Source of the DNA: Phocaeicola dorei
Lineage (GTDB): Bacteria > Bacteroidota > Bacteroidia > Bacteroidales > Bacteroidaceae
Length of the DNA: 64,000 bases
Assembly (NCBI RefSeq): GCF_013009555.1
Contig: NZ_CP046176.1
Span: 3,565,501 to 3,629,500 of the forward strand
Reading direction: 5' to 3'
Shown: in pieces, positions 1 through 64,000 of the stretch
Position numbering within the stretch: position 1 is the first letter of the stretch
Layout of the letters: the number at the start of each line of letters is the position of its first letter
Program-made: the position numbers and the translations under genes
The notes under the pieces: model-generated
Told to the model about the DNA's origin: nothing
Databases searched by the model: none
The model's input: the letters and a program-made list of their open reading frames with translations, nothing else

Positions 1-2
1 TG

Positions 3-581
3 GGAGCTATCAATATGTCTACCTACCCACATACCGTAAAACCCGGACTAGCGGAAAAAGACCAACGTCTCGAATTTTGGGCATGGAATTTCATTGCCGA
101 TCGTGATACCACTCTCAACATTCGCTATCATCGTATGGAAGTCTATGGACTACGTATTTTCCACATCCCTGGAGGCATGCCCACCTATCAGATATATGTT
201 CGCCCCATGAGTCTGACCCGTACCCTGCAATGGCAAAAAGAAGAAAAATCCTCACTTGTACATGCACAGGATCTTAGCAAGATTGAGCAAACAGGTTTAA
301 GCAAACAAGCCAAAGGCGTTTTGCTGGCACCATCGGCTGACAAACTAAAAGCTATCGTTTGGATAGATGGAGAAGAAGTACCTGTTCTGATGAAACAAGA
401 GATAAAAGAGTACTTCGATGCTACCGAATACGGCAATGCCTATCTGCTGACCGTGGATATGCCCAGACACCAGAAAAATATTCTCTCCTACCGAATATTT
501 AAAGTAGAGTTAACTGATTTAGAGAATGGTGACCGTGGAGAAGGGCTTTATTATATGGAAAAAGAGAACTATATAAAATAA
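3..581 (+). CDS. C-terminal part of an unrecognised protein, cut by the window edge
   Basis: The reading frame is open to the left edge: four codons (Gly-Ala-Ile-Asn) precede the first Met at position 15. The visible 188 residues are therefore probably the C-terminal part of a longer protein, not a complete gene. The segment is mixed charged and aromatic, with no membrane segment and no motif I recognise. It ends with TAA at 581, directly before the inverted repeat shared with the convergent tRNA gene. I cannot assign a function. Confidence 0.6.
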   Translation, partial: GAINMSTYPHTVKPGLAEKDQRLEFWAWNFIADRDTTLNIRYHRMEVYGLRIFHIPGGMPTYQIYVRPMSLTRTLQWQKEEKSSLVHAQDLSKIEQTGLSKQAKGVLLAPSADKLKAIVWIDGEEVPVLMKQEIKEYFDATEYGNAYLLTVDMPRHQKNILSYRIFKVELTDLENGDRGEGLYYMEKENYIK

Positions 582-582
582 A

Positions 583-607
583 AAGAAGCGGTATTCTACC
601 GCTTCTT
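583..607 (-). terminator. Intrinsic terminator of the tRNA-Thr gene
   Basis: A perfect inverted repeat has arms of 11 bases (AAGAAGCGGTA and its complement) around a 3-base loop. Read on the minus strand it follows the tRNA 3' end and is continued by a run of T, so it fits a terminator for the tRNA. On the plus strand no T run follows. Confidence 0.75.
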
Positions 608-608
608 G

Positions 609-681
609 AGCCGAAACCGGGACTCGAACCCGGGACCTATTCATTACGAATGAATTGCTCTACCAACTGAGCCATTTCGGC
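609..681 (-). tRNA. tRNA-Thr (anticodon CGT)
   Basis: The reverse complement folds as a standard cloverleaf. The 7-bp acceptor stem is GCCGAAA with TTTCGGC, the D arm is GCTC/GAGC around AGTTGGTA, and the anticodon stem ATTCA/TGAAT carries loop TTCGTAA. The T arm is CCGGG/CCCGG around TTCGAGT. Positions 34-36 of the tRNA read CGT, which decodes ACG (threonine). The CCA end is not encoded, so it would be added after transcription. Confidence 0.95.
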
Positions 682-814
682 AACTGTTTTTTCTGCAATA
701 TCGGGTGCTTTTCTGAAAAAGCGTTGCAAATATATATCTTTCTTTCGAAATAAAGAAACTAAAAGCGGATAATTTTTCAGTTATCCGATTTTGTTATGTC
801 AATTGATGCCGGAT

Positions 815-943
815 TTATTGGTAGGCTTCTTCATGTATCCCTTTCATGGCCCATCCGCTTGGTTCGTTTATGTTCTTGAAAGCGGTATCCCACGTAAGAG
901 CTTCAACGGTAGAATTGTTTTCTTTTATGTAAAGATTATAACA
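815..943 (-). pseudogene. Possible C-terminal remnant of an unknown protein
   Basis: Between the tRNA and the helicase (682-1042) the only coding-like stretch is a 42-codon minus-strand frame. It ends at TAA 815-817 and has no start codon before an upstream in-frame stop at 944-946. Its last residues (around WDTAFKNINEPSGWAMKG) read like natural protein, but I do not recognise the family. It may be a decayed gene end or chance. The rest of this gap shows nothing I can support. Confidence 0.22.
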
Positions 944-1042
944 TCAAGGCGTAAAAACTATTTTACACTAATTGCTCTCCTCATCAAATACCCGTGATAT
1001 ACTGAAATTTACCCACTCCATACCCAAACAATTCAATATCCG

Positions 1043-3355
1043 TCAAAGTTTGATGGTCTTTACCTTACCCGGAATGATGGTCAGATGCACCGTTCCATCC
1101 TTTTCTATCTCCACCTTCTGATATCTGGCCTCCACCACCACTTTTCCATCCAGCGCCATCACCCCCCACTGGCAGGCATTCCCTTCAAAAGCACAATAAC
1201 CGCCTACAGGAATACAGATATTCCGGTAACAAGGAGGCACTACGATACGATCTCCCCATTTCAGCCCCCACTTCATCCCCATCCGGAAAGGAAGGACATC
1301 TTTTATTTCCTCCAGCCTCTTCCGCCTTTTCTCTTCCTCATTCTGTTGCCGTTCCCGCTGTACGCTCTCCGCACGCCGCCCGGCTTCCTTCCTCAGACCT
1401 TCCACCACGGAGGCAAAATCCGCTTCGCCCGCCTTAGGAGCATTACAAGCTATATACCGCTTCCCCTTTCCTTTCTCCACATGATAATAGCTTCCTTCCC
1501 CGTCCATCACCACAATGCTCCGATCCGCCAAACAACCACAACACCAGTACACCTCTTCATCATCCCCTTCCAGCACGCAGGCGAAGACATCAAATATAGC
1601 AGACCACACAGGATCAACTAGCCGGCAAGACTTCGGAACACGGTAATCCGGTATCTTCAAGTAGAAACCATAAAAACAAAGACTGTCTTTGTGCAAACCA
1701 TGCATAGAGGTATACGCCTTCCGCGTGCGGCTATGGAAAGTCTCCCCCACCCGCAGCAACTCTATGCCGCCGTATGAAAAAACCACCGGCCTCTCCTGAT
1801 AAGTTCTGTTTGTCTTCAAATCGGTATAACAGTCACTCCCATCCTCTTTGGTGACAGAAAGAAGTTCTCCCTTCAGGAATCTCAATCTCCGGCAACAGCC
1901 TGTCACCACCATGAGGACTCCGGACTTATCCACCACCCCTGTCCGGCCATCTTTAAAACGGACAGCAGCCCGGTTTGCACAAATATCAAATACTTCCCGG
2001 TATTGAGGAATCACTGTGATTTTGTTCCCGCACCTCAAGCCCCACAAACCACTCTGCCGGTCATGACAGGCTTTCAAGGCCGTCCGTTGCTCCCCACCGG
2101 CCGGACCGTCCTCTCCCAGACGAACCAAGTCCCCGTTCCGGACAGCATCCAGCAGACAGTTGTGTGTCATCACAATTTCCAGTCCTTCATTCCGTTTGCT
2201 ATCTTCCGATAGCGAACAAGACACAGACAGCCCGTTGTTCTCCATCCGTGTCCGGGGCTGAACATTTCCTGCCATCCGTCCTTCGAACATCGCCTCCCAG
2301 TCACGGTCACGGACAGGCAGACCGAATATCCGGTGCAATCCCACATTATCTATCAGCACACATGATTCCTTATTATCCGACTTCCGCAGCCCCCGGCCCA
2401 CCTGTTGCAGGTATTTCGCCAACGAAAGCGTGGGACGTGCCAGCTGCACGAACTCCACATCGGGACAGTCAAAACCTTCGGAAAAAATATCCACATTGAC
2501 CAACACGCTGATCTTTCCCCGCCTGAAATCCTCTACCAGTTCCTTGCGTTCCAGAGCGGGGGTCCTGCTGTCGATAGCAACAGACTCCACGCCATGCAGG
2601 CTGTAATAAGCCGCAATCTGTCGGGCGTGTGCGATGCTCACGGCATAGACTATCCCTTTCTTCCCGGCGGCATATCGACGGACGCTCTCATACAATTGGC
2701 GGATACCGGTCTCCCGGTTCAGCACCGCATTCATTTCCTTCACCTGATAATCCCCGTCCGCACCCCGCTTCTTCAACGAGTCAACCAGCCGCTGTTCCCT
2801 GCTGTTCGCACGGATGGACACATAGTCAAAGGACGACAACCAGCCCTTTCCGATGAATTCCGCAATACTCCATGAGGTAATCAGGGTATCAAACAAATCC
2901 GTGAATCCCTTGCGGTTCAGCCGGCAGGGAGTAGCAGTCATGCCCAGTTTCCTCGCCTCCGGATATCTCTTCCAAAGCTCCCGGTAGGTTTCCGCCAGGG
3001 CATGATGCGCCTCGTCAATGACGATCAAATCCGGCTGTCCGTCCATAATCTTCCGGTTTCGTGACAACCACTGGATAGACATCACCCTCACACTTCCGTC
3101 CTCCCTCCACATTCCATAACGGGAAACCGTCTCCTCTATCTGCTCCACCAGTTCCCGACGATGCGCCACAATCCATACCCGGGTACCAGAACCACACAAG
3201 AACTCCCTTACTATGGCAGACAGCAGGTGTGTCTTTCCCGTGCCTGTAGGCATCTGTACCATCACACTCCGGTGAAGCTCCCACTCTTCAAAGAGCCTGA
3301 GCTTCATCTCCTGCTGGTAGTCACGAAGACAATCGTTCTTGCTCTTGCAATACAT
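1043..3355 (-). CDS. DEAD/DEAH-box helicase with C-terminal WG repeats
   Basis: A superfamily 2 helicase related to the ResIII/type III restriction helicase group. Counted from a Met 16 codons further upstream (3403), the Walker A motif PTGTGKT lies near residue 52, DEAH near 130 and the TAT motif III near 156. A QQVGRGLR motif VI ends the second RecA-like domain. The C-terminal half carries degenerate WG-type repeats (WGLRCG, KWGLKWGD, CQWGVMALDGK), usually binding modules. I start at 3355 because the extra 16 residues are hydrophobic and unlike helicase N termini; the longer start cannot be excluded. The gene stands alone and is visibly GC-richer than its surroundings. It may act in nucleic-acid remodelling or defence; its exact role is unknown. 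Confidence 0.8.
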   Translation of the reverse strand: MYCKSKNDCLRDYQQEMKLRLFEEWELHRSVMVQMPTGTGKTHLLSAIVREFLCGSGTRVWIVAHRRELVEQIEETVSRYGMWREDGSVRVMSIQWLSRNRKIMDGQPDLIVIDEAHHALAETYRELWKRYPEARKLGMTATPCRLNRKGFTDLFDTLITSWSIAEFIGKGWLSSFDYVSIRANSREQRLVDSLKKRGADGDYQVKEMNAVLNRETGIRQLYESVRRYAAGKKGIVYAVSIAHARQIAAYYSLHGVESVAIDSRTPALERKELVEDFRRGKISVLVNVDIFSEGFDCPDVEFVQLARPTLSLAKYLQQVGRGLRKSDNKESCVLIDNVGLHRIFGLPVRDRDWEAMFEGRMAGNVQPRTRMENNGLSVSCSLSEDSKRNEGLEIVMTHNCLLDAVRNGDLVRLGEDGPAGGEQRTALKACHDRQSGLWGLRCGNKITVIPQYREVFDICANRAAVRFKDGRTGVVDKSGVLMVVTGCCRRLRFLKGELLSVTKEDGSDCYTDLKTNRTYQERPVVFSYGGIELLRVGETFHSRTRKAYTSMHGLHKDSLCFYGFYLKIPDYRVPKSCRLVDPVWSAIFDVFACVLEGDDEEVYWCCGCLADRSIVVMDGEGSYYHVEKGKGKRYIACNAPKAGEADFASVVEGLRKEAGRRAESVQRERQQNEEEKRRKRLEEIKDVLPFRMGMKWGLKWGDRIVVPPCYRNICIPVGGYCAFEGNACQWGVMALDGKVVVEARYQKVEIEKDGTVHLTIIPGKVKTIKL

Positions 3356-3508
3356 TATACGGATGCCAGTCGCTACCGACAACAAAAACAAGGAAGGCCG
3401 CATACGTTATCGCATACAGCCTATAGTAAATATTCTATCTTTATAAATTTATTTTATCAGCGGTTATGAACTGTTCCTCCACCGAATTCAGACAGGACCT
3501 ATTATTGT

Positions 3509-3628
3509 CTATCCCTCTATAATCCAATCACTCAAAGTGTGACTTTCCGAGTCAAAGTTTATCCCCACCTTCACTACGGGAAGTCCGCAAAACGGAAAAG
3601 AATAAAGGTAACGAACGGTAACCGTCAT
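3509..3628 (-). pseudogene. 39-codon small ORF or C-terminal gene remnant
   Basis: In the gap between the helicase and the HEPN gene (3356-3841) a minus-strand frame runs from ATG 3626-3628 to TAG 3509-3511. Its translation ends FDSESHTLSDWIIEG and has a natural protein look, with an amphipathic end. In-frame codons continue a little upstream of the ATG before a stop. It could be a small gene upstream of the helicase or the surviving tail of a lost gene. I see no other gene in this gap. Confidence 0.28.
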
Positions 3629-3841
3629 ATTATAAGTATCCAACCCCTATGGCAATAGTCCTTATCTCCTGTATTCACTGGGGTTTGGGATGTATCGTAA
3701 GATTGAATTGTAAATATTTGATTTTAGCCACTGAAAAGTGCCTAAAAAACATTTGAGCTAATAATTTAAGCGATTTCTCAACGATTGGCCCATGCCAATC
3801 CGATATTATGAAGAAGGGTAAGATTAACAAAATGAAACATA

Positions 3842-4244
3842 CTATTCCACCAACGATAATAAACTTTTCATCTTTTTGATTAAAAGTTCAGTTCGGTTAA
3901 AAAGAGGTTTTACATCTTCTTCAGCCCAATCGAACATGTCATCATAATCACCGGCATGACGCATATTCTGTAAACGAGAGACCAAACGCATCTCATCTTT
4001 GTCCAACCCCTTTAGTTGCAAATTCCTGCCCCAACAAACAAATTACACCGCTATGGGTCTTAGATGTAAAACCTTTATCTATCAATAATGCGGAAGCCAT
4101 GTGGAAGACAGCATAATACAAACGATTTGCAACCAAATTCCAATGATTCATGGTAGCATTGTCCGAAGCTTCAATAAAAACGCTATCAGCCTTTTGAACA
4201 CGGTAAGCAATAATAGATTTCTTTTCTTCTATACTTAGTGGCAT
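3842..4244 (-). pseudogene. HEPN-domain protein (HEPN/MNT toxin), frameshifted
   Basis: The first 83 codons from ATG 4244 encode the N-terminal half of a HEPN protein (NHWNLVANRLYYAVFHMASALL). A TGA at 3993-3995 interrupts the frame. Shifting frame by one base at the G4 run (plus-strand C run 4007-4010) restores about 54 more residues to TAG 3842-3844, including RLQNMRHAGDYDDMFDW. This tail carries the Arg-x5-His motif typical of HEPN ribonucleases, so the frameshift removes the likely active site. Restored length is about 133 residues, normal for the family. The gene overlaps the upstream MNT gene by 10 bp, the classic pair arrangement. A sequencing error in the G run is the alternative explanation. 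Confidence 0.8.
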
Positions 4245-4555
4245 AATTCAATTCCCTCCTGTTCTACATTCTTATAAAAAAGAGTGAAACTCCGTCTTTG
4301 CCAATCTGTATAAGTATATATCAATGGATTGATATCCGCACCGATTTTCCAACCTAATTCAACCAGTGGATAAGCTACACGGTCAAAATCTTCATTATAT
4401 ATGCGAGATTTGTCCAATAAAATAAGAATATCCCAATCGGACTCATGATGTGCATCCCCACGAGCCTGAGAACCGAATAAAATGACACGACTCCCTGAAG
4501 GCATCACCTGACGAGCCGTTTCACGAATGGAATGGATAATCTCATTTTTTTGCAT
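4235..4555 (-). CDS. MNT-domain nucleotidyltransferase (antitoxin of HEPN/MNT pair)
   Basis: A 106-residue minimal nucleotidyltransferase. It shows the pol-beta fold signature GSQARGD followed by SDWDI, that is GSx10DxD, around residues 28-42. In characterised HEPN/MNT systems this protein neutralises the HEPN ribonuclease, in some cases by nucleotidylating it. The gene is complete, and its stop region overlaps the HEPN start, implying translational coupling. Because the partner HEPN frame is broken, the antitoxin may now be an orphan. About 90 bp separate its start from the IS66 end at 4646. Confidence 0.85.
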   Translation of the reverse strand: MQKNEIIHSIRETARQVMPSGSRVILFGSQARGDAHHESDWDILILLDKSRIYNEDFDRVAYPLVELGWKIGADINPLIYTYTDWQRRSFTLFYKNVEQEGIELCH

Positions 4556-4645
4556 AATGGTATTAGCTTAATATATTGTATGACAAAGAAACAAATTATA
4601 TTCCGCTTATCCAATAATGAAGCAATTATATTTTAGTTTTTTTAT

Positions 4646-4665
4646 GTAAGCACTCAATTTAGGGC
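4646..4665 (+). repeat. IS66 left terminal inverted repeat
   Basis: GTAAGCACTCAATTTAGGGC pairs in inverted orientation with the right end, matching at 14 of 20 positions. It lies beyond the 3' end of tnpC. Confidence 0.75.
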
Positions 4666-4706
4666 ATACCCCTTCGAAAGGGCACTTTTCAGTGCCCTAA
4701 ACTGAG
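4653..4706. repeat. Subterminal hairpin of the IS66 left end
   Basis: Two 14-base arms (4653-4666 and 4693-4706) match at 13 of 14 positions in inverted orientation. Inside lies a second small palindrome at 4679-4698 (AGGGCAC, TTTTCA, GTGCCCT). The structure sits between the IS tip and the end of tnpC. It could act as a terminator or help shield the transposase gene from outside transcription. Confidence 0.6.
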
Positions 4707-4733
4707 TTTTGTTAATTAATTAGTCTTGTGAAT

Positions 4734-6526
4734 TTAACATTGGCTTGTAGCCAAAGTGATTTTGTCAGGAACCATGTTAACATAATCCCTGCACCCGTTA
4801 AAGATATTTTTGAAAAAAGTTCCGATGAAGTTCCAGATAGAACTGCCATGAAGCTTTACCGTTCCAATCACACTGTGATAGGTTGCCGCCATCTCAGCAC
4901 CAGCATCACTACCATAATGAAGTGAATTGTTGCGTTGAGTAGTCAGCTTTCGAATGGTTCGCTCAGCCAGGTTGTTGTCTATTGGTAATTCACCATCATC
5001 CAAGTAAGCAAAGATCTCTTTCCAGAACCGGTTCAGATAATTGAGAGCTTCTTATAATACTGACTTCTAAATTCTGAATCCTTTGTCAGTTCACTATCTA
5101 ACAAGCTGCGCAACTCTATCAGAAGTTCCTTCGTTGCCAGGCTTTGCCTTTCTTGAAACCTTTCTTTTGGAGTTAATCCGGCATCATCGTATTTACGATC
5201 CCTCATAAAGAACTCCTTTAAAATTTCGGAAAAGCGTTCTGCATTCGGTTCACTACCCTGATTGGAAGCCTTGACAAACTTGTTCTTGGCATGTGACATA
5301 CAAACTTGGTGTACAGTATCTTTAAACCGGCCTGATTTCAGCTCATTGCCGATAAATACATAAGCATTGTATCCGTCGGACATAATACTCTTCAATTCTG
5401 CATCGCCCAAAAAGTCTGTTAGTACATCACGACCACGCGAGCCATTCTCATAGAAGAAAATGGCTGTTTTCTGAGCCTTGTTGACCAGAACCCAAATGTA
5501 GCACTTCTTATAGTGATCGTATTTGCGCACTTTACACCAGGTCTCATCGCAGTTCACTATCGAATCTTTTTCCAAAGCTATAGACTTCAATACACAAACC
5601 AGTTCGTCCAGGTATGTCTTACCTTTCTTAAGCCAGTTGCGCAACGTGTTTTTAGAAATGGTCATGCCCATATCTGTCAGCCATTGGTGAAGAAGACCAA
5701 AAGTCACATTCTTTACATAAACTTCATAGGCAATAGCCTGCAGAAATTCAGGAGCAGCCTTAGTACCTTCAAAACTGGTTACTACCTCAGGATGACCCTC
5801 GGAAGGGAAATAACCCCACTTGGGCTTTTTACCAGGCTCTGCATAATGAACCATCTCGAAGCATTCTTCCATCAAGAAAGTACGAAAACTGAATACCCGT
5901 ACCATTCTTCTTTCAATGATGCGACCGGGAAACTTTGTCAAATCGGAAGGATGCTCTATCGCCTCTCCAACTACTCCCATCCTTTTATAACCGTCAGGGC
6001 GATTGGATAAATCACGCTCTTTCTTGGAAGACTCTTTTACCTCTTGAGATGGAGCATGACCAACCGAATCCGTACGAAGCGTATCATCGGTTCCATCATA
6101 ATCATCTTTCTCCTTCCAGCGGTCTGAATCACTTGTTTTAGCTTTAGATTGTATCTTTTGACGTCTATCACCAAAACGTTCCTGATGGGCATAATCAAGT
6201 CTTTCCTGAAGTGATTTAATCTTACGTTCAGCCGATTTGCGAAGTTTATGCTCTTCCGATAACCGATTCTCAAGGTCAGCATGTTTCGATTCCATAGAGG
6301 ACACCTGAGCCTTCAGATCTTTCATCTGAGCCATAAAATCCTCCAAAACAAGCTTCATGGCATCACTTGTCAACCTTAAATCCTGATTCTGTTCGGCAAG
6401 GTATTGTATGTACCGCTCTTTCTGATCCTCTGCCATACCTGCACTATAATTTATAGGGTTGCGTGAGTAGGTTTCCCTACTCAACAACTCTCGTTTTGTT
6501 GTAATTATATCTTGCAGATCGATCAT
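4734..6526 (-). pseudogene. tnpC: IS66 transposase TnpC, frameshifted
   Basis: The first 497 codons contain the N-terminal coiled coil (about 45-115), the linker, and a DDE core with Asp327 (VNCDETW) and Asp384 (IMSDGYNAY). The frame then ends at TGA near 5033. Restoring one A near 5050-5053 continues the protein through YYKEALNYLNRFWKEIF into the second frame (DDGELPIDNNLAERTIR), which carries the catalytic Glu and runs to 4734. The break therefore cuts the third DDE residue away from the first two. A programmed frameshift is not usual at this site in IS66, so this copy looks inactive unless the base is a sequencing error. Confidence 0.85.
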
Positions 6527-6598
6527 ACTTAAACATTTGATTTACAACATTAAAGGTAATAAAATAATCGCAAAACCGCAAGTGGATAAATAGATTGA

Positions 6599-6934
6599 TT
6601 ATCTGATTTGTAATGTTTTAACTATAGGATTCTCAAGAATCAAAACCACGTCCTTCCAGGCAATCCGATAAACAGTATCTGCCCCGTTCCGCTCCACCTT
6701 CATGAACTGATAGCCTGCCACAAACTTCTTTTCGAACAGACTATATGAACGATTATCAAATGAAAACATACGGACTATTCTGCGATTGCGAGACATGACT
6801 ATAAAGACGTCTCCATCATTGGGCTCACGGTGAAGCCGTTCACGAATGACAGACAGCACACGGCTGTGTTTACAACGCATATCGGTAAAATCACGGACAT
6901 AATAAAAATGATTCAGACCGGTAACACTCAACAT
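6599..6934 (-). CDS. tnpB: IS66 accessory protein TnpB
   Basis: A 111-residue IS66 Orf2-like protein with the family PNDGDVFIVMSRNRRIVRMF stretch near residues 38-57. Family members are needed for efficient IS66 transposition but have no settled biochemical role. The start overlaps the end of tnpA by 7 bp, which suggests translational coupling. The gene is intact although the downstream transposase is not. Confidence 0.85.
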   Translation of the reverse strand: MLSVTGLNHFYYVRDFTDMRCKHSRVLSVIRERLHREPNDGDVFIVMSRNRRIVRMFSFDNRSYSLFEKKFVAGYQFMKVERNGADTVYRIAWKDVVLILENPIVKTLQIR

Positions 6935-7290
6935 AACCCCTCCAGTTTCTCTACCATACGAACCAAATCCGGGTAGCTTAAATTCTTTTGGGACAAATGC
7001 AAGCCATTGCTGATACGAATCTCAACCCAAATACGAACAGGGTGATCAGTTCTGCCTGGTGATACCGGTTGAGGTTGATCAATGGCACTGGATTTTTCCT
7101 CATGACCGATTACAGGAGCACCATCAACCTGGACTTCAACTACTTTTTTCCGGGTATCCCTGTACCATTTCTGAAAGATGTTATAAGGAACTTTGTTCTT
7201 AACACAAAACGATTGGAGAGATTCTCCATGAGGCAAAGCCTCGGTCTGGTATTGAAAGTAAAATCTTTCAAGATCTTCACTGCTATACAT
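6928..7290 (-). CDS. tnpA: IS66 accessory protein TnpA
   Basis: IS66 Orf1-like protein with a helix-turn-helix-like N-terminal half (SLQSFCVKNKVPYNIFQKWY), consistent with DNA binding. I start at the Met encoded at 7290 (MYSSEDLERFYFQY), giving 120 residues. A further in-frame Met at 7332 would add 14 residues and leave only 26 bp to the IS tip. It is the first gene of the element and overlaps tnpB by 7 bp. Confidence 0.75.
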   Translation of the reverse strand: MYSSEDLERFYFQYQTEALPHGESLQSFCVKNKVPYNIFQKWYRDTRKKVVEVQVDGAPVIGHEEKSSAIDQPQPVSPGRTDHPVRIWVEIRISNGLHLSQKNLSYPDLVRMVEKLEGLC

Positions 7291-7338
7291 AAATTCTAAA
7301 ATTTTTGTTCGCAGCGAAGATAGAGGTTTCAATTATGA

Positions 7339-7358
7339 GCCAATTTTTGACTGCTTAC
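7339..7358 (-). repeat. IS66 right terminal inverted repeat
   Basis: Read on the minus strand it is GTAAGCAGTCAAAAATTGGC, matching the left end in inverted orientation. It lies 21 bp from the stop codon of the yjbH-like gene, so the IS landed just behind the capsule locus. Confidence 0.75.
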
Positions 7359-7379
7359 CTAATAGAATAATTTATTTTA

Positions 7380-8261
7380 TCATTTCAGATGAATCTTGAA
7401 ATAAATGCCGCCGGAGAAGTATTTGCAACGGTTCAATTCTATTACAGCGTTGATGTAGTCTTTCCAAAAGCTGTATTCCATACCTACATTCATTTGATAT
7501 TTCGGTCCATTGGGATTGAATGTCAAGTCCTCTTTCACATCTGTATAACCAGGAACAACCTCAGCCATTAAATTGACACCATTAACAGCTTTTCTTATCC
7601 ATGAATCATTCTCTTTCAAATGGAAACAAAAGTTCACGCCCATAGCAGGATTATTCAGTTTATTGTCGAAACGGTTGCTGTATATCCACGATATGTGCGC
7701 ACCTAACGTACCTATATTATCAAAATTGACATGTTTGGTTATTGCCAGATAATAACGATTCCAAAAGCCATTACCATAGTCTTGATTCTGCTGATTGGAT
7801 AGGGAACCACCATTCGCCGAATCACCTATCGCATCATTGGCACCTATCACCACTTGAGGCGTCCATGGTTTCCACCAATCTTCCTTCCACACCCGTAAGC
7901 GAAAATGAAAAGAACGGTCCTGATTGGTGAACTTGCTATACGTAGATGGCACCCAATAGCCGGAGTTATTGCCATAATCCGTAGGAACTGCCTTATGACC
8001 AGTACACAGATATCCGGCTTCCAGCCAAGGAAAAATAGTTATATTGATATAATAGTTCCATGTATCATACCACCAACGGGGTACTGTAGCATGATGATTC
8101 AGCCAGTTACCACCTACCATAAAAGTCTTGTCACGCTGCATGTCGGCAGTAGGAAGATTCATCAATCCCGTCGTGCCATAATTTATTTGAGCCGTTGCCC
8201 CCTGTACTATCCACAAAAACAAACCGGCAAGACAACATCTTCCTATTTTCATATTCCTCAT
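7380..8261 (-). CDS. YjbH-family outer-membrane protein of the polysaccharide locus
   Basis: A 293-residue secreted protein. A signal peptide ends near residue 24 (IVQGATAQ). It is followed by the YjbH opening (INYGTTGLMNLPTADMQRDK) and alternating aromatic-rich beta strands typical of an outer-membrane barrel. YjbH proteins in Proteobacteria belong to an exopolysaccharide secretion operon; here it is the last gene of the minus-strand locus. It overlaps the preceding small membrane gene by 4 bp, so it is probably cotranscribed. A role in polysaccharide export or surface anchoring is inferred from family and position. Confidence 0.7.
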   Translation of the reverse strand: MRNMKIGRCCLAGLFLWIVQGATAQINYGTTGLMNLPTADMQRDKTFMVGGNWLNHHATVPRWWYDTWNYYINITIFPWLEAGYLCTGHKAVPTDYGNNSGYWVPSTYSKFTNQDRSFHFRLRVWKEDWWKPWTPQVVIGANDAIGDSANGGSLSNQQNQDYGNGFWNRYYLAITKHVNFDNIGTLGAHISWIYSNRFDNKLNNPAMGVNFCFHLKENDSWIRKAVNGVNLMAEVVPGYTDVKEDLTFNPNGPKYQMNVGMEYSFWKDYINAVIELNRCKYFSGGIYFKIHLK

Positions 8262-8533
8262 TCTTCGAACTTATTTTTTAACCGATACCGCTTCCACTTC
8301 TTTTTCTCTTCATGTTTCATCATCATCAACATCAATTTTACGTCCATAAAAAGAAAGTAAGTGCTACCCACCATCAATGGCAGCCACCAACCATATTCCT
8401 GCCAGACAGGCATCTCGTTTACCGCATAGTATACTCCTGCCACCCCCAGCCAAAACAGCAGGGTAAGGGCCAGCATACGTTTCCATATCAGTTTTACTGC
8501 AAAATGATAAAGGCGGAAAGAAGGAACAATCAT
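8258..8533 (-). CDS. Small two-helix membrane protein of the capsule locus
   Basis: A 91-residue protein with two hydrophobic segments (about 19-37 and 49-68) and a strongly basic tail (KHEEKKKWKRYRLKNK). I do not recognise a family. It is joined by 4-bp start-stop overlaps to both the WecA-like gene before it and the yjbH-like gene after it. Translational coupling and a role in the same membrane machinery are therefore likely, but unproven. Confidence 0.65.
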   Translation of the reverse strand: MIVPSFRLYHFAVKLIWKRMLALTLLFWLGVAGVYYAVNEMPVWQEYGWWLPLMVGSTYFLFMDVKLMLMMMKHEEKKKWKRYRLKNKFEE

Positions 8534-9636
8534 ATTTGGGAAATATTGCGTCGTGAAATCAACTTACTGATATAAAGATTCATCAGTGTCCATACGGCCA
8601 CATCACAGAGGAACAGCACCGTATTGTTCAGATAGCTTACCAGAAACACATTGGAGGCACAAAACAAAAACGAAATGCATAGAATGGAAATCATCGCTTT
8701 ACGCGGTGTGAATCCCATGGCAAGAAACTTGTGATGAATATGTGTCTTATCCGGCATAAAGGGGTCTTTGCCACGACGTACACGGCCTAGAACCACCCTT
8801 ACCACATCCAGGCAGGGAACTAACAATACACTGAAAGATATCAATATGGCACCTTCATAATTAAAACCCGCCTCATACGTATTCATAGTGTATTGCACTG
8901 CCAGGAAACTTAATATATAGCCCAAGGTAAGACTTCCAGTATCTCCCATAAAGATTTTCCGTCCCCTGTCCGCATTTCCAAATACATTATAAAAAAAGAA
9001 CGGAAGCAACACTCCCACGGTAGTAAAAGCCAGCAATGCACTCATCCATCTGTCATCAATGACAGCCAGTGTGCCAAAGACGGACAATGCTACCATACTC
9101 AGTCCCGATGCCAGACCGTCAATGCCGTCTATTAGGTTGATTGCATTGGTGATAAAAATCACGAGCACCAAGGTAAGAGGAACACCGATGAAAGGAGAAA
9201 CCGCATGAATACCGAATAGCCCATAAAAATCATTGATGTACAATCCTGCCAACGGGAACATAGAAGCGGCAATCAACTGTACCAGAAACTTCTGACGATA
9301 GCGAACCCCTATCAAATCATCCGCAATACCCACAATGAACAGCAAGGTCAACCCCGTGCACATAAACAGAATTTGTACCCAATGCCGCGCTATGTCCACC
9401 AAGGAGACCCATCTTGTCATATAACAGATCCCTATCAGAAAAGTGCCAGTAAACAGGATAACGGGGAAAAAAGAAATTCCACCCAGCCGAGATACCGGTC
9501 TTTTGTGCACCTTCCGTGCGTCCGGAGTATCAAACAGACGTTTACGAAGAGAAATGATTAAAATACGGGGAATAATGATACGGGCAAGGACTACGGCTAT
9601 CAGAAAACCGCAGAATACTACTACAATATTCAACAT
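8530..9636 (-). CDS. WecA/MraY-type undecaprenyl-phosphate sugar-1-phosphate transferase
   Basis: A polytopic protein of 368 residues. Family motifs appear in order: VHKRPVSRLGG (43-53), the Asp pair in GIADDLIG (106-107), NAINLIDGIDG (164-174), MGDTGS (230-235) and THIHHK (298-303). The HIHH motif groups it with WecA/TagO-like enzymes that move a HexNAc-1-phosphate from UDP-sugar onto undecaprenyl phosphate. It would start repeat-unit synthesis at the inner membrane. Placement near the distal end of the locus is usual for Bacteroides capsule operons. The exact sugar cannot be read from sequence. Confidence 0.88.
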   Translation of the reverse strand: MLNIVVVFCGFLIAVVLARIIIPRILIISLRKRLFDTPDARKVHKRPVSRLGGISFFPVILFTGTFLIGICYMTRWVSLVDIARHWVQILFMCTGLTLLFIVGIADDLIGVRYRQKFLVQLIAASMFPLAGLYINDFYGLFGIHAVSPFIGVPLTLVLVIFITNAINLIDGIDGLASGLSMVALSVFGTLAVIDDRWMSALLAFTTVGVLLPFFFYNVFGNADRGRKIFMGDTGSLTLGYILSFLAVQYTMNTYEAGFNYEGAILISFSVLLVPCLDVVRVVLGRVRRGKDPFMPDKTHIHHKFLAMGFTPRKAMISILCISFLFCASNVFLVSYLNNTVLFLCDVAVWTLMNLYISKLISRRNISQI

Positions 9637-9747
9637 AATAAATCAGCTTGTTTTTTAAGTCTAGAATAAAATGAATGCTGCCTATGGAAGCACATAAAGC
9701 TTATAAAACCTTCATAAATAGATCTTTACAAGACAAAGTAATAAAAG

Positions 9748-10046
9748 TTATTTGAATAATTGACTTGCGGAATACACCCGAAGTATCAATATATATTGTT
9801 TAAACGAATCCCTAAAATTTATTATATCAATTTTGAAATGCATAAGTTTCTCCAACTCCTCTTTTATCTTTTCCAAAGTAAAAAATCAGATTTCTGAAGA
9901 GTGACAAATACATCCAAATCACTTGCCTCATCCTGTTGATTCCAAGCAAATGAGCCAAAAATCCCAAAAGGTTTAATTCCATATTTATAAGCGGAATCCT
10001 TTTTCAATCTTTTTAGAATAGATATAATTTCTATTGTACTCTTCAT
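9748..10046 (-). pseudogene. MNT-type nucleotidyltransferase, frameshifted
   Basis: From ATG 10046 the frame encodes the start of a minimal nucleotidyltransferase (GIFGSFAWNQQ, then SDLDVFV) and stops after 60 residues. Adding one base to the T6 run (plus-strand A run 9880-9885) restores TLEKIKEELEKLMHFKIDII and continues to TAA 9748-9750, about 99 residues in total, the normal family size. No HEPN partner lies beside it. It sits between a capsule glycosyltransferase and the WecA-like gene, an odd place for such a gene. Sequencing error in the homopolymer is the alternative. Confidence 0.75.
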
Positions 10047-10117
10047 TTTCTTATAACTGATGTTTCTTGCAAGGAAAAGAAATAGCTTCCTGTTTTCCCA
10101 ATAAAATGCAGATTTTC

Positions 10118-10894
10118 CTAACGGCTTACTGATTTATGCAGCAAAAGTTCCCCCACCTTATATATATACCTAATTCCCAAAAGAAACACATTGGTATAAA
10201 TGCCATTTTCACGGAACGCACGTAGATGCTCTTTCATAATCCATTTGTGTGAAACTACTCCCGAAGTACTGACTCCGCCCATTCGCATCGTCACCATATC
10301 TATCGGCAAGTATTTTATGCTGATATTGCCTTTATAAATCACTCGAAGTAGAAACTCAAAATCTGCTGCAATCCGATAATCCGTCTTATAACAACCGAAC
10401 TTTCCAAAATATTTCCTTCGCAAATAAAAGGAAGGATGAGCAGGCATAAAACCAAAACGCATCAGTTTCCTTTTAAACACCTTCGAAGAATAATAGCGGA
10501 CGCATTTATCCAACTTATCCGGATGTACAAAATGAACATCACCATAAACGGCTGCCAAGCGGTCATCCGTTTCAAAAGCCCGTACCACCTGTGCCAGCAC
10601 ATCTTTTCCGGTAAAGAAATCATCCGAATTAAGAATGCCCACCACATCACCGGTAGCCATCCTGATTCCTTTGTTCATGGCATCATAAAGTCCTTTATCC
10701 GGTTCGGAGATCCATCTTAAACGCCCGTTAAACTTCGGTTCGTATTCCTTGAGGACATCGATTGTGTGGTCTTTGGAAACACCATCTACAATGATGTATT
10801 CTATATCAAGGTGAGTTTGAGAAAGGACAGATTGAAGGGTGGAAAAAAGTGTGTTGCCGCTGTTGTAAGTGACGGTAATGAGAGAGATTGTCAT
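10118..10894 (-). CDS. GT2-family glycosyltransferase
   Basis: A 258-residue GT-A enzyme. The opening beta strand ISLITVTYNS (3-12), the motif EPDKGLYDAMNKG (64-76) and the NSDD metal-binding motif (89-92) place it with WcaA-like GT2 sugar transferases. A basic, hydrophobic C terminus suggests membrane association. Donor and acceptor are unknown. Its start overlaps the end of licD by 4 bp, so the two are likely cotranscribed and translationally coupled. Confidence 0.85.
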   Translation of the reverse strand: MTISLITVTYNSGNTLFSTLQSVLSQTHLDIEYIIVDGVSKDHTIDVLKEYEPKFNGRLRWISEPDKGLYDAMNKGIRMATGDVVGILNSDDFFTGKDVLAQVVRAFETDDRLAAVYGDVHFVHPDKLDKCVRYYSSKVFKRKLMRFGFMPAHPSFYLRRKYFGKFGCYKTDYRIAADFEFLLRVIYKGNISIKYLPIDMVTMRMGGVSTSGVVSHKWIMKEHLRAFRENGIYTNVFLLGIRYIYKVGELLLHKSVSR

Positions 10895-11604
10895 TCTTCT
10901 ATTTGTGGTAATAATTGTCCTAAGTTTTTATTCAATCTCATGCAGCATTTAGTATATAATGCTCTTTCTGATCTTTTTGCAATTAAAGAAAAAAGCCAAT
11001 CGGGCAAAACATCTTTTAAATGCTCTTTTACATTAAACATTGCAATTTTCCATTTGGGCATTTGATAATTATTCCATTGTAACGGAATGCGCCAATCTGC
11101 GCCGTACTCCCCCACCAAATACTCTTCATAATCTAACGGAACAGGAAAAGATATTCCCTTAAATTCTATTTGAGCTGTATTTATAAGATGCTTTTCTACA
11201 TTTACCCAACCTGAACAAATCCTATATCCTTCCTGCCAAGGACGATAAAAATAGAAATCAATATATTCGCCTTTTCTCATAACAGAAAGAAGATCTCGTC
11301 TATCATAACGACAAACTCGAAATCCCATTTTCATCAAGTCAGGCAATATATTCCAAAGAGCATTACGGTCTTCATCGAGAAAAGCAAGATCAATATCCTC
11401 GTCATGGTCTATAAAATCATGTTCACGAACAACTCCCAACAGAGTTCCGAAAGCTAGCTGAAATTTAATCCCGTTAGCATCCAATATAGATTTAAGAAGA
11501 CATAAGTTTTCAAATGCGATTTCCTTATCAATACGCTTTACACCTGGAAAAAGAGGAATGGTCTTATAACGAATAGCCCCATGAGAAGTCATAACACTAG
11601 GCAT
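10891..11604 (-). CDS. licD: LicD-family phosphotransferase
   Basis: A 237-residue LicD/fukutin-type protein. The signature GTLLGVVREHDFIDHDEDID spans residues 53-72 and carries the acidic residues thought to bind metal. LicD proteins move phosphocholine, or in relatives other phospho-alcohols, from a CDP donor onto a glycan. This locus also encodes a LicC-like cytidylyltransferase (16653-18464), a plausible source of the donor. It overlaps the following glycosyltransferase by 4 bp and starts 3 bp after the preceding one. The transferred group is inferred, not shown. Confidence 0.85.
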   Translation of the reverse strand: MPSVMTSHGAIRYKTIPLFPGVKRIDKEIAFENLCLLKSILDANGIKFQLAFGTLLGVVREHDFIDHDEDIDLAFLDEDRNALWNILPDLMKMGFRVCRYDRRDLLSVMRKGEYIDFYFYRPWQEGYRICSGWVNVEKHLINTAQIEFKGISFPVPLDYEEYLVGEYGADWRIPLQWNNYQMPKWKIAMFNVKEHLKDVLPDWLFSLIAKRSERALYTKCCMRLNKNLGQLLPQIEE

Positions 11605-11607
11605 AAT

Positions 11608-12534
11608 TTACCTCCTAATAATTTTCTTAACAGCATTCTTCCACACAAACGGGAACAGTTGCTTGATCCTATTAAACAATGTATTGTTACTATGATAAAA
11701 AGCCTTTTCAAATGGTATATAAGGAACCACATATTGCGGGTGGTTCAAAGGGAATTCTATATCCTTATGAGAAATATAACAAGAAGGAATGTTTCCTTGA
11801 GAAGTATGTGTTGCTTCAGCCCCAAAACCTATATTCGTTATCAGGCTATATTGAGGATAAATGCCAAGCATATTATGAGCTGCCATGGTAAAATACCATT
11901 GCCAGTCCCATGCACTCACATCATTGCAATCGATAGCCTTCATACGATATTTCCAATAGCGTACATCCTTTGCCTTATATCCCATATTCCTTATGATCGA
12001 ATCTTCATAAGCACTCTCTCGCCAATTCATATTCAAATCCATCAATTTCCATGCGCGTTTCCAAGTAGCCCATCCGTTAGTGGATTTATATCTGCTAAAT
12101 CCATAAGAATGTGGAATGGATATATTTTGTCGATAATTAGCTGCGTCAATCATTCCAATACGGTAATCATCCTTATAACGCACCAACAATTCTTCCGCAA
12201 AAGGATAAAAAGAATCTCGGAGCACACAATCATCTTCTATTATAATACCTTTATCCTCATTATCAAACAACCAATTTATGGCAGAATAAACTCCCACACA
12301 ACAACCAAGATTCTCTTTTTGAAATAGAGTATGAATCTCACAATCCCAATCTACCGCTTTCAAAATAGCCTGCCGAGTATCTTCCACTTTCTTGGCTTCA
12401 CCTTGTATATAAGAACGGGGACCATCACCAGCAACATAGAGTTTTTTAGGTTGTATCTTACGAATAGATTCAAAACTTTTAAGCGCAACATCTTTGCGTT
12501 TGAAAATAATAAATAGAATAGGAATGTTATACAT
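11608..12534 (-). CDS. GT-A-fold glycosyltransferase
   Basis: A 308-residue protein whose N-terminal strand IPILFIIFKRKDVALKS and acidic motif IIEDDCVL (Glu100-Asp101-Asp102) mark a nucleotide-diphospho-sugar transferase fold. The middle contains a Trp-rich STNGWATWKRAWK stretch also found in Bacteroides capsule transferases of this type. It is AT-rich like its neighbours and separated from both by only 3 bp. Donor and linkage are unknown. Confidence 0.75.
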   Translation of the reverse strand: MYNIPILFIIFKRKDVALKSFESIRKIQPKKLYVAGDGPRSYIQGEAKKVEDTRQAILKAVDWDCEIHTLFQKENLGCCVGVYSAINWLFDNEDKGIIIEDDCVLRDSFYPFAEELLVRYKDDYRIGMIDAANYRQNISIPHSYGFSRYKSTNGWATWKRAWKLMDLNMNWRESAYEDSIIRNMGYKAKDVRYWKYRMKAIDCNDVSAWDWQWYFTMAAHNMLGIYPQYSLITNIGFGAEATHTSQGNIPSCYISHKDIEFPLNHPQYVVPYIPFEKAFYHSNNTLFNRIKQLFPFVWKNAVKKIIRR

Positions 12535-12537
12535 AAC

Positions 12538-13428
12538 TTACCGCTTTTTTATTTCATCAATACGACGTTTACATTCATGAACAGCTTTATAAAAATTTAA
12601 ATTAATCTGATTCTTCAATCTTATTCTATTAAAGAAATACACAAACTCAAACAATGAAATCCTCTTTTCGAGACATTCTATCTCATCCAAATTATTTTTA
12701 CGATAATAATACAACTCTGAATCTAACGTCATTCTAAACTCATCATAAGAAAAAGATCTTTCTCCTGCTAAATGGAAATAATTCATATTCTTGTCAAAAG
12801 TTATTTCATATCCACTGTTTCTCAACCTTCGATTCAAGTCTTTCTCTTCACAATACATAAAAATCTTTTCATCAAACATGCCTATTTTTACAAATGGCTG
12901 CTTGCAAATAAAAAAACACGAACCATTTATATACATATCGCGGTTATCAAACTTAGATAATTTATTATATATACGAGATTTTATAGCGCATAAAAAAGGA
13001 TGCAAAAATGAATATGAAGGGTCAACATCAAACGATAAACCTTCTTTTCCTTTGTTATACCACTGTTTCATTCCCAATAAAGCTACTTCCTTATTAGAAT
13101 CAAAATAGTTTACCGCTTTTTTAAACAAAGGCTCTACCATTCTTACATCTGGATTCATTATCAGAATAATATCTCCCAAACTATTCTTTACTCCCATGTT
13201 ATTACCTTGACCATAACCACCATTTTTAGGATTATCTATCAATTTAGTTTGAGGATATAATCGATTAATAGACTCAAACATCAAATCTTTATTGCAACTA
13301 TTATTATCTACAATTATAACTTCTAATAAATCTCCAATATCATTATAACGATAAATTGAAGATAAACAATCATAAATGTGTTTCTCTGAATTATAGGTTA
13401 CAATAATAACAGAAACTCTCTTATGCAT
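12538..13428 (-). CDS. GT2-family glycosyltransferase, rhamnosyltransferase-like
   Basis: The protein opens with VSVIIVTYNSEKHIYDCLSS, then VDNNSC, the NNMGV motif and the metal-binding region MNPDVRM, followed by NGSCFFI, the layout of rhamnosyltransferase-like GT2 enzymes. I use the Met at 13428 (MHKRVSVII). Upstream Met codons at 13431 and 13455 would add a hydrophobic leader that lies inside the polymerase gene. Overlap with that gene is 8 bp with the chosen start. The substrate is unknown. Confidence 0.82.
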   Translation of the reverse strand: MHKRVSVIIVTYNSEKHIYDCLSSIYRYNDIGDLLEVIIVDNNSCNKDLMFESINRLYPQTKLIDNPKNGGYGQGNNMGVKNSLGDIILIMNPDVRMVEPLFKKAVNYFDSNKEVALLGMKQWYNKGKEGLSFDVDPSYSFLHPFLCAIKSRIYNKLSKFDNRDMYINGSCFFICKQPFVKIGMFDEKIFMYCEEKDLNRRLRNSGYEITFDKNMNYFHLAGERSFSYDEFRMTLDSELYYYRKNNLDEIECLEKRISLFEFVYFFNRIRLKNQINLNFYKAVHECKRRIDEIKKR

Positions 13429-14515
13429 CATATATAATTCTAATAAAAAAAACAAACTGAATGGTTACAGTACATAAGTATAATAAAGCACCTGATTTTC
13501 TATCTAAATATCTTTCAAACAAAATGTATAAAAGGAAGATAGAATAAATTAGGAAATAATCGGTGATACGTGAAATTTGCTCTATAGAATAAAACAAGGC
13601 AGTTCCTAACAAACCTACTAAATAAACATTTAAAGCTTTATAATATAAAATATTATTTGTCTTATAATGGATAAAAAACCATCCGATCACAAAATAAAAA
13701 ACACCTCTATACGGAATTGCATACGTTAGTTTATATAGTTCGTCTAGATAATAGGAATATTTAGCTAAATCTGTACCATCAAACATCCCAAATACAGATA
13801 TAATGCCCCCCAACAATATAGAAACGACATAAGGACTTAAACGTAAAATAAATATCAAAAACAATAGATTCCAAATAATAATATATATTTTAGAAGATTT
13901 TCGTCCCCCTATCCTATATATAACACAGGCAACAATACCTAAAAAAGAAGAATAATGGAAAGACAATGCAACAACAAAAAAACATCCTGCAAAAAACAAA
14001 TCTTTATAATTAAGCTGTGACTTAGATAAAAGAGAGGTTGCTAATAGTAAAATCGATAATGCAAGCCCAGCTCTGACAACTATGGCATTGTAAAACATTC
14101 CAAAAAATGAACTATAGAGAACCAAGAATAAAACTGAATTTAGCTTTTTATTATCTGGAGTATGCCATTTTCCCCAATTATTTAATGCGAAATAAATGAA
14201 TACATAATTAGTCAATGCTAAGAGAAAGAAATAGCCATTAAGATTTCCTCCTGCAATCTTTTTTAAAAAATGCGTATAATATTGAAAACCCGGTTCAAAT
14301 GAAAATAGCGAGATAGAAGACAAATCAAAAGCGGTAATTCCCGAATATAAAGCTGCATAGTTTTCAGTATCTTGAACAGAAAAATCACGTAATCCTATAA
14401 CAACAGATAGCATGGCAGCTATTATCCAATATATTTTATTATACCACCTATGGGGAGTATAAAATGAACAGGATACGCCCAATAACAATAGAAAAAAAAG
14501 TAGAGTTAAATTCAT
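13421..14515 (-). CDS. EpsG/Wzy-like polysaccharide polymerase
   Basis: A 364-residue protein with about ten hydrophobic segments and the EpsG-type features: an N-terminal helix, then GLRDFSVQDTENYAALYSG, and a long periplasmic-side region before the last helices. Proteins of this kind polymerise lipid-linked repeat units at the outer face of the inner membrane. Each locus has its own highly divergent version, so similarity is weak. It is very AT-rich, as is common for acquired capsule genes. Confidence 0.75.
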   Translation of the reverse strand: MNLTLLFFLLLLGVSCSFYTPHRWYNKIYWIIAAMLSVVIGLRDFSVQDTENYAALYSGITAFDLSSISLFSFEPGFQYYTHFLKKIAGGNLNGYFFLLALTNYVFIYFALNNWGKWHTPDNKKLNSVLFLVLYSSFFGMFYNAIVVRAGLALSILLLATSLLSKSQLNYKDLFFAGCFFVVALSFHYSSFLGIVACVIYRIGGRKSSKIYIIIWNLLFLIFILRLSPYVVSILLGGIISVFGMFDGTDLAKYSYYLDELYKLTYAIPYRGVFYFVIGWFFIHYKTNNILYYKALNVYLVGLLGTALFYSIEQISRITDYFLIYSIFLLYILFERYLDRKSGALLYLCTVTIQFVFFIRIIYDA

Positions 14516-14527
14516 AAGAAATTATTC

Positions 14528-15151
14528 TTATTCAATTTGGCGAATCACTCGACCTGGATTTCCTACAACAATTGAATTTCGAGGTACATCTTTTGTAACA
14601 ACTGTATTTGCACCAATTACACTGTTTTGTCCAATCTTTACATTAGGTAAAATAACACACCCTTCTCCTATCCAAACATTATCCTCTATTATAATATTAC
14701 CCTTAGAATATAATCTGCGCTCAATTGCTACCTTTTTTATATCTGTTTTATTTAATTTGCCATGAGAATGGTCAGAAATAAAAATATGACTTCCCAACAG
14801 TACATTATTACCAATTTTAAGTTGTCCTATTACGCCTATATGAACATCATTCCCCATTGCTACATTATCACCAATAATTATTGAAGGAGTATAATTTACG
14901 CCTTGATATAAATCTATCGCTTCTATCCGCCCCCGTTCACGCAAACTAAATTTGTCACCTATTAAAATATTCTTTCCACCATTTAAAATTAATGGATAAC
15001 AAAAACGCCCACCTTTTCCTATTGATTTGAAATGACATCTTACAATAGAAGAATATATTACATTTCTCAGATGCCATACTTCATGCATAATTTTCTCTGT
15101 AAAAACGAAAGATAACAGAAAACCTATAAAATTCAATAAAAACCTAAACAT
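14528..15151 (-). CDS. Left-handed beta-helix acyltransferase
   Basis: A 207-residue protein with a hydrophobic N terminus (about 4-18) and repeated hexapeptides forming a left-handed beta-helix (IIIGDNVAMGNDVHIG, IIIEDNVWIGEGCVILPN). It ends with the characteristic ANTVVTKDVPRNSIVVGNPG region. The SDHSHG stretch supplies a likely catalytic His. Such enzymes usually transfer acetyl groups from acetyl-CoA to sugars. It overlaps the flippase gene by 8 bp. Probably it O-acetylates the repeat unit. Confidence 0.85.
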   Translation of the reverse strand: MFRFLLNFIGFLLSFVFTEKIMHEVWHLRNVIYSSIVRCHFKSIGKGGRFCYPLILNGGKNILIGDKFSLRERGRIEAIDLYQGVNYTPSIIIGDNVAMGNDVHIGVIGQLKIGNNVLLGSHIFISDHSHGKLNKTDIKKVAIERRLYSKGNIIIEDNVWIGEGCVILPNVKIGQNSVIGANTVVTKDVPRNSIVVGNPGRVIRQIE

Positions 15152-16577
15152 ATTTTGTTATTGTTGAAAATATATACATGCATACAGAATTCTTTAATTT
15201 GCATTGGATCAATATATACCCTACCCATGCTATAAAAGAATAAAGAATGAACCATAAAAAATTCTTTTCCATACTCCCCAAAAACATACAGACATAGACC
15301 AAAGGAAAAATAAATGAAGCACAACACGATTTTTTTAAGCACCGCCAACTTATTGAATATAATTTCAATTTATATACATAATAAACACATGTAGCAGAAA
15401 CCATTATTTCACCTATTACAGAAGCCCACGCAGCACCACGAGCTCCCATGGAAGGTATTAATATAACATTAAATAAAAGATTAAAGATGACGCCACAGAC
15501 TGTTGCAATCAAATATCTTGATTCAAAAGAAGCTGTTGTCATTACCTGTATCCCTAAAAAATAAGAAAAGTTACTGACTACAAATAATACTGAACATATT
15601 CTTAGGGGCAATGTAGCTTCCCCAAAAGACTGACCAAAGAAGAATAGAATAAACAAATCAGCAATACAAAGGAAATAAGCCATTAATGGCCAAGAGCAAA
15701 AATTAATAACGTCAAAAGCACAATCCAACATTTTTCTATATTCAACGACATTGCCTATATTGTTGCAATAAGACAAACGAGGTAGCATAACCATTCCCAA
15801 AGATGTCATAATAGGCATTAGTATTCTAACAGATTTTATTGCTGATGAATATATGCCCAGTTCATAGAATGAAGACATAAATCCTAACATTACTGTATCT
15901 ATCATCAAATAAATCTGCATAGCAAGGGAAGAGAAGAAAAATAAAACGAGTCCTTTTAAATTTACTTTACAGTCGCTTAAATCCAATCGAATAGAGAACC
16001 CTTCTTTTATAAAAAAGTAGATGTTTATTATATAATTAATTAAAAAAGTCAGAGAGTTAAGTAGTACGTAAATAATTAAATCACTTTTGTTTTTCACTAA
16101 ACATAACAATCCTATCAATAAAACTAATTTTACAAATACGGAACGGAGGGAAATCAATTTAAATTTCTCCAATCCACTATAAAACCAATTTATGTCTAAT
16201 GCTGAAAAATAAAGAGGAATTCCTGCTATGAACAGCAAACACCTTATTTCGGTCAATTGTTGAATGCCAAACAGAGATAATAAAAAAATAAATGACACAA
16301 ATATCGATGAAATAATATTTATTGTAAACAACCGATTAAATAATCGATTACAAGATCGTTTATTGTCTTTTAATTTAGCTATTTCTCTACTTCCAAAAAG
16401 CGTCTTGCCTAAAGCCGCAAATAACACAAAATATTCAACCAAGGTTGTTACAAAACTGAATTCTCCAATCTGATCAACGCCTAAAATCCGACTTACATAT
16501 GGAATTGTAATTATTGGGAAAGCTATGTTTGAGATATTTAAGAGTATATTATATAGAAAATTTTTCTTTATTGACAT
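15144..16577 (-). CDS. Wzx-type polysaccharide flippase
   Basis: A 477-residue polytopic protein of the MATE/MOP superfamily. The family opening NFLYNILLNISNIAFPIITIPYVSRILG occupies residues 6-33 and about twelve to fourteen membrane helices follow. Wzx proteins move undecaprenyl-linked repeat units across the inner membrane, so with the Wzy-like polymerase this defines a Wzx/Wzy-dependent pathway. AT content is as high as in the polymerase. A 75-bp gap separates it from the cytidylyltransferase fusion upstream. Confidence 0.88.
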   Translation of the reverse strand: MSIKKNFLYNILLNISNIAFPIITIPYVSRILGVDQIGEFSFVTTLVEYFVLFAALGKTLFGSREIAKLKDNKRSCNRLFNRLFTINIISSIFVSFIFLLSLFGIQQLTEIRCLLFIAGIPLYFSALDINWFYSGLEKFKLISLRSVFVKLVLLIGLLCLVKNKSDLIIYVLLNSLTFLINYIINIYFFIKEGFSIRLDLSDCKVNLKGLVLFFFSSLAMQIYLMIDTVMLGFMSSFYELGIYSSAIKSVRILMPIMTSLGMVMLPRLSYCNNIGNVVEYRKMLDCAFDVINFCSWPLMAYFLCIADLFILFFFGQSFGEATLPLRICSVLFVVSNFSYFLGIQVMTTASFESRYLIATVCGVIFNLLFNVILIPSMGARGAAWASVIGEIMVSATCVYYVYKLKLYSISWRCLKKSCCASFIFPLVYVCMFLGSMEKNFLWFILYSFIAWVGYILIQCKLKNSVCMYIFSTITKYV

Positions 16578-16652
16578 AAGCTAAGCAATCATCTGTTTAT
16601 ACAGTAAAGAAGACTCTTATCTATTAGAAAAAATTAAAGATGCAGTCTTTCA

Positions 16653-18464
16653 CTAGAGATCAAAACTGGCTAAAATGCTAATCAAACGATTATTTTCATC
16701 CCTATTCTTCACCGCTATACGGATATAATTCTTTCCTCCAAAAGCTTTCTTCGTCCCGCAATCCTTTATCAGGATATTCCGATCCAAAAGCAACCTACTC
16801 AACTCGGCAGAAGTATATTTACCGGTAATCTCACATAAGAAATAGTTCGCCTGAGAAGGAATCACACGCAAAAATGATATATCCTGCAAAGAAAGAAAAA
16901 AACGGTTACGTTCCTGCAAGAACTTGCCGCACGCTTTCTTGTAGTCCGATTCATATTTACCGAATATCTGCATATAAAACTCTGCAAATGAATTTATGTT
17001 CCAAATGGAAACATCTTTTTTGAGGAAAGCGACCAACGACTTATCGGAACTTGCCAATACCCCCAAACGCAGTCCGGGAACGCCATAGGACTTGGAAATA
17101 CTCTTCATCACCACCAAGTGAGGATATTGTTCTAGAATTTCATTATACAGCAAGGAACTGTTCAGGCCATCCTCCGCAAAATCAACAAAAGATTCGTCCA
17201 CTATCAGACGGATGGAGCGGAAACCTGCCCATTCGCACAAGGAAAGAAGCTCGGTATATGGAATGAAATTGCCGGATGGATTATCAGGATTGACTATCAA
17301 CAAGGAATCTATCTTCTTGTCCGAATAATAAGACATGACATCCGAAGCCCTATAGGAGAAATCAGGATTGGAAGGAATATAGACAACCACCTCCTGCTTG
17401 TTACATCTGTTAGGATACTCTTCGAATGTGGGATATATCACACCTATGGTACCCGGCAAATATTCCATCAGGCTCTTTATTAGTTCTGCAGCACCATTGC
17501 CCACACAAACATAATCTGGGTTCACCCCAAAATATTTCCCTATCAAAAGGCTGTTGACGGACATTCCTGAGGGATATTCCGTCAGCAGGACATCAAAGTT
17601 CGCCTTGATTTCGTCACGCATACGTTGGGTAGGGAAAAAGGGGTTAACCAAATAGCAATAATCCAGCAAAGCAGGAAAACGCCAATATCCTCCATAGCGT
17701 TTCTGGTAACGGGACAATTTGATGACCGAATTCGCAAAAAGGGTCTCCGCAATGTCCAAGTCCTGAACATCGTCTATCTCATACCATTTCTGCCCGTCCA
17801 ACGGCAAAGCCTTCAACTCGCACTTATCCAGCAAGGTAATTACCCGAAGGACCTGTTCATAATATTCATTGTTACCCAACGCTTTCGTATAGGCTTCCAA
17901 AAATGGAACGTAATGGGTACGTGAAAACTCCTTGCTGAACTTATAGATATTGACCGTCTTGTAATAACAATCCACATCACTGTACTTGAAAGCTTTCTTA
18001 GGAATGAAATTTACAATGTTGTTTTCATCGTCCAAACGAACCATGGTACCGTCCATCCAAGTTTCATACTTGGCGACCAAAGCCAAGTTGGGATAAGGAT
18101 CATTCAATATCATCGGGAACAAAGTATCATCAAAAATCAAGTCAGATTCAATCAGCAATGTATCATCCTCTTGAAGTTCCTTTTTCGCCAAAGAAAGTGA
18201 ATAGATATTGTTTGTCTTGTCATAAATGGAATTTTCGATATATTGAATAGGTAATCCCTGATAATCAAAACCTAAATATTCTTTTAATTTTTCGCCTTTA
18301 TAACCGATTACTAATATGACTTTTGACAATGGAAAATGAGATAATTGTCCCAAAACACGATCTATCAATGGAATGCCATTCACTTTAACCATACATTTTG
18401 TATTATCTTTGGTCAGGTTTCCCAAACGCTTGCCCATTCCGGCTGCTAATATAATTGCTTGCAT
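16653..18464 (-). CDS. LicC-like cytidylyltransferase fused to a PLP-dependent aminotransferase-fold enzyme
   Basis: A 603-residue fusion. The N-terminal part (1-245) has the nucleotidyltransferase loop LAAGMGKRL (6-14), the LicC-like NNIYSL (85-90) and IESD with Asp108. These suggest CTP-dependent activation of a phospho-alcohol or phosphonate. The C-terminal part (about 255-603) is a class I/II PLP enzyme: NPDNPSG (392-398), VDES (422-425), the Schiff-base Lys458 in SISKSYG and Arg466. It looks most like the HisC/CobD branch, which includes a phospho-amino-acid decarboxylase. Fusions of such cytidylyltransferases to a transaminase are known from phosphonate pathways (PntC of Treponema). With LicD in the same locus, a CDP-activated amino-alcohol for glycan decoration is a reasonable inference. 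The substrate is not proven. Confidence 0.85.
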   Translation of the reverse strand: MQAIILAAGMGKRLGNLTKDNTKCMVKVNGIPLIDRVLGQLSHFPLSKVILVIGYKGEKLKEYLGFDYQGLPIQYIENSIYDKTNNIYSLSLAKKELQEDDTLLIESDLIFDDTLFPMILNDPYPNLALVAKYETWMDGTMVRLDDENNIVNFIPKKAFKYSDVDCYYKTVNIYKFSKEFSRTHYVPFLEAYTKALGNNEYYEQVLRVITLLDKCELKALPLDGQKWYEIDDVQDLDIAETLFANSVIKLSRYQKRYGGYWRFPALLDYCYLVNPFFPTQRMRDEIKANFDVLLTEYPSGMSVNSLLIGKYFGVNPDYVCVGNGAAELIKSLMEYLPGTIGVIYPTFEEYPNRCNKQEVVVYIPSNPDFSYRASDVMSYYSDKKIDSLLIVNPDNPSGNFIPYTELLSLCEWAGFRSIRLIVDESFVDFAEDGLNSSLLYNEILEQYPHLVVMKSISKSYGVPGLRLGVLASSDKSLVAFLKKDVSIWNINSFAEFYMQIFGKYESDYKKACGKFLQERNRFFLSLQDISFLRVIPSQANYFLCEITGKYTSAELSRLLLDRNILIKDCGTKKAFGGKNYIRIAVKNRDENNRLISILASFDL

Positions 18465-18558
18465 AACTTATTTATAAAGTATCATGTATTTACTAACTTC
18501 TTAATATCTAAAAGCCAACACAAAGAGGACTGATAACATTCAATCGCAATAATCTGAA

Positions 18559-18792
18559 TTGTCAATTATTTTAGCTGACTTAGCCTTTATCTGTTTAGGC
18601 GGACTGGATGACGGCGGAACAACGCCGAAAGACACTCGGACGGAAGCACAAAAGGCTACGCTGAGAAAACTGATTGAACAACTGCATCAACGTTATCCCA
18701 AGGCACTGATTGTAGGCCATCATGACTTGAATCCGCAAAAAGCCTGTCCATGTTTCCATGTCACAGCTGAATATATAGACTTGCAACCTTAG
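18559..18792 (+). pseudogene. C-terminal remnant of an N-acetylmuramoyl-L-alanine amidase
   Basis: The 77-codon frame contains GGLDDGGTTPKDTRTEAQK and ALIVGHHDLNPQKACPCFHV, the end of a zinc-dependent amidase of the type found beside Bacteroides capsule loci. The N-terminal two thirds, with the first zinc ligands, is missing. The first dozen residues before GGLDD are not family-like, so translation from the ATG at 18559 is doubtful. It lies on the opposite strand between upxY and the biosynthesis genes, as if left behind by a rearrangement. Confidence 0.75.
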
Positions 18793-18857
18793 TTGCGTCT
18801 GTAGTCTTATCTGCCATCCATCGTCCTGCAAGGGATGTATGGATGGCTTTAATTAAA

Positions 18858-19691
18858 CTAATCAATTTTTTCAAACGGAAACGCATGAAGATAGCTCACT
18901 GCCACCGTCATATTGCCAAAAGCGAATACCAGCCTTGTATTGCGGTGCAAACGCATGATACATCCCTCTTTCCCCCGAAAGACACCACCGGTAATACGGA
19001 TTCGTTGCTTTTTCTGAAGATAGTCCTCCAAAGGCCGGTTCATCAGCTCGATATTGTAAGGCATGGATTCATACAGATAGATAAATTCTTCCATCTGACG
19101 TTGAGGAATTACCGCCGCACGGTGTGTGTTATAGTCCGTCACCAGATACTGGCGGGGAAGCATGGCAGACAGAATACATTCCAACTGCCCCAAAGGGGCA
19201 CATACAAACAGCCAACCGTTGCCTTCAATCCCTTTCTCGTTCGTCAACGTATTCAGTTTCTGAGTGGAGCCGGTAGCAAAAGCCTCTTTCACCACCCGGG
19301 CAGAGTCACGGCGAGCGGTATATTCCTCTTTGGTATAAGCACATTGCTCGAAACGTTTCCTATGATCGGTGGCAGTGTAAGAAAACACCTTGAAGCAAAA
19401 AAATCTCTCTTCTACGGTACCTGATGGTGTACGAAGCCGAACAGCTTTCCTGCCACTGAAAACACTGATATAGCGTTTCAGTTCTTTGTTGGAAAGATAC
19501 AGATAATACCAGCCGAGTTCAGGGTATTCTTTTCCTATTCCCGCCATTGGCGTGATTCCTTCATTTGACCCCAGGTCTGAGCCGGAAGCGATTGAACTGC
19601 AGAGCAGTAACTTAGGCGCTTCGCCCGTTATGTCTTGATTTGAAAGGAACGCTTGATTTTCAAGCTCCATACTATTTTCTGTTACCATCAA
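18858..19691 (-). CDS. upxY: UpxY-like NusG-family transcription antiterminator
   Basis: A 277-residue protein, the first gene of the minus-strand capsule locus. The C-terminal part resembles a KOW domain (KQRIRITGGVFRGKEGCI, about 229-246). A NusG-N-like region starts around GWYYLYLSNKELKRY (about 60). Bacteroides UpxY proteins let RNA polymerase pass early terminators in their own capsule operon. This one has about 58 extra N-terminal residues and is divergent. No upxZ gene follows. The start (MMVTENS) lies 14 bp from the invertible promoter region, which is expected to control it. Confidence 0.72.
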   Translation of the reverse strand: MMVTENSMELENQAFLSNQDITGEAPKLLLCSSIASGSDLGSNEGITPMAGIGKEYPELGWYYLYLSNKELKRYISVFSGRKAVRLRTPSGTVEERFFCFKVFSYTATDHRKRFEQCAYTKEEYTARRDSARVVKEAFATGSTQKLNTLTNEKGIEGNGWLFVCAPLGQLECILSAMLPRQYLVTDYNTHRAAVIPQRQMEEFIYLYESMPYNIELMNRPLEDYLQKKQRIRITGGVFRGKEGCIMRLHRNTRLVFAFGNMTVAVSYLHAFPFEKID

Positions 19692-19705
19692 AACATTACT
19701 TTTTA

Positions 19706-19756
19706 TATATGTCTTTTTGGGGTTCTCTTAGTAAGAGAACCCCAAAAAGACATATA
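19706..19756. repeat. 51-bp perfect palindrome spanning the left invertible-promoter repeat
   Basis: Arms of 25 bases (19706-19730 and 19732-19756) are exact reverse complements around G19731. The outer 12 bases of the right arm belong to the invertible segment while those of the left arm lie outside it. The full-length palindrome should therefore exist only in the present orientation. It would make a long hairpin just before upxY. Confidence 0.85.
19718..19744 (+). repeat. Left inverted repeat of the capsule promoter switch
   Basis: A 27-bp repeat with core GTTCTCTTAGTAAGAGAAC. It matches the right repeat in inverted orientation at 26 of 27 positions, including the asymmetric centre base. 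Confidence 0.85.
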
Positions 19757-19853
19757 CTGCTGACAATAAGATATTTACGAATAATCAGAGATGGATAATT
19801 TGCAAACAAATATCATAAGAATCCTTATCAGAGACTGATTCCTGAATAAAAGA

Positions 19854-19885
19854 TTTCCGTATTTGAATTATTATAGCTACATTTG
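19854..19885 (+). promoter_or_regulatory. Bacteroidetes-type promoter inside the invertible segment
   Basis: TACATTTG (19878-19885) fits the -7 consensus TAnnTTTG. A near-consensus TTTC lies 20 bases upstream in place of the -33 TTTG. The direction is rightward, toward the convergent end of the glycosidase operon, where no plus-strand gene follows. Confidence 0.7.
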
Positions 19886-19893
19886 CAACGGAA

Positions 19894-19920
19894 TGGGGTT
19901 CTCTTACTAAGAGAACTCCA
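19894..19920 (-). repeat. Right inverted repeat of the capsule promoter switch
   Basis: The reverse complement of this 27-bp element differs from the left repeat at only one position. A run of eight T follows outside at 19921-19928, so with its hairpin it could also terminate rightward transcripts made in the OFF state. Confidence 0.85.
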
Positions 19921-20030
19921 TTTTTTTTATTCTAACAGATTCATTTTCAAGATAGATCCAAGAAAGACCAAAAAGGAACACATAAATTCCTTTTCCGCAC
20001 TCATTAAAAGAACAAATGATAAAACGCAAA

Positions 20031-20066
20031 AGCGGCCACTTACGATAAAAATCGAAAGTGACCGCT
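20031..20066 (-). terminator. Terminator of the CBM9/GH29 operon
   Basis: Arms of 11 bases (AGCGGCCACTT and AAGTGACCGCT) match at 10 of 11 positions. On the minus strand the hairpin follows the glycosidase stop codon by about 45 bases and is succeeded by T-rich sequence. It also separates this operon from the capsule switch. Nothing else is evident in 19929-20111. Confidence 0.65.
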
Positions 20067-20111
20067 AAAAAGAGATTTATTTCTCTAATATAAGGATCTA
20101 ACAGTACGGAG

Positions 20112-22151
20112 TTACTTCACCACAAATCCTCTCTTATCCAAATAAGCTTTGAATTTATGCAAATATTCTTCATCCGGACCATCAAAGAAGGATACACCGG
20201 ATGCCCCGTTATTGTACGCTTCATCCAGCGCCTCTTCAAAATTGTCCTTAATATCACCAAACATCAGTCCGGCATATATCTTGGCACGCCCATTCACCGT
20301 TTCAACGCTTTCCTTTACCGAACGCCCGATCCATTCAGGACCTTCATAATAGAATTTATTATAAATCATCGGATAATAAGCATCCAGCGTCCATTCTCCC
20401 CAATCTTGGCGCACCATCTTGCGAGCCATGGACGGTCCCGGGAACACTGCGGCAGAAATAGCTTTATGATCGGCTTTCACCGCTTTGGTAATGGCATCCA
20501 CCACACGAGTGATGGCATCCAGACGGAAATTGATCCAACTCTGGTTTTCCATCGGATACTTTAATTCCAACGGATCCTGTCCTGTTTTAGCTTTAAACAA
20601 TTCACGGCAGACATCACAATAACAATAGTCATATTCCGGCAACTCTTCTTTCTGCTCTATACCATAGTTTTTCCATAAGCTGACAGGCAAGATTACATCC
20701 GGCATACGGACATAATCCAGATGAACACCATCCACATAAGGCTTATGGGCTTCCTTTACATAGTCTTCTGCCAGATACTCTGCCACACCTTGGTGATTAG
20801 GGCACAAGAAACGATAATAATCCACGTAGGCCGGTTTGTCGTGACAAGACTCGCCTTTACGGTTCACGGCATACCAGTCGGGATGCTTGTTCAGCAGTTC
20901 CCTGCGGTTCATCGTCCATTTCCAATAATGCGCCTCCAATCCGGCTTCTTTGCAGAGGCGGTAAATATTCTCATTGTATCCCTCGAACATGACACCCGAA
21001 ATACCACATTCTTTCAACAACGCAAACCACTTTTGCCATTCGGCATCCGAACGGTTATTCAGACGCATCCACAACCAATTTTTAACTTCACGGGCAGGTA
21101 TCTTTTCTGTCCGGAAACGTCCTTCATTATTGATCACATAACGGACTCCTTCAACAGGATTGGTTATAGCTATCTGATACGTGTTCTGAGTCGCCTCCAC
21201 CGCAATCCGGGCATCAGCCGGAAGATCTTTCAACTCTTTATCAGTCAAAAAGAATTGTTCTGTGGCACGCAGATAATTATGTTGTTTACTATAATTATCC
21301 TGTTGTGCGTAGAACATGGCCCACAGCAATTTATAAATGGCCTGATTGTACGGGTAAACCAACTCATCTTGCGAGGTTCCCACTTTCTTGTCTACGAAAT
21401 AAAGATATCCCCAACGGTCGGGCATGTGCATATCGATTCTTCCGGTAGGAGTCCATACCCAATTTTCCTCGGGTCCTTTCTCCTTCAGCCACTGTACACG
21501 CGAAAAGTTGATGCGCCAGGTATTGCCAGCCTTCAACGGATTGTTAAAGTTCATGGTCAGCGCCTGATGAGGAATGGCCATTTCCACACTCCAATACTTA
21601 TCTTTATCTTTTGATTTATTCAGTGTACCTTCACAATGGATGGCAGTCTTCAATCCGGGGCAGTCCCATTGCACCATGAAATTTCCACCCGAACGATAAG
21701 GTTTGTCCAGCATCAGATCGAAAATCACGCCACGCGCATTGGTTTCTATTTCAAAATAATTGTGTCCGTCGCTATCCGGATCAATAAACACTTCAAAGTC
21801 ATTGTCATAATAGATGATGGTATCACGCTGGGTAAGACGCGCCTTGATATCCTCTTCTTGAAGAACAGCTCCTACATATAAAAATTCATCATCCCACAGC
21901 ATCTTGGCGGTAGTTTCATATTTGGGAGTCGGGAATCCTTCTCCGCTTATATCTACAAACGGGGCAGTAGACGCCGCCTTATTCCAGGAACTTTCATTCA
22001 GTTTACCATCTATTTTCAACTTTCCATCCGGACGATAACATACATAAGTACGCGGTTCGGTCAGAAAACGCTCATATTGTTCAAAAAGGCTTTGTGCCAT
22101 TGCCGGAAAAGTAACCAGCAGAAGTAACAGGGTATAAATAAGTTTCTTCAT
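20112..22151 (-). CDS. Secreted CBM9-like domain plus putative glycoside hydrolase
   Basis: A 679-residue protein with a signal peptide ending after PAMAQ (residue 20). Residues about 30-260 resemble a CBM9-type carbohydrate-binding domain (KIDGKLNESSWNKA, DDEFLYVGA, DNDFEVFIDPDSDGHNYFE). The C-terminal half (about 350-679) looks like a family-10-like (GHL10) TIM-barrel hydrolase: GISGVMFEGYN, YVDGVHLDYVRMPD and DAYYPMIYNKFYYEG. Two CxxC pairs near CYCDVCRELF are notable. It lies 18 bp behind the GH29 gene and is probably cotranscribed. The substrate is unknown. Confidence 0.75.
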   Translation of the reverse strand: MKKLIYTLLLLLVTFPAMAQSLFEQYERFLTEPRTYVCYRPDGKLKIDGKLNESSWNKAASTAPFVDISGEGFPTPKYETTAKMLWDDEFLYVGAVLQEEDIKARLTQRDTIIYYDNDFEVFIDPDSDGHNYFEIETNARGVIFDLMLDKPYRSGGNFMVQWDCPGLKTAIHCEGTLNKSKDKDKYWSVEMAIPHQALTMNFNNPLKAGNTWRINFSRVQWLKEKGPEENWVWTPTGRIDMHMPDRWGYLYFVDKKVGTSQDELVYPYNQAIYKLLWAMFYAQQDNYSKQHNYLRATEQFFLTDKELKDLPADARIAVEATQNTYQIAITNPVEGVRYVINNEGRFRTEKIPAREVKNWLWMRLNNRSDAEWQKWFALLKECGISGVMFEGYNENIYRLCKEAGLEAHYWKWTMNRRELLNKHPDWYAVNRKGESCHDKPAYVDYYRFLCPNHQGVAEYLAEDYVKEAHKPYVDGVHLDYVRMPDVILPVSLWKNYGIEQKEELPEYDYCYCDVCRELFKAKTGQDPLELKYPMENQSWINFRLDAITRVVDAITKAVKADHKAISAAVFPGPSMARKMVRQDWGEWTLDAYYPMIYNKFYYEGPEWIGRSVKESVETVNGRAKIYAGLMFGDIKDNFEEALDEAYNNGASGVSFFDGPDEEYLHKFKAYLDKRGFVVK

Positions 22152-22169
22152 GTATTTTTCAGATTCAAG

Positions 22170-23519
22170 TTAGTTATTATCTTGCACTTGTCCCACTCCG
22201 CGATATAGTTTGATCGGTCCATCCAGCAACACGGCCAGCACGGTAATCTGCTCATCCTGCACCTGTTGGGGTACATCAATGTAGAGATTACCCGGCACTG
22301 AATTCCAATAATTTTTATTGTAGACCTTGTAATTCAACATAGCTCCGTTACCAACCACCCATATACGGTTCACTTTGTTCATCAGCCCTTTTACTTCCAC
22401 CGGACCGTTAGGTTTGTAAGGAAGGTATAAATACAGAATATCCCCCGCCTTATTCAGTGTGGTATATCCCTGGAAATGCTCGGTAGGAATACCTGCGCGA
22501 GTTTCATAAATAGCTTCTTTATGCTTCTTGGTCCATCGGCCGAACTCCTTCAACACAGCGATCTGTTCTTCAGGAATGGAACCGTCCTCTTTGGGACCGA
22601 TATCCAATAAAAGATTACCACCCATGCTCAGGCAGTCTACAAATGTACGAAGCAGGATATAGGGTGATTTATAGTTGCTGTCTGTATGCTGATATCCCCA
22701 TGAATCATTCATGGTCATACAAAGTTCCCAATATTTATCTTCAGGACGCACCACCGGCACTCCTTGTTCGGGAGTGGCATAGTCACCATACCCCTGTATA
22801 CGCGAGTTGATAATCACATTTTTATTATCCGAACGAAGCAAATCTACAATTCCTTTGGAATTCCATGCTTCCGAACTTTGCTCCCAATCTCCGTCAAACC
22901 AATACAGATCCGGTTTCCAAGTCTTGTTCAGCTCCGCCAATTGTCCGAAATTGAACTTGTTGAATCGGGCCCAACGTTCAGGATCATTTTTATAACGTAC
23001 TTCCGTACGGGTTTTGTTAGGATAATCAGGATGCGACCAGTCCAATAAAGAATAATAGAAACCAAGCTTCAATCCTTGTTTTCTCACTTCCTTTACAAAG
23101 GGAGCGATAAGGTCACGTTTTGCCGGAGTGCTTTTCACGACGCTGATATCTCCTACTTTGGTATCCCATAACGCAACTCCGTCATGGTGCTTGGTGGTTA
23201 TCACTGTGTATTTGGCCCCACTCTCTTTGATCAGATCCACCCAGTTTTTCGGATCATACTTGGAGGCTGTGAAACCTTTTTCCTGCTCCATGTATTCATC
23301 GTAGGGCAGGTAGTTGTTAAAGAAGGACCAGCTTTCGGACACTCCTCTAACAGAATAAATCCCCCAATGGATAAAAATACCCAACTTGGCTTGTGAAAAC
23401 CATTCCATTCTTTTGTCCTTTTGCTCGGCTGTTTCAGTCTGCGGCGTATCCTGTGCCCGTAAAGGGGAAGCTGCAATCAGCAAAGCCAGGAACGCTAACG
23501 ATAATCGGTTCTTTTTCAT
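22170..23519 (-). CDS. Alpha-L-fucosidase, GH29
   Basis: A 449-residue secreted enzyme with a signal peptide to about residue 22 (SPLRAQ). It has the GH29 features AKLGIFIHWGIYSV (44-57), YTVITTKHHDGVALWD (104-119) and the nucleophile Asp209 in DLYWFDGDWE. A C-terminal beta domain follows the barrel. It should release L-fucose from host or plant glycans in the periplasm or at the surface. It is the first gene of a two-gene operon with the CBM9-like hydrolase. No SusC/SusD pair is nearby, so this is not a complete polysaccharide utilisation locus. Confidence 0.92.
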   Translation of the reverse strand: MKKNRLSLAFLALLIAASPLRAQDTPQTETAEQKDKRMEWFSQAKLGIFIHWGIYSVRGVSESWSFFNNYLPYDEYMEQEKGFTASKYDPKNWVDLIKESGAKYTVITTKHHDGVALWDTKVGDISVVKSTPAKRDLIAPFVKEVRKQGLKLGFYYSLLDWSHPDYPNKTRTEVRYKNDPERWARFNKFNFGQLAELNKTWKPDLYWFDGDWEQSSEAWNSKGIVDLLRSDNKNVIINSRIQGYGDYATPEQGVPVVRPEDKYWELCMTMNDSWGYQHTDSNYKSPYILLRTFVDCLSMGGNLLLDIGPKEDGSIPEEQIAVLKEFGRWTKKHKEAIYETRAGIPTEHFQGYTTLNKAGDILYLYLPYKPNGPVEVKGLMNKVNRIWVVGNGAMLNYKVYNKNYWNSVPGNLYIDVPQQVQDEQITVLAVLLDGPIKLYRGVGQVQDNN

Positions 23520-23614
23520 ATATAATAGGTTTGATTAGTTAGGATAGCATGTCGGTATTATTTAAATTTACAGCTATATCATAGGCAAAGATAATGTATT
23601 TTTATATTTTATTC

Positions 23615-23622
23615 TATCTTTG
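23615..23622 (+). promoter_or_regulatory. -7 element upstream of the endonuclease gene
   Basis: TATCTTTG matches TAnnTTTG and lies 22 bp before the ATG at 23644. No clear TTTG is found at the expected upstream distance. Confidence 0.5.
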
Positions 23623-23643
23623 CACCCCTAAAACAGAACAAAT

Positions 23644-24501
23644 ATGAGCGCAAAGAAAAAGAAACAAGCGAACAGTCCCCTAAGAATCGTCATTATTTTA
23701 ATATTGCTGGGACTTTTGGCCTATAAATATCAGTTGTTTGACGGGAAGCTGCTTGAAAATATCCCCACTATCGAAAACAATGAAGAAAAGCCCGAAATAC
23801 GTATTCCGACTCAGCATGGCGGTGCATTGGAAATCCCGACGATGCAATCGGGCACAGGCGGACAGATATTGAAACGTAAAGGATATACCCTGTCTTATAA
23901 TGCCGATTACAAAACTCCACAATGGGTAGCATGGGAGCTTACTAAAAAAGAAACAAAAGGAAAAGAAGGGCGAACAGACAAATTCTTGCCCGACCCGGAC
24001 GTACGTGGAGCCAAAGCATATACGGGAGATTATACAAAATCAGGATACGACCGGGGACACATGGCCCCTGCCGCCGATATGAAATGGAGCAAACAAGCCA
24101 TGAAAGAATCTTTTTATATGAGCAACATTTGTCCGCAAAACCCTAATCTGAACCGCGGTGACTGGAATGACCTGGAGGAAAAGTCACGCCAATGGGCAAA
24201 AAAATATGGAGCAGTGTACATTGCCTGCGGCCCCATATATGATACTAAACGCCCGAAACGAATCGGCAACAACAAAGTGGCAGTCCCCCATGCTTTCTAT
24301 AAAGTCATATTGATAAATGATAAGAAAAATCCGCAAGCCATAGGATTTATCTTCCCCAACAGCGCCGGACATAAGCCGCTGAAGAAATATATAGTAACAG
24401 TAGACAGCGTAGAGAAAAGAACGAATATAGATTTCTTCGCTGCCCTGCCGGATGAGATAGAAAACAAAATTGAAGCGAAGTGGATACAAGAATTACCGTA
24501 A
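23644..24501 (+). CDS. DNA/RNA non-specific endonuclease (NUC1 family)
   Basis: A 285-residue protein with an N-terminal hydrophobic helix (about 14-27) acting as a signal anchor, then a beta-beta-alpha metal nuclease domain. The DRGH motif (136-139) supplies the catalytic His139. The following SNICPQNPNLNRGDWNDLE (160-178) has the metal-binding Asn. It is likely tethered in the periplasm or envelope and may degrade incoming or environmental nucleic acid. It is a single gene, convergent with the arabinofuranosidase across a long inverted repeat. Confidence 0.88.
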   Translation: MSAKKKKQANSPLRIVIILILLGLLAYKYQLFDGKLLENIPTIENNEEKPEIRIPTQHGGALEIPTMQSGTGGQILKRKGYTLSYNADYKTPQWVAWELTKKETKGKEGRTDKFLPDPDVRGAKAYTGDYTKSGYDRGHMAPAADMKWSKQAMKESFYMSNICPQNPNLNRGDWNDLEEKSRQWAKKYGAVYIACGPIYDTKRPKRIGNNKVAVPHAFYKVILINDKKNPQAIGFIFPNSAGHKPLKKYIVTVDSVEKRTNIDFFAALPDEIENKIEAKWIQELP

Positions 24502-24504
24502 TCC

Positions 24505-24588
24505 ATCACATACGTACGTGTGGCGCAATATATACGTATGCATAGCCCTACACTGACGTATGTGAAGGGCTACACGTACGTACGTGAT
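24505..24588. repeat. Nested ACGTACGT-rich inverted repeat at a convergent gene end
   Basis: Outer arms of 17 bases (24505-24521 and 24572-24588) match at 16 of 17 in inverted orientation. Inner arms AGCCCT (24544-24549) and AGGGCT (24566-24571) form a second stem. It fills the gap between the endonuclease and GH51 stop codons, so it probably terminates both. A related ACGT-rich structure lies at 56356-56429. Confidence 0.7.
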
Positions 24589-26127
24589 TTATTTCACTTC
24601 CAACACCACGATAGACTTGGCAGGAAGAGTCACTTTCAAGCTTCCCTTATTAACCTTGGCTCCGGTAAATTCTTTCGGGGCAACCACACTCGGTTTCTCG
24701 AAACTATTGTAATCACCTATATTGTTAGCGGTCAAAATACGGCCGGTAACACTCTTAGCTTTCACCTCACCCAGATTCAACTCTATTTCCTGCGATTCCT
24801 GCAAATCCACATTAGACAAGGAAATATGAATAAAACCGTTTGCATCCCGTGAAGCGGTAGCACTTACCATCGGAACAATGCGGTCGTCACGTACCACCTT
24901 GCGTTCACAGTTCAGTTCCAAAGGAAGATAAGTAGCATCTTGATGCACTTTATACATTTCAAAGACATGATAGGTCGGTGTCAAAACCATCTTGTCTTCC
25001 TTGGTCAGAATCATAGATTGAAGCACATTGGCAATCTGGGCAATGTTCGTCATCTTGATACGATCCGTATATTTATGGAAAACATCCAAAGTTAAAGAAG
25101 CCACGAAAGCATCACGCAACGTATTTTGCTGATACAAATGTCCGCGGACCGTTCCCGGTTCTTCATCCCACCAGGTTCCCCACTCGTCCACCATCAGGCC
25201 GATTTGTTTTTTCGGATCGTATTTATCCATAATAGCGATATGCTTCTTCAATACCGGTTCTATTTCCAGGCATTTGCCCATAGTCCAATAATAATCATCA
25301 TTAGTGAACTCGGTAGCCGAACCTTTGCTTCCACTCCATCCGGTCACTGTATAATAATGAAGAGAAAGACCTGCCATGCGATGGCCCACATTTTTCATCA
25401 GCACTTCGGTCCAATTATAGTCATAATCACTGGCACCACTGGCTATTTTGAATAAATGATTGCCATCATAATTACGACAATAGGTAGAATAACGGCGATA
25501 CAAGTCTGCATAATATTCAGGACGCATACTGCCTCCGCATCCCCAGCTTTCATTACCTACCCCAAAGAATTTCACTTTCCATGGTTTTTCACGACCGTTC
25601 TCCTTACGCAGTTTCGCCATCGGGCTACCTTGTTCGGAAGTCATGTATTCCACCCATTTCGCCATTTCTTCCACACTCCCACTTCCTACATTACCACTGA
25701 TATAAGGCTCACAACCTATCAGCTCACACAAGTTCAGAAATTCATGTGTTCCGAAACTATTATCTTCTACTGTACCTCCCCAGTTATTATTGACCATCCG
25801 GGGACGATTCTCTTTCGGACCGATACCATCCATCCAATGATATTCATCGGCAAAACACCCCCCCGGCCAACGAAGCACCGGCACTTTCAAGTCCTTCAAA
25901 GCCTGAAGCACATCATTACGATAGCCTTGGGTATTGGGAATTTTAGAATCTTCACCTACCCACAAACCTCCATAGATACAAGTTCCCAGATGCTCTGCAA
26001 ATTGTCCATAAATATGTTTACTGATGATTTCTTTCCCTTGCTCGGGATGTACATTGATAGTCGCTTTTTGTTGAGCAAATACCGGCATTGCAGCGAACAA
26101 TGCCAAGCCCATAAGTGCATTTTTCAT
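24589..26127 (-). CDS. Alpha-L-arabinofuranosidase, GH51
   Basis: A secreted enzyme of 512 residues. I choose the Met at 26127 because it begins a clean signal peptide ([19 protein letters not shown]); an upstream Met at 26184 adds an unlikely leader. The GH51 core includes [15 protein letters not shown] (84-98), the acid/base Glu193 in [11 protein letters not shown] and the nucleophile Glu315 in [11 protein letters not shown]-terminal beta-sandwich follows. It should release L-arabinofuranose from arabinan or arabinoxylan fragments. It is monocistronic and convergent with the endonuclease. Confidence 0.93.
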
Positions 26128-26276
26128 GATTAAAAATAAAATAATTAATATACTATTTTGCGTTCTCGTTTTTTGTTTGGTCAAATTTACACATTTTACA
26201 TCAACCGGATAGTGGACAAAATTGTATTTTTAGGGGTACAAAATCGTCAAAAGTAGAAAAGAAAGGGATATTTGCC

Positions 26277-26284
26277 TATATTTG
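26277..26284 (+). promoter_or_regulatory. -7 element upstream of mltG
   Basis: TATATTTG lies 26 bp before the ATG at 26311 and fits TAnnTTTG. No TTTG is found at the expected -33 position. Confidence 0.5.
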
Positions 26285-26310
26285 CATACAAAAAAGCCCG
26301 ATAGACTAAA

Positions 26311-27345
26311 ATGAATAAAAAGAAACGTACTATTGTATGGATAGTTATTCTTATAATTATCCTAGCGGGAGCAGGTGGCGCAGGAAGTATATATTACTAT
26401 TTCTTTGCCAAGCAGCTCCAACTTACAAAGACTACCTATATTTATATAGACAGAGATGATAACCTGGATTCTGTGTACCATAAAATAATCCGGAACGGAC
26501 ATCCTAAAAGTATGTTCGGTTTTCAATATCTGGCAGAAAAAGAGAAGTATGGCGACAATATACGGACAGGGCGTTACGCTCTCAATCCATCGGACAATAT
26601 GCGCTATCTCTTCCGGCGTCTTTCTATGGGATATCAGACTCCCATTAATCTGACTGTACCCAGTGTACGCACCGTGGACAGATTAGTGCGGGCCGTTTCA
26701 CGCCAGCTCATGATTGATTCTCTAGATATTGTCAAATTAATTTCCGACAGTGCTTACTGTGCACAAATGGGATATACCCAAGAGACACTCCCTTCCCTTT
26801 TTATTCCTAACACTTACGAGGTGTATTGGAATATGAGTGCTGACGCTTTTATGAAACGGATGCAAAAAGAACATGCCGCCTTTTGGAATGATGAAAGGTT
26901 GAAAAAGGCTCAACGTATCGGACTTACTCCTGAAGAAGTATCTACTCTGGCCTCTATCGTGGAGGAAGAAACGGCCAATGGTCCTGAAAAGCCCATGGTC
27001 GCAGGACTTTACATCAACAGATTGAATAAAGGGATGTTGTTGCAAGCAGACCCGACGGTAAAATTTGGTTTGCAGGAATTCGGACTGAAACGCATTCTTT
27101 TCAAACATCTGGAAGTGGACTCTCCTTATAATACCTACAAGTATGCAGGTTTGCCTCCGGGACCTATCCGAATCCCATCTATCCAAGGATTGGAAAGCGT
27201 ACTGAACTATACACAGCATAATTATATTTATATGTGTGCCAAAGAAGATTTCTCAGGCACTCATAATTTCGCTGTCACAGCAGCCCAGCATCAAGCGAAT
27301 GCAAGACGTTATCAACAAGCGTTAAACCGGCGGAAGATAAAATAA
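26311..27345 (+). CDS. mltG: Endolytic murein transglycosylase MltG
   Basis: A 344-residue protein with an N-terminal membrane anchor (about 8-33) and a YceG domain. The catalytic Glu is seen in TLASIVEEE (Glu218), followed by ADPTVKF and SPYNTYKYAGLPPGPI, both family motifs. MltG cuts nascent glycan strands and so sets their length at the inner membrane. Length and architecture are normal. It is a single gene followed closely by a terminator hairpin. Confidence 0.95.
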   Translation: MNKKKRTIVWIVILIIILAGAGGAGSIYYYFFAKQLQLTKTTYIYIDRDDNLDSVYHKIIRNGHPKSMFGFQYLAEKEKYGDNIRTGRYALNPSDNMRYLFRRLSMGYQTPINLTVPSVRTVDRLVRAVSRQLMIDSLDIVKLISDSAYCAQMGYTQETLPSLFIPNTYEVYWNMSADAFMKRMQKEHAAFWNDERLKKAQRIGLTPEEVSTLASIVEEETANGPEKPMVAGLYINRLNKGMLLQADPTVKFGLQEFGLKRILFKHLEVDSPYNTYKYAGLPPGPIRIPSIQGLESVLNYTQHNYIYMCAKEDFSGTHNFAVTAAQHQANARRYQQALNRRKIK

Positions 27346-27366
27346 AAGGGAATACTTCCCTTTTAT
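27344..27366 (+). terminator. Terminator of mltG
   Basis: AAAAGGGAA and TTCCCTTTT form a 9-bp stem around TAC, with T-rich sequence after it. It overlaps the mltG stop codon. Confidence 0.75.
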
Positions 27367-27367
27367 T

Positions 27368-27463
27368 GAAATCACCCTCGTTACAACTGTATGAACTGCA
27401 CTCCTAAAGTTTTGTGTCCAACTTTTAGGGTGCAGTTCAACTTCTGTAACGAGGGTGATTTTT
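27368..27463. repeat. 96-bp fold-back element with IS3-like ends
   Basis: Two stems nest. The outer arms begin AAATCACCCTCGTTACA and are mirrored at 27445-27461. The inner arms (GAACTGCAC...AAAGTT, about 27393-27411 and 27420-27438) are near-identical. The inner sequence, read as GTGTCCAACTTTTAGGGTGC, looks like an IS3-family terminus, and two such ends abut head to head. It lies between mltG and the EFR1 gene and may double as a bidirectional terminator. The rest of 27464-27569 shows nothing I can support. Confidence 0.65.
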
Positions 27464-27569
27464 AGTTCATAAGGGTTTCGACACACCTTCCAAATGGATA
27501 GATAACTTAATGTCTATGTATAGAATCTTCTTCTTTAGAATATAAAACCAATACAGACATTTCTCGCAC

Positions 27570-28337
27570 TTATAAGTCTTTCAGCAGCCGTCCTTTGTAT
27601 TGTCCTTTCTTCGCAGTAACTTTTCCATATTCCACAGCATGAACCGGACAAATATGATAACAAGCAAGGCATTGGGTACAGTTATCTCCCCAAACAGGAC
27701 GATCCGTCACTTTTATATTATTCACAGGACAAGCTTTCTCACATTTTTTACAAGCAATACAAGCCTCTGTAGCATGAAAAGGTTTAGGAGACATCAGGAA
27801 AGTATTGAAAAACGGACGCAAAAAATAGGATTTGGTAAATGGAAGCGCACCTTCATGGCAATTATAATGTTTCGTTTGAACCCTTGATGCTATCTCCTCG
27901 TTAATAAAGCGTACACGGGCAACAGCATTATGCACTTTCCGGGTTTCCACATCTTCATCGTCTACATCAAAACCTGGCAAAGAAACATAAGTATTCGGCA
28001 TGGTGACCGAGTAACCGGCAGCACACCGCCATCCCTTCCGGGCAACAGCAGAAGAAAAGAGTTGTGCAGTCCGACCCGTATCATCTCCACAAGTACAGAC
28101 AAAGAAAAGATATTCCGGCTTAGTCATCTTCAACCGACGGATAAAACGAAGTACAATCTCCGGAGGTCCCCATGCATACACAGGGAAGACAAAACCTACT
28201 TTTTCTCCTTCTCTTAGTTTATACTCCTTATTCTTATCTATTTCCACAGCTATGGAGAGCAATTCCTCATTCTGTCCTTCCGCCAGCTGCCTTGCCACCC
28301 AAGCTGAATTACCTGTACCTGAAAAATAAAATATCAT
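27570..28337 (-). CDS. EFR1-family flavodoxin/ferredoxin protein
   Basis: A 255-residue cytoplasmic protein. The N-terminal flavodoxin-like domain opens with the FMN loop SGTGNS (6-11). The C-terminal end binds two 4Fe-4S clusters through Cys193, 196, 199, 203 and Cys220, 223, 226, 230, each CxxCxxCxxxCP. It should shuttle electrons between flavin and iron-sulphur partners; partners are unknown. Its ATG lies about 15 bases after the terminator of the upstream RNA gene, so it needs its own promoter or readthrough. Confidence 0.88.
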   Translation of the reverse strand: MIFYFSGTGNSAWVARQLAEGQNEELLSIAVEIDKNKEYKLREGEKVGFVFPVYAWGPPEIVLRFIRRLKMTKPEYLFFVCTCGDDTGRTAQLFSSAVARKGWRCAAGYSVTMPNTYVSLPGFDVDDEDVETRKVHNAVARVRFINEEIASRVQTKHYNCHEGALPFTKSYFLRPFFNTFLMSPKPFHATEACIACKKCEKACPVNNIKVTDRPVWGDNCTQCLACYHICPVHAVEYGKVTAKKGQYKGRLLKDL

Positions 28338-28354
28338 ATCCGTATTATTTTTAT

Positions 28355-28592
28355 AAAAAAGAAGCGATGCTAATCTCTTGAATTAACATCGCCTTATAAT
28401 GAAGCCGCACCAGTGATGCGATGAAACTCCGAATGACAGGTTTTGAGTGCTCTCCTCCTTTGTAATCCACCGGCATAAATGCTACCCGAAGGCGTGGCCC
28501 GCCATTGGAAGATGAAGCTATGTCTCGGTTTTCAGATTAGTTTGATGAGTTTCCCAATCCAACTAATGCGGCTCGCTTTTCATCTCTTTCCG
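28355..28592 (-). ncRNA. Bacteroidales-1 / 6S-like small RNA downstream of rplT
   Basis: No protein frame fits this stretch, but it has a perfect -7 box upstream, internal stems (for example ATTAGTT with AACTAAT around 28530-28560) and a strong terminator at the end. The terminator stem is GCGATGTTAAT/ATTAGCATCGC (28364-28392), followed by T. The Bacteroidales-1 RNA motif is known to lie downstream of the L20 gene, exactly as here, and has been proposed as the 6S RNA of this group. Identity is inferred from position and architecture, not from a covariance search. Ends are approximate. Confidence 0.72.
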
Positions 28593-28597
28593 TATGA

Positions 28598-28629
28598 CAA
28601 ATATACGCCCTTTTTATGATATAAACAAG
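28598..28629 (-). promoter_or_regulatory. Promoter of the 6S-like RNA
   Basis: On the minus strand CTTG (28626-28629) is followed after 20 bases by TATATTTG (28598-28605), a perfect TAnnTTTG. Transcription would start near 28591. Confidence 0.7.
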
Positions 28630-28741
28630 AGTATAGCAGGATTTGTTTGTTAAAAATAATAAGCAAGAAAATAACTCTCTGTAATTCTGCTTATTGTTAT
28701 TTCAAATTCTTAATGAAACATCACAAAGCATCCGCAATAAA

Positions 28742-28770
28742 AAAGAGCAACCTCATAGAGATTGCTCTTT
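28742..28770 (-). terminator. Terminator of the thrS-infC-rpmI-rplT operon
   Basis: AAAGAGCAA and TTGCTCTTT form a 9-bp stem about 34 bp after the rplT stop, with T-rich sequence following on the minus strand. It separates the ribosomal operon from the small RNA. Confidence 0.78.
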
Positions 28771-28803
28771 TAATAAATCTTTATATCACCGTTTACAGAA
28801 GAA

Positions 28804-29154
28804 TTAAGCTACTTTTGCTTTAGCAACAATTGCTTTGAATGCTTCCGGATGGTTCATAGCTAAATCAGCTAACACCTTACGGTTGATTTCGATACCAGCT
28901 TTGTGTAATGCACCCATCAATTTAGAATAAGACATTCCTTCCAGACGAGCCGCAGCGTTGATACGCTGAATCCACAAAGCGCGGAAGTTACGTTTCTTGT
29001 TCTTACGGTCACGGTATGCGTAGGTCAAACCTTTTTCCCAAGTGTTTTTTGCTACTGTCCATACATTCTTTCTTGCACCAAAATAACCTTTGGTAAGACC
29101 TAAAATTTTCTTTCTTCTTGCTCTAGAAGCAACATGATTTACTGATCTTGGCAT
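28804..29154 (-). CDS. rplT: Ribosomal protein L20
   Basis: A 116-residue basic protein with the L20 N terminus [19 protein letters not shown] and the conserved [10 protein letters not shown] and [11 protein letters not shown] segments, which bind 23S rRNA. It is the last gene of the thrS-infC-rpmI-rplT group. In other bacteria L20 represses its own operon by binding the mRNA. The 111-bp gap to rpmI could hold such a site, but I cannot demonstrate it. Confidence 0.97.
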
Positions 29155-29265
29155 AGTTTTAATTCTTTTTGAATGTTAGCGCCACTGTTTCACACGGTGA
29201 ACTTCAAGCTAAAGACATTCGGTTAATACTTTAAATAATACGTTTACGCTTTCGTTGTTTTTAGA

Positions 29266-29463
29266 TTACTTCATGCAAAGCAATTCCTTAACTTGATCCA
29301 AGTTAGCATTAGCTACTAGACCTGAGTGTACAAGGTTTCTTTTCTGCTTTTTAGTCTTCTTAGTCAAAATATGACTGTGAAAAGCGTGCTTTCTTTTGAT
29401 TTTACCTGTTCCGGTAAGAACGAATCTTTTTTTAGAACCGGAGTTAGTCTTGATCTTTGGCAT
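29266..29463 (-). CDS. rpmI: Ribosomal protein L35
   Basis: A 65-residue basic protein beginning [20 protein letters not shown], with the family [15 protein letters not shown] stretch. The length is standard. It lies between infC and rplT in the conserved order, with 71 bp to infC and 111 bp to rplT. Confidence 0.97.
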
Positions 29464-29534
29464 CTTGTTTTTAATTTTAAATTATTATTCAAATGGTGGT
29501 AACGCACTATACCGGCGCGTTACGCACTCTTTTT

Positions 29535-30131
29535 TTATTCTTTTGCTTCTACTGCCTTTTTCGGATTTTCCTTTTTAGCAGTATCCATTTCTGCCTTCTT
29601 CGGAGAGCCCGCTTTCTTCGGAGCCAAAGAAATAGTCATTCTCTTACCTTCCAACAAGGGCATCTGCTCTACTTTTGCATATTCTTCCAAGTCATTCGCA
29701 AAACGAAGCAATAATACTTCGCCTTGTTCTTTGAAAAGAATGGAACGACCTTTAAAGAACACATATGCTTTCACCTTGTCTCCGTCCTGCAAGAATCCGA
29801 TGGCATGTTTCAACTTGAAGTTGTAGTCATGATCATCTGTTTGAGGTCCGAAACGGATTTCTTTTACGTTTACTTTTACCTGTTTAGCCTTTTGTTCCTT
29901 TTGACGTTTCTTTAATTGATAAAGAAATTTAGAATAATCAATAATTCTACAAACTGGAGGAACAGCATTGGGTGAAATTTCAACTAGGTCAGCCTCATGA
30001 TCCTCAGCCATTTTTAAAGCTTGAGCTATCGGATAAACTGCCGGTTCTACATCGTCGCCCACTATGCGGACTTCTTTGGCACGAATCTGTTCATTGATTC
30101 TGTGTTGCCCTTTTAAACTGTCATTCTTCAT
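29535..30131 (-). CDS. infC: Translation initiation factor IF-3
   Basis: A 198-residue protein with the N-domain [16 protein letters not shown] (12-27) and the linker-to-C-domain segment [20 protein letters not shown]. An Ala/Lys-rich tail (after SLAPKK) extends beyond the usual length of about 180. It binds the 30S subunit and checks start-codon pairing. The start here is ATG, not the rare AUU of E. coli, so AUU-based autoregulation is not expected. It lies 115 bp behind thrS. Confidence 0.96.
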
Positions 30132-30246
30132 TAAAAAACTTTTAGTTCCTGTTTGTTTCTTCTTATTTTAATTAGTATTTCTTTATCTTAACGCAAAAGA
30201 ATACATAAAGGTTTAACAATGTGCTCTTTTGCAAACGGCTGCAAAG

Positions 30247-32187
30247 TTACCATTTATTTATCATATTAGAAACTTCTTCGGCAATATTTTTTCCGAATTC
30301 TTCTATTTTCATAGTTCCTTTGTCGCCTTCGCCCTGCTTGCGGACTGCAACTTCACCGTTTTCAGCTTCTTTCTCACCTACAATCAACATATAAGGAATA
30401 CGCTTCATTTCGTTGTCACGAATCTTACGGCCGATTTTTTCATTACGGTCATCCACAATAGCACGAACATCGAATTTTCTCAGTTCTGCTTTCACTTTTT
30501 CCGCATACTCATTGAATTTCTCAGAAATAGGCAGAATAGCTACCTGATCAGGAGTCAGCCACAGCGGGAATTTACCGGCAGTGTGCTCAATCAATACGGC
30601 AACAAAACGTTCCATTGATCCAAAAGGTGCACGGTGAATCATTACCGGACGATGCTTTTGGTTATCTGAACCCATATATTCCAACTGGAATCGTTCGGGC
30701 AAGTTGTAGTCTACCTGAATTGTTCCCAATTGCCAGCGACGGCCGATAGCGTCTTTCACCATAAAGTCCAATTTAGGTCCATAGAATGCAGCTTCACCAT
30801 ATTCCACTTTCGCAGTCAGGCCTTTTTCTTCGCAAGCTTCAATAATGGCTTGTTCGGCTTTTTCCCAATTCTCATCACTACCAATGTACTTTTCACGGTT
30901 CACCTTGTCACGAAGAGAAATCTGAGCTTCCACATTCTCAAAATTCATAGACTTGAACACAATGTTAATGATATCCATCACGCGAAGGAATTCTTCCTTC
31001 ACTTGGTCGGGACGACAGAACAAGTGAGCATCATCTTGCGTAAAACTGCGCACACGGGTCAGTCCGTGCAATTCACCACTCTGTTCGTAGCGGCATACGG
31101 TTCCGAATTCCGCGATACGCAACGGCAGGTCTTTATAAGAACGTGGAGAATTCTTATAAATCATACAGTGATGAGGACAGTTCATCGGTTTCAGGAAATA
31201 TTCTTCCCCTTCTTCGGGTGTATGAATAGGCTGGAACGAGTCCTTACCATACTTGGCGTAGTGTCCGGAAGTGATATACAGGTTCTTGTTGCCAATAGGC
31301 GGACACATTACTTCCTGATAATCATAACGGGCCTGGATACGGCGCAAGAAATCTTGCAAACGGATACGCAAGGCAGTACCTTTCGGTAACCACATGGGAA
31401 GTCCCTTGCCCACCATATCGGTAAACATGAACAAATCCATTTCCTTACCTATCTTACGATGGTCGCGTTTCTTGGCTTCTTCCAGCATTACCAGATATTC
31501 GTCCAGCATTTTCTTCTTCGGGAAAGTTATACCATAAATACGTGTCATCTGCTTACGGTCTTCCTGCCCTCTCCAATAAGCACCGGCCACAGAAAGCAGC
31601 TTGATAGCTTTGATAGGAGCAGTAGAGGTCAAGTGGGGACCACGGCAAAGGTCGGTAAACGCACCTTGTGTATAAGTGGTGATGTGTCCATCCTCCAGTT
31701 CGGAGATCAATTCACATTTATAAGTCTCACCTCTTTCACCGAATTTCTTCAACGCATCCTCTTTAGCAATGCTCTGACGCACCAATATTTCTTTCTTTGC
31801 AGCCAACTCGGCCATCTTGGCCTCAATAGCTGGCAAATCTGCCTCCTTAATGATTGCTTCACCCGGGTCTACATCATAGTAAAAACCGTTTTCAATGGCC
31901 GGACCGATACCAAACTGAATGCCTGGATAAAGTTCTTGCAATGCTTCGGCCAGCAAGTGGGCACTAGTGTGCCAGAAAGCATGTTTGCCCTGTTCGTCTT
32001 CCCATTTATAAAGAACGAAGTTTGCATCTTCATTGATAGGGCGAGATAAATCAATCGTTTCACCGTTCACGCCACAAGCTAAAACATCTTGCGCCAGCCG
32101 TGAACTGATACTTTCTGCAATCTGCAGACCAGTAACTCCTTCGTTATATTCGCGAACAGAGCCGTCGGGGAATGTTATCTTTATCAT
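30247..32187 (-). CDS. thrS: Threonyl-tRNA synthetase
   Basis: A 646-residue class II synthetase with all domains: TGS (1-62), the editing-domain [11 protein letters not shown] (73-83), the catalytic core with the zinc-ligand motif [13 protein letters not shown] and motif 2 region [14 protein letters not shown], then the anticodon-binding domain with [13 protein letters not shown]. Length and order are normal. It is the first gene of the translation operon, with a -7 box 32 bp upstream. Confidence 0.98.
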
Positions 32188-32218
32188 AATCTTCTATTTA
32201 TTTTCTTTCTTGAGGATG

Positions 32219-32226
32219 CAAAAATA
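32219..32226 (-). promoter_or_regulatory. -7 element upstream of thrS
   Basis: TATTTTTG on the minus strand matches TAnnTTTG, 32 bp before the ATG. A TTTG at the expected distance is not evident. Confidence 0.5.
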
Positions 32227-32267
32227 ACGAAATCTTTTTGACTTATCCTCTTTTTAGCAAAAAAATG

Positions 32268-34277
32268 TTATTCTTTTCGTTCCGTAAAGCGTTTGATTAT
32301 ATTGTAAGCAGAGAAAAGTCCCAACTCACCTGCTTTACTCAGGTCCTGTATACCTTGCCTGTTGTTACCCAAGAAAATATGTGTCAAGCCGCGATTGAAA
32401 TAAGCATCCGCAAATTTAGGATCCAACTGGATGGCTCTGTCATAATCAACAATTGCCGCACGATAGTCTTTCAAGATAGAAAGCACATTACCTCTATTAT
32501 AATAAGCATAGACAAAATCCGGAGCCAGCTCAATCACCTTGTCCAAATCGCGCTTTACCATTTCATAGTCCGCAGCTTTCACAGCACTCTTCTCTCCCGG
32601 ATTGGCTTTCAAATCATACTCTTTTTCCATCTTCTGGTATTCCAGCTGCTTATAACGGATTAAAGCACGATTGAAATAAACCGGAAAGAAATTACCCTCA
32701 ATAATAATAGCCTGATTCAAATCTTCAATGGCACTTGCAAAATCCTGCACCAGATAAAAGTCCAATGAACGTGCAAAACGTTTGTTCACATTATTCGGAT
32801 CAGCCACAATAGCAGCAGTCTGTTCGTCAATGGACGCAAAATGTTTTGTAGCTTGTTCTTCCGTCAGAGGAGCTTCCTCATTAGTTATAATCAGACGACC
32901 GGGAAGTACTTTCTGATTATTCAATGTTTCAATGAACTTATAATAGTTGACCTGTCGTTTCACATCATCGTGCTTTTCATAATAGGTAAGCACGAACATA
33001 GGCTGGGGAACAATATTCACATTCTTATCCTGCACGCGTCCACGATAGTCACTCTTATATTTTTCTTCTCCCTCTTCGTTGTCGGCAACCACAATCTTAC
33101 GATAGTTGTTCATGTTTTTGTCGGACTTCTTACGGGTTTTATTATTCTCTGTATTATCGGCAGTCTGCTTATTAGGATCTACTCCGTTCTGTTTATCCAG
33201 TTGTGCTTTCAACACTTTGAATTCATCTGCATCAGCACCTTTTACATCCCCTATTTTCCTACGTGCCTGCGCTCTGTATTGATAGCCCAGCAAAAAATTG
33301 GGATATTCATTTATCACCGTAGAATAATCTTTAATTGCCCCTTTATAATCTCCTGTCTGATCCAATAACAGACCACGGTTGAAAATAGCCATCATATTGT
33401 CGGGCTCCATTTCGATAACAAAATTAAAGTCTTGAATAGCCCGGTTGTCATCGCCTACTTGTGCACGTAATAAGCCCCGGTTATAATGGCCGATGAAATT
33501 ATTGGGATCAATATCCAATGCAATATCATAGTCACTCATCGCTCCTCTCAGGTTATTCTGATGGTAACGGGCCAAAGCACGATTGATATAGACACCTGAA
33601 TTCCGGGTGGACAGACGGATGGCATGATCAAAATCAGCTTCCGCATCTTTATATCTCTGTTGCTGCAGACGAAGGATAGCACGGCTGGCCCATGTATCTG
33701 CATCATAACGGTCTATTTCAATCGCCTTACCAAAGTCTTTTTCGGCAGCCAAAGTATCCTTCTGCTTCAAATCCACCTCACCACGCATCAAATAGGCCTT
33801 TGTATATCGGGGGGAAATAGCGATCAGCTTATCCAGATCATTCTTCGCCCCCTTATAATCTTCCTGCCTGATACGGCAAAGGGCCATATTATGCCATACC
33901 CCTATATTCTCAGGATCAAACTCCAATGCCTTGGTATAATCTTCTATAGCTCCCGCAAAATTATTCTGCTGGATCCGTGCCAATCCACGTACCTGATAAG
34001 CACTTACCACAAACGGATTCCGCTCAATAGCTTCTGAACAGTCACTCTCCGCCCCCTGAAAATCATCCAAATTTATCTTCGCCAGACCTCTATAGAAATA
34101 AGGATCAGACAAATAAGGCTTTGCATTAATCACCTGATTAAAATATTGAATCGAAAGGACATAATCCTCAAAATAAAGCGCATTACGCCCTATCGCCATC
34201 ACCCTGTCCGTATTTATCTGTGCCGAAGCTAGTACAGGGAACATTATTAATAATGTATAGAGTATCCGTTTTATCAT
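32268..34277 (-). CDS. Secreted tetratricopeptide-repeat protein
   Basis: A 669-residue protein when started at the Met at 34277, which begins a good signal peptide (MIKRILYTLLIMFPVLASAQ). A Met at 34337 would add 20 residues containing no signal. Eight or more TPR units fill residues about 25-350 (for example AIEDYTKALEFDPENIGVWHN). A Lys/Asn-rich linker follows, and more TPRs fill the C-terminal third. TPRs mediate protein-protein contact, so it is probably a periplasmic scaffold. The partner is unknown. Confidence 0.85.
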   Translation of the reverse strand: MIKRILYTLLIMFPVLASAQINTDRVMAIGRNALYFEDYVLSIQYFNQVINAKPYLSDPYFYRGLAKINLDDFQGAESDCSEAIERNPFVVSAYQVRGLARIQQNNFAGAIEDYTKALEFDPENIGVWHNMALCRIRQEDYKGAKNDLDKLIAISPRYTKAYLMRGEVDLKQKDTLAAEKDFGKAIEIDRYDADTWASRAILRLQQQRYKDAEADFDHAIRLSTRNSGVYINRALARYHQNNLRGAMSDYDIALDIDPNNFIGHYNRGLLRAQVGDDNRAIQDFNFVIEMEPDNMMAIFNRGLLLDQTGDYKGAIKDYSTVINEYPNFLLGYQYRAQARRKIGDVKGADADEFKVLKAQLDKQNGVDPNKQTADNTENNKTRKKSDKNMNNYRKIVVADNEEGEEKYKSDYRGRVQDKNVNIVPQPMFVLTYYEKHDDVKRQVNYYKFIETLNNQKVLPGRLIITNEEAPLTEEQATKHFASIDEQTAAIVADPNNVNKRFARSLDFYLVQDFASAIEDLNQAIIIEGNFFPVYFNRALIRYKQLEYQKMEKEYDLKANPGEKSAVKAADYEMVKRDLDKVIELAPDFVYAYYNRGNVLSILKDYRAAIVDYDRAIQLDPKFADAYFNRGLTHIFLGNNRQGIQDLSKAGELGLFSAYNIIKRFTERKE

Positions 34278-34310
34278 TTTGTATTTATAAAAATACGGTT
34301 TTCCCCACAA

Positions 34311-34330
34311 ATGCGCCACCTGTGGCGCAT
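34311..34330 (-). terminator. Hairpin between def and the TPR gene
   Basis: ATGCGCCAC and GTGGCGCAT form a perfect 9-bp stem 20 bp after the def stop. The T run is weak, so termination may be partial. Confidence 0.45.
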
Positions 34331-34350
34331 AAATCAAAATCGCGGAGTTA

Positions 34351-34905
34351 TCATTTTATAGTCTTGACCTTATAGGAACAACGCGCCTTGCCCTTCAACA
34401 TGGCCCCCAGCTTTCCTTTAATCATCTGTTTGCGTAATGCAGACAAATGATCAATGAACATTTTTCCGTCCAAATGATCAAATTCATGCTGCATGACCCT
34501 TGCCAAATAGCCTTCCACCCACTCGTCATGTTCTTTCAGCTCCTCATCCAAATAAGTCACATGAATACGGTCCGGACGTTTCACCGTTTCATGGATACCT
34601 GGCAAACTCAAACAACCTTCTTCCATGCTGACTTCTTCTCCACCCACTTCTAAAATATGAGGATTTATATAAGCCCGACGGAAATCCTTAAATTCGGGCA
34701 ATTCATCAGACATCACATCCAGATCAATAGTTACGACACGAATAGGCAAACCAATTTGCGGAGCAGCCAGACCCACACCATCTGCACGATTCATGGTTTC
34801 AAACATATTTGCTATCAACTCTTTCAAATTAGGGTAATCCGGGGTAATATCCTCTGCTTCTTTACGCAACACCGGTTGTCCATACACATAAATAGGTAAT
34901 ATCAT
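34351..34905 (-). CDS. def: Peptide deformylase
   Basis: A 184-residue metalloenzyme that removes the formyl group from nascent proteins. Motif 1 [10 protein letters not shown] (43-52), motif 2 EEGCLSLPG with the metal ligand Cys98, and motif 3 [12 protein letters not shown] with His140, Glu141 and His144 are all intact. It lies 23 bp behind ruvX and is probably cotranscribed with it. Confidence 0.97.
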
Positions 34906-34928
34906 TTTTCTTAATCTGTTTTTATTTA

Positions 34929-35348
34929 TTAAATATATTTCTTCGACTCCAAATAGGACTGTAAGATTATCGTAGCACTGATTTCATCAACTAAAGCTTT
35001 ATTCTGCCTATCTTTTTTCTTCAAACCTCCATCCAACATGGCTTGGTGGGCCAATACGGACGTAAATCGCTCGTCAACAAACTCTATCGGTATATCCGGT
35101 AATTTTTTCCTTAGTTGATTGACAAAAGGGACAATATTACGCATATTTTCCGACTCTTGATTATTCATTTGCTTGGGATGCCCTACAATGATGCGTTCCA
35201 CAGGCTCTTTTTCCACATATTTCAGAATAAAGTCCAGTAGTTGGTGTGTAGGGACAGTCGTTAACCCGTTTGCAATAATTTGCAAAACATCCGTCACAGC
35301 CACACCTGTGCGCTTTTTACCGTAATCTATCGCTAATATTCTACTCAT
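34929..35348 (-). CDS. ruvX: RuvX/YqgF-family pre-16S rRNA nuclease
   Basis: A 139-residue RNase H-fold protein with the opening [13 protein letters not shown] (7-19), VGHPKQMN and [15 protein letters not shown] motifs that hold the acidic residues. Family members process the 5' end of 16S rRNA; older annotation calls them Holliday junction resolvases. It is the first gene before def on the minus strand. Confidence 0.94.
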
Positions 35349-35457
35349 ATAGTTTGCAAAAATACAAATTTATTCCATACCTATTTTATATATAAAGATT
35401 AAAATATGCTTTTTCAACTGTTTTTTCAAAAGAAACGATTCATTTCGTTTAATTTTA

Positions 35458-35488
35458 TTTGCTATTTAAAAAATAGTACTTATTTTTG
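35458..35488 (+). promoter_or_regulatory. Full Bacteroidetes promoter for the YjbH-DUF3869-OmpA cluster
   Basis: TTTG (35458-35461), 19 bases, TATTTTTG (35481-35488). Both boxes and the spacing fit the consensus. The leader to the ATG at 35554 would be about 58 bases. Confidence 0.8.
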
Positions 35489-35553
35489 CACCGAATATGT
35501 GGCTTAACGTAAGGGTCGCATAATGTTAAATTGAAACAAGTATTTGTTATAAA

Positions 35554-36792
35554 ATGAAAAATAAGAGCTCTTCAAAAGGAGTTTTATATAGATGTTTGTT
35601 GTATTGTATAGCTATATTGTTGCTTGTTATGATTCCATTAAAAAGTTTCAGTCAATCAACAGGAGAATTAACAACAGATAGTCTTGTAAAAATGGGATTT
35701 GAAAATGTAAGATGGACAGATACTCCTGAAGAAAGAGTTTATGTGGTTGAAAACAGTGCTTACAAAATTCAAGCGTTGGGTATTAGAAAGGCTGTAGATA
35801 TCATACAGTCAATGGGATTACCCAAGGATAAATCTTGTAAGTTGATTGTTACCAACTATAATATACCTCAGGTCTCACTGACCTATCAGCCTCTTGCCGG
35901 TGACACAACAGTGGTAAGTGGTGAAGATTGGAAAGTCAGTTATGATATAGGTGACAGTTGGGACAAGGTGAAGAAAGAAAAGAAAAAGAACAGTTCGCTG
36001 TTTAAAGTAGATATATTGGTATATCCGCAGCTATACTTTAAGAACTATATCATTACACAGATATATCAGGCTTTATTAGAGTTTAGCCCGGCGGTAGAGG
36101 TGTCGCTTTGGCCAGGAATGAAATTTACTGGACAGATTATTCTGCCTGTGTATAATGACGGATATGGAGAACTTGCAGGAAAAGTTCGTCCTGGATATCT
36201 AACCTTGGCACAACAATTTCGTCTGCCTTATAATATACTGGGAACAGCAACAATAGGTTTCTTTGATTATGATACATATGGTGCAGATTTAAATCTGTTT
36301 TATCCATTCAAGGATGAGCGATTTTCTATAGAAGGAAGATTCGGTTATGTCGGATTTGGATATTGGAGAGGTTTTAAATTTCGCTATAATGATAAGTACA
36401 CTACTTATTGGTCTGTAGGGGGAAACTTTTACTGGCCAAGGTTTAATACACAGTTTAAATTGAGAGCTGAACAATATTTATTAAAAGAAAAAGGGGTAAG
36501 ATTTGAAATGATCAGACACTTCCGCTATGCCAGTATAGGTTTTTACGCTGTAAAAGCTGAACATGCCAATAGTAATGGAGGGTTTAAATTCATCGTTGCA
36601 TTACCACCTTATAAATATAAAAGACATAAATATATACCAAGGGTTTCTACTTCATTGGGTACGGGTATAACATATAATGCAGGAAATGAAAAATATTATT
36701 ATAAAATGCCATATAGTAATGCAAGTGAAAATATAATGCAACAAAATAGTTTTAATCCATATTTTATTAAATCAGAATTATTAAATTTTTAA
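35554..36792 (+). CDS. YjbH-like outer-membrane protein
   Basis: A 412-residue protein with a signal sequence (about 12-33, cut near SFSQ). A mixed N-terminal domain follows, then beta-strand-rich sequence whose end resembles the YjbH C-terminal barrel (GTATIGFFDYDTYGADLNL, GVRFEMIRHFRYASIGFYA, GGFKFIVALPP). It begins an AT-rich plus-strand cluster with a lipoprotein and an OmpA protein. It may be a surface or glycan-linked porin. The assignment rests on pattern, not on clear motifs. Confidence 0.62.
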   Translation: MKNKSSSKGVLYRCLLYCIAILLLVMIPLKSFSQSTGELTTDSLVKMGFENVRWTDTPEERVYVVENSAYKIQALGIRKAVDIIQSMGLPKDKSCKLIVTNYNIPQVSLTYQPLAGDTTVVSGEDWKVSYDIGDSWDKVKKEKKKNSSLFKVDILVYPQLYFKNYIITQIYQALLEFSPAVEVSLWPGMKFTGQIILPVYNDGYGELAGKVRPGYLTLAQQFRLPYNILGTATIGFFDYDTYGADLNLFYPFKDERFSIEGRFGYVGFGYWRGFKFRYNDKYTTYWSVGGNFYWPRFNTQFKLRAEQYLLKEKGVRFEMIRHFRYASIGFYAVKAEHANSNGGFKFIVALPPYKYKRHKYIPRVSTSLGTGITYNAGNEKYYYKMPYSNASENIMQQNSFNPYFIKSELLNF

Positions 36793-36802
36793 TTTTATTG
36801 AG

Positions 36803-37672
36803 ATGAAAAAGAAAAGTTTTTTGAGCGGTATTGGTGCTAAATTGGCATTGGCCGCAGTAGCTTTAACAACTGTAGTGTTCACAAGCTGCGAAAAGGAAGA
36901 ATTTAATGTAGAACCAATCGAACAAGCACCCGCTAGTGCCACAATCTTTGCTACTGTGTATGATCAGACAACAGGCGAAAATCTAGGTACAGCAACAACA
37001 ACTATTGCAGCTGGCGAAAATGGAGCTATCGCTAAACAAAAAGTTACTGTTATTTGTCCTTTCTCAAGTGCCGAGTATTTGCCCGTAGCTTCTATCGATG
37101 TTGAAGTTCCAGAAGTAGCAAAAGGTCAGATGATTCTTATTCCTGTAACTTTCTACGCACAGAAAATAGCATCTGCAGCACAGAATGTAAGTACTTCTAA
37201 AGATGAAGATTCAATTGAACAAGTTAAATCTGAATCCAACAAGACTTCAAAAGAATATACAGGTACAGGCAAGCCGCAAGAAGTTGAATACGATGCATTG
37301 GTAGGTACTAAAATTCTTAACAAAACAGAACTCTATTCATACATTGAAACTCTTGTAAACTCAAGAGCTATGAGCAACGACAATGTTATTGCTGTATTGA
37401 AAGCATTAGTAGATACTTATGATAACATGGCAACTAAGACAATCAAGACAGAAGTAACAATGACAGAAGGAGTAACATTTGTATTCAAACCTGTAACACC
37501 TATGACTGAATACGTTATGTCTATCAGCGCTACTGTTGACAATGTAATCTATACTATTCCTAATGTAAAAGTAAAAGAAGCAGGTACTACTGACGCAGGT
37601 TTGGAAGTATTATCACACGGTCACGGTCACGGAGACAATGGCAATGCAGGTGGTGGTGCAGCTGGTAAATAA
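36803..37672 (+). CDS. DUF3869-like surface lipoprotein
   Basis: A 289-residue lipoprotein: basic start, hydrophobic segment, then the lipobox ending at Cys29 (VVFTSC) followed by EKEEF. A Lys/Glu-rich charged region lies near residues 130-150, and the tail is His/Gly-rich (HGHGHGDNGNAGGG). It resembles the Bacteroides DUF3869 family of unknown function. It starts 10 bp after the YjbH-like gene and precedes the OmpA gene by 55 bp, so the three are likely coexpressed. Confidence 0.65.
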   Translation: MKKKSFLSGIGAKLALAAVALTTVVFTSCEKEEFNVEPIEQAPASATIFATVYDQTTGENLGTATTTIAAGENGAIAKQKVTVICPFSSAEYLPVASIDVEVPEVAKGQMILIPVTFYAQKIASAAQNVSTSKDEDSIEQVKSESNKTSKEYTGTGKPQEVEYDALVGTKILNKTELYSYIETLVNSRAMSNDNVIAVLKALVDTYDNMATKTIKTEVTMTEGVTFVFKPVTPMTEYVMSISATVDNVIYTIPNVKVKEAGTTDAGLEVLSHGHGHGDNGNAGGGAAGK

Positions 37673-37727
37673 TCAATCAGTTTAAACCAACACGTAGAAT
37701 AATAATTCACCAAAAAATTATAGTAAA

Positions 37728-38801
37728 ATGAAATATAAAGTATTAACTCTGTCGCTTCTGATGGCAGGTGCTTGTGCTACTACTCTTAAAGCACAAGACA
37801 CCAACTATTATACTCCGAAATGGAGCGATAACATCTTCGTCAGTGTAGGTGGAGGTATCCACGCTATTGAAAACGATGGTTTCAATAAGCTGGCTCCTCA
37901 CTTCAGCATCTCTTTGGGTAAGTTAATTACTCCCACATGGGGGATACGTGGTCAGGTAAATGGTATCACACAACACTTGTGTTTGGATAACAGTTACTAC
38001 GAACACAACAAGAACTACGTAGGAGCTAACATTGACGCTATGGTAAACTTGTCAACTCTGTTTGCAGGTGCTAATCCTAGCCGTTTTTTTGAAGTATATG
38101 GTTTTGCTGGTCCTATGCTTTCCGTAGCTAAGTCACAGAACGTAACAATCAAGAATGATGGAACAATGGTTCCCGAAGGTGAAAGCAAAGCAAGAGCACG
38201 TATTGGTGCATCCGCCGGTGTAGGCTTGAAGTTCAACATTAACAAATATTGGGCTATCGATGTTGAAGCTCGCGGCGCCATCGCTCCTTCTATCTTTGGT
38301 AATATCAGTAGCCACCGTAAAGCTGAAGGAACAGGTATGTTGACAGCTGGTGTCAGCTACATCTTTGGTGGCAAGAAGTTTGCTAAAGTTGAAGACCGTG
38401 TAGTAGAAAAAGAAGTGATCAAGGAAGTGATCCGCGAAGTTCCGAAAGAAGTAGTTAAGGAAGTGATTAAAGAAGTTCCTAGCGCTGCAGAAGTTGCTAT
38501 CTTCTTCAAAATCGGTAAAGCAAAGATCAGTCCGGAAGGTATGGTTAATGTACAGTTAATGGCTAAAGCAATCAAAGCTAATCCTAACGCTAAGTACAAA
38601 ATTGCAGGTTTCGCTGATAAAGCTACAGGATCTGCTTCATTCAACCAGACTTTGTCTGAAAAACGTGCTCAGGCTGTTTACGATGCATTGGTTGCAGAAG
38701 GCGTAAAAGAAAGCCAGCTTGAAAAAGTTGCTATGGGTGGAACAGATAACATGTTTGGTAAGAACTATTTGAACCGCGTAGTTATCTTGGAAGTAAAATA
38801 A
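37728..38801 (+). CDS. OmpA-family outer-membrane protein
   Basis: A 357-residue protein with a signal peptide (to about residue 23, TLKAQ) and an eight-strand barrel region. A Val/Glu/Lys heptad linker (VVEKEVIKEVIREVPKEV and its repeat, about 224-250) leads to a C-terminal OmpA peptidoglycan-binding domain (GFADKATGSASFNQTLSEKR). It probably anchors the outer membrane to the cell wall. It is the last gene of its cluster and is followed by a clear terminator. Confidence 0.92.
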   Translation: MKYKVLTLSLLMAGACATTLKAQDTNYYTPKWSDNIFVSVGGGIHAIENDGFNKLAPHFSISLGKLITPTWGIRGQVNGITQHLCLDNSYYEHNKNYVGANIDAMVNLSTLFAGANPSRFFEVYGFAGPMLSVAKSQNVTIKNDGTMVPEGESKARARIGASAGVGLKFNINKYWAIDVEARGAIAPSIFGNISSHRKAEGTGMLTAGVSYIFGGKKFAKVEDRVVEKEVIKEVIREVPKEVVKEVIKEVPSAAEVAIFFKIGKAKISPEGMVNVQLMAKAIKANPNAKYKIAGFADKATGSASFNQTLSEKRAQAVYDALVAEGVKESQLEKVAMGGTDNMFGKNYLNRVVILEVK

Positions 38802-38838
38802 TCATTGATACCTGATAAAACTCTGATAGATTAAAGAA

Positions 38839-38870
38839 GGGAGTATCGTAACAAACGATGCTCCCTCTTT
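38839..38870 (+). terminator. Terminator after the OmpA gene
   Basis: GGGAGTATCG (38839-38848) pairs with CGATGCTCCC (38856-38865) at 9 of 10 positions with one wobble, followed by TCTTTTT. Confidence 0.8.
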
Positions 38871-38941
38871 TTCTTCAACTGCTTTTTTGATCACATAAGC
38901 AGCAACAGCAAATAAATCATATAACAAGAATCTACAGATCT

Positions 38942-39099
38942 TGGCTATACAATTCTGGAAACTTGAGGTAGTATTTACCGAATCTTGTAACAAGATATCG
39001 GGCTATACAAGCAAAAAACTGATACATAAAAACAACAGGACGTATTTAGAAAAGAACAAGAGCTTTTTTAAATACATCCTGTTGTTTTTAAAAAAGCTC
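38942..39099 (+). other. Structured intergenic region with competing hairpins, candidate small RNA
   Basis: Between the OmpA terminator and the PCMD gene (38871-39182) there is no gene but dense inverted repeats. ATCTTGT/ACAAGAT lies at about 38983-38997. Stem A pairs 39028-39048 with 39069-39089 at 20 of 21 positions. Stem B pairs 39060-39072 with 39087-39099 perfectly. Stems A and B share bases and exclude each other. GGCTATACAA occurs twice upstream, about 58 bases apart. I find no TAnnTTTG box, so transcription is unproven. Confidence 0.4.
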
Positions 39100-39182
39100 A
39101 AGACGATTTTAAAATATTCTATCGTATAGTGACACAGACTAATATATAAGCAACATTATACAAACAAAAGCATTTACTATCC

Positions 39183-40142
39183 TCAATAGACCAGCTTCAC
39201 ATTGTCAACCCAAAGTGTATTTCCAGGAGAACCGATAAAAGCCCCCCCATGACTGGACGAAAATTGCAGTATCATGTGCGTAGGATTTTCATTGGCCTCC
39301 GCCCATCCTATTTCTTTAATCAAGACACTTTCTCCCTTACTATTTCTAGTATAATCCCTCTCTCTCAACCCCATTGTTTCATGATTATAAGACGGATGCT
39401 TGGTTATATCACCATACAGCACTTCATAAGTAGCACCATTTACCCAACCATCCGAATCCTTATCATATTTCATCACCATAGTTCCTACCCTCTTCGCCGT
39501 AATATTTCCTTCAGCGTCCTCCATACGTTTTTGCAAAAAGAAAACAGTTATCGCACAATCCTGCCCTGCCACCTGACCTTTCTTGCTGAAACCTGTCAAC
39601 CGGATACGATCTTTCTCACCAGACATCTTTACCTTATAATCATAACGGACAGCTTTGGGACGTTGAGTAAAAGGAACTCCCCAGTTCATGTTCTTCTCAG
39701 CATTCTTAGTTCCTGTTATAGGCTCCAGCATATCACCTAAATAAATGGATCCGGCTGCCAATACAGTAATATTCACCATCCCCAATACTTTGACGCTCTC
39801 TATATGCGTTTCCAGGCGAGCACAATATCCATTGTCCCGTTTGTCTCTATAAACAGAATTATTTGTTTTAACAATGCCCACTACCTTAGCCATCACATTA
39901 GAGGTTCCCCAAGGAGACCCTCCCATATTTTTATAAGGTTTGTTACCATCTATTTCCTTTGTAGGACCTATCTCATAAAGAAGTTTGGTATTGCCGCCTA
40001 TAACACCGGACTCATGAACCTTACGGATTATCCACTGATCCATATCTCCGTATTTTATAGGCACCACCTTTTCCTGGGCAAAGCCATACAGCGGTGCTAT
40101 AGCCAAAAGAGCAATGACCGATAATCTGCCATAATATTTCAT
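39183..40142 (-). CDS. PCMD-domain secreted protein
   Basis: A 319-residue protein with a signal peptide (MKYYGRLSVIALLAIAPLYG, cut near FAQ). A beta-rich domain resembles the putative carbohydrate metabolism domain (PCMD) of Bacteroides: GVPFTQRPKAVRYDYKVKM and the end GNTLWVDNVKLVY are typical. It is probably periplasmic or surface exposed. It stands alone on the minus strand. The function is unknown. Confidence 0.7.
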   Translation of the reverse strand: MKYYGRLSVIALLAIAPLYGFAQEKVVPIKYGDMDQWIIRKVHESGVIGGNTKLLYEIGPTKEIDGNKPYKNMGGSPWGTSNVMAKVVGIVKTNNSVYRDKRDNGYCARLETHIESVKVLGMVNITVLAAGSIYLGDMLEPITGTKNAEKNMNWGVPFTQRPKAVRYDYKVKMSGEKDRIRLTGFSKKGQVAGQDCAITVFFLQKRMEDAEGNITAKRVGTMVMKYDKDSDGWVNGATYEVLYGDITKHPSYNHETMGLRERDYTRNSKGESVLIKEIGWAEANENPTHMILQFSSSHGGAFIGSPGNTLWVDNVKLVY

Positions 40143-40267
40143 ACCCTTAGTTTTTATTGTTGTTTAGAACCGACAAAGCTATAAAAAAAAGCGGCAACTT
40201 CACAGTTGCCACTTTTAATAAAGAAAAATAGACTATATTTTCTTCTTAATTTACCAAAAAGAAGTCA

Positions 40268-40765
40268 TTAATATACTCTATATAGTAACCATGCCTTCTG
40301 GAAATCGTCACGGTTAGGATATTTTGCCTTAAACTCCTCCTTTGCCTGAGTAGCCTGCGCACGGTCATCATATGAAGATGCTATAACGCGATACATATTT
40401 CTTTCAGCATTATAAACCACTTTGGCATTATAACCTTGACCATCCAAATATTGTTTCAAACCTTCTGCATTCGCTTTCACACCAAAGCTACCACATACTA
40501 CGCTATATGCTTTTAAGCCGTCACCTGAAACCAATTCTACTTTCTCTTCGCGAACCGGACCGGCAACAGGAGCAGTTGTCACAGGGGCAGATACTACCGG
40601 AGCAGCTTCAACCGGAGTTGCTTCTACCTGATCAGCAGGAGCTTCAGCCAATTCCTGTTGTTTTGCTTTTTCATAAGCCTTCTTGTAAGCACTTTCGCTA
40701 GATTTACATGAGGAAAATGCCAAGGCTACGCACAATCCCATACCCAACACAACTAATTTTTTCAT
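40268..40765 (-). CDS. SPOR-domain lipoprotein
   Basis: A 165-residue lipoprotein with its lipobox ending at Cys20 (LAFSSC). A low-complexity Pro/Val/Ala linker (about 45-72) leads to a C-terminal SPOR domain (YSVVCGSFGVKANAEGLKQY, then NMYRVIASSYDDRAQA). SPOR domains bind denuded peptidoglycan at division sites. It is monocistronic. A -7-like TACTTTTG lies about 60 bp upstream. Confidence 0.88.
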   Translation of the reverse strand: MKKLVVLGMGLCVALAFSSCKSSESAYKKAYEKAKQQELAEAPADQVEATPVEAAPVVSAPVTTAPVAGPVREEKVELVSGDGLKAYSVVCGSFGVKANAEGLKQYLDGQGYNAKVVYNAERNMYRVIASSYDDRAQATQAKEEFKAKYPNRDDFQKAWLLYRVY

Positions 40766-40944
40766 GATTACTCAATCTTTTATAAATTAATACTCTAGTT
40801 TAATTCCATTATATTGGTGCAAAAGTAGCAATATATCAACAGCTTTCACATCAAGAATGGAGTTAAATTTAGTTAATCAGAGAAGAATCTCCAATTTCTA
40901 TTCAAAAATAGACAAAATAAACAACAACATTCAGTTTTATTTGT

Positions 40945-40952
40945 TAGATTTG
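40945..40952 (+). promoter_or_regulatory. -7 element upstream of the YtxH-holin cluster
   Basis: TAGATTTG matches TAnnTTTG and lies 24 bp before the ATG at 40977. Confidence 0.5.
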
Positions 40953-40976
40953 TAAGGTACAAAAAACAAAAAAACT

Positions 40977-41174
40977 ATGAAAGGATTAAGTATTTTAGCT
41001 GCATTCCTAGGCGGAGCCGTAGTTGGTGCAGCAGCAGGTATTTTATTTGCTCCTGAAAGCGGAGAAGACACTCGTAGCAAAATTGCTGATGCTTTACGTA
41101 AAAGAGGTATCAAATTAAGTCGCACAGATATGGAAAATCTGGTCGATGAAATTGCAGCCGAGGTAAAAGAATAA
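40977..41174 (+). CDS. YtxH-like small membrane protein
   Basis: A 65-residue protein with one Gly/Ala-rich membrane helix (LSILAAFLGGAVVGAAAGIL) ending in FAPESGEDTRSKI, the YtxH hallmark. A charged helix follows. Relatives in Firmicutes are general stress proteins. It heads a cluster with a holin-like and an 88-residue gene. A second YtxH-like gene lies at 60461. Confidence 0.85.
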   Translation: MKGLSILAAFLGGAVVGAAAGILFAPESGEDTRSKIADALRKRGIKLSRTDMENLVDEIAAEVKE

Positions 41175-41193
41175 GCAACGCCCACAAAAGTGT

Positions 41194-41232
41194 ATTGTCA
41201 TTCCGGACTTGGATCCGGAATGACAATAATTT
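41194..41232 (+). terminator. Hairpin after the YtxH gene
   Basis: Perfect 14-bp arms (ATTGTCATTCCGGA, 41194-41207, and its complement 41214-41227) are followed by T-rich sequence. It may attenuate transcription into the holin-like gene, which starts 20 bp later. Confidence 0.75.
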
Positions 41233-41251
41233 TTAAATCAAAACTCCACGC

Positions 41252-41608
41252 ATGTTTGCAAACGATAAAAATATAGATAATCTGCAACAACTTCTGGCAG
41301 AGCTTAAAAAGTACGCAGAGTTACAAAAGGATTATGTAAAATTACATTTAGTAGAAAAACTTACTATACTGATATCAACCCTCATCCTTGTCTTTATATT
41401 ATTGATATTAGGTATTATCGCACTTTTCTACTTGTCATTTACATTGGCCTATGTACTCGAACCTCATGTAGGCGGGCTTATGGCTAGCTATGGAATCATT
41501 ACCGGATGCATTATTCTGCTGATTCTGTTAATCGTTTTATTCCGCAAACGGCTGATTGTCCAGCCTATGGTAAATTTCCTTGCCAACCTGCTTTTAAATG
41601 ACAACTGA
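41252..41608 (+). CDS. Phage-holin-like (DUF1469-type) membrane protein
   Basis: A 118-residue protein: an amphipathic start (NIDNLQQLLAELKKYAELQK), two membrane helices (about 42-70 and 78-98) and a short basic tail. This is the layout of the phage_holin_3_6 family, which in Bacteroidetes is chromosomal and not tied to lysis. It lies 2 bp before the 88-residue gene, so translation is probably coupled. Confidence 0.78.
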   Translation: MFANDKNIDNLQQLLAELKKYAELQKDYVKLHLVEKLTILISTLILVFILLILGIIALFYLSFTLAYVLEPHVGGLMASYGIITGCIILLILLIVLFRKRLIVQPMVNFLANLLLNDN

Positions 41609-41610
41609 TT

Positions 41611-41877
41611 ATGAAAGAGAATACTCCTAATAAAACGCCCATCATCACTTTGGAAGTGATAGCACAACGAAAAGCTGAGAAGTTGGAAGAAGTACAGCAA
41701 GCTAAAAAAGAAATGGTACAAACCATACATGAACTTTTTGCGCCTGTAGAACAAAAAGGAGGCGTAGAAGGCATTATGCAACATATCAATACAGGAATCG
41801 CCGTTTATGACGGAGTACGGACCGGTATCAAGATCATGCAAAGAATCAGAGGATATTTCCTGAAAAAGAAGAAATAA
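41611..41877 (+). CDS. Small hypothetical protein of the YtxH-holin cluster
   Basis: An 88-residue, Lys/Glu-rich, mostly helical protein (VIAQRKAEKLEEVQQAKKEM) with a basic C terminus and no membrane segment. I do not recognise a family by motif. Genes of this shape follow YtxH and holin-like genes in Bacteroides, suggesting one envelope-stress module. It is followed 29 bp later by the tricorn-like protease. Confidence 0.7.
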   Translation: MKENTPNKTPIITLEVIAQRKAEKLEEVQQAKKEMVQTIHELFAPVEQKGGVEGIMQHINTGIAVYDGVRTGIKIMQRIRGYFLKKKK

Positions 41878-41906
41878 CTTAGTATTAACCACAACATTTT
41901 ATCCAC

Positions 41907-44900
41907 ATGAAAAGACAGCTACTAGGTGTGGCAGCAATTTTGTTGTCAATTTCCACGTATGCACAGGACAATCCATTATGGATGCGTTATTGTGCCATTT
42001 CTCCGGATGGAACCACCATCGCATTCACCTATAAAGGTGACATCTACACAGTACCCTCTACAGGCGGCAGGGCCAGTCAGATTACAACCAACCCTGCCCA
42101 CGACACCAAACCTATCTGGAGTCCTGACGGAAAAAAAATTGCTTTCGCATCAGACCGCATGGGAAGTATGGATATTTTTGAGGTAAACAAGGAAGGGGGT
42201 ATCCCCAAAAGATTAACCACCCATTCGGGTAATGAAACACCGGTGGCTTATAAAGACGCCGGACACATTCTGTTTCTAGCCAATATAATGCCAACTGTAG
42301 AAGACGCACAATTCCCCTCCGGACAATTCCAACAAGTATATGAAGTTAATACCGAAGGAGGACGCCCTGCCCTCTTCTCTTCCATGCCGATGGAAGATAT
42401 CAGTATCAATCACACAGGTAATACTTTGCTCTACCATGACAAAAAAGGATATGAAGATCCTTGGCGTAAACATCACACTTCATCCATTACCCGCGATATT
42501 TGGCTGTGTTCTCTGAATGGAAACCGTACCTTTCGCAAACAAACTACTTTCAATGGTGAGGACCGCACTCCCGTTTGGGCTTCAGATGATAAATCATTCT
42601 ATTATTTAAGTGAGGAAAAAGGCTCATTTAATATTTTCAAACGTGATATTGACGGTAATACATCCAAACAAATCACCAACCATACCAAACATCCGGTACG
42701 CTTCCTGAGTGCCGCCTCCAATGGAACATTATGCTATGGATATGATGGCGAAATCTACACGGTAAAAGAAGGTGCCATTCCGCAAAAAGTTCAGATTTCC
42801 ATTGTCACCGACAAGAACGACAAAGATCTCATCCGCCAGATTAAGCGTAGCGGAGCAACAGAAATATCCCTTTCACCCGATGCAAAAGAAATTGCTTTTG
42901 TACTACGCGGAGATGTATATGTCACATCAACAGAATACAGCACCACCAAACAAATCACCAATACTCCGCAACAGGAACGCGATATTCACTTTTCTCCGGA
43001 CGGAAGAAGTATTGTTTACGCTTCCGAAAGAAACGGATTATGGCAGATTTATCAAACCAGTCTAGCTAAAAAGGAAGAAAAACAGTTCGCTTACGCAACC
43101 GATATCAAAGAGGAAAGACTGACCAATTCGGATATCACTTCATTCCAACCTCAATACAGTCCTGACGGCAAAGAAGTAGCCTTTCTTGAAAACCGTACTA
43201 CCATCCGTGTTCTGAATCTGAAATCAAAAGCTGTACGAACCGTCATGGATGGCAACTATGAATATTCATACAGCGACGGTGACCAATGGTATCAATGGAG
43301 TCCGGACAGCAAATGGATTCTTACCAACTACATAGGTATTGGCGGATGGAATAACAAGGATGTTGCACTGGTCAACGCATCTGGCAACGGAGAAATTCAT
43401 AATCTGACCGAAAGTGGATACAGTGACGGCAATGCCAAATGGGTATTGGATGGAAAAGCCATGATTTGGGAAAGTGACCGCGCAGGATTCCGCAGCCACG
43501 GAAGCTGGGGCGCTGAAGCGGATATCTACATCATGTTCTTCGACTTGGACGCATACGACCGTTTCAGAATGAGCAAGGAAGAACTTGCTTTGCTGGAGGA
43601 ATCAGAAAAGAAAGACAAAGAGAAGAGTGAAGAGAAAAAGAAGGCTGATAATAAAAAAGATAAAAAGAAAGACTCCAAGAAAGAAGATGACAAGAAGGAA
43701 GTAAAACCACTGGTTTTCGACCTTGAAAACAGCCGTGACCGTGTAATTCGTCTAACTGTAAATTCTTCACGATTGGGAGATGCTGTATTAACTCCGAAGG
43801 GTGACAAACTATATTATCAAGCAGCCTTCGAAAGCGGATATGATTTATGGGAACACGATCTTAAAGAAAACAAGACTAAAATCGTCATGAAAAAAGTCGG
43901 TGGCGGAGCCCTGCTTCCTGATAAGAAAGGCGAGAATCTGTTCCTTTGCAGCCAAGGTGGTATCAAGAAAGTTACTGTCAGCAGTGGTGAAACCAAACCT
44001 GTAGAATTCGAAGCTTTCTTCGACTACCAACCCTATGGTGAACGCGAATATATTTTCGATCATGTATGGCAACAAGTAGAAGATAAATTCTACGTAAAAG
44101 ATCTGCACGGAGTAGATTGGAAAGGCTATCACGAAGCATACGCACGCTTTCTTCCATACATCAATAACAATTATGATTTTCAGGAAATGCTAAGTGAAAT
44201 GCTGGGTGAGTTAAACGGTTCACACACCGGAGCACGTTACTACTCAAACGGTCCTACACTATCCACAGCGACCCTAGGAGCATTCTATGACGAAACTTAT
44301 GATGGTGACGGGCTAAAAATTAAAGAAATATTAGCAAAAGGTCCATTTGCCGTGAAAAAAACGGATGTTACTCCTGGTTGCATCATCGAGAAAATTGACG
44401 GCAAACCTATCGTAAAAGGACAAGACTACTTCCCGCTACTGGAAGGCAAAGCCGGAAGAAAAGTGTTACTGGCCATATATAATCCGGCTACCGGCAAACG
44501 TTTTGATATCACCATCAAAGCTATCAGCACGGGCGAACAAAGTAACTTGCTGTATAAACGTTGGGTAGAACGTTGCCGCAATATAGTCGATAAATTATCC
44601 GAAGGCCGCATAGGCTATGTACACGTAAAAGGTATGGACAGTCAAAGTTTCCGCGAAGTATATAGTGAAGTATTGGGACGCTGCCGCAACAAAGAAGCTA
44701 TTATTGTAGACACACGCCACAATGGAGGCGGCTGGCTACATGATGACTTGGCCACTTTATTAAGCGGCAAGGAATATCAGCGTTTCGTTCCACGCGGACA
44801 ATACATAGGCAGCGACCCATTCAATAAATGGCTCAAGCCATCCTGCGTATTGGTATGCGAGGACAATTACAGTAACGCACATGGCTTCCCATGGGTTTAC

Positions 44901-45167
44901 AAGGAATTAAAGATAGGCAAACTGATTGGCGCACCGGTTCCGGGCACAATGACTGCCGTATGGTGGGAAAACCAAATCGATCCGAGCATTGTGTTCGGTA
45001 TTCCTCAGGTGGGTTGCATGGATATGCGTGGACAATATGCAGAAAATCACCAACTTTCTCCAGACATTGAAGTTTATAATACTCCAGAAAAGGCATTGGC
45101 AGGTGAAGACCAGCAGTTGGAAGCAGCCGTACAAGAAATGCTGAAAACAATAGGGGAAAAGAAATAA
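41907..45167 (+). CDS. Tricorn-like S41 peptidase
   Basis: A 1086-residue secreted protein with a signal peptide (MKRQLLGVAAILLSISTYAQ). WD40/PD40 beta-propeller repeats fill about 25-550 (SPDGTTIAFTYKG, SPDGKKIAFAS). After a C1-like helical domain come a PDZ domain and an S41 core. The likely nucleophile is Ser989 in NYSNAHGFPW, the position of the tricorn SASDGD serine. A Lys/Glu/Asp-rich insert (about 567-598) is unusual. It is likely a periplasmic peptide-degrading enzyme. It is single and ends at a strong terminator. Confidence 0.9.
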   Translation: MKRQLLGVAAILLSISTYAQDNPLWMRYCAISPDGTTIAFTYKGDIYTVPSTGGRASQITTNPAHDTKPIWSPDGKKIAFASDRMGSMDIFEVNKEGGIPKRLTTHSGNETPVAYKDAGHILFLANIMPTVEDAQFPSGQFQQVYEVNTEGGRPALFSSMPMEDISINHTGNTLLYHDKKGYEDPWRKHHTSSITRDIWLCSLNGNRTFRKQTTFNGEDRTPVWASDDKSFYYLSEEKGSFNIFKRDIDGNTSKQITNHTKHPVRFLSAASNGTLCYGYDGEIYTVKEGAIPQKVQISIVTDKNDKDLIRQIKRSGATEISLSPDAKEIAFVLRGDVYVTSTEYSTTKQITNTPQQERDIHFSPDGRSIVYASERNGLWQIYQTSLAKKEEKQFAYATDIKEERLTNSDITSFQPQYSPDGKEVAFLENRTTIRVLNLKSKAVRTVMDGNYEYSYSDGDQWYQWSPDSKWILTNYIGIGGWNNKDVALVNASGNGEIHNLTESGYSDGNAKWVLDGKAMIWESDRAGFRSHGSWGAEADIYIMFFDLDAYDRFRMSKEELALLEESEKKDKEKSEEKKKADNKKDKKKDSKKEDDKKEVKPLVFDLENSRDRVIRLTVNSSRLGDAVLTPKGDKLYYQAAFESGYDLWEHDLKENKTKIVMKKVGGGALLPDKKGENLFLCSQGGIKKVTVSSGETKPVEFEAFFDYQPYGEREYIFDHVWQQVEDKFYVKDLHGVDWKGYHEAYARFLPYINNNYDFQEMLSEMLGELNGSHTGARYYSNGPTLSTATLGAFYDETYDGDGLKIKEILAKGPFAVKKTDVTPGCIIEKIDGKPIVKGQDYFPLLEGKAGRKVLLAIYNPATGKRFDITIKAISTGEQSNLLYKRWVERCRNIVDKLSEGRIGYVHVKGMDSQSFREVYSEVLGRCRNKEAIIVDTRHNGGGWLHDDLATLLSGKEYQRFVPRGQYIGSDPFNKWLKPSCVLVCEDNYSNAHGFPWVYKELKIGKLIGAPVPGTMTAVWWENQIDPSIVFGIPQVGCMDMRGQYAENHQLSPDIEVYNTPEKALAGEDQQLEAAVQEMLKTIGEKK

Positions 45168-45191
45168 AACAATCCCATCCTGATAAAAAAG

Positions 45192-45235
45192 AAAAAAGAC
45201 AGATGCGAAAATATTTTCGCATGCCTGTCTTTTTT
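45192..45235 (+). terminator. Terminator of the tricorn-like protease gene
   Basis: A long hairpin: AAAAAAGACAG and GATGCGAAAAT on the left pair with ATTTTCGCAT and CTGTCTTTTTT on the right, with a small bulge. A T run follows. The remaining 45236-45388 shows nothing I can support. Confidence 0.8.
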
Positions 45236-45388
45236 CTTGCTCTATTCACATCCGTCCAAGACAAAGATGGCTCATCCAACCTTTATAAAGCGATCATCCG
45301 ATGAATATAAGACATACGCTTTATATCCGTCGGACGATATTATCAAAAGGAAACAATATGAAATAGTTCTTGATCAGAAGAAAGATTC

Positions 45389-46771
45389 TCAAGCCTCCTT
45401 CGCTCCTTTTTTCCAAAGACGAGTCATATCTTCCAAAGTCTTTCCTTTTGTTTCAGGAACCATCTTCCATACAAACAGAGCTGCAAGCACACAAATCACG
45501 CCATAAAGCCCATAGGCAAACACCGGACTGAATTCATACATGGCAGGAAAAGTGGAAGAGACCAGATAATTGAATATCCACTGGAAAGCTACAGCGATAG
45601 CCACTGCCTTGCCGCGGATAGTATTCGGAAATATCTCTGCAATCAACACCCAGCAGATAGGTCCCCATGACATCATAAAAAATGCAGCATAAACAATGAT
45701 GGAAAGAACAGGAAGAATACCTCCCACCTGAAACTCATCACAAAATGCAACACAGAATGCACCTACAGCCATACCAATAGAACCAACAATCAACAAGGGT
45801 TTACGTCCCATCTTCTCTACGGTAAAGATAGCAACCAATGTAAAGAGAATATTAACTACCCCCATTACCACAGTCTGCATCATACCATCACCACCGCCAC
45901 CGATTTTCTCAAAAATACGCGGTGCATAATAAAGCACAGCATTAATACCGATAGCTTGCTGAAATACAGAAAGCAAGATACCGACTACAATAACTGTCAA
46001 CCCGTATGTAAGCAGTTTCTCTGTTTTCTCGGAAGTCACAGCCTTTATTTCAGACAAAATAGTTTTAGCCTTATCTGTTCCATTTACTTTTTCAAGTACA
46101 GAAAACGCTTTATCATCCTGATGGGTCATAGCCAAATAGCGCGGAGTTTCAGGAACCAAAAACAATAAAATGCCAAATAATGCAGCCGGAACCGCTTCTG
46201 AACCAAACATATATCTCCAACCATCGGAAACAAGCACTTCATCCGGCATACCATCTTTAATCATATAATTCACAAAATAGACTACCAACATGCCAAAAAT
46301 AATAGCAAACTGATTACAAGAAACCAATTTACCACGAATTTCGGAAGGAGCAATTTCGGCAATGTACATCGGACAAACAGCAGAGGCAAGTCCTACACCG
46401 ATCCCCCCGATGATACGATAAAAGTTAAAAGCAAGGATCAATGCAAACGAAGTATCTCCTTTAGAGAAAAATAAAAATTCGGGATAATAAGAGCCTAAAG
46501 CAGACAGAAAGAACAATAAAGCAGCCAGACGCAACGAATTACGACGTCCTAACCCCGAAGCAAAATAACCGGAAAAAGCACTACCAATGACACAACCTAT
46601 CAATGCACTGGAAGCAGTCACGCCATGCCAGAAAGCATCTAATCCCAAATGTTTTTGCAGAGCCTGCTCCGCTCCCGAAATAACAGCTGTATCATAACCG
46701 AAAAGTAAACCGCCGAGAATGGCTATAAACACCACTCCCATCAGATAGAAATTGTTTTTCTTGTTTTTCAT
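45389..46771 (-). CDS. Sugar porter of the major facilitator superfamily
   Basis: A 460-residue, twelve-helix transporter from the Met at 46771 (MKNKKNNFYL); an upstream Met at 46834 would add a Tyr/Asn-rich leader with no function. It has the sugar-porter marks GGLLFGYDTAVISGAEQ, PETPRYLA, the substrate-binding QAIGINAVLYYAPRIFEKIG and PETKGKTLED. It resembles the XylE-like H+ symporters for xylose or other monosaccharides. No sugar-specific enzyme sits beside it, so the substrate stays open. Confidence 0.9.
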   Translation of the reverse strand: MKNKKNNFYLMGVVFIAILGGLLFGYDTAVISGAEQALQKHLGLDAFWHGVTASSALIGCVIGSAFSGYFASGLGRRNSLRLAALLFFLSALGSYYPEFLFFSKGDTSFALILAFNFYRIIGGIGVGLASAVCPMYIAEIAPSEIRGKLVSCNQFAIIFGMLVVYFVNYMIKDGMPDEVLVSDGWRYMFGSEAVPAALFGILLFLVPETPRYLAMTHQDDKAFSVLEKVNGTDKAKTILSEIKAVTSEKTEKLLTYGLTVIVVGILLSVFQQAIGINAVLYYAPRIFEKIGGGGDGMMQTVVMGVVNILFTLVAIFTVEKMGRKPLLIVGSIGMAVGAFCVAFCDEFQVGGILPVLSIIVYAAFFMMSWGPICWVLIAEIFPNTIRGKAVAIAVAFQWIFNYLVSSTFPAMYEFSPVFAYGLYGVICVLAALFVWKMVPETKGKTLEDMTRLWKKGAKEA

Positions 46772-46884
46772 AATAAAAGAATTATAATAGTTTTCGTAAT
46801 AAATACAATAACAAAGCTGTGCGAAATTAATCATTAATACGTAATTCTATTATAATTCTCCAACCATTTTAAATCTTTTTCACA

Positions 46885-48591
46885 TCAAGGATAAACAAGA
46901 TTATTTCGTCTGAACTGTTCTATGTCTTCCTTTTTTAATCCTATCTTATCCAATGACTTAGGAAGATTATGATCATTAAGATAATAACGCGGACGAATGA
47001 GATATTGTCTATTTGCTACCGATAGGCTATCTGCCCTATAAGGTGTCTGTATCCCTGCCAAATTCAGCATGGTATGAAACACAGAAGCATTTCCTGCTAC
47101 CGGTTTTTCACGGTTCTGCAATATAGCTTCATGTACTTCCACATTCTCTTCTCTATATGCTTTGGACAACCAAATTAAAAATGGTACATGCAGTTGATAA
47201 TAAGACGGGACCGGGGATGCATGTAAAAATAATTTTCGATTATCATCAAAAATATCCTCTCCATGATCCGAAGTATAAAGCATAGCCGAAAAAGAGTTCA
47301 TTTTCTGCAATAAAGTGATCAAAGAAGCCAGAAAACCATCTGTATAACGGATAGTGTTATCGTATGCATTCATCAAATACTCCTTATTCTCATATTTGGC
47401 GTCTGTCAGATTATCCGGTTTAAAGACAGACATGGATTCGGGATAACGTTCTTTATAATTAAAATGTGATCCATAGGCATGCAGCACGATAAATAATTTT
47501 TGATGACCTGCCTTTAGCTCCTCTTCTACTAGAAACAATAGTTCGTCATCCGAAATATTGGCTCCTTTCGGAGTGTCTTTCTTGATAAACTTCCAATCAT
47601 CTGCCTCCATCCCCAAAAAATCAATAAAAGAATGGTTAGGAAGCTGGTTCGAAAAAAAGGCTGTATGAAATCCTGCCTCCTTGAAAGCGGTAATGATTCC
47701 TTTCTGTCTATAAAGACAGTCATAATCCTCAGCCGAAGCTGCCGAAAGCAACATAGGCACACTTTTATGAGTAGTATTAGACTGGGTAAGCACATCCGTG
47801 AAAGTTACCAACCCCTCCATTTTATCAAGTAATGGAGTGGTATTCCTTTCATAACCATAAAGTCCGAAATTACAGGCACGGGCCGTTTCCCCTATCACCA
47901 AGACATAAACTTCCCGGCTGTCTTTATCATGTGCGGCACTGGCATTAAAAGTAAAATCCCTTGAAGTTTCCGCATATCCGGCAGTTTCGCCCGCACGTTC
48001 TGCAGCCAATACTAAATTATAACATACATTAGCCGGATACATTTCAATCTTTACTTGATAATCACGTTGCGTCGCATAGCAGATAACAGTCAATAACACT
48101 CCTGCAACAATGCCTGCCAAGGCATACTTACGCTGAGAACGAATAAAAGAATATTCCAACTGATTACCTCGGGCCCATGAGAAACCTCCCAAGACCAAAG
48201 CAGGAATGTAAACAACAAAAACACCAATTACAGCCGGCAGTAAATTATCCAACAGTTCCATCACCTCCCCGGAATTAGTAGTTGTCAGATTCAGGAACAT
48301 ATCTACTGCAATGATAGAACGCCCGAACAGGTATAGCAATACCAATTGGAATGCCGCAAAGAAAACAAACGGAAATAAGATCCAAATAGTCTTTCCAGGT
48401 TTACGCCCCAATGTCATAATCAACCAATAAACCGATACCGGCAGAATGACATTACAAATACGTGCCAAAAGTGTCATTTGTTGTTCTGTAAAAAACAATG
48501 CCACATTGGGAATGGCCAAGACAACGATGAACAGAACGAACAATCGTTGTGGCTCACAACACCACTGAATAAATTCTCTAAAATGCTTCAT
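46885..48591 (-). CDS. EptA-like phosphoethanolamine transferase
   Basis: A 568-residue protein with five N-terminal membrane helices (to about 175) and a periplasmic sulfatase-fold domain. The nucleophile is Thr236 in VIGETARACNFGLYGYERNT, and the metal site continues in YTSDHGEDIFDD. EptA enzymes move phosphoethanolamine from phosphatidylethanolamine to lipid A or other envelope sugars, often lowering sensitivity to cationic peptides. It overlaps the BamA-like gene by 14 bp, implying coupled translation. The acceptor here is unknown. Confidence 0.9.
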   Translation of the reverse strand: MKHFREFIQWCCEPQRLFVLFIVVLAIPNVALFFTEQQMTLLARICNVILPVSVYWLIMTLGRKPGKTIWILFPFVFFAAFQLVLLYLFGRSIIAVDMFLNLTTTNSGEVMELLDNLLPAVIGVFVVYIPALVLGGFSWARGNQLEYSFIRSQRKYALAGIVAGVLLTVICYATQRDYQVKIEMYPANVCYNLVLAAERAGETAGYAETSRDFTFNASAAHDKDSREVYVLVIGETARACNFGLYGYERNTTPLLDKMEGLVTFTDVLTQSNTTHKSVPMLLSAASAEDYDCLYRQKGIITAFKEAGFHTAFFSNQLPNHSFIDFLGMEADDWKFIKKDTPKGANISDDELLFLVEEELKAGHQKLFIVLHAYGSHFNYKERYPESMSVFKPDNLTDAKYENKEYLMNAYDNTIRYTDGFLASLITLLQKMNSFSAMLYTSDHGEDIFDDNRKLFLHASPVPSYYQLHVPFLIWLSKAYREENVEVHEAILQNREKPVAGNASVFHTMLNLAGIQTPYRADSLSVANRQYLIRPRYYLNDHNLPKSLDKIGLKKEDIEQFRRNNLVYP

Positions 48592-49765
48592 TTATATTAA
48601 AAATAAAACCAGACTGTCCATTTTTTCCAAATCCATAGTCCAGACGAACATTTACATTCTTTTTAAACTCCCAACGATAACCTATTCCATAATTAGGCAA
48701 CACTCTGTCCATGCGCAAAGCACTGAACTTATTGAATACAGTTCCGGCCCCTATCCAAACTACAACACCATTACGTTTCCATACATGCTGACGCAATTCC
48801 ACCTGCCCCTCTATTTTATGCTTGTCACGATAGCGCCCTTCGTAATAACCACGCATGGAATACGAATTTCCCAACAGCGCCATCATAGCCCACGACGGAT
48901 TACCGAAATTAAAAGTACCGCGTAATTCTCCTGCCAACAATCCTCCTTCCCATACAGGATGATAATAACTGGTACGCAAATCCGTAGTACTGAATGCATA
49001 ATCGTTTCCCAAAAACTTAGGACGGAAACATTGGGTAATATTCAAATAATATCCCTTATGGGGATTAGTCAACACATCGCGCGAATCATATGCCAAAGAA
49101 AGGCCCACTCCATAATTAGCAGCAGTAAGGTTCATTCCCTCCAGTAATCCGGGGCGTTCCATATTCTTACCATGCACATAATCATAAGATGCCATAGGAC
49201 CTATATATAAATTATCCGCTATCCGAAACAAAAAACTAGCTTTAATTTGTGCTTGCCAGCGATCTAAATCAGATTCATTGGCATCTACATTACCCATATC
49301 GTACCCTATTCCCCAAAACTTGGAAGGAAAGGAATAAAAATAAAGAGTATAATCCAGCCGGTATTTGTCCTGCGGAAAGATATGAGTTCCGCGTATCCCC
49401 AACATATAGAAGCCAACAGTGGAAACATCTCCAAATAAAGATACATTGGACGGGGGAAGAAGCATGTCACTTCTATCAGCACGATAAAGCCCCGCTGCCA
49501 CCAGTCCAAGCCCCAGTTTGGTATCCGTACTGTAATGTGGTCCGCCAATAATACTAAAATCAAATTTCTTATGATTCTTATCTTTATTAGCATCATTAAA
49601 ATAGTTCAGAAATCTTTTGAAAAAAGTCCTTTTCTGTACTGTGCTGTCTTTGTGTTGCATTGTCGTATCTTCAGGCAAATAAAACAGACCGCCCTCTTGC
49701 GTGACTGCCAAAGCCACATCTGCCATACATATAAAGATTACGATCAAAAATGATATTTTCTTCAT
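48578..49765 (-). CDS. BamA/TamA-like (Omp85 superfamily) outer-membrane protein
   Basis: A 395-residue protein with a signal peptide (about 1-20, DVALAVTQ) and a predicted 16-strand C-terminal barrel of the surface-antigen D15 type (DFSIIGGPHYSTDTKLGLGL, GLSLAYDSRDVLTNPHKGYY, NVRLDYGFGKNGQSGFIF). There is no room for POTRA domains, so it is a short Omp85 form of unknown cargo. It precedes and overlaps the EptA-like gene, suggesting joint regulation. Confidence 0.82.
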   Translation of the reverse strand: MKKISFLIVIFICMADVALAVTQEGGLFYLPEDTTMQHKDSTVQKRTFFKRFLNYFNDANKDKNHKKFDFSIIGGPHYSTDTKLGLGLVAAGLYRADRSDMLLPPSNVSLFGDVSTVGFYMLGIRGTHIFPQDKYRLDYTLYFYSFPSKFWGIGYDMGNVDANESDLDRWQAQIKASFLFRIADNLYIGPMASYDYVHGKNMERPGLLEGMNLTAANYGVGLSLAYDSRDVLTNPHKGYYLNITQCFRPKFLGNDYAFSTTDLRTSYYHPVWEGGLLAGELRGTFNFGNPSWAMMALLGNSYSMRGYYEGRYRDKHKIEGQVELRQHVWKRNGVVVWIGAGTVFNKFSALRMDRVLPNYGIGYRWEFKKNVNVRLDYGFGKNGQSGFIFNINEAF

Positions 49766-49829
49766 TGTAACCTGTTATTTTTTCCACTGTTAAAACAAGC
49801 TTTACAGTAAACATAAACTGATAAAAACA

Positions 49830-49873
49830 AATAAAGCAGATTGGGATACAAAGATAGCCAAACCTGCTTTATT
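49830..49873 (-). terminator. tolC terminator with a promoter box in its loop
   Basis: On the minus strand AATAAAGCAG pairs with CTGCTTTATT across a 24-base loop, followed by TGTTTTT. The loop contains TATCTTTG (49849-49856), a perfect -7 box pointing to the BamA-like gene 84 bp away. Confidence 0.65.
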
Positions 49874-49911
49874 GTGACTTTTTTTATAATAAGAATCTGG
49901 TCTGAATTTAC

Positions 49912-51204
49912 CTATTTCTGTCCTAAATACCTTATACCGGTCGCTTTTCTGTAATCAGCCAACGCAATCTTCTGCTCATAATAAGATTGGATAAGGTTTG
50001 TATATGCCTGTATCCATGTCAGCTGTGCAGAAAGCACATCCAAAATAGTCAACTTACCTTCAGTATAACTAAAAGTGTTCAAATCCAAATTCTCTTCTGC
50101 CAGTTTGCAGTTCTCCTCGGCAATACTTATCTGACGGGTATTCTCTGTCAGACTAGTCCACGCCTTCGCCACTTCTTTGCTTATTTGGTCTTGCTTATCT
50201 TGCAATGCATACTGCTTGCCCAATAAAATAGCCTTCTGTGCAGCCGTCGATTTAAAGCGGGCTCCCCAATGGAAAATCGGCAATTTAATAGAGGCATACA
50301 CATTACTATTAAACATAGTTTCGCCCGAAATGTTCAACATCTGTGTTCCCCATGTCTCTTTAAAACCGATAGAAAGAGAAGGGTTGTACTTGGCGGCAGC
50401 CAGACTTACCTGTCTTTTCTGATAATCCACATCCAATTGGGAGATAGCATAATCGGGACGCACATTCAAGGCTGTTTCCGCTCCAACAAAGGCAGGCATA
50501 GGCAATATGGTAGAAATAGAATCCGTCAAATCCATTTCAGCCAGCGGTTCCAATCCCATCAGTACATTCATATTCTGCAAGGCGACCTGATAAGACTGAT
50601 AGCTGCTGGAACGTTGCAATTCAGCCTCTTTCAAACGAGTCTGCATCTGAATGAGATCCGTCTTGCTGATATAGCCATCATCGTACTTATCTTGCAGCAC
50701 TTTGGTCAACTGCTCAATAATCTGTACATACTGGCACATCGTTTCATACATTTCTTTTTGTGCGGCTGTTCCCCAATAACTGGCTTCAGCGGCATAGATA
50801 ATATTATCCGTTGTCAAATCCACCGACTTATCCGCCATCTGAGTTTGTATTTGGGAAGCCTTATAATTGTGATAGATACTGCCACCGGCATAAATAGGTT
50901 GTGATACCCCTACTTCGGCACTGTATGAATCGTGCTCCATAGGAACAGCCATTCCGCCAAAATCCATCTCGTATTTGTTAATACGATACTGATAGCTTCC
51001 CGTTGCATCAACAGCCGGAAAGAAAGCGGTTTTTGCCGCTTTCATAGCCTTCTGCATAGCTGTACGTTGCGCCACACTCTGTTTTAAGGTTTGGCTATAA
51101 TCCAGTACCTTTTGTTCAAAAGTAGAATAATCCACGACAGTCTGAGCCGAAAGTGTACCGGTCATACAAGCCATACTTATAATATAGATCATCTTAGTTT
51201 TCAT
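49912..51204 (-). CDS. TolC-family outer-membrane efflux channel
   Basis: A 430-residue protein with a signal peptide (cut near TLSAQ, residue 21). Two outer-membrane-efflux repeats of long coiled helices carry family motifs such as DYAISQLDVDYQKRQVSLAAAKYNPSL. It forms the outer duct of the tripartite pump encoded directly upstream. Its ATG overlaps the permease stop by one base (TAATG), so translation is coupled. Confidence 0.93.
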   Translation of the reverse strand: MKTKMIYIISMACMTGTLSAQTVVDYSTFEQKVLDYSQTLKQSVAQRTAMQKAMKAAKTAFFPAVDATGSYQYRINKYEMDFGGMAVPMEHDSYSAEVGVSQPIYAGGSIYHNYKASQIQTQMADKSVDLTTDNIIYAAEASYWGTAAQKEMYETMCQYVQIIEQLTKVLQDKYDDGYISKTDLIQMQTRLKEAELQRSSSYQSYQVALQNMNVLMGLEPLAEMDLTDSISTILPMPAFVGAETALNVRPDYAISQLDVDYQKRQVSLAAAKYNPSLSIGFKETWGTQMLNISGETMFNSNVYASIKLPIFHWGARFKSTAAQKAILLGKQYALQDKQDQISKEVAKAWTSLTENTRQISIAEENCKLAEENLDLNTFSYTEGKLTILDVLSAQLTWIQAYTNLIQSYYEQKIALADYRKATGIRYLGQK

Positions 51205-54200
51205 TATCTGTCTGCTCTGATTTTAAAGAAAATACAATAAGTTACCGGAAGAACAAAAATGGTCAGTACCGTTGATACGAACAAACCACCCATAATGGTA
51301 GCCGCCATACCTGCAAACATGGCATCGCCCAACAATGGAAGCATACCCAGAATAGTAGTTCCGGAAGCCATGGTCACCGGAACGATACGCGTCTTGGTAG
51401 CCTCGACCACGGCAGGCACAGCACCCTTTCCATCCTTCAACTGAAGTCCGATTTCATCGACCAGCACAATGGCGTTCTTGATATTCATACCAATCAATCC
51501 CAACAGACCGAGGATGGCAAAGAAGTCCAATGACTTACCAAACAAAAGCAATCCCCATACCACACCAATAAACACCAGCGGCAACATAAGCATAATCAAT
51601 ACCGGCTTGCGGTAGTTGCTGGGGAAAAGAAACAGCAGAACCACATAAATCAACAGGAAGGTCAGCGGAATATTCTTCGCCAATGCAGCGTTACTCACAT
51701 CCTGTGTTTCCTGCTCGCCGAAATATTTCATTTTATACCCTTCGGGCAACCGCATCTGCTCTTGTACGGCAGTGAGCACCTGTTTAAACGCAGCCATCGT
51801 ATTGGCTCCACGTTTAGGTTCACATTGCATCATCATACAACGCTCGCGGTTAAAGCGGCGGACTACATTATAATCATAACCCAAAGCAAAATTATCGATC
51901 ACCTGTTCCACTTTCACGGAATTTCCTTTCGTACTGAATACAGGCACACTTTTCACATCATTCAAGTTCATTTTTTCCACATCCTCATCTTTCAACAGAA
52001 TAGGCAAGGAAACATCCCCCTCACGATATTCTCCCAAAGGCAAACCATTGGTAGCCGTACGGAATGAATTAGCAACCTGCTGACGGGTAATTCCCAAGCG
52101 TAAACCTTTCTGTTGAGAGAACATCGGTTTCCACACAGGCACCTTATCTCCCCAATTGGAACGGATATCCGTCACCATATCACACTGGCGGGCTATTTTC
52201 TTCGCCCTTTCAACCAATGCGGTCAATGTATCGGGATTCTCACCGATAAAACCGATCTCAATAGCAGCTTCAGGCACCGGAGACAAAGCAAAAAGTGCCG
52301 AACGGGTAATGATATTGGGAAAGTTCTGGGTCATGTGCTCATAAAACTGCTGTTCTACTTCGGCTGCATCTTCGGGGTCTTTAGTTTCCACCATCACATT
52401 AGCATAGTTAGACTTCGGTCCAAAAGAAGAACTTGCCAAATAGTAACGCAACGGAGTACCACCCAATGTCACCGAATATGATTTAACTTTCTCATGATTC
52501 TTCAAATAACCCTCCACCTTCATCACATCCTGATCTACCGCATGAATACTGAATCCCTCAGGGAATACCAGATCAGCACGAAAATAAGGCTTATTCATTT
52601 TCGGAAAAAAACTCTGAGGCATAACAGCCATAATAACCAAAGAAAGCACCAAAGTCACAAAGACGGTGGTCAATGTCACAAAACGGCGTTTAATCAGCAA
52701 GGTCAGAAACTTCTCGAATTTATGATAGAGTTTAGTATCATACGGATCTTTCATTGCACCGCCGGGAACAGCTTCTTTCAAAATAAAATTACCAAAAGTC
52801 GTAGTCTGGCACAAAGCCAGAATCCAACTCAATCCCAGTGACACAGCCAATACAACAAATAGCGGTTTCACAATCTCAGCCACGGATGCCGGTGCCAGAT
52901 ACAAAGGCAAGAAAGAGCAGATAGCAATAAAAGTAGCGCCCAGCAATGCCCACTGCGGCTTGATGGCCCCCTCTATCAATGACTGATAACGTGATTTTCC
53001 GCGCTTGATACCTATTTGCGCATTATCTGTCACCACAATGGCATTATCCACCAGCATACCCATGGCGATAATAAATGCCGCCAAAGAAGTACGGTTCAAT
53101 CCTACTCCCCACATCAACATAATAAGCAAAGTACCACCTACTGAGAAAAGTAACGAACTACCTATCAGCATACCGGCACGCGATCCCATCACCACAAAGA
53201 TAATCAGGATAACAATAACCAATGATTCTATCAAATTCAGGATAAAGCCATTATTCGCCTCATCGGCAATCTTATCCTCAGGATAAAGGGAGGCAAGTTC
53301 AATACCGATAGGCAACAATTGCTCTATTTCCGCCAACCTTTCGTCCACTGCTTTACCCACAGCTACCACATTATCCTTTGCTCCACTGGCCACACCTATA
53401 CCAATAGCACGTTTACCATTGACCCGCATCAAGGTTGAAGGCGGATCATAGTATCCACGCTCCACTGTTGCAATATCCCCCAAACGGACTTCCCGTCCGT
53501 CCTTACTGATAATCAACTGATTTTCTATATCTTCCAGACTGGTATAAGTTCCTTCCGTACGCAAGCGCAACTGATAAATTTCAGTCGCTATATCTCCCGT
53601 ATTCACCTGTATATTCTGCTTCTGCAAGATGCCCATAATTGAAGTGGGATCAATGCCCAGTGCCGAAAGTTTGGAGGTGGATATCTTGACATTGATCACT
53701 TCTGTCTGTTCCCCATACAACATCACTTTCTGCACTCCCTCAATCGGAGTCAACTGGGTACGGATACGCTGGGCCCAGTCACGCAAATCAGTATACGAGA
53801 ATCCCTCATCAGCGGTCAAAGCATAATAAATGCCATACACATCACCAAAGTCATCATTCACTGTAATGGTAGACGCCCCACTGGGCAATTTGGGTTGTAT
53901 ATTCGCCACTTTACGACGTAATTCATCCCATTTCACAGGCATATAATCCGGATCAATCGTAGGCTGAAGTTCAATAGAAATCTTGGACAGTCCGAAATAA
54001 GATTCCGATTTAATCTGATATACATCTGTCATGGACTGAATTTCACGTTCAATCGGTTCCGTAATCAGTTTCTCCACTTCATGTGGGTTCGCTCCCGGAT
54101 ACTGGGTAACCAATACCGCAGTCTTTATCACAAAAGGCGCATCTTCTTTCTTAGGCAGCTTGAAGAAGGAGATTACTCCACCTATCAGCAAAATAGCCAA

Positions 54201-54251
54201 AAAGAAATAGATAACCTTCCGGTTCTCCAAAGAATATTTTGGAATATTCAT
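51204..54251 (-). CDS. RND-family efflux permease
   Basis: A 1015-residue inner-membrane transporter with twelve helices and two large periplasmic loops. It opens with SLENRKVIYFFLAILLIGG and has the proton-relay Asp pair in GMLVDNAIVVTDNAQ plus the second-half counterpart GMNIKNAIVLVDEIG. It most resembles HAE-1/AcrB-like multidrug pumps, though short for that class. It lies between the adaptor (18 bp gap) and tolC (1-bp overlap). The substrates are unknown. Confidence 0.93.
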   Translation of the reverse strand: MNIPKYSLENRKVIYFFLAILLIGGVISFFKLPKKEDAPFVIKTAVLVTQYPGANPHEVEKLITEPIEREIQSMTDVYQIKSESYFGLSKISIELQPTIDPDYMPVKWDELRRKVANIQPKLPSGASTITVNDDFGDVYGIYYALTADEGFSYTDLRDWAQRIRTQLTPIEGVQKVMLYGEQTEVINVKISTSKLSALGIDPTSIMGILQKQNIQVNTGDIATEIYQLRLRTEGTYTSLEDIENQLIISKDGREVRLGDIATVERGYYDPPSTLMRVNGKRAIGIGVASGAKDNVVAVGKAVDERLAEIEQLLPIGIELASLYPEDKIADEANNGFILNLIESLVIVILIIFVVMGSRAGMLIGSSLLFSVGGTLLIMLMWGVGLNRTSLAAFIIAMGMLVDNAIVVTDNAQIGIKRGKSRYQSLIEGAIKPQWALLGATFIAICSFLPLYLAPASVAEIVKPLFVVLAVSLGLSWILALCQTTTFGNFILKEAVPGGAMKDPYDTKLYHKFEKFLTLLIKRRFVTLTTVFVTLVLSLVIMAVMPQSFFPKMNKPYFRADLVFPEGFSIHAVDQDVMKVEGYLKNHEKVKSYSVTLGGTPLRYYLASSSFGPKSNYANVMVETKDPEDAAEVEQQFYEHMTQNFPNIITRSALFALSPVPEAAIEIGFIGENPDTLTALVERAKKIARQCDMVTDIRSNWGDKVPVWKPMFSQQKGLRLGITRQQVANSFRTATNGLPLGEYREGDVSLPILLKDEDVEKMNLNDVKSVPVFSTKGNSVKVEQVIDNFALGYDYNVVRRFNRERCMMMQCEPKRGANTMAAFKQVLTAVQEQMRLPEGYKMKYFGEQETQDVSNAALAKNIPLTFLLIYVVLLFLFPSNYRKPVLIMLMLPLVFIGVVWGLLLFGKSLDFFAILGLLGLIGMNIKNAIVLVDEIGLQLKDGKGAVPAVVEATKTRIVPVTMASGTTILGMLPLLGDAMFAGMAATIMGGLFVSTVLTIFVLPVTYCIFFKIRADR

Positions 54252-54269
54252 GATATGCTTTCTCCTTTT

Positions 54270-55325
54270 TTATTCTGTTAATATTTTTACTTGCTGGCCA
54301 TCCACAAGATAAGAGGCTCCGGCAGAAACGACCTGTTCACCCGCTTTCACATCTCCGGTAACAATCAAGTCATTACGTCCAACAATAGTACCCTTATCGT
54401 TGACTTTGCGTTGTTCCACTTTCTGTGTGGATGGATTATAAACAAATACTTTTTTACTATTCAATGTATTGTCAAACACTACAGCCGACAAAGGTACTGT
54501 AATCCCTTCTTTTACCACATCATTCTCAATATTGACAATAACACGACATGAGAACCCCACCGATACCTTGTATTTTTTCAAATCAAATTCCGGATCATCA
54601 ATGTAAAGGAATACAGGAACTCCTGCCCCATCGGGAGAAGCCTCTACATACTCCTTTACTTTTGCTTGAAATAATTTTCCTTTATAGGCATCAAACTCTA
54701 CGTAAATAGTAGAAGGAGAAGTTACATAAGAAATATTCGTTTCGGGGATAGTGAACTCCACTTGCAATTTAGCCGGATTAATCAAACACACTACTCCTTG
54801 TCCTGGTTGTACACGCTGATAGTTTTCAACGTATTTTTTTTGGATGAAACCATCAAATGGAGCGCGTAGCTTTGTGTCATTCAATGTGTTTTGCGCATCT
54901 TCAAATGCCGATTTGGCATTGGTATACGAAGCTTGGGTCGTTTCAAATTCTTGCATGGAAATGGCGTTCTTAGCCAATAGTTTCTCCGCGCGTTGCATCT
55001 GTGATGCCGCCTTTTGAAATGAAGCCCTCTTAGCGTCATAATCCAATTTGTAATCTGTCGGATCAATTTCGGCCACTACCTGTCCTTTCTTTACCCGCTG
55101 TCCTTCGAGTACATTCATTGCTACCAGCGGACCGGACATTTTAAAGGCCAAGTCACTGAACTGATCAGGCGACACAACACCTGAATACGATTTTTCGATC
55201 CTGCTTAACGAGGTCACTTCCGCCAATTTCACGGGACGGGGACCGCGTTCTTGTGCAGGTTGCTGTCCGCAAGAACAGAACACTGCTGCAATCATTGCCA
55301 TGATAGACAAATTTTTACCTTTCAT
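54270..55325 (-). CDS. RND periplasmic adaptor (membrane fusion) lipoprotein
   Basis: From the Met at 55325 the protein is 351 residues and starts with a lipoprotein signal ending at Cys19 (AAVFCSC). The Met at 55424 would bury this signal behind 33 extra residues. Barrel-sandwich (lipoyl) halves flank a coiled hairpin (GQVVAEIDPTDYKLDYDAKR and LRAPFDGFIQKKYVENYQRV). It joins permease and channel across the periplasm. It is the first gene of the pump operon and divergent from the AraC gene. Confidence 0.92.
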   Translation of the reverse strand: MKGKNLSIMAMIAAVFCSCGQQPAQERGPRPVKLAEVTSLSRIEKSYSGVVSPDQFSDLAFKMSGPLVAMNVLEGQRVKKGQVVAEIDPTDYKLDYDAKRASFQKAASQMQRAEKLLAKNAISMQEFETTQASYTNAKSAFEDAQNTLNDTKLRAPFDGFIQKKYVENYQRVQPGQGVVCLINPAKLQVEFTIPETNISYVTSPSTIYVEFDAYKGKLFQAKVKEYVEASPDGAGVPVFLYIDDPEFDLKKYKVSVGFSCRVIVNIENDVVKEGITVPLSAVVFDNTLNSKKVFVYNPSTQKVEQRKVNDKGTIVGRNDLIVTGDVKAGEQVVSAGASYLVDGQQVKILTE

Positions 55326-55428
55326 ACTGTTAATCTTCACTATTAGTTTCCGCTGCAAAGTTCTCATAATTATTAAAGGCGTACAAGTGCTAACAGTAAG
55401 ATATATTAGTCTATTTTTAAGCATTTTC

Positions 55429-55459
55429 TTTGTTATCTGCTTTAACTGTCCTATATTTG
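55429..55459 (+). promoter_or_regulatory. Full Bacteroidetes promoter of the AraC-type regulator
   Basis: TTTG (55429-55432), 19 bases, TATATTTG (55452-55459), both matching consensus. Transcription would begin near 55466, leaving a 24-base leader. Confidence 0.82.
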
Positions 55460-55489
55460 TGGTGCATAATCAAAATCTTCTTTATTTTT

Positions 55490-56335
55490 ATGAAGTATAT
55501 AGATGACATTAACCTATTTAAATCAAATAAGGATTTCGTTGCAGAAATTGACATGACAGGATCATTAGGCCGTATTTACCACTACCCGCAACGAATGGAA
55601 GGATGCTTGTTCCTTCTGTGCCTGCGAGGTGAATGTGACATAACGATCCATCTGTCTGAACACAAGATACAAAAGAACGACATTGTCACTATTTTGCCAG
55701 AAACCTTTGTACATGTCCACCGGCAAAGTCCCGACTGCCGTCTGTACCTGATAGGGTTCAACAAAGAGTTGCTGAATGGAATAAACCTCTTCAATTCCAC
55801 CATGAACTATCTTTCAGCCCTGATTGACACGCCCATTATTCCTCTGCGTCCCGAAATAACCGAGTTGTTTCAAGACTATTTTATGTTGCTGATAAAAATG
55901 AAACGTATGGGAGCCAAGCCCAATAAAGACTTAATCAGCACCATGCTGCTCACTATATTGCATGGTGTAGGCAGCATTCATCAGAACACCAATGTAACCA
56001 CACGTACTTTCAATCGTGGAGAAGAAATTGTAAAACGTCTGGTCCAATATATCATCAAACATTATACGAAAGAACGGAGTGTAGCTTTTTATGCCGATCT
56101 GCTTCATATATCCCCTCAGCACCTCAGCACTACTGTCAATAAGATTACGGGAAAAACTGTTACAGATATCATCGCCAAACTAGTGATAACAGATGCGGAA
56201 GCCAAACTAAAATCCACCGATCTTACTATTCAGGAGATAGCCTATTCACTTAATTTCCCAGATATCTCATTCTTTGGGAAATATTTTAAAAGATATACAG
56301 GAATGTCACCGAAACAGTATAGGGAAAACGGATAG
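55490..56335 (+). CDS. AraC-family transcriptional regulator
   Basis: A 281-residue regulator from the Met at 55490. A Met at 55430 would place the start upstream of the mapped promoter, so it is rejected. The N-terminal part is a cupin-like effector domain. The C-terminal AraC domain has two helix-turn-helix units (YADLLHISPQHLSTTVNKIT and IQEIAYSLNFPDISFFGKYF) and ends YTGMSPKQYREN. It is divergent from the RND pump operon and is the obvious candidate to control it. Confidence 0.9.
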   Translation: MKYIDDINLFKSNKDFVAEIDMTGSLGRIYHYPQRMEGCLFLLCLRGECDITIHLSEHKIQKNDIVTILPETFVHVHRQSPDCRLYLIGFNKELLNGINLFNSTMNYLSALIDTPIIPLRPEITELFQDYFMLLIKMKRMGAKPNKDLISTMLLTILHGVGSIHQNTNVTTRTFNRGEEIVKRLVQYIIKHYTKERSVAFYADLLHISPQHLSTTVNKITGKTVTDIIAKLVITDAEAKLKSTDLTIQEIAYSLNFPDISFFGKYFKRYTGMSPKQYRENG

Positions 56336-56355
56336 TGAAAACAGACTCAGCCCAC

Positions 56356-56429
56356 GTTAGTACGTGTAAGGTCATACGTCAGTACGTATAAGCCTACATA
56401 TACTAACGTATAAGCTTATACATACTAAC
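56356..56429. repeat. ACGT-rich inverted repeat at a convergent gene end
   Basis: Arms GTTAGTACGTGTAAG (56356-56370) and its near-complement (56415-56429) match at 13 of 15. The middle repeats ACGTATAAG. It lies between the AraC and peptidase stop codons and resembles the element at 24505-24588 in composition and position. Confidence 0.6.
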
Positions 56430-56470
56430 AATGTAAAAACACATGTCCAAAGTCTCTTACACCATAAAAG

Positions 56471-58921
56471 TTATAAGTTTTTCGGCTTATAAATAGCGTT
56501 CCACCAAGTCGCATCGTCCTGCAACCATTTGGCAAACCAGGCAAAGATTGTATTCTGCCACTGGATCCTCTTGCCATAGTCTACAATATGATGATCTTGC
56601 CCCGTTACCGCCACAAAAGCTGTTTCGCGTCCCAGCAATTTCAGTGCTGTAAACATCTGAATACTCTCTCCCACCGGTACATTCACATCCGCATCACCAT
56701 GCAGGAACAGCAAAGGCGTATGTATCTTGTCCGCATTGAACAACGGGCTTTGTTTTACAAAAAGATCAGGATTGCTCCACGGATAACTATCCGCCATGGA
56801 AACTTCACTATACGAATATCCCCAATATCCTTCCCCCCAATAACTGGTATGGTCACTGATACCGGCATGAGAGATGGCCGCTGCAAAAATATCGGTCTGT
56901 GTTTGCAGGTATTGTGTCATAAAGCCGCCATAGGACGCACCTATACAGCCTATTTTCTTGTCATTGACAAAAGCATGTTCTTTACAAAACAGCTTTGTAC
57001 CTTCTATAATATCCTGTGCCACCCCTTCCCCGGCTGTATTGACGTGGCGGGCAGAGAATTCCTGTCCGAAACCGGTAGCACCGCTAGGTTCTATCACATA
57101 CACCACATAGCCCAATGCCGCGTATGCATGATGCGGATAACGGCTTTCAAAATTACGGCTGACCGGACTGCACCCACCATAATAATTCACAATCATAGGA
57201 TATTTCCGGTTAGCGTCAAAATGAGGCGGCAGGTAATAACGGCCGTAAATGGTATCACCACGCGAATTGGTAAAACTCCAAGCCTTGCATTCGCCCAGCT
57301 CCACATCTTTCAAGATGTCCTTACTTAAGTCTTCCAACAAAGATGATTTCATCTTTTTGGTATTCATGGTGTACAAACGGTCGGAATTTGAGGCGCTTTG
57401 TCCATAATAGGCCATAACCGGAGCATTTTGCGCCAATGAGAATGAATTGACCAAATCTTCTGCAACCTCCAGTTGCAGAATTTTCCCATCAGCGGGATTC
57501 ATCCGGTACAAACTGTAACAGTCACGGTTCTCGGCCGTGAAATATATTTGCCCGTCGGCCTTATTCCACACGGCACGCTGTACGCTGGGATTAAAATCTT
57601 TCGTCAGCGGAGTGACCCTCTTATCAGCTATATTCAGCAAATAAAGCTGACCGTCCGTCATACTCGGAGTCTGCCCCTCCTTTACATTTTTCCCTATTCC
57701 ACCCAGCGATTCAGGCGAGCCGGATACCAATACCTGCGTTCCGTCAGGTGAAAAACGGGCTCCACTGATAAAACCATCTTTATCTATCAGCAGTTCCGCC
57801 TGTAAAGTCTGCATATCCAACCGATATAGTGAGAATAAAGTAGTAGGACGCTTGGTCAGACGGCTCTGACTGGTCATCATCAAAAGATACCGGCCGTCAT
57901 TGGAAATATCGGCAGCCCAGACATTGTGATAACCGAAAGTCAGTGGCTGCAACAAACCGGTCTTCAAATCATATTTAGCCAGATAAGAACGGTTACGCCA
58001 TCCCGGCTGGCGGTCATCCGGCTCCAGTACCTCATAAATTTCTTTACGTTCTTTCGGTCCTTCCTGGGTCATGGTGAAAAGCAGGTAGTCTTCCGTAGGT
58101 GCGAACTGGAAATACCCGTCAGGTAATTTATTCACCAGCACGGCCTCCACTCCGGTAAGTGGATCCACAACTATCAGCTGCCTGCCATCCACTCCTGTAC
58201 GGGTATAATAATAACGGTTAGAACGAGGCATCCATTGCATATTCTCAGTACGCTCCGCCAAAACCTTACCGCTGGCAAGTTCAGTAATACGCGTACTGCC
58301 GGCCGACCGGCCACCTACACAAGTCGTACGATAATTAGTAATCAGATATCTGCCATCAGGAGAAAGTCCGACTCCGGCAAAACGAGTTCCATGCAACACA
58401 TCCGCCAAAGTATATAGCTTTTTGTTATCTTGCTTAAGTGAAATACTTCCCTCTTGATCCGTATCCACACTCACTTTCAAGGAATCTGTTTTCCCTGTTT
58501 CAGAAAGATATTTAACAACTACAGAATGGGTGGCCGGCTCCAAAGCGAGTTCAGTCCCTTCCTGCTTTTTCCCATCTACATAAAGTTGGTATTTTTTCAG
58601 ACCGTCAATCTTCAACTTGGCCGTAGCATAACGAGTATTCTCCAACACAAAGCCCACCATGTGCAAGGCATATCCCGAGTCACTTCCCGGCAAAACTCCG
58701 CCTGTAAATAAAGTTCCCTGCTGCAGTACGTCCACAGAAAGATGAGTATCTAACAAACGTCCGGATACAAAAGTCTTTGAATTCACATCCACGCTGTCCA
58801 CCTGAAAAGGGGCCTGTACAACGTAGGGGCCGGCATAACGGAAAGTAGTAATGTCAATCGTTTCAGCACCTGCCATCACAGCCCAGGCAAATGCACAAGA
58901 CAATAAGATTTGTTTCTTCAT
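56471..58921 (-). CDS. DPP-IV-like prolyl oligopeptidase (S9 family)
   Basis: An 816-residue secreted peptidase from the Met at 58921, which starts a clear signal peptide (MKKQILLSCAFAWAVMAGAE); the Met at 58993 adds 24 residues. An N-terminal accessory domain and a beta-propeller precede an alpha/beta hydrolase. The catalytic Ser663 lies in GASYGG, the Asp in LHGDADVNVP and the His in GQDHHIVDYG. It should trim peptides in the periplasm. It is monocistronic and convergent with the AraC gene. Confidence 0.9.
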   Translation of the reverse strand: MKKQILLSCAFAWAVMAGAETIDITTFRYAGPYVVQAPFQVDSVDVNSKTFVSGRLLDTHLSVDVLQQGTLFTGGVLPGSDSGYALHMVGFVLENTRYATAKLKIDGLKKYQLYVDGKKQEGTELALEPATHSVVVKYLSETGKTDSLKVSVDTDQEGSISLKQDNKKLYTLADVLHGTRFAGVGLSPDGRYLITNYRTTCVGGRSAGSTRITELASGKVLAERTENMQWMPRSNRYYYTRTGVDGRQLIVVDPLTGVEAVLVNKLPDGYFQFAPTEDYLLFTMTQEGPKERKEIYEVLEPDDRQPGWRNRSYLAKYDLKTGLLQPLTFGYHNVWAADISNDGRYLLMMTSQSRLTKRPTTLFSLYRLDMQTLQAELLIDKDGFISGARFSPDGTQVLVSGSPESLGGIGKNVKEGQTPSMTDGQLYLLNIADKRVTPLTKDFNPSVQRAVWNKADGQIYFTAENRDCYSLYRMNPADGKILQLEVAEDLVNSFSLAQNAPVMAYYGQSASNSDRLYTMNTKKMKSSLLEDLSKDILKDVELGECKAWSFTNSRGDTIYGRYYLPPHFDANRKYPMIVNYYGGCSPVSRNFESRYPHHAYAALGYVVYVIEPSGATGFGQEFSARHVNTAGEGVAQDIIEGTKLFCKEHAFVNDKKIGCIGASYGGFMTQYLQTQTDIFAAAISHAGISDHTSYWGEGYWGYSYSEVSMADSYPWSNPDLFVKQSPLFNADKIHTPLLFLHGDADVNVPVGESIQMFTALKLLGRETAFVAVTGQDHHIVDYGKRIQWQNTIFAWFAKWLQDDATWWNAIYKPKNL

Positions 58922-59009
58922 ATTTCTAACAATTTGTGTTACACAAAGATACGAAATATAAAAGAAACAAAAACCTTTTTCTACGAATTTCAATGCTTCC
59001 TACAACATA

Positions 59010-59408
59010 TTATTTCACCTCTCCCGGCAGATAGCGCAACTGCAAATACTGTTCTCCCGGTTTCAGATACCCCCCTTCGAACATTTCTTTCCTGATCCGG
59101 TAAACTGCCACCCTTTTCAATAAGTAATTTTCTACCTTCATCGGCTGCTTTTTACACCAAGAAAGCACTTTCAAACTTCCATCGGCATGAACATCCGCAT
59201 AGACTTTTACCGTTCTTATCGGAGTCCCGTCCGCTATCTTACGTCCTCTTTTATAATCCACCCACAAAATAGCTTTCGCTTTTTCCCCCTCACATGTCCC
59301 AGCATACTTATCCGTTTCGGATGCGGTGGAAGGTGAAGAAGTTCCCTTACAACCTACAACCGCACATAAAATCAAAAGATATAAAATATAGCCCCCTCGT
59401 ATTTTCAT
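59010..59408 (-). CDS. Small lipoprotein of unknown function
   Basis: A 132-residue protein with a lipobox ending at Cys20 (CAVVGC). The mature part has a beta-rich look with KAILWVDYKRGRKIADG and CKKQPMKVENYLLKRVAVYR. I do not recognise a firm family. It lies 10 bp behind the HdeD-like gene and is probably cotranscribed with it. Confidence 0.75.
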   Translation of the reverse strand: MKIRGGYILYLLILCAVVGCKGTSSPSTASETDKYAGTCEGEKAKAILWVDYKRGRKIADGTPIRTVKVYADVHADGSLKVLSWCKKQPMKVENYLLKRVAVYRIRKEMFEGGYLKPGEQYLQLRYLPGEVK

Positions 59409-59418
59409 ATCAATCGGA

Positions 59419-59991
59419 TTAGTCTTTTATCTCTTCTATAGGAGTAATATCCTCTATTTCAGGCATACCCGGTTCTTTCTTCTGACGGAAGCGGATGATG
59501 TTTATCAAATCGGACAGTCCGTATACAATGCTGCTCACTCCCAGAATGATGAATGGAACAGCCGCCGCCGTAAATGGATTAAATAATACCACAATACCTG
59601 CAATCAGCACCAACACAGGTATCACAAAGAAACCTCCCGGTACCACCGTCCAACTACGCGCAGCAGACAAATTCACAATCTGACTGATTCCCGCCAGTAC
59701 CAAAACAGCACCCAGCACATACATCAGAATACCGACAAAAAATGCCGGCATAATCATCAACCATAATCCGAACAAAAGGCTACCAAGCCCGGCAATAGGG
59801 AAACTGCTGCCATCCTGCTTGCCACGAATCAAATACCCAAATACAGAAAAGAGTCCCGGTACTAGAAACAGGACACCGATTGTAATAACCAGATAAAGAA
59901 TGGCAGCTTCAGGCCATGCCACCAGCAACACACCGATGACCAATGCACAGATACATCTGATTATAGAATAATTCATTGTTTTCATATTCAA
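59419..59991 (-). CDS. HdeD/DUF308-like membrane protein
   Basis: A 190-residue protein with six membrane helices in paired repeats (for example RCICALVIGVLLVAWPEAAI and GGFFVIPVLVLIAGIVVLFNP). This is the pattern of the DUF308/HdeD family. In E. coli, HdeD is linked to acid resistance at high cell density. An acidic cytoplasmic tail (PEIEDITPIEEIKD) ends it. It precedes the small lipoprotein gene. Confidence 0.85.
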   Translation of the reverse strand: MNMKTMNYSIIRCICALVIGVLLVAWPEAAILYLVITIGVLFLVPGLFSVFGYLIRGKQDGSSFPIAGLGSLLFGLWLMIMPAFFVGILMYVLGAVLVLAGISQIVNLSAARSWTVVPGGFFVIPVLVLIAGIVVLFNPFTAAAVPFIILGVSSIVYGLSDLINIIRFRQKKEPGMPEIEDITPIEEIKD

Positions 59992-60232
59992 TCATGTCTA
60001 ATTGGTTAATGAAGCGAATATACTGATTATTTCTGAGAAGACAGATGCAAAATGGATATTAATTTTTCAGACAGAAGAACAAAAGAAGAAAGCCGGAACA
60101 GATTTTCCTGTCATAAGCTTAGAACTACATTCTATTGTTCTATAGACTTTAGCAAACAGAATATTCTACCGACTATTCCAATATGTTCTTTCGTACCCAT
60201 GCCTGAAGATCATCCTTTTATCATATGGCAAA

Positions 60233-60376
60233 TCACTCTATCTGTTCTGTTTCAGGCAGACTTTGTTCATTCTCGTCCTCATCGATCAAAATAGCCCAAA
60301 AGAGCCACCATAACAGCAATCCTGCCAACAACACGGCACCTATCCTTATCCAAAGTTTACGTTTCATACACTTCAT
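60233..60376 (-). CDS. 47-residue single-pass membrane protein
   Basis: In the gap 59992-60460 a minus-strand frame runs from ATG 60374-60376 to TGA 60233-60235. It has a basic start (MKCMKRKLWIR), a strong hydrophobic helix (IGAVLLAGLLLWWLFWAILI) and an acidic tail. This is a convincing small membrane protein. A Met three codons later (60367) is an alternative start. Genes on either side are also envelope proteins. The remaining parts of this gap show nothing I can support. Confidence 0.6.
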   Translation of the reverse strand: MKCMKRKLWIRIGAVLLAGLLLWWLFWAILIDEDENEQSLPETEQIE

Positions 60377-60460
60377 TTTAATGATTTATTAACTGATGTA
60401 TTAAAACCATTCCGCCACCCGAAATGTTCATTCATAAAACCAATTTAAAGTAATAAGATT

Positions 60461-60721
60461 ATGAATAATGGAAAATTCTTTGCCGGACTGGCACTAGGAG
60501 CGCTGGTCGGCAGTGCATTAAGTTGTTTTGCGCACAGCAACAGAGGCCGCAAATTGAGAAGAGACGTGTATGATGCCATTCAGGACTTACAAGAAGATGC
60601 AAAAGACCTGGCTCATCATGCAAAACATAAAGCAGAACAAGTAAGCAGTGAAGTAGCCGGAAAAGTAGGTGAGAAAGTGGAAGAAGTGAAAGGGAAAATA
60701 CACGAGGCTGCAAATAAATAA
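60461..60721 (+). CDS. YtxH-like small membrane protein (second copy)
   Basis: An 86-residue protein with a Gly/Ala-rich membrane helix (FFAGLALGALVGSALSCF) and a long charged helix (KHKAEQVSSEVAGKVGEKVE). It matches the YtxH pattern but lacks the PESG turn seen in the copy at 40977. It lies just before the trp leader and has no apparent link to tryptophan synthesis. Confidence 0.8.
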   Translation: MNNGKFFAGLALGALVGSALSCFAHSNRGRKLRRDVYDAIQDLQEDAKDLAHHAKHKAEQVSSEVAGKVGEKVEEVKGKIHEAANK

Positions 60722-60739
60722 AAAAAAAGTAAGTTTTTC

Positions 60740-60770
60740 TTTGGAGTTTAAAACAAAACGCTTACATTTG
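60740..60770 (+). promoter_or_regulatory. Promoter of the trp operon
   Basis: TTTG (60740-60743), 19 bases, TACATTTG (60763-60770). Both boxes fit the consensus. The start would be near 60777, 16 bases before the leader-peptide ATG. Confidence 0.85.
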
Positions 60771-60792
60771 CCCCAAAATAAAAACAGATTTT

Positions 60793-60852
60793 ATGAATAG
60801 AATCATGGTAAATACATATTGGTGGCGTTTCTTACAACTAAACAAGTCGTAA
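60793..60852 (+). CDS. trpL: trp leader peptide
   Basis: A 19-codon frame, MNRIMVNTYWWRFLQLNKS, carries two adjacent Trp codons (60820-60825). It lies between the trp promoter and an intrinsic terminator. Ribosome stalling on these codons when charged tRNA-Trp is scarce is the classic sensor of transcription attenuation. The stop codon lies inside GTCGTAAG (60846-60853), a sequence complementary to the terminator 3' arm. Confidence 0.85.
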   Translation: MNRIMVNTYWWRFLQLNKS

Positions 60853-60905
60853 GGGAACCAGACCATGTATATATACCTGACATTCTAATAAGGATATTCA
60901 AACTG

Positions 60906-60937
60906 AAGGCCTGTCGTACTTACGACAGGCCTTTTTT
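60906..60937 (+). terminator. trp attenuator
   Basis: Perfect 13-bp arms AAGGCCTGTCGTA (60906-60918) and TACGACAGGCCTT (60921-60933) are followed by a T run. CTTACGAC (60919-60926), in the loop and 3' arm, is exactly complementary to GTCGTAAG at 60846-60853 over the leader-peptide stop. Pairing of the two would block the terminator. Confidence 0.88.
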
Positions 60938-60978
60938 CGTTAGTGCAATTAACAATCAAAATTTAATATAGAACGACA

Positions 60979-62178
60979 ATGAAAACTTATCAGGTAAACA
61001 AAGAAGGTTATTATGGCGAATTTGGCGGGGCCTATATTCCCGAAATCCTTCATCGCTGTGTGGAAGAGTTAAAAAATGCCTATTCCAAAGTATTGGAAAG
61101 TGAAGGATTCAAAAAAGAATTCCACCAGTTACTACACGACTATGTGGGACGCCCTTCACCTCTATACCTGGCAAACCGGCTAAGCGAACAATACGGCTGT
61201 AAAATCTACCTGAAACGTGAAGATTTGAACCACACCGGAGCACACAAAATCAACAATGCCATCGGCCAGGTGTTACTGGCAAAACGTATGGGGAAAAAAC
61301 GTATCATTGCAGAAACCGGAGCTGGACAGCATGGTGTGGCCACCGCCACGGTATGCGCTTTGATGAACATGCAATGCATTGTTTACATGGGCAAGACCGA
61401 TGTAGAACGCCAGCATATCAATGTAGAAAAGATGAAAATGCTGGGAGCCGAAGTCCGCCCGGTCACTTCCGGCAACATGACACTGAAAGATGCTACAAAC
61501 GAAGCCATCCGCGATTGGTGTTGCCACCCTGCAGATACTTACTATGTCATCGGCTCTACCGTAGGCCCTCATCCCTACCCTGATATGGTGGCACGTCTGC
61601 AATCCGTTATCAGCGAAGAAATCAAAAAGCAGCTGAAAGAACAGGAAGGAAGGGAATATCCCGATTACTTGATGGCTTGTGTAGGAGGAGGAAGCAATGC
61701 GGCAGGAACCATTTATCACTATATAGATGATGAACGTGTGCAGATTGTCCTGGCCGAAGCAGGAGGCAAAGGCATAGACACCGGTTTCTCGGCCGCTACC
61801 ATCCAACTGGGGAAAATGGGAATTATCCACGGAGCAAAGACCTTGGTTATCCAAAACGAGGACGGACAAATAGAGGAACCTTACTCCATCTCTGCCGGTC
61901 TGGATTATCCGGGCATAGGCCCCATGCATGCCAATCTAGCCAAACAGCAACGCGCTTTGGTACTCGCCATAAACGATGATGAAGCCATCCGTGCCGCATT
62001 TGAACTGACCCGGCTGGAAGGTATTATTCCTGCATTGGAATCGGCTCATGCATTGGGAGCACTGGACAAAATGAGATTCAAGCCAACGGATATAGTGGTT
62101 CTCACCGTATCAGGACGCGGAGATAAGGATATTGAAACCTACTTGAAAGAATCCAGCACAAGGGCCTCCCTGCAATAA
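60979..62178 (+). CDS. trpB: Tryptophan synthase beta chain
   Basis: A 399-residue PLP enzyme that joins indole and serine to tryptophan. The PLP lysine is Lys90 in HTGAHKINNAIGQ, the phosphate-binding loop is GGGSNAAG, and the N terminus YYGEFGGAYIPE is typical. Length and motifs are normal. It is the first structural gene of the operon, 41 bp after the attenuator T run. Confidence 0.97.
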   Translation: MKTYQVNKEGYYGEFGGAYIPEILHRCVEELKNAYSKVLESEGFKKEFHQLLHDYVGRPSPLYLANRLSEQYGCKIYLKREDLNHTGAHKINNAIGQVLLAKRMGKKRIIAETGAGQHGVATATVCALMNMQCIVYMGKTDVERQHINVEKMKMLGAEVRPVTSGNMTLKDATNEAIRDWCCHPADTYYVIGSTVGPHPYPDMVARLQSVISEEIKKQLKEQEGREYPDYLMACVGGGSNAAGTIYHYIDDERVQIVLAEAGGKGIDTGFSAATIQLGKMGIIHGAKTLVIQNEDGQIEEPYSISAGLDYPGIGPMHANLAKQQRALVLAINDDEAIRAAFELTRLEGIIPALESAHALGALDKMRFKPTDIVVLTVSGRGDKDIETYLKESSTRASLQ

Positions 62179-62238
62179 CACATAGAAACCCACGAGAGTA
62201 AAAATCTTATACGGACAACTATAAACAGAAAAGAAACA

Positions 62239-63639
62239 ATGAAAACTTTTACCTATACCACCCGATACAAAACCATACTGGGTGACCTACATACACCGGT
62301 CAGTACTTATCTGAAAGTACGCGACATTTTCCCACAGAGTGCGCTGATGGAAAGTTCCGACTATCATGGAAGTGAGAACAACCGTTCTTTCATCGGACTG
62401 AATCCTGTAGCCAGCATCGGAATCAACCATGGCATAGCCACTGCCACCTACCCTGACGGCAGCATGGAAGAACATCCCATCACCGAACATTTCCGGGCAG
62501 ACCATGCGATCTCCGATTTTCTGAATCGTTTCAAGGTAAGCGGAGAATACAACAACTACTGCGGACTGTATGGTTATACCACGTTCAATGCCGTACGCTA
62601 CTTCGAACATATCAATGTAAAAGACAGCCGTGACCCTAAGAACGATGCTCCGGATATGTTGTATATCTTATATAAATACCTGATCGTCTTCAATGACTTC
62701 CGCAATGAAATGTTATTACTGGAAATGTTGCAGGACGGTGAGGACAGCCATCTGGATTATGTGGAAAAAGCAATCCACAACCGTAACTATACCACTTACG
62801 ACTTCCGTGCCGTGGGCGAAACTACCAGCACCCTGACCGATGAAGAGCATAAGGCGAACATCCGCAAAGGCATTGCCCACTGTATGCGCGGTGATGTTTT
62901 CCAAATCGTCCTTTCACGCCGTTTTATCCAACGTTACGAAGGAGATGATTTCAAACTTTACCGTGCTTTACGCAGCATCAACCCGTCCCCCTACTTATTT
63001 TACTTCGATTTCGGGGGCTTCCGTATTTTCGGTTCCTCTCCCGAGACCCACTGTAAAATAGAAAACGGACGTGCCACCATCGACCCTATCGCCGGAACCA
63101 CCCGCCGCAACGGAGACAAGAAAATAGATGCTGAACTCACCGCCAACCTATTGGCTGATCCCAAAGAAAATGCAGAACACGTAATGCTGGTAGATCTGGC
63201 ACGCAATGACTTGAGCCGCAATTGTCACGATGTACAAGTAGAATTTTACAAAGAAGCTCAATATTACAGCCACGTCATTCATCTGGTAAGCCGGGTCAGT
63301 GGCGAACTGAACCCCAAAGCCAATCCCATCAAAGCATTTATTGATACTTTCCCGGCCGGAACTCTGAGTGGCGCTCCGAAGGTAAAAGCCATGCAACTGA
63401 TCAGCGAATACGAACCTCACAGCCGTGGAGCCTATGGAGGTTGCATCGGATTTATCGGGCTGAACGGCACATTGAACCAAGCTATTACCATTCGTACATT
63501 CGTCAGCCGCAACAACGAACTATGGTTTCAAGCCGGTGGCGGCATCGTAGCTAAGAGCAATGAAGAGTACGAGTTACAAGAAGTAAACAACAAACTGGGA
63601 GCACTTAAAAAAGCAATCATCCTGGCAGAACAAATGTAA
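62239..63639 (+). CDS. trpE: Anthranilate synthase component I
   Basis: A 466-residue chorismate-utilising enzyme. It has LMESSDYHG in the N-terminal domain, where the LLES motif binds feedback-inhibiting tryptophan. The catalytic domain shows GDVFQIVLSRRF, GSSPE, DPIAGTTRRNGDK, DLARNDLSR and SGAPKVKAMQLI. It makes anthranilate from chorismate with ammonia from TrpG. A 60-bp gap follows trpB, and trpG begins 12 bp after its stop. Confidence 0.97.
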   Translation: MKTFTYTTRYKTILGDLHTPVSTYLKVRDIFPQSALMESSDYHGSENNRSFIGLNPVASIGINHGIATATYPDGSMEEHPITEHFRADHAISDFLNRFKVSGEYNNYCGLYGYTTFNAVRYFEHINVKDSRDPKNDAPDMLYILYKYLIVFNDFRNEMLLLEMLQDGEDSHLDYVEKAIHNRNYTTYDFRAVGETTSTLTDEEHKANIRKGIAHCMRGDVFQIVLSRRFIQRYEGDDFKLYRALRSINPSPYLFYFDFGGFRIFGSSPETHCKIENGRATIDPIAGTTRRNGDKKIDAELTANLLADPKENAEHVMLVDLARNDLSRNCHDVQVEFYKEAQYYSHVIHLVSRVSGELNPKANPIKAFIDTFPAGTLSGAPKVKAMQLISEYEPHSRGAYGGCIGFIGLNGTLNQAITIRTFVSRNNELWFQAGGGIVAKSNEEYELQEVNNKLGALKKAIILAEQM

Positions 63640-63651
63640 AAACGAATCATT

Positions 63652-64000
63652 ATGAAAACAGTAATTATAGACAACTATGACTCATTTACCTACAACTTGA
63701 GTCATTTGGTAAAAGAACTGGGAGCCGAAGTTACCGTATTACGTAACGATGCTTTCCAACTGGAAGAATTGGAAAAATTCGATAAAATCATTCTTTCACC
63801 CGGTCCCGGTATTCCATCAGAAGCAGGCCTGCTGCTCGAAGTAATTAAAAGATATGCCGGCAAGAAACCGATTCTGGGTGTATGCTTGGGAGAACAGGCC
63901 ATAGGAGAAGCTTTTGGCGGCAAACTGACCAATCTGAGCGAAGTATTTCATGGCGTACAGACCCCCATCTCAATTAAAAAGAATCAATTAAAAGACAAAG
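63652..64000 (+). CDS. trpG: Anthranilate synthase component II (glutamine amidotransferase), cut by the window edge
   Basis: The visible 116 codons begin MKTVIIDNYDSFTYNLSHL and contain the oxyanion region LSPGPGIPSEAG and the nucleophile Cys in GVCLGEQAI, a class I glutamine amidotransferase. The catalytic His-Glu pair should lie beyond the right edge. It supplies ammonia to TrpE, encoded 12 bp upstream. Confidence 0.95.
   Translation, partial: MKTVIIDNYDSFTYNLSHLVKELGAEVTVLRNDAFQLEELEKFDKIILSPGPGIPSEAGLLLEVIKRYAGKKPILGVCLGEQAIGEAFGGKLTNLSEVFHGVQTPISIKKNQLKDK

Follow-up and report, generated by a model that had tools for sequence, protein, structure and literature searches.

The stretch of DNA analysed here (the window, 64,000 nucleotides) covers positions 3565501-3629500 of a complete one-contig genome (G000; 5,625,488 bp) that is close to Phocaeicola vulgatus and is taken here to be from a sister species. 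A capsule polysaccharide operon on the minus strand is headed by an upxY-like antiterminator gene, and the region between this gene and a glycoside-hydrolase-like neighbour holds a pair of inverted repeats with a promoter box between them (Table 1). One gene within the operon (11608-12534) had no Pfam match, and a plasmid search returned no match. At the far end of the operon, an IS66-type insertion (window 5033-6934) adjoins a partial YjbH match (7380-8261).

Table 1. Features of the capsule switch region, in window coordinates
Feature	Position	Strand	Remarks
Capsule/polysaccharide genes	8530..18464	-	nucleotidyl-/aminotransferase, flippase, acetyltransferase, EpsG, glycosyltransferases, LicD, WecA-like
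upxY-like antiterminator gene	18858..19688	-	partial NF033644 match; relatives in named genomes
Perfect palindrome, 51 bp	19706-19756	.	left repeat extended, 25+1+25 bp
Left (gene-side) recombination site	19718..19744	.	27-bp palindromic inverted repeat, centre AGT
Putative invertible interior	19745..19893	.	149 bp; orientation compared with relatives
-7 promoter box TACATTTG	19878..19885	+	points away from upxY (OFF)
Predicted intrinsic terminator	19890..19928	+	right site plus outside T8; would work in the OFF-promoter direction only
Right (distal) recombination site	19894..19920	.	26/27 complementary to left site; centre AGT on minus strand
T8 run	19921-19928		outside right repeat
Glycoside-hydrolase-like neighbour gene	20112..22151	-	3′ end toward OFF promoter

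The upxY start codon is, by our reading, the ATG at 19688, and the ORF tool begins at a TTG at 19691. The UpxY model NF033644 matches residues 161-265, the C-terminal half only, at 50.8 bits, below its 100-bit cut-off; the protein has no Pfam match at 1e-3, and its AlphaFold model (mean pLDDT 39.5) is unusable for fold comparison. The C-terminal block is conserved and looks KOW-like, and both this block and the position of the gene appear to fit the UpxY family. Eight relatives were found in named genomes, the copy of ATCC 8482 being 100% identical over the best segment and the other seven 64-96%. Five of these eight loci have a site pair before the gene; none was found at L041, where 4 kb upstream were searched, or at L037 and L039, where the sequence ends close upstream. 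By visual inspection, TAATGTTTTGATG is conserved at the upxY start in the window (19678-19700) and at L034, L035, L036, L038 and L040, and it contains a minimal ATG-TTT-TGA frame overlapping the start codon.

The initial annotation had described two 27-bp inverted repeats around 149 bp, and re-measurement gave the same coordinates: the arms are 27 nt each, 96% complementary and 149 nt apart. The right palindrome extends over 19892-19922 (15+1+15, 93%). It had also described one perfect -7 box aimed away from upxY, which was confirmed by a scan of both strands of 19680-20112, where TACATTTG is the sole exact instance of TAnnTTTG, the Bacteroides -7 consensus as given in excerpts of PMC4747536. 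Four one-mismatch boxes occur in the same interval, one of them at 19750, and all lie on the minus strand, toward upxY. Inversion of the interior would carry the exact box to 19760-19753 on the minus strand. The proposed placement before upxY is thus sound; the distance is not, since about 64 nt rather than 50 would separate the box from the likely ATG. With 0.24 exact boxes expected by chance in 149 bp, a box by itself says little; it is the pairing of the sites that provides strong evidence.

The window genome was searched for two occurrences of TCTTNNNAAGA spaced 155-185 nt apart, with the backwards pattern as control. Of the 12 matches to the forward pattern, 11 are real pairs, and the control had no match; the remaining one, at 5439773-5439965, was dropped, as it combines a real site with a non-matching core. 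The genome carries 11 switches of one site family, five of them before upxY-like genes. These five, the window's own and four whose genes are 67-93% identical to the window's gene, are the ones with AACCCC(A) arm ends. The six others have arms of the GATC/GATAT kind, five preceding proteins of about 162 aa and one a secreted-looking protein. An AraC-type helix-turn-helix was detected in both of the ~162-aa proteins tested, and the remaining three were assigned by sequence match; these AraC-type sister switches lie at G000:C1:18852, 206921, 278616, 403326 and 5439584 (L022, L023, L009, L024 and L010).

A survey of 60 genomes of the genus, the window's included, yielded 63 pairs in 16 genomes (64 rows, the second site of L097 being the same locus as L098), and the backwards control gave none in all 60. 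The central three bases are identical between both sites in every one of the 63 pairs, and in every one a box stands 32-38 nt from one site end. Between loci, the centres vary (AGT, CAT, CGT, ATT, ACC, GAT, GGC, TGT, TCT, AAC, CGG and others). Furthermore, orthologues judged by eye from their flanks can have changed centres that still match within the pair, as with AGT in L010 and L067 versus GGT in L080, or CAT in L007 versus ATG in L086. Matching within the pair, even where orthologues differ, fits an exchange through an overlap that must match. We also considered a "centre code" that would separate loci; this idea was weakened, as AGT is common to many loci. In a survey of 60 genomes of the order, again including the window's, three genomes had pairs; outside the window genome there were seven pairs, six with identical centres. 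The pair at G087:C27:16319-16521, outside the genus, is the only one seen with non-identical centres (AAT versus ATT, reverse complements). Loci L025 and L026 were covered by the pattern scan only, and L111 is outside all counts.

The T8 run that the initial annotation placed outside the right repeat is present, and the right site together with this run folds at -20 kcal/mol, with none of 200 shuffles as good. A terminator scan of 19600-20200 reports this element as the only plus-strand candidate; the one minus-strand candidate is a 6-pair stem inside upxY (19665-19651), where 0.3 are expected per shuffle. Similar runs recur at the sister loci. A T-run of at least 6 within 16 nt outside the distal site is present at 10 of 14 upxY loci, which by eye form about seven orthologue groups (four with T6-T8) and as related loci are not independent, and at 15 of 31 AraC loci, where those with T7 are near-copies in G002 and G016. 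On the gene side such runs are found at 0/14 upxY and 0/31 AraC loci, and the background frequency is 1.1% (random) to 3.4% (near switches). Similarly, past the hairpin the OFF direction is richer in U at all 14 upxY loci and at 27 of the 31 AraC loci (three opposite, one tie). At least six U in eight were counted in the OFF versus the other direction at 9/14 versus 0/14 upxY loci, with L006 and L077 failing this count despite a T6, and at 17/31 versus 2/31 AraC loci. An inherited module or AT-rich chance, with no terminator function, could also have left T-runs at these positions: CATTTTTTATT recurs in the distal flanks of several loci, which makes these copies non-independent, and the run is shorter than six at 4/14 upxY and 16/31 AraC loci. 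However, runs of six or more are confined to the distal side, and the U-content favours the OFF direction at every upxY locus; we regard ancestry or chance as a possible but rather doubtful account of the runs.

Among the window genes searched, none is a recombinase neighbouring the switch. A candidate tyrosine recombinase of 400 aa (G000:C1:2181813-2183015; PF13102, PF00589, PF17293) stops some 360 bp short of the capsule switch at 2,183,376; a predicted enzyme with the R-K-R-H-Y residues adjoins the site family, at sister switches and not at the window locus. Residues R249, K275, R348, H371 and Y380 are kept in all 21 recombinases compared (truncated L022 excluded). Relatives with at least 40% identity over more than 200 aa lie near 18 of the 63 switches, counting truncated L022 and leaving a 28% identical match at L059 uncounted. 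In nine of ten genomes with a single switch, such a relative adjoins it; the tenth switch (G005) is at a contig edge. The recombinase by the 18,852 switch (L022:1781-2617; 278 aa) is without the C-terminal catalytic part that its relatives at L068 and L078 keep. The initial annotation had suggested a search of relatives for the same repeat and a co-occurring recombinase, and both were found: alongside the 63 pairs, all 16 switch-bearing genomes have a relative of the tyrosine recombinase at E 1e-40 or better, as do 29 of the 44 others. Close orthologues (90-100%) occur in exactly those four of the 60 genomes that have AACCCC-type sites; the G005 copy is 76% identical, and no inverted-repeat pair was found beside it. 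The P. sartorii copy is in two frame-shifted pieces, yet the sites are kept, and its 2.6-kb stretch gave no inverted-repeat pair beside the recombinase. When ten loci around the best recombinase matches (L112-L121) were searched for inverted repeats, three had the site family of the window switch. A different repeat, TCTTAGACAGAGGGA, with a promoter box accompanies the 52-53% identical recombinases of L117, L119, L120 and L121, the box being reversed in L121 relative to the other three; a short repeat lacking a box was seen at L118, and no repeat at L115 and L116.

These comparisons suggest that the enzyme is likely a tyrosine recombinase and not a serine recombinase of the Mpi type, and that the recombinase by the sister capsule switch may act in trans on the window sites, as their shared site sequence would allow. 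The genome does encode an Mpi-family serine invertase (G000:C1:5486879-5487487), of the class that flips B. fragilis capsule promoters; it is an intact 203-aa protein (NF009949, 328 bits versus a cut-off of 272), and the four genomes with AACCCC-type sites (G000, G011, G020 and G046) all have it at 98-100% identity. The argument for the enzyme is accordingly one of adjacency and not of co-occurrence, because the Mpi-like gene is confined to the same four genomes. Inversion of the window switch by this invertase is nevertheless improbable: 10 of the 16 genomes with the site family are without a relative at E 1e-40 or better (6/16 have one, as do 8/44 of the others), no switch has such a gene within 40 kb on its contig, and the surroundings of the invertase (L027) have no site pair of the window switch's family. 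In addition, the single-base palindrome centre would fit a 2-bp serine overlap poorly, bearing in mind that our search patterns fixed a three-base centre. The invertase itself (L027:6880-7491) sits between two large, similar, divergent genes that share inverted stretches and that we take to be SusC-like; invertase and flanking genes are perhaps a local gene-shuffling system.

Evidence that the site family inverts comes from three orthologous switch sets in which both orientations were found: L005 ON versus L072 and L082 OFF, L007 ON versus L086 OFF, and L088 ON versus L110 OFF, orthology having been judged by gene identity and, by eye, by similarity of the interior. The initial annotation had called the window locus a phase-variable capsule promoter in its OFF state. 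The upxY-like and capsule context, the sisters of the same architecture and the occurrence of sisters both ways speak for this, but the window locus itself was seen in one orientation only, OFF in all three genomes where it was found (the window genome, ATCC 8482 and P. sartorii; window, L074 and L081). By analogy with its sisters, we infer that the window locus itself may flip. Orientation was scored for 53 pairs with an assigned gene side (10 of the 63 were left out for want of one), of which 48 are OFF and 5 ON. By class, the counts are 11 OFF and 3 ON for upxY, 31 OFF and 0 ON for AraC, and 6 OFF and 2 ON for the others, where for seven of these eight the gene side was that of the nearest reading frame, self-queried. 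The OFF bias of the AraC loci is far from even, in loci that are related and in assemblies that each show one state only. The OFF state in the window genome, ATCC 8482 and P. sartorii would also be expected of a relic locked OFF, with only its sisters still inverting. This is quite improbable, as both window sites have kept the full core and identical centres, and as the 48 of 53 scored switches that are OFF, the window's among them, include families seen both ways. Since most sisters are OFF, including families known in both orientations, OFF in three assemblies is not surprising.

The left site extends into the 51-bp palindrome, which the initial annotation had described as present in this orientation only and as a possible seal on the OFF state. 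The first part is correct: beyond AAGAG, the outer and inner flanks of the left repeat agree over 19 nt now and would agree over 7 nt if inverted. The flank match is 19 nt in the window genome, 17 in P. vulgatus ATCC 8482 and 10 in P. sartorii, and thus the full 51-bp length appears peculiar to the window genome and is not conserved in relatives. Within the outer arm (19706-19717), the window genome has one base that ATCC 8482 and P. sartorii do not share, and this base lengthens the palindrome; the single change is consistent with templated correction of a quasi-palindrome. We rejected the palindrome as a terminator: neither strand has a T-run behind it, and the scan gave no candidate at this position. 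That this hairpin seals upxY in the manner of CwpV in Clostridioides difficile is very improbable: it folds at -38.2 kcal/mol with none of 200 shuffles as good, an OFF-only intrinsic terminator was proposed for CwpV (excerpts of PMC2784873), and the number of B. fragilis repeats between promoter and EPS genes was inversely correlated with transcription (excerpts of PMC4747536), but against these stand the missing T-run and scan candidate, a 27-bp version of the hairpin that would persist in the ON state, a palindrome that is shorter in relatives, and a strand toward upxY on which 19680-20112 offers four one-mismatch boxes and no exact one, so that little may be left to seal. An OFF-only hairpin with a U-tract between promoter and gene, as in CwpV, was not found here; the terminator-like site is distal. 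The hairpin role thus appears to belong to the right repeat, with its meaning reversed: the predicted terminator faces the OFF promoter, away from upxY.

The references for Mpi and PhaseFinder are Coyne 2003 and Jiang 2019, respectively. The closest published case we found is the upxY promoter of P. vulgatus CL10, which was shown by PCR to occur in both orientations (PMC13114119, in extracts). Like the window switch, it has inverted repeats around a -7 box before the upxY of a polysaccharide locus. Unlike it, the CL10 switch belongs to another locus, on a predicted mobile element, is mostly ON, and has an upstream recombinase gene reported as defective, whereas the window switch is assembled OFF with none found locally; the comparison is one of architecture. 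The Mpi system of B. fragilis similarly has many capsule promoters per genome under one site family (extracts of PMC12632263 and PMC4747536), but Mpi is a serine recombinase and the evidence at the window family points to a tyrosine recombinase. Action at a distance is described for Tsr19/BF2766 of B. fragilis, a tyrosine recombinase that inverts a distant switch in addition to the one it adjoins (PMC4747536). The same extracts describe one of its switches as OFF-biased and report that repeats between promoter and gene lower expression; its two promoters serve an EPS operon and an outer-membrane gene cluster, whereas in the window genome up to five upxY loci are concerned. Capsule loci of Parabacteroides distasonis, B. 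xylanisolvens and B. thetaiotaomicron also have internally palindromic repeats and UpxY/NusG first genes, and in all three species these repeats adjoin tyrosine invertases or integrases (PMC12118408, as excerpted); they differ in their cores, for example GCTACTYRGNRAGTAGC, and in segments of about 290-345 bp in P. distasonis and B. xylanisolvens. The CwpV switch resembles ours in that its OFF terminator was proposed at a recombination-site junction (partial text of PMC2784873), but in C. difficile an outside promoter is kept from the gene by the terminator, whereas here the promoter is inside and the predicted terminator faces away from the gene. No report of a distal-side terminator was found in the titles and abstract openings among the literature matches listed, and the literature search returned no paper on a tyrosine recombinase with invertible capsular polysaccharide in Phocaeicola.

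Taken together, with a promoter box flanked by inverted repeats ahead of a capsule locus, the window switch appears to be an ordinary member of the Bacteroidales phase-variable capsule promoters, to which a predicted terminator is added as a detail. We propose, with considerable confidence, that the locus belongs to the invertible promoters of the Bacteroidales capsule type, that it is probably inverted in trans by a tyrosine recombinase, and that the OFF RNA would end at the right site and T8. The enzyme would most likely be that encoded at 2181813-2183015; it would align the two sites by an overlap, the shared central AGT being part of it, and then invert what lies between. Once ON, the promoter would fire toward upxY, giving an RNA that starts with the site hairpin and continues into an A-rich leader; with this leader behind the hairpin, the RNA should be read through. 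In the OFF state, the promoter would fire into the right site and T8, acting as an intrinsic terminator, and the RNA would end after about 40 nt, with no antisense run into the neighbour gene. The more specific proposal, that the site is a two-way part, a terminator where a T-run follows on the distal side and read-through where an A-rich stretch follows on the gene side, and that one tyrosine recombinase serves in trans both the window switch and four other capsule switches of the P. vulgatus group, seems to us evenly balanced between right and wrong.

Capsule switching shapes how P. vulgatus and closely related bacteria, which are common in the gut, deal with phage and host. With a candidate recombinase and 11 defined switches, this repertoire becomes testable by single deletions. 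If the site does act as a terminator, this would suggest how OFF promoters spare their neighbours antisense transcription, and it would provide a design rule for reading other invertible promoters.
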